From: Deinococcales bacterium
Lineage (GTDB): Bacteria; Deinococcota; Deinococci; Deinococcales; JAAFIG01
Direction: 5' to 3'
Assembly: GCA_013298595.1 (NCBI GenBank)
Contig: JAAFIG010000060.1
Coordinates: 1 to 9,887 of the forward strand
Length of the DNA: 9,887 nucleotides
The notes under the pieces were generated by a model that was not told the origin of the DNA, did not search any database, and saw only the letters and a list, made by a program, of their open reading frames with translations. Below are positions 1 through 9,887 of the stretch, one piece after another. The stretch's first letter is position 1; each line of letters begins with the position of its first letter. Made by a program: the position numbers and the translations under genes.

Positions 1-1
1 T

Positions 2-685
2 TTTTTTCGGGTTGCCGATGAATTTGTGCAAATCAGTAGCATCATGCCACAAAAACGCAACCCCGTTGTACTCGAGCATATTCGTGCTAAATTAGCTCGA
101 GCCAGTGGTCATTGCAATACTGCTTTTACCATGACAAATAATATTCCATTTGGCGATGTTAACGATATTGCCGAGCCATTACTACCTATCAGTTTAGCAG
201 CGCTCTCTGATGTCCAAGCTGCCCTAGCGCTACTAACGGCTGTGCTACAAACCTCGAGTTTTAACATCAAAAAAATGCGAGTGGCAGCAGCAGCCCATTT
301 TATCACGGCTACTGGTTTAGCTGATGCGCTGGTTGGCATTGGTATGACGTTCAAACAAGCCCATCAGATTGTCTCGAGAACCGTAGATTATGCGGTACAA
401 AATAACTTACATAGCTCGGAAATTACAGCCCAAATTGTCCAAAGTGTCTCGGAAACACCACTCGAGATCACAGCCGAATTGATTAAAAACGCACTTGACC
501 CACAAGTATTTGTTGAAAAGCGAACTACACTTGGCGGCAGTGCCCCCAACACTGTCAAAACAGCCCTCGAGCAGAGTACATATCGGTTCGAGCAACATAA
601 AACTTGGCGACTCGAGCAACTTGAAAAACAACAAATTGCAAAACAAAAACTCGAGATTGAAATCACGACAGTGTTTAGTGATTAA
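2..685 (+). CDS. argH: Argininosuccinate lyase-type enzyme, C-terminal part (5' end outside window)
   Basis: This is the C-terminal 227 residues of a fumarase/aspartase-superfamily lyase; the open frame runs back to base 2 without a start. The superfamily signature SSIMPQKRNP is at about residues 13-22. In this family that loop carries the catalytic serine that helps split argininosuccinate into arginine and fumarate, the last step of arginine synthesis in the cytoplasm. The context FVQISSIMPQKRNP, then EHIRAK and NIPFGDVND, matches the second ArgH type found in bacilli and others rather than the classical GSSxMPQKKNP form. The C-terminal helices end with VEKRTTLGGSAPNTVK and then a charged Glu/Lys/Gln-rich tail of about 40 residues. 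Eight CTCGAG palindromes lie in it. Its stop overlaps the convergent SGNH hydrolase gene by 11 bp. No other arginine genes are in view, so a different lyase substrate is possible. Confidence 0.8.
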   Translation, partial: FFRVADEFVQISSIMPQKRNPVVLEHIRAKLARASGHCNTAFTMTNNIPFGDVNDIAEPLLPISLAALSDVQAALALLTAVLQTSSFNIKKMRVAAAAHFITATGLADALVGIGMTFKQAHQIVSRTVDYAVQNNLHSSEITAQIVQSVSETPLEITAELIKNALDPQVFVEKRTTLGGSAPNTVKTALEQSTYRFEQHKTWRLEQLEKQQIAKQKLEIEITTVFSD

Positions 686-1391
686 TTGACCTATATTTTT
701 GCCGAATCAAAGCCGCTGTTTCTTGTCCCCAAACCGCATAAACCTTGCTTCCAGGATGAAATCCATCCGATGCCATCAAACTGGGGTCGTTGGGGAATTT
801 AGGGGTGTAATAAATACAATCTGCTTGTTGTTCGATAATTTTTGCCAAAGCCCGATCAAAGCGTTGACTCTGCATACCCAAATACCAACGCAGTGGTTGC
901 GGTAAAGCTGGGAAAAAACCAACAGGTGGAAACCCAGAAAAAATGATCAACGAACAATTAAATTTTTCACGCAACAATTTTAAAATAGCCAACTGATTTC
1001 CCAAAAAACGAATCTGTGAGACATTTGCTGTAACATCATTCACACCTAAGGAAATCACCACAGCATCAAAAGACTGCTTGGGAATTTTTTGTAAATGAGT
1101 TAATGTCGAACCACTGGTTGCCCCTGTTTTAGCAATTAAAGTCCAATGGGTAGCAAAATCTTGTTGTAAATGTAAAACAAGTTGCCCAAGCAATGCCTCT
1201 GATTGGGTATACACACCAACCCCAGCGGCGGCTGAATCACCCAACACCAATACGCGTAATGGTTTGCCAGTACCATCCAAACCAACTCGAGCACCTGTTG
1301 GTTCTGGTAAGCGTTGAATGGTTTTTCTGACATGCAGACCCTGACCAAATAAAAGTGGTGCAAGGCTGTACTTGGCAATAATATGACCCAT
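675..1391 (-). CDS. SGNH/GDSL-type hydrolase (esterase/lipase-like)
   Basis: A 238-residue serine hydrolase of the SGNH fold. All four landmark blocks are visible: GDS at residues 51-53 with the nucleophile Ser53 (GDSAAAGVGV), the block II glycine near Gly90 (KTGATSGSTL), GVND at 116-119 with oxyanion Asn118, and DGFHP at 209-213 carrying the Asp209/His212 pair. Such enzymes cleave esters of lipids, acyl-CoA or acetylated sugars; the substrate cannot be told here. The N-terminus (APLLFGQGLHVRKTIQRLP) is mildly hydrophobic but has no cleavable signal, and this lead-in is usual for the family, which supports the chosen ATG. A -10 hexamer TATTAT ends 5 nt before the ATG, with no Shine-Dalgarno. 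The gene follows the nitrilase gene by 33 bp and overlaps the convergent lyase gene at its 3' end. It holds only one CTCGAG, fewer than its neighbours. Confidence 0.88.
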   Translation of the reverse strand: MGHIIAKYSLAPLLFGQGLHVRKTIQRLPEPTGARVGLDGTGKPLRVLVLGDSAAAGVGVYTQSEALLGQLVLHLQQDFATHWTLIAKTGATSGSTLTHLQKIPKQSFDAVVISLGVNDVTANVSQIRFLGNQLAILKLLREKFNCSLIIFSGFPPVGFFPALPQPLRWYLGMQSQRFDRALAKIIEQQADCIYYTPKFPNDPSLMASDGFHPGSKVYAVWGQETAALIRQKYRSINH

Positions 1392-1396
1392 AAAAA

Positions 1397-1402
1397 ATAA
1401 TA
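1397..1402 (-). promoter_or_regulatory. -10 element (TATTAT) of the SGNH hydrolase gene, leaderless type
   Basis: TATTAT on the minus strand, followed by five T residues and then the ATG at 1391. With the usual 6-7 nt from -10 to transcription start, the RNA would begin at or next to the start codon. No convincing -35 hexamer is seen 16-18 bp upstream. It lies in the 33-bp gap after the nitrilase stop. Confidence 0.55.
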
Positions 1403-1424
1403 CACCCTATTGAACAACTATGAA

Positions 1425-2366
1425 TCAAGCAGCTAATTCTGTTGTTACCACTGCAAAGTCGTTGTAATTCGAGGCAAAAATAGTGGCTTGATTGCCGTTA
1501 AAGCCAATACTCGAGCAACCTTCAAATTCAAGTTCAAATAATTTGCCAACCAGCATTGGGTTGATCACCACTTGAATATGTTCGCGTTGCTGAATACGGC
1601 TTATCGCACCTCGAGCCAGCCACTCTTGACCTTCGATGCGAGTGGCATCGGCACTCCATGCCCCTGTCCATTTAGCAGCATTGGCACTGGGTTGCACCAG
1701 TATCTGCGTACCCGCAGCATCGGCTTTGGCAATACAACTATCAAAAAAAGCGTCGTAACAAATCAGGGTACCGATTCGCCCAATTTTTGTTTGTGTGGGT
1801 TGCCAATCCTCGAGCCGAGTTGTCCGCAAACCCAAACTGCTTTCGAGTCCTTTCGTGAGATGAACTTTACCTGTTCTTGAAAGTAAATACCCGCTCGGAG
1901 CAATCAAGTACGAAATATTTTGCACTCGAGTATCCGCAATATGTAAACCCTTAGCAGCTTCGGAATCTATACTTGGCAGAAAACTCGAGCCAGCCACAAT
2001 ATAAACATGATGCTCTTGGGCTGCACGGGAACACGCTTCGAGTAAGGCTTGATGGGTTTGTATCGCTCGAGGCAGTAATGCGCTGGCTATTGCCAAGTGT
2101 TGCCAACCAAGTTTTAGCCCCTCGAGCCAATGTGTTCTCAGTAATTCAAGGGCTGCATCTTGAACTTGAGAAGCACTTGTTGCACGATTCAGGAAAAAAT
2201 ACAGTGGTAAACCCAGTAATTCAGGAAAAGCAAGCAAAGCAGGTTGCCTTGGATCTCGAGATTGCAAAGCCGTTTTGGTTTGCTCAAGAATCCAAGCCGA
2301 AAAATCCGCTGTAGTTCGATACGCATCCCTCTCGAGTTTGGTTTGAACCGCTGCCAGAAAAGTCAC
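1425..2366 (-). CDS. Nitrilase-superfamily carbon-nitrogen hydrolase
   Basis: A 313-residue member of the CN-hydrolase fold, which hydrolyses amide or nitrile C-N bonds through a Glu-Lys-Cys triad. Visible triad: Glu49 in LLAFPE, Lys167 in RTGKVHL, and Cys203 in TLICYDAFFD. The region QPSANAAKWTGAW near residues 226-238 is the usual substrate-pocket stretch, and RIEGQEWLARGAI near 243-255 fits the dimer-interface helix. No signal peptide or membrane segment is seen, so it is cytoplasmic. The substrate is unknown; the family includes amidases, omega-amidase, N-carbamoyl hydrolases and nitrilases. The start is GTG at 2366, since a -10 hexamer TACAAT ends 6 nt upstream. That promoter overlaps the 3' end of the upstream zinc-ribbon gene, which stops 4 bp before this start. 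It contains nine CTCGAG sites. Confidence 0.85.
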   Translation of the reverse strand: MTFLAAVQTKLERDAYRTTADFSAWILEQTKTALQSRDPRQPALLAFPELLGLPLYFFLNRATSASQVQDAALELLRTHWLEGLKLGWQHLAIASALLPRAIQTHQALLEACSRAAQEHHVYIVAGSSFLPSIDSEAAKGLHIADTRVQNISYLIAPSGYLLSRTGKVHLTKGLESSLGLRTTRLEDWQPTQTKIGRIGTLICYDAFFDSCIAKADAAGTQILVQPSANAAKWTGAWSADATRIEGQEWLARGAISRIQQREHIQVVINPMLVGKLFELEFEGCSSIGFNGNQATIFASNYNDFAVVTTELAA

Positions 2367-2370
2367 GCAA

Positions 2371-2751
2371 TCATTGTACTTTACTCGAGAAGCGCTCGAG
2401 TAAACGTTGCCCCTCGGTTTTGGCAGAGGAACATTGTGCTAAAAAAGCAGGAACTTCGCTGAGTAAACGAGGACGTTGTCCTGAACCGCAGCCACAAGAA
2501 TGAAACGCCCAACCCGCCGCAAATAACACTTTGATTTTACGCCACTGCTTGATGTTGTTTTGTTTTGGGGCATGGAAATCTAAACCCATAGAGTGCATAG
2601 GACGTTTGCATTCAGGGCAGACAGGACTTGTGGGGTGATTGACAACTATTTGCCCTTCTGAACGGGTCACTTCAAAAGGAATTTTAAATGTTTTCCGACA
2701 CTCAAAACACGCAAAATGTTGTTTGTATTGTTTGAATGCGTACCGACACAT
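2371..2751 (-). CDS. Conserved cysteine-rich zinc-ribbon protein of unknown function
   Basis: A 126-residue soluble protein with paired cysteines that look like metal ligands: C15-x2-C18 (CFEC), C45-x2-C48 (CPEC) and C86/C88 (SCGCG). The run between them contains a conserved-looking FHAPKQNNIKQWRKI block at residues 59-73. I recall similar short proteins of unknown role in other bacteria (AC FxCRK ... CPEC ... APKQ ... W), but cannot name the family. ATG at 2751 is chosen over the upstream in-frame GTG at 2793. A -10 hexamer TATACT lies at 2770-2775, placing the RNA start near 2763, and leaves a 12-nt leader with a GAGG/AGGG Shine-Dalgarno-like stretch. The GTG at 2793 lies upstream of this promoter. 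The last 30 residues are low in motif content. The gene follows the AMP nucleosidase gene by 68 bp. Confidence 0.75.
   Translation of the reverse strand: MCRYAFKQYKQHFACFECRKTFKIPFEVTRSEGQIVVNHPTSPVCPECKRPMHSMGLDFHAPKQNNIKQWRKIKVLFAAGWAFHSCGCGSGQRPRLLSEVPAFLAQCSSAKTEGQRLLERFSSKVQ
2373..2378 (-). promoter_or_regulatory. -10 element (TACAAT) of the nitrilase-type gene, leaderless type
   Basis: TACAAT then six bases then the GTG start at 2366. The hexamer lies within the last codons of the upstream zinc-ribbon gene and shares its TGA stop. Two CTCGAG palindromes, at 2384 and 2395, sit just upstream in the spacer and -35 region. No standard -35 is seen. Confidence 0.55.
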
Positions 2752-2769
2752 ACACCCTACCTCGAGCGC

Positions 2770-2775
2770 AGTATA
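2770..2775 (-). promoter_or_regulatory. -10 element (TATACT) of the zinc-ribbon gene, with short leader and SD
   Basis: TATACT lies 18 bp before the ATG at 2751, so this gene, unlike its neighbours, should have a short 5' leader of about 12 nt containing GAGGTAGGG as ribosome-binding site. The hexamer is bracketed by CTCGAG palindromes at 2761 and 2782, exactly 21 bp apart. Confidence 0.45.
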
Positions 2776-2819
2776 GAAAAACTCGAGATGCACGACATCG
2801 GCTAAATGACGTAAGCAAA

Positions 2820-3593
2820 TTAATACGTGAAATGCTTGATCTGTTCGCCACTGGCACCAATATCCGTCATGGCTTCGATGCCAAGGTCAAGGTGAATATC
2901 CACCCACTTCTTAGTCACTTCTTTATCTGAGGCATCGGTTTTAACACCATCAGGGGTAATTGGTACATCCGAAACCAGTAGCAAAGCACCTCTGGCAATA
3001 TCGTTATGATGCCCAACAATAAAGACTGTAGCGGTTTCCATATCAATACCAATACAGGTTAAACGCTTTAACCGCTCGAGAAAAGCCTCGTCGTGCTCCC
3101 AAACTCGGCGGTTGGTGGTGTAAATCACTCCCGTGCGATACTCGAGGTCTCTGGCAACAATTTTATCCGAGACAAATTTATGCAGTTTAAAACTGGGTAA
3201 GGCTGGAACTTCGGGTGGGAAATAATCGTTTGAAGTACCTTCACCGCGAATAGCTGCGATGGGCAAAATAAAATTACCAATTTCGGTACTGTGTTTTAAA
3301 CCACCGCATTTGCCCAGAAATAACACACCTTTAGGCATCCTTGCTGAGAGTAAATCCATGATTGTAGCAGCATTAGCGCTACCAATTCCAAAGTTAATCA
3401 TGGTTAAACCAGCACTATTGGTACAAGCCTGCATGGCTTTACCTTCGCCGTATATATCAGCTCCGAACCGATTAGCAAACCGCTGCATATAATCACCGAA
3501 ATTAGTCAGCAGTACATAATCGCCAAATTGATCTAAAGGCATTCCTGTGTACCGTGGCAACCAATTTTGGGCAATCTCGAGTTTTGTTTTCAT
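2820..3593 (-). CDS. amn: AMP nucleosidase, short form
   Basis: A 257-residue enzyme of the nucleoside phosphorylase fold, of the short form that lacks the extra N-terminal domain of the enterobacterial enzyme. AMP nucleosidase splits AMP into adenine and ribose 5-phosphate, a cytoplasmic step of purine salvage and adenylate control. Visible landmarks are GIGSANAA (69-76), LGKCGGLK (93-100), IRGEGTSNDYFPPEVP (115-130), IDMETATVF (183-191, the ribose-contacting Met-Glu segment) and LVSDVPITPDG (206-216, with the purine-facing Asp209). The full family length and a TACAAT -10 ending 5 nt before the ATG support the start. The gene is divergent from the FKBP gene across 51 bp and leads the minus-strand run. 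A related nucleosidase or purine phosphorylase is the alternative, but the EVPALPSFKL stretch favours AMP nucleosidase. Confidence 0.88.
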   Translation of the reverse strand: MKTKLEIAQNWLPRYTGMPLDQFGDYVLLTNFGDYMQRFANRFGADIYGEGKAMQACTNSAGLTMINFGIGSANAATIMDLLSARMPKGVLFLGKCGGLKHSTEIGNFILPIAAIRGEGTSNDYFPPEVPALPSFKLHKFVSDKIVARDLEYRTGVIYTTNRRVWEHDEAFLERLKRLTCIGIDMETATVFIVGHHNDIARGALLLVSDVPITPDGVKTDASDKEVTKKWVDIHLDLGIEAMTDIGASGEQIKHFTY

Positions 3594-3598
3594 AAGTC

Positions 3599-3604
3599 AT
3601 TGTA
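3599..3604 (-). promoter_or_regulatory. Extended -10 element (TGCTACAAT) of the AMP nucleosidase gene, leaderless type
   Basis: TACAAT preceded by TGC gives an extended -10 (TGnTACAAT). Five bases separate it from the ATG at 3593, so the transcript should start at or by the start codon. A CTCGAG at 3622-3627 occupies exactly the -35 position with a 17-bp spacer; no TTGACA-like hexamer is present. Confidence 0.6.
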
Positions 3605-3632
3605 GCAGTGGTACGAACAACCTCGAGACGGT

Positions 3633-3638
3633 TAGAAT
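3633..3638 (+). promoter_or_regulatory. -10 element (TAGAAT) of the FKBP gene, leaderless type
   Basis: TAGAAT then GAAGGT then the ATG at 3645, six bases apart. GAAGGT could serve as a weak Shine-Dalgarno only if transcription started further upstream. This promoter and the divergent one for the AMP nucleosidase share the 51-bp interval, their -10 boxes being 28 bp apart, so the two upstream regions overlap. Confidence 0.5.
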
Positions 3639-3644
3639 GAAGGT

Positions 3645-4184
3645 ATGAATAAGAATGTAATCGGAATCATTATTGGTGTGGTTATTTTGGCATTAGGCGG
3701 ACTTTGGGTTAGTCAGAATGGGCAAGCACCCTCGAGTACACCTGTTGTAACCCCACCTACAGATACAACCACCACACAGACTCCACCTGCTGTACCACCT
3801 GTTAGTGTGATGTGTGCTAAGCAACCTGCTGCCAATACCAGCTTAAAAGACACTGATGTTACAGAATTAAAGAAAGAAGACACCGTCGTTGGAAGTGGCA
3901 CAGAAGCTGTAGCTGGCAAAACTGTAGTTGTCAATTACATTGGGCGTTTAGTCAATGGCACACAGTTTGATGCCTCATGCGACCGTGGGCAACCATTTGA
4001 TTTTCAACTTGGCGCAGGTGGTGTAATTCAAGGTTGGGATCAGGGTGTAGCAGGTATGAAAGTTGGTGGACAACGCCGTCTCATTATTCCAGCAAATTTG
4101 GCATATGGTGCAACCCCTCCAACCCCTGCTATTCCTGCTAACGCAGCCCTAATTTTTGATGTTGAATTACTTGAAGTCAAGTAA
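3645..4184 (+). CDS. FKBP-type peptidyl-prolyl cis-trans isomerase, membrane-anchored
   Basis: A 179-residue protein in three parts. Residues 4-22 are a hydrophobic segment (VIGIIIGVVILALGGLW) after Asn/Lys, acting as an uncleaved anchor or signal. Residues 28-54 are a Pro/Thr-rich flexible linker. Residues 80-179 are one FKBP domain with the hallmark pattern VVVNYIGRLVNGTQFDAS, GGVIQGWDQGVAGMKVGGQRRL, IPANLAYG and FDVELLEVK, including the pocket residues Tyr98, Phe108, Asp109, Val127, Ile128, Trp131 and Tyr154. It would speed proline isomerisation in proteins outside the cytoplasmic membrane. Two cysteines, Cys57 (VMCAKQ) and Cys112 (ASCDRG), might pair. The ATG has a -10 box six bases upstream. 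It is codirectional with the kinase gene after 51 bp but that gene has its own promoter. Confidence 0.92.
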   Translation: MNKNVIGIIIGVVILALGGLWVSQNGQAPSSTPVVTPPTDTTTTQTPPAVPPVSVMCAKQPAANTSLKDTDVTELKKEDTVVGSGTEAVAGKTVVVNYIGRLVNGTQFDASCDRGQPFDFQLGAGGVIQGWDQGVAGMKVGGQRRLIIPANLAYGATPPTPAIPANAALIFDVELLEVK

Positions 4185-4222
4185 TCACAAATAACCTTTA
4201 AGACTTTTTTTATAAAACCAGT

Positions 4223-4228
4223 CATAAT
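4223..4228 (+). promoter_or_regulatory. -10 element (CATAAT) of the kinase-ATPase gene, leaderless type
   Basis: CATAAT followed by seven bases and the ATG at 4236. The hexamer overlaps an upstream in-frame ATG at 4227, which would not be in an RNA made from this promoter. A second candidate, TATAAA at 4211-4216, would instead give an RNA starting just before 4227. No Shine-Dalgarno is present before either start. Confidence 0.45.
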
Positions 4229-4235
4229 GAACACC

Positions 4236-7200
4236 ATGACCACTATCTCGAGCCAGCGTTACCAGTTCATTCGTGAACTTGGCGCTGGTGCAATGGGTCA
4301 GGTTTCATTGGCAATGGATTCTGAAACTGGTGCATTGGTTGCTGTGAAAAAAATGCACGAAATGGTGGCTTTAACTGGTGGTGCCAGAATGCGCCGTGAG
4401 TTCAGGTCGTTATCGCAAATCGAACATCCTAATGTGGTACGGGTTCTGGATTTAGGCGAAGAACGCGGTATGCCTTTTTTGGTTATGGAATTTATCAAAG
4501 GGCAAGATTTATCCGAATGGATGGGTTCTAACCCTGATTTCTCGAGTATCACCAAAATCTTTGCAGGTATTGCTGGGGCATTAGGTGCCGTTCATGCCCA
4601 AGGTATTATTCACCGCGATTTAAAACCAGAAAATATCCGAGTCACCCCAGAAGGCGAACCAAAACTGATGGATTTTGGACTTGCCAAAACAATGGAAGGT
4701 ACAGTTGCCTTAACCAAAGCAGGTGCAATGGTTGGCACAGCCTTGTACATGGCACCCGAGCAATGCCGAGGCGCACAACTCGATTACCGCGCCGACCTGT
4801 ACGCCCTTGGAGCTGTACTCTACTGGGCACTGACAGGACAACCCCCTTTTACAGGCGACAGCATTGTCCAAGTAATCATGCAACACATCCAACAAGCCCC
4901 GATTCCACCACGGCAACGCAACCCCAATATTCCCGAAAATCTCGAGCAAATCTGCCTTGCGTTACTGGCAAAAAACCCTGCTGAACGCCCCTCGAGTGCC
5001 ACAGCAGTACGCGAAGTTTTACTGCGTGCCCTTGAAACACCATTGCAACCCAATGAATCCCAAGCTCAAACCGCTCGAGCCGACGCATTGTTACTCGCTC
5101 CTTTAATTGGCAGAGAAACCGAACTCGAGAGTTTAGCTGGCTTATTTGAAACAGGTTTAGGTGGTTTACATGCACTGGTCGGAGATGTTGGCACTGGTAA
5201 AACCCGTTTATTAAAAGCCTTAGGCGAACGTGCTCAAATCAGTGGAGCAAGACTTGGGATTGGTGAAGCCATTGCTGATGACCCAACCCCTTTTGGTACA
5301 GTCAAACGTCTAATCGAAAATCTCGAGAAACACTACCGCTTTATTTTTGATGAAGTTACAGACACTGCCCGAACCGAACTTGCCCGTATTGCTCCACAAT
5401 TTGGTATCGCACCACCATCAGACCCCAATTTACCAGCCGAAGTTGCTCGGCTACGTTTGTTTGAAGCCTTCACCGAATTACTCGAGCGCATTACCAGCTT
5501 AACAGTGGTTGCCTTTGAAAACGTACACTGGGCAGACGAAAGTACCCTGGCACTATTGGCACATGCTTTACGTGCCGCACCAGATGCTCGAGTGATTATC
5601 ACCTACCGTCTCGAGGATTTACCCGAAGGGCAACAAATCCCCAAGGGTTTCCCTAAACCACGCAAAACCATCAGCTTAAACGCATTACCCGACCAAAACA
5701 TGCACGAATTACTACGTGCCTTACTTGGCGGAGAAATCGAAAACATCCTCGAGAACGAATTGGTCAGTCATGCCAGCGGTAACCCGTGGGTACTCGAGGA
5801 ACGCCTTAAAGCCATGCTTGAAAATGGGGCAATTCAACGCCGCGCCCAAATTTTTGAATGGAACCGCAGTTTAACAGGGCTACCCGAAAGCCTTGGTGAA
5901 CTCTTAGCCCATCGTTTAGCTGTACTGGACCCAAATGTCCTCGAGTTTGCCCGAGCTGCCAGTATCCTCGGACGTGCCTTTTGGTTTGAAGATGCTCGCG
6001 CCATGCTGGACTGGTCAGATGATGCCGCCCTTGATGCCTTAGAAAGCCTCAGCCGTGCCAGATTAATTGCTGAAACGCCAGGCAGTAACGGTGAGGGATT
6101 CCGTTTCACCCACCCGATGTATAACGAACTCCTACGCGAAGGTATCATGCGCTTAAAACGCAAACGCCTCCACGCCAAAGCAGCCACACTCCGCACAGGC
6201 AAAGCCGAACCGCTCGAGATTGCCGAACACTGGCAAGCGGCTGAGAATTACTCCCAAGCCCTCGAGACAGCCATGCAAGCAGGCATACAAGCCCAAGCCG
6301 CCTTTGCCTACCCACAAGCCGAACGTGCCTATAGACTGGCACTTGAAGCAGTCACTAACCTTGAGACCGAAAATAGTGCTACCGAAACCCAGCAATTACA
6401 GCACATGCAAGCCAAGCATCACCTCGGAGAAGTGCTTAGTGCTAACGGCAAAATACCAGAAGCCCAAGAACTCTGGAAAGATGTGATTGAACACGCGCAA
6501 TGGCTACCAAACAGCGCTGAGTTAATCGCTCGAGCCAAAGTAGAACTTATCCGAGCTATGAGATTTTCAGGCGATTACGACACTGCCCTCAAGATCGTTG
6601 GTGAGCCGAATAGAGAAGAATTACTGTATACATTGCTATGTGCAAATTTAAGTATGCTTCTCGAGCATAAAAATCCACAAAAAGCACGTTCCTATGCACT
6701 TGAAGCAATACGTAATGCAAAAATTGAAAAAAATAATGAAGATTTAACACAGTCATTATCAATTCTGTCTGTTCTTGCTTCACAAAAAAAGCGAAAAGTT
6801 CTACTCGCTGAAATGGCAACAAAGATTGCCGAAAAAACACAAAATAATCATTTGCTTTCAGTCGCTTGGAATGACCTTGGAGCTGCTTACTATAACGCCA
6901 ATATTCGTGAAAAAGCATTTACTGCTTGGGAGAATGCTACTAAATTTGCTGAAATCGTTGGCAATATTCGTATCCTAGCCATTTTGGATGCTAATAAAGC
7001 TTTGGTTTTGATGCAAGATACAGACTTTAATACTGCAATTCAAACTCTTGATCGTGCTATTCAACTAGCACAACGAATTGGTATGCAAGGAGCTGAAAAA
7101 CAAGCAGCTTATAATAAAGCATCTTGTTTTTATGGATTAAATCAACTCACTGAATCCAGATCTGAAATGGAAAAAATCAGAGATCATTTTCTCGAACCAG

Positions 7201-7664
7201 TAATTCGGGTTTGGGAAACCCGAATTACTATCGAACTAGGCGACGGTTTTGTTTTACAAGTCCCACAAGTCGAAAAAGATGATTACGGTTATGGGTATTA
7301 TCAACTTACACAAGCTTTATTAGCACTTTCTTTTGGTGATTATCAAAAAGTTTGGGAGATGACTTCCGTAGAATCAGATGAAGCTGATTGGCATTGGGCT
7401 TTAGCTCGAATTCATGCTGGTTGGCGTTTGGGTCTACAAGATGACATAGCAATAAAACAAGTGCTTGAGGGACGTGCTACCGATCCAAATTTAACAGCAG
7501 AATTAACCCGAGAATTTATTACCTTTATTGAACTTGTTTTACAACCAAGAACTTCTGAAAATATAGCTCAATTATCCTCACTTTGCCCTCAATATCTCGC
7601 TTCTCCTATTGGCGTATTGGCTCGAGATGTAATGTTATCGCTGACTGATTCAACCGCAGATTAA
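4236..7664 (+). CDS. Ser/Thr protein kinase fused to AAA-type ATPase and TPR repeats
   Basis: A 1142-residue cytoplasmic signalling protein. Residues about 9-265 are a complete Hanks-type kinase: glycine loop GAGAMGQV (16-23), VAVKK with Lys38, helix-C Glu55, HRDLKPEN (126-133, catalytic Asp128), DFG (146-148) and MAPEQ (172-176), so it should be active. A linker leads to an AAA/NACHT-like ATPase with an APLIGRETELESL entry motif (288-300) and Walker A GDVGTGKT (316-323). The Walker B region is VVAFENVHWADEST, with Glu428 where Asp is common. From about residue 657 (EIAEHW) the protein is helical TPR-like repeats to the end, with no recognisable C-terminal DNA-binding domain. This order resembles PknK-type regulators that sense a ligand or partner and phosphorylate targets. 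No membrane segment is seen. After base 6600 the GC content falls and CTCGAG nearly vanishes. The start at 4236 follows the CATAAT box; 4227 is the alternative. Confidence 0.92.
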   Translation: MTTISSQRYQFIRELGAGAMGQVSLAMDSETGALVAVKKMHEMVALTGGARMRREFRSLSQIEHPNVVRVLDLGEERGMPFLVMEFIKGQDLSEWMGSNPDFSSITKIFAGIAGALGAVHAQGIIHRDLKPENIRVTPEGEPKLMDFGLAKTMEGTVALTKAGAMVGTALYMAPEQCRGAQLDYRADLYALGAVLYWALTGQPPFTGDSIVQVIMQHIQQAPIPPRQRNPNIPENLEQICLALLAKNPAERPSSATAVREVLLRALETPLQPNESQAQTARADALLLAPLIGRETELESLAGLFETGLGGLHALVGDVGTGKTRLLKALGERAQISGARLGIGEAIADDPTPFGTVKRLIENLEKHYRFIFDEVTDTARTELARIAPQFGIAPPSDPNLPAEVARLRLFEAFTELLERITSLTVVAFENVHWADESTLALLAHALRAAPDARVIITYRLEDLPEGQQIPKGFPKPRKTISLNALPDQNMHELLRALLGGEIENILENELVSHASGNPWVLEERLKAMLENGAIQRRAQIFEWNRSLTGLPESLGELLAHRLAVLDPNVLEFARAASILGRAFWFEDARAMLDWSDDAALDALESLSRARLIAETPGSNGEGFRFTHPMYNELLREGIMRLKRKRLHAKAATLRTGKAEPLEIAEHWQAAENYSQALETAMQAGIQAQAAFAYPQAERAYRLALEAVTNLETENSATETQQLQHMQAKHHLGEVLSANGKIPEAQELWKDVIEHAQWLPNSAELIARAKVELIRAMRFSGDYDTALKIVGEPNREELLYTLLCANLSMLLEHKNPQKARSYALEAIRNAKIEKNNEDLTQSLSILSVLASQKKRKVLLAEMATKIAEKTQNNHLLSVAWNDLGAAYYNANIREKAFTAWENATKFAEIVGNIRILAILDANKALVLMQDTDFNTAIQTLDRAIQLAQRIGMQGAEKQAAYNKASCFYGLNQLTESRSEMEKIRDHFLEPVIRVWETRITIELGDGFVLQVPQVEKDDYGYGYYQLTQALLALSFGDYQKVWEMTSVESDEADWHWALARIHAGWRLGLQDDIAIKQVLEGRATDPNLTAELTREFITFIELVLQPRTSENIAQLSSLCPQYLASPIGVLARDVMLSLTDSTAD

Positions 7665-7707
7665 CGTTGTCTTTGGGCTTTCCTCATCTGATTCTTCGAC
7701 TCTCTGC

Positions 7708-7713
7708 TAGTAT
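7708..7713 (+). promoter_or_regulatory. Extended -10 element (TGCTAGTAT) of the lipoprotein gene, leaderless type
   Basis: TAGTAT with TGC in front gives an extended -10. Seven bases separate it from the ATG at 7721. It lies in the 56-bp gap after the kinase stop, so the lipoprotein can be made independently of the kinase. No clear -35 or ribosome-binding site is seen. Confidence 0.5.
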
Positions 7714-7720
7714 AAGAAGC

Positions 7721-8722
7721 ATGAGACTTTTATATTTATTCGGAGTTGCAGGGTTGGCTCTTGCGCTAACAGCGTGTCCAACCACACGACCATTTGATCG
7801 TGAGAATTCAGATAATCTAAAAAATTTTGCACCAAATGCAGTCGCAAGTTCAACACAATTCTTAAAAGGTTCACCAATTACAGCTTCCGGAGCAGCTCAA
7901 ATGGTGCAACAAATTGCTCGAGGCAACCCAGACTTTGCACCATCCCTTGCTAAAGCACCAGCCAATCTTGGCACTGTCTTCTCGAGAATGCAAGTGCAAG
8001 CCATTGGCACACCATTACAAATGCCTGAGGATTTCCGAGTTGCTGTTGCTGCAAAGTTTGGGCTTCGTCCTCAAGCGGGTAATGCGTGCGGTCCTGCCAA
8101 TACCCCTGCTGATAATGATGGCGATGGTATCCCTAATTCGTTTACCTACACTTTTGATTGTGGTGGCTCATTATATGCTGGTCAAGCAGCAAGTTTGACT
8201 GGTAGTGTTAGTATTACTGATTTAGGCATTAACGACCCAAATAGTGGTTATGATGTCAAATTAACCAATCTGATTTTTGCTTATGTGGATACGAATATTG
8301 ATACTGGTTTTGCCTTTGGAACAAATATGGATACCAAAGTCCGAGTTGGTGCAAATGGAAAATACAACGTTACACAATCCTTTGAATTTGGGGCAGTCAC
8401 CATAAAAGACGGTGAAACATCGACTTTTGAATTTATTTCAAATGGCACATTAGAATTTACGCCAGCTCCAAATGCAACCAATGCAACTCGCTTTGCTAAA
8501 GGTACACTCAAATTCCGCAATAAATTCTCGTTCAAAGTAAATATTAATGGTAAGACATACGAATCCGAACTCGAGATGTACTCAACAGGTATGCAGGTAG
8601 ATCAAGCGACTTGTGGTCGGGATAACATGGTTAATAGTGGCGATATTAAATTCACAGATGGTAAGAACACTTTGACTTGGACTATTACAGGTTGTGGTGA
8701 TGGTACTTGGAATTATCAATAA
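7721..8722 (+). CDS. Secreted lipoprotein of unknown function with a DxDxDG loop
   Basis: A 333-residue exported lipoprotein. MRLLYLFGVAGLALALTAC is a textbook type II signal, with lipobox LTAC and the lipidated Cys19. ATG at 7721 is chosen because it puts the positive residue and hydrophobic core in the right place; an in-frame TTG at 7667 would add 18 residues and lacks a promoter at the usual distance. The mature part begins with a Thr/Asn/Asp-rich stretch. Around residues 125-145 it has the acidic loop DNDGDGIPNS followed by FTYTFDCGG, like the calcium-binding loops of thrombospondin type 3 repeats. The rest is rich in alternating hydrophobic and Thr/Asn residues, suggesting beta structure. 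Several cysteines (near GNACGP, FDCGG, ATCGRD, TGCGDG) could form disulfides. No enzymatic motif is recognised. A strong terminator follows the stop. Confidence 0.82.
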   Translation: MRLLYLFGVAGLALALTACPTTRPFDRENSDNLKNFAPNAVASSTQFLKGSPITASGAAQMVQQIARGNPDFAPSLAKAPANLGTVFSRMQVQAIGTPLQMPEDFRVAVAAKFGLRPQAGNACGPANTPADNDGDGIPNSFTYTFDCGGSLYAGQAASLTGSVSITDLGINDPNSGYDVKLTNLIFAYVDTNIDTGFAFGTNMDTKVRVGANGKYNVTQSFEFGAVTIKDGETSTFEFISNGTLEFTPAPNATNATRFAKGTLKFRNKFSFKVNINGKTYESELEMYSTGMQVDQATCGRDNMVNSGDIKFTDGKNTLTWTITGCGDGTWNYQ

Positions 8723-8740
8723 GCTCCACTCGAGTTTCAG

Positions 8741-8768
8741 GCGCAACCTTTGCGGGTTGCGCTTTTTT
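8741..8768 (+). terminator. Rho-independent terminator after the lipoprotein gene
   Basis: A perfect 8-bp GC-rich stem, GCGCAACC (8741-8748) with GGTTGCGC (8755-8762), a 6-base loop TTTGCG, and then six T residues (8763-8768). It begins 18 bp after the lipoprotein stop and ends before the nitroreductase promoter. Confidence 0.92.
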
Positions 8769-8773
8769 CTTGG

Positions 8774-8779
8774 TAGGCT
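8774..8779 (+). promoter_or_regulatory. Possible extended -10 element (TGGTAGGCT) of the nitroreductase gene
   Basis: TAGGCT fits only the loose TANNNT pattern but has TGG in front and lies six bases before the ATG at 8786, the same geometry as its neighbours. It starts 6 bp after the terminator T-run, so the gene needs its own promoter here. A CTCGAG at 8778-8783 overlaps its last bases. Confidence 0.35.
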
Positions 8780-8785
8780 CGAGTT

Positions 8786-9712
8786 ATGATTTTAGACCCA
8801 CGTCTTGAGGTTTTTGCAACCCATCGCACTGTTCGTCAGTACAAAGCTCAACCATTAGAAACTGGGCATCTCGAACAATTACTTTTTTGTGCTCAGCACG
8901 CTCCAACCGATGCAACAGCGCAAATGTATAGTTTTATTCGGTTATCCGACCCTGCCTTAAAAGCTCGAGTAGCAAAAATCACCAATAACCCGCATATTGA
9001 AACGGCTGCCGAAGCATTTATTGTTTGTGCCGATGTGAATCGTTTACAGGCGTTACTCGAGTTAAAAGGGTATGCGTTTGGCGACTGGAGTGCTGTGGCA
9101 GTTCATTTTGGCATTGGTGATGCTGTTCTGGCTGCTCATACGATGCTGGTTGCAGCGGAATGCCTTGGTTATCAGGGTTGTTGGATTGGTGGGGTTTTGG
9201 GTGCGCTCGAGGAAATTGTTACATTGTGCGAGTTACCCATTGGTGTGTTACCTTTTGCGGGCTTAACCATTGGTGTGCCTGATGAATCTCCCGAGCAACG
9301 CCCTCGGATTCAACCTGAACTTGTCTTGCACGAAAATTCGTATCGGTTACCAAGTGCAGCAGAACTCGAGGAAGCGCTGAACCGCATGGCAAGTATTACT
9401 GCTCGGGGTGATTGGGCACAAACACTTTCAAGGTATTTTGCTCAAGGTGGCACGATGGAGGCTCGAGAAGTTGTTTTGCAAAAGGTACTGGAACAACAAG
9501 GTTTTTCGCATGTTAGTAGCGATTTGAATGCGCTGATGGCTCGAGCCAAAAAGGCTGGTTTTCCAACGATTTTAGTGCGCCCAACCGATACGGGGTTTCA
9601 AGCTTGGATTGAACAAGCTGGTTTAGCACATGGTGGTGAAGGTGTTTCTGCGGTGGCTGCGCTTGAAGAAGCCGTGCAAACTGCGGAACAAAGCCTCAAG
9701 GCAAGTATTTGA
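8786..9712 (+). CDS. Nitroreductase-family FMN oxidoreductase with a C-terminal extension
   Basis: A 308-residue cytoplasmic protein. Residues 1-190 are a nitroreductase domain of the NfsA/FRP kind, which uses FMN and NAD(P)H to reduce nitroaromatics, quinones or flavins. Landmarks are HRTVRQYKAQPL (13-24, phosphate-contacting arginines), the APTDATAQMYSFIRL segment (39-53), HFGIGDAVLAAHTMLVAAECLGYQGCWIGG (107-136), LTIGVPDESPEQRPR (160-174) and the HENSY turn (182-186). The natural substrate is unknown. The last 118 residues exceed a standard nitroreductase and form a separate charged helical segment with alternating Ala/Glu/Leu, containing ILVRPTDTGFQAWIE. I do not recognise this part. The ATG follows a terminator by 17 bp and has a weak -10 at the leaderless spacing. 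Seven CTCGAG sites lie within it. It is the last host gene before an insertion sequence. Confidence 0.85.
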   Translation: MILDPRLEVFATHRTVRQYKAQPLETGHLEQLLFCAQHAPTDATAQMYSFIRLSDPALKARVAKITNNPHIETAAEAFIVCADVNRLQALLELKGYAFGDWSAVAVHFGIGDAVLAAHTMLVAAECLGYQGCWIGGVLGALEEIVTLCELPIGVLPFAGLTIGVPDESPEQRPRIQPELVLHENSYRLPSAAELEEALNRMASITARGDWAQTLSRYFAQGGTMEAREVVLQKVLEQQGFSHVSSDLNALMARAKKAGFPTILVRPTDTGFQAWIEQAGLAHGGEGVSAVAALEEAVQTAEQSLKASI

Positions 9713-9718
9713 CAATAC

Positions 9719-9742
9719 ATCTAATTTAGATTTTTTATCTAA
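9719..9742 (+). terminator. AT-rich hairpin pair after the nitroreductase gene, possible weak terminator
   Basis: Three copies of one 6-mer alternate in orientation: ATCTAA (9719-9724), TTAGAT (9726-9731) and ATCTAA (9737-9742). The middle copy can pair with either neighbour, the second pairing leaving a TTTTT loop and the first being followed by six T residues. It starts 7 bp after the stop, so a terminator role is plausible, but the stem is entirely weak A-T rich. Confidence 0.35.
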
Positions 9743-9763
9743 TACTAGGGAAATATATGATAA

Positions 9764-9887
9764 GAGCGTGTTTATAAAGGGTCGAGTCTCCTCAAAATCA
9801 ACTGAATATTTGCCAAATAAGCCCAAGATTCCGTGGTACTCGGCAAACCCTCAAAGTCCCTCGTTAAACGCCGACAACGAGTCAACC
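9764..9887 (-). mobile_element. End of an IS5-family (IS427-like) insertion sequence, cut by the window edge
   Basis: The segment reads, from its outer end inward on the plus strand, GAGCGTGTTTATAA, which looks like the GAGxGTGTTT-type terminal repeat common in IS5/IS427-like elements. The transposase stop codon lies inside this repeat, as is usual for the group. The preceding TAA (9761-9763) may be part of a short target duplication, but the other end of the element is outside the window, so this cannot be confirmed. It contains no CTCGAG. Confidence 0.65.
9772..9885 (-). CDS. IS5-family transposase, C-terminal 37 residues only
   Basis: Read on the minus strand the end of the window codes for a partial protein that includes RCRRLTRDFEGLPSTTESW and ends YLANIQLILRRLDPL before a TAA at 9772. 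This is the familiar C-terminus of DDE transposases of the IS5/IS427 type (consensus RRLxxDYExLPETSEAxIYLAMIxLMLRRL). The catalytic residues lie upstream, outside the window, so intactness cannot be judged. Seen only from base 9885, it is too short to be noticed as a full gene. It runs opposite to the nitroreductase gene and ends about 60 bp from its stop. Confidence 0.8.
   Translation of the reverse strand: MTRCRRLTRDFEGLPSTTESWAYLANIQLILRRLDPL

Follow-up and report, generated by a model that had tools for sequence, protein, structure and literature searches.

What kind of process would spread a single six-base palindrome over bacterial DNA at a density of several copies per kilobase? The question is raised by a 9,887-nucleotide stretch of DNA, the whole of which is referred to here as the window, that contains exactly 56 copies of CTCGAG by direct count, all lying between positions 71 and 9545. 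Below we describe the extent of the excess, its conservation and its consequences for proteins, and weigh the explanations that might account for it.

CTCGAG is over-represented throughout the genome

The first bases of the 56 copies, to which the palindromic sequence assigns no strand, are at positions 71, 96, 253, 373, 461, 566, 611, 650, 1286, 1510, 1610, 1809, 1925, 1984, 2066, 2121, 2255, 2331, 2384, 2395, 2761, 2782, 3075, 3141, 3576, 3622, 3731, 4247, 4541, 4941, 4991, 5074, 5124, 5322, 5481, 5587, 5610, 5748, 5793, 5940, 6213, 6261, 6529, 6660, 7621, 7917, 7981, 8570, 8729, 8778, 8964, 9056, 9206, 9365, 9462 and 9540. By base composition the window should hold 1.9 copies, and Markov models of first and second order predict 0.9 and 4.0, respectively. 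The first-pass annotation, which counted some 56 copies and put the excess at roughly 20-fold, was right and understated the case. The same annotation had placed the sites in genes of both strands and in the gaps between them, which agrees with our assignment of 53 copies to predicted genes of either strand and three to intergenic DNA or gene edges. It had also proposed a comparison with Markov models; the excess is evident against the low orders, whereas the test at orders 4 and 5 is uninformative, since the highest-order model predicts 47.5 copies in the window because the nested 5-mers themselves hold the excess.

The excess is not limited to the window, a confinement that the first-pass annotation had named as grounds for rejecting its reading. 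In the whole genome (G000: 94% complete, 4.58 Mb in 68 contigs) we counted 27,159 copies, corresponding to 5.9 per kb or one per ~170 bp; this is about 30–60 times the expected number and makes up ~3.6% of the genome. The reversed control, GAGCTC, occurs only 15 times genome-wide; as GAGCTC is itself strongly avoided, the composition and Markov expectations are the better yardstick. In a 410-kb sample, 2,323 copies were counted against 80 expected from composition, 41 at first order and 163 at second order, giving an observed-to-expected (O/E) ratio of 29 by base composition. None of the other 6-base palindromes in this sample showed a similar excess, and the majority were below expectation. 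The longest CTCGAG-free gap in the window (6666..7620; 961 bp between the starts of the bordering sites, G+C 0.37) falls within the C-terminal TPR part of a plus-strand gene at 4227..7664, which encodes a 1145-residue protein with Ser/Thr kinase, AAA_16 and TPR regions according to Pfam. This gene hosts many CTCGAG sites and is an ordinary gene outside the CTCGAG mechanism.

The repeated element and its paired copies

No flanking base is common to the copies in the window or in the 410-kb sample, where the flanking frequencies are near background, and the element is thus exactly six bases long. A mobile repeat, which the first-pass annotation had already discounted, was rejected on the same ground, as the copies share no longer homologous flanks. 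The densities in coding and intergenic DNA of G000 are 5.68 and 5.49 per kb, respectively, the intergenic density pooled over six genomes is 7.6 per kb, and the sites are evenly distributed along genes. In all DNA pooled from the six genomes, copies 8–20 bp apart are scarcer than chance, and a distance of 6 is absent because it would create the avoided hexamer GAGCTC. Beyond ~20–60 bp the copies are mutually independent; there is neither a helical period, by which a helical or nucleosome-like arrangement was rejected, nor the even spacing that one site per fragment would produce.

Intergenic pairs at 14–30 bp are not rare, and 25 of 184 close intergenic pairs have at least three extra matching stem bases, against 2.9 expected. 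Many of the extended hairpins take the form AAAAGCTCGAG..loop..CTCGAGCTTTT and lie at gene ends. In the window, two copies 11 bp apart at 2378..2406 (no strand assigned) have matching flanks, TTTACTCGAG-AAGCG-CTCGAGTAAA, and lie where the minus-strand gene 2371–2793 has its 3' end. The stem-loop (2380–2404) has a perfect 10-bp stem, and the fold of 2374–2410 was calculated at −12.8 kcal/mol. Such paired sites are predicted to be terminator-like hairpins. Paired copies of the known uptake sequences (DUS and USS) likewise serve as terminators.

The sites are conserved in related genomes

The best named match of GlgC among the matches listed is that of Meiothermus luteus (71%), and the carriers are, judging the phylum from this match, probably related to Thermus and Meiothermus. 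Each of the four genomes in the window's own family (f1) contains 26,600–28,200 copies of CTCGAG. In family f2, a pair of congeneric genomes has 6–8 copies per kb, G008 has ~3.5–3.6 per kb and G004 has 0.3 per kb. The comparison of relatives suggested by the first-pass annotation shows the excess to be conserved across two families; among the genomes sampled from them the density is 5.7–7.7 per kb over a G+C range of 45–59%. Small samples of Meiothermus-like genomes showed a weaker excess (1.9–4.8 fold over codon shuffles), and a Thermus-like genome showed no CTCGAG excess over codon shuffles.

In codon alignments of G000 and G001, which share 75% nucleotide identity, 61% of the G000 sites are intact, compared with 21% of other hexamers. 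Across families, with G000 or G003 aligned to G012, 44–51% of the sites are kept, compared with 10–13% of other hexamers. The positions that are not conserved mostly differ by two or more bases. With intact sites masked, one-off forms occur at 1.2–1.6 times expectation, chiefly owing to the transition products TTCGAG, CCCGAG and CTTGAG, a pattern that looks like ordinary decay kept in check. Taken together, the modest excess of one-off forms and the retention at orthologous positions indicate that the sites are old, actively maintained and sharply recognised.

The excess alters protein sequences

Since CTC-GAG could simply be a pair of favoured Leu and Glu codons, ordinary codon usage, or an artefact, has to be considered. 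The in-frame Leu-Glu phase is indeed the commonest, accounting for 1,190 of 2,107 genic sites, with 516 read around CGA (Arg) and 401 around TCG (Ser). However, in the heavy carriers CTCGAG is still in 6–12 fold excess over synonymous codon shuffles of the genes; the effect extends to all three phases and to intergenic DNA, and separate assemblies concur. Codon usage was therefore rejected as the cause, and we regard this explanation as having practically no chance of being correct. The excess that survives codon shuffling implies a DNA-level process that alters amino acids. We counted 1,804 Leu-Glu dipeptides where 774 were expected, and 746 Glu-Leu dipeptides; CTCGAG encodes 66% of the Leu-Glu pairs. 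The Leu-Glu/Glu-Leu ratio is ~2.3–2.5 in the heavy carriers, compared with 2.0 in G008 and 1.0 in G004. With ~1,000 extra Leu-Glu pairs in ~380 sampled genes, the proteome is altered by a process acting on DNA, and the reading of conserved residues in the proteins of carriers is affected accordingly.

Where CTCGAG is missing and other palindromes are avoided

Amino-acid composition and G+C together account, in a regression, for the density of sites almost to Poisson noise (dispersion 1.15). Genes with less than 36% G+C, which are likely recent arrivals, have 0.36 sites per kb, compared with 6–7 per kb in genes of ordinary composition, and many of the long gaps coincide with AT-rich islands, whose genes are for restriction or surface polysaccharides or are of unknown type. 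The single functional exception, noticed post hoc, was the type IV pilin genes, which in two species have 13 sites where 54 were predicted; rapid turnover of surface genes may be responsible. A large protein of the pilin operon had no match in a PDB sequence search. Viral contigs with three close CTCGAG copies were mostly G+C-rich and look like chance matches.

Other palindromes are depleted in the same genomes. In the six heavy carriers, 6-base palindromes have a median O/E of 0.07–0.39, compared with 0.72 in G008 and 0.89 in G004, and 37–68% of 6-base palindromes in the heavy carriers fall below one-fifth of expectation, compared with 1–2% of other hexamers. GGCC occurs 13 times in G000 against ~1,290 expected, and GAGCTC is avoided in all six heavy carriers. 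The set of avoided palindromes is partly species-specific, and such variation between species matches the expectation for restriction avoidance. CTCGAG might be the sole palindrome permitted, perhaps protected from, or self to, the restriction systems of the lineage, and the extreme avoidance elsewhere (in contrast to the value in G004) is in keeping with this. Avoidance of other sites could not, however, yield a 30–60 fold excess of one hexamer; G008 combines an excess with little avoidance, and CTCGAG is constant while the avoided sites vary by species. We therefore consider such a restriction side effect very improbable. A single cause can be envisaged, speculatively, for both patterns: transformation may be so frequent that fragments bearing unmethylated restriction sites are lost and those bearing CTCGAG are favoured.

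No shared methyltransferase among the families surveyed

The leading idea of the first-pass annotation was a methylation mark, for which it had suggested looking for an orphan methyltransferase specific for CTCGAG. The DNA methyltransferase survey (METHYLTRANSFERASES) used PF07669, PF01555, PF00145, PF02086 and PF02384 in 12–15 genomes, comprising carriers and relatives; these five families span nearly all known DNA methyltransferases. No methyltransferase orthologue of the five families was common to the carriers among the 12–15 genomes, and the idea of a methylation mark is left unsupported. The enzymes that were found occur patchily, as is typical of restriction systems: about six in G000 and about three in G008, none of them closely related to the XhoI-linked enzymes. 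Those of G000 are a C5 enzyme, one with a NotI-like-nuclease neighbour, one in a GmrSD/HEPN island, two Eco57I-like enzymes and one D12-like enzyme. The C5 enzyme, considered as a common orphan methyltransferase, is present in G000, G001 and G012 (59–73% identity) and was not found in other carriers.

The XhoI-family nuclease (PF04555) is absent from all carriers and present in four of 111 genomes of the phylum, so that XhoI restriction-modification was rejected as the cause. Three f4 genomes that bear XhoI (G018, G042 and G048) have 0.7–1.0 CTCGAG per kb, compared with ~1.7–2.0 per kb in sister genomes, and nothing closely related to the methyltransferases adjoining these nucleases was seen in G000, G001 or G003. 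In G077, which has 3 copies per kb, a relative of one XhoI-linked methyltransferase was found and no XhoI was detected.

Competence and candidate explanations

As a competence marker we searched for ComEC (PF03772), which was found in 100 of the 111 genomes of the phylum, including all carriers that are at least 90% complete (G000–G003, G012 and G008; G016 is 58% complete). The search found no ComEC in G004 (97% complete, 30 contigs), which alone among the f2 genomes lacks the excess, or in G041, which likewise has a very low count. Conversely, G052 has ComEC and few CTCGAG (0.28 per kb). When genomes of at least 90% completeness were compared, those without ComEC had the lower CTCGAG/GAGCTC ratios (P = 0.001 excluding Thermus and 0.055 including it), values that ignore descent and, for the former, depend on an exclusion chosen post hoc. 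Since Thermus has ComEC without the excess, ComEC is at most necessary.

The reading that we tentatively place first, at somewhat less than an even chance, is that CTCGAG is an uptake or transformation self-recognition sequence that owes its spread to molecular drive. CTCGAG-bearing DNA would be preferred either by the competence machinery or at some step after uptake and before recombination, and alleles with the site would displace those without it until a density of about one copy per 170 bp was reached. A minor pilin would be the obvious candidate receptor, and drive, rather than benefit to the cell, would set the density. The models of Maughan et al. 2010 (cited in PMC7811141) showed drive on its own to be enough for such accumulation. 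The reading is drawn from the genome-wide and family-wide excess, its retention at orthologous positions, the Leu-Glu doubling, the joint absence of ComEC and the sites in G004, the site-poor acquired DNA, the hairpin pairs and the sharpness of the signal. Of the roles listed in the first-pass annotation, uptake tagging fits best, its recognition step being the inferred part. Several observations count against it. Within the carrier families, the ComEC contrast comes down to a single clear loss, that of G004; G052 is ComEC-positive with few sites; the coding DNA of G000 is not clearly poorer in sites, contrary to the prediction of drive; and the scarcity of pairs at 8–20 bp could also be explained by a bound protein. 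By analogy with known systems, moreover, six bases would be short for an uptake sequence, those known having 9–12, and the density would be at least twice that of the densest published uptake sequence compared (K. oralis, ~2.5 per kb).

The alternative next in our ranking, which we consider rather unlikely, is a site for an abundant DNA protein (a nucleoid protein, a condensin loader, a double-strand-break repair factor or a symmetric Chi-like nuclease stop), maintained by weak selection per copy in very large populations. The all-or-none nature of the hexamer, the near-constant density over the G+C range, the exclusion of neighbours at 8–20 bp in the pooled data, the absence of helical periodicity and the uniform distribution along genes would all suit such a protein. 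On its own, however, it leaves the joint loss of ComEC and sites in G004 unexplained, and both the specific poverty of the pilin genes and the tolerance of intergenic pairs at 14–30 bp speak against it. A methylation-linked system comes third and is more doubtful still: a methyltransferase for CTCGAG (or TCGA), together with methylation-directed repair or a methyl-reader, would ratchet the genome towards the site. Cyanobacterial highly iterated palindromes (HIPs) and alternate HIPs generally match a methyltransferase (Elhai 2015, PMC4390886), orphan CTCGAG methylation exists in Nocardia (PMC4752239), G077 carries an enzyme of the XhoI-linked type, and the survey is compatible with an unrecognised enzyme or with unrelated enzymes of equal specificity. 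Against this stand the patchy enzymes, with no carrier-wide orthologue among the families and genomes surveyed, and the relative rarity of CTCGAG in the genuine XhoI genomes. Returning to uptake, we suggest, with less confidence than for the recognition sequence itself, a new uptake-type system in a lineage related to Thermus and Meiothermus, in which a 6-bp palindrome, read in natural transformation and spread by drive, would have reached record density, with proteins rewritten, terminators supplied and restriction palindromes purged by the same exchange.

Comparison with known systems

In our literature search, which covered little subscription literature, no paper was found on CTCGAG as a highly iterated sequence. 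The first-pass annotation knew of no CTCGAG system of this kind, which is not fully accurate for the hexamer as such: Blow et al. 2016 (PMC4752239) described in Nocardia a conserved orphan CTCGAG methyltransferase whose sites cluster near dnaA, a pattern of another sort. The hexamer is identical, whereas here the spread is genome-wide and no such enzyme was found. XhoI/PaeR7I restriction-modification also shares the recognition sequence, but the nuclease is missing from the carriers and XhoI-bearing genomes are poorer in sites. Chi and other recombination-orienting motifs are similarly short, dense and maintained genome-wide; unlike CTCGAG, which cannot have an orientation, Chi is non-palindromic and oriented.

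Uptake sequences, namely the neisserial DUS and Pasteurellaceae USS (PMC3630211, PMC7811141, PMC2397512), resemble CTCGAG in genome-wide over-representation, scarcity in newly acquired DNA, family-wide conservation, the presence of a competence gene (ComEC) in carriers and hairpin-forming paired copies. They are 9–12 bp long, whereas CTCGAG is a perfect 6-bp palindrome in another phylum, known from sequence alone, and the densest dialect compared, that of K. oralis, occupies ~2.5% of its genome, compared with 3.6% here.

The closest likeness is to the HIPs of cyanobacteria, HIP1 (GCGATCGC) and the alternate HIPs GGCGCC, RCCGGY, GCSGC and GGGATCCC (Elhai 2015, PMC4390886). These are also short palindromes present genome-wide in coding and non-coding DNA, lack strand preference, and have been replaced or have disappeared in individual relatives. 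CTCGAG is such a palindrome outside the cyanobacteria, and the HIP1-like, strand-neutral, DNA-level pattern perceived by the first-pass annotation was borne out by the genome-wide counts and the relatives. It differs from HIP1 in sequence and phylum, and its sampled density of 5.7–7.7 per kb is at least twice that of HIP1 (0.3–2.7 per kb; PMC4390886). Its O/E of 29 by base composition compares with 15.5 for GGCGCC in Calothrix D253 (PMC4390886). A matching methyltransferase is the rule for cyanobacterial HIPs (PMC4390886), whereas none was found here in the five families, and this case is apparently uncoupled from a common methyltransferase. HIPs and uptake sequences are already known as kinds; what is new about CTCGAG is its phylum and density, how it affects the proteome and the absence of a shared methyltransferase among those found. 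Because a close relative lacks both the sites and ComEC, the choice between methylation, uptake and chromatin is directly testable in this lineage. The function of HIPs has been a question since 1995, and CTCGAG provides an independent, denser case in another phylum.

XhoI-like nucleases and other restriction loci

XhoI-like nucleases with an adjoining methyltransferase are encoded in three genomes of the same phylum, G018, G042 and G048 (L315-L317), in which CTCGAG is less frequent than in their sister genomes. Another genome of the phylum, G009, carries a broken XhoI gene (L318), and the enzyme encoded next to it is ~48-50% identical to two methyltransferases of G077 (L023 and L009). The latter genome contains ~3 CTCGAG per kb and no XhoI nuclease was detected in it, making the two enzymes candidate orphan CTCGAG methyltransferases. 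In G000, the genome of the window, a beta-type methyltransferase adjoins a NotI-like (PF12183) nuclease on contig C34 (L097:10649-12495). A CTCGAG-free, AT-rich acquired island on contig C66 (32% G+C; L098:7959-11088), possibly a defence island, encodes one GmrSD_N and one HEPN protein together with a beta-type methyltransferase.

CTCGAG at gene ends and in type IV pilin genes

CTCGAG pairs whose flanks are extended give rise to terminator-like hairpins at the ends of genes, both at window 2378-2406 and among the intergenic pairs of six genomes. The site is scarce in the type IV pilin genes of G000 and its relative G001 (13 observed versus 54 predicted; L080:16545 to L081:2130, L090:4681-5551 and L191:2653-8103), among them one that codes for a 1135-aa PilX_N protein and has three prepilin genes after it. 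Two predicted proteins of the window, one cysteine-rich (140 aa, 2371-2793) and one secreted-looking (351 aa, 7667-8722), had no Pfam matches.

Avoidance of other palindromes

Most palindromes besides CTCGAG are extremely depleted in all of the heavy carriers, the genomes at full CTCGAG density (L079-L098 of G000; L099-L138 and L159-L198). GGCC occurs 13 times in G000 versus ~1,290 expected, GATC three times in a 37-kb sample of G016, CCGG at 0.06 of expectation in G012, and GAGCTC is almost absent (~0) from six of the six. The restriction avoidance usual in bacteria is much weaker than this depletion.
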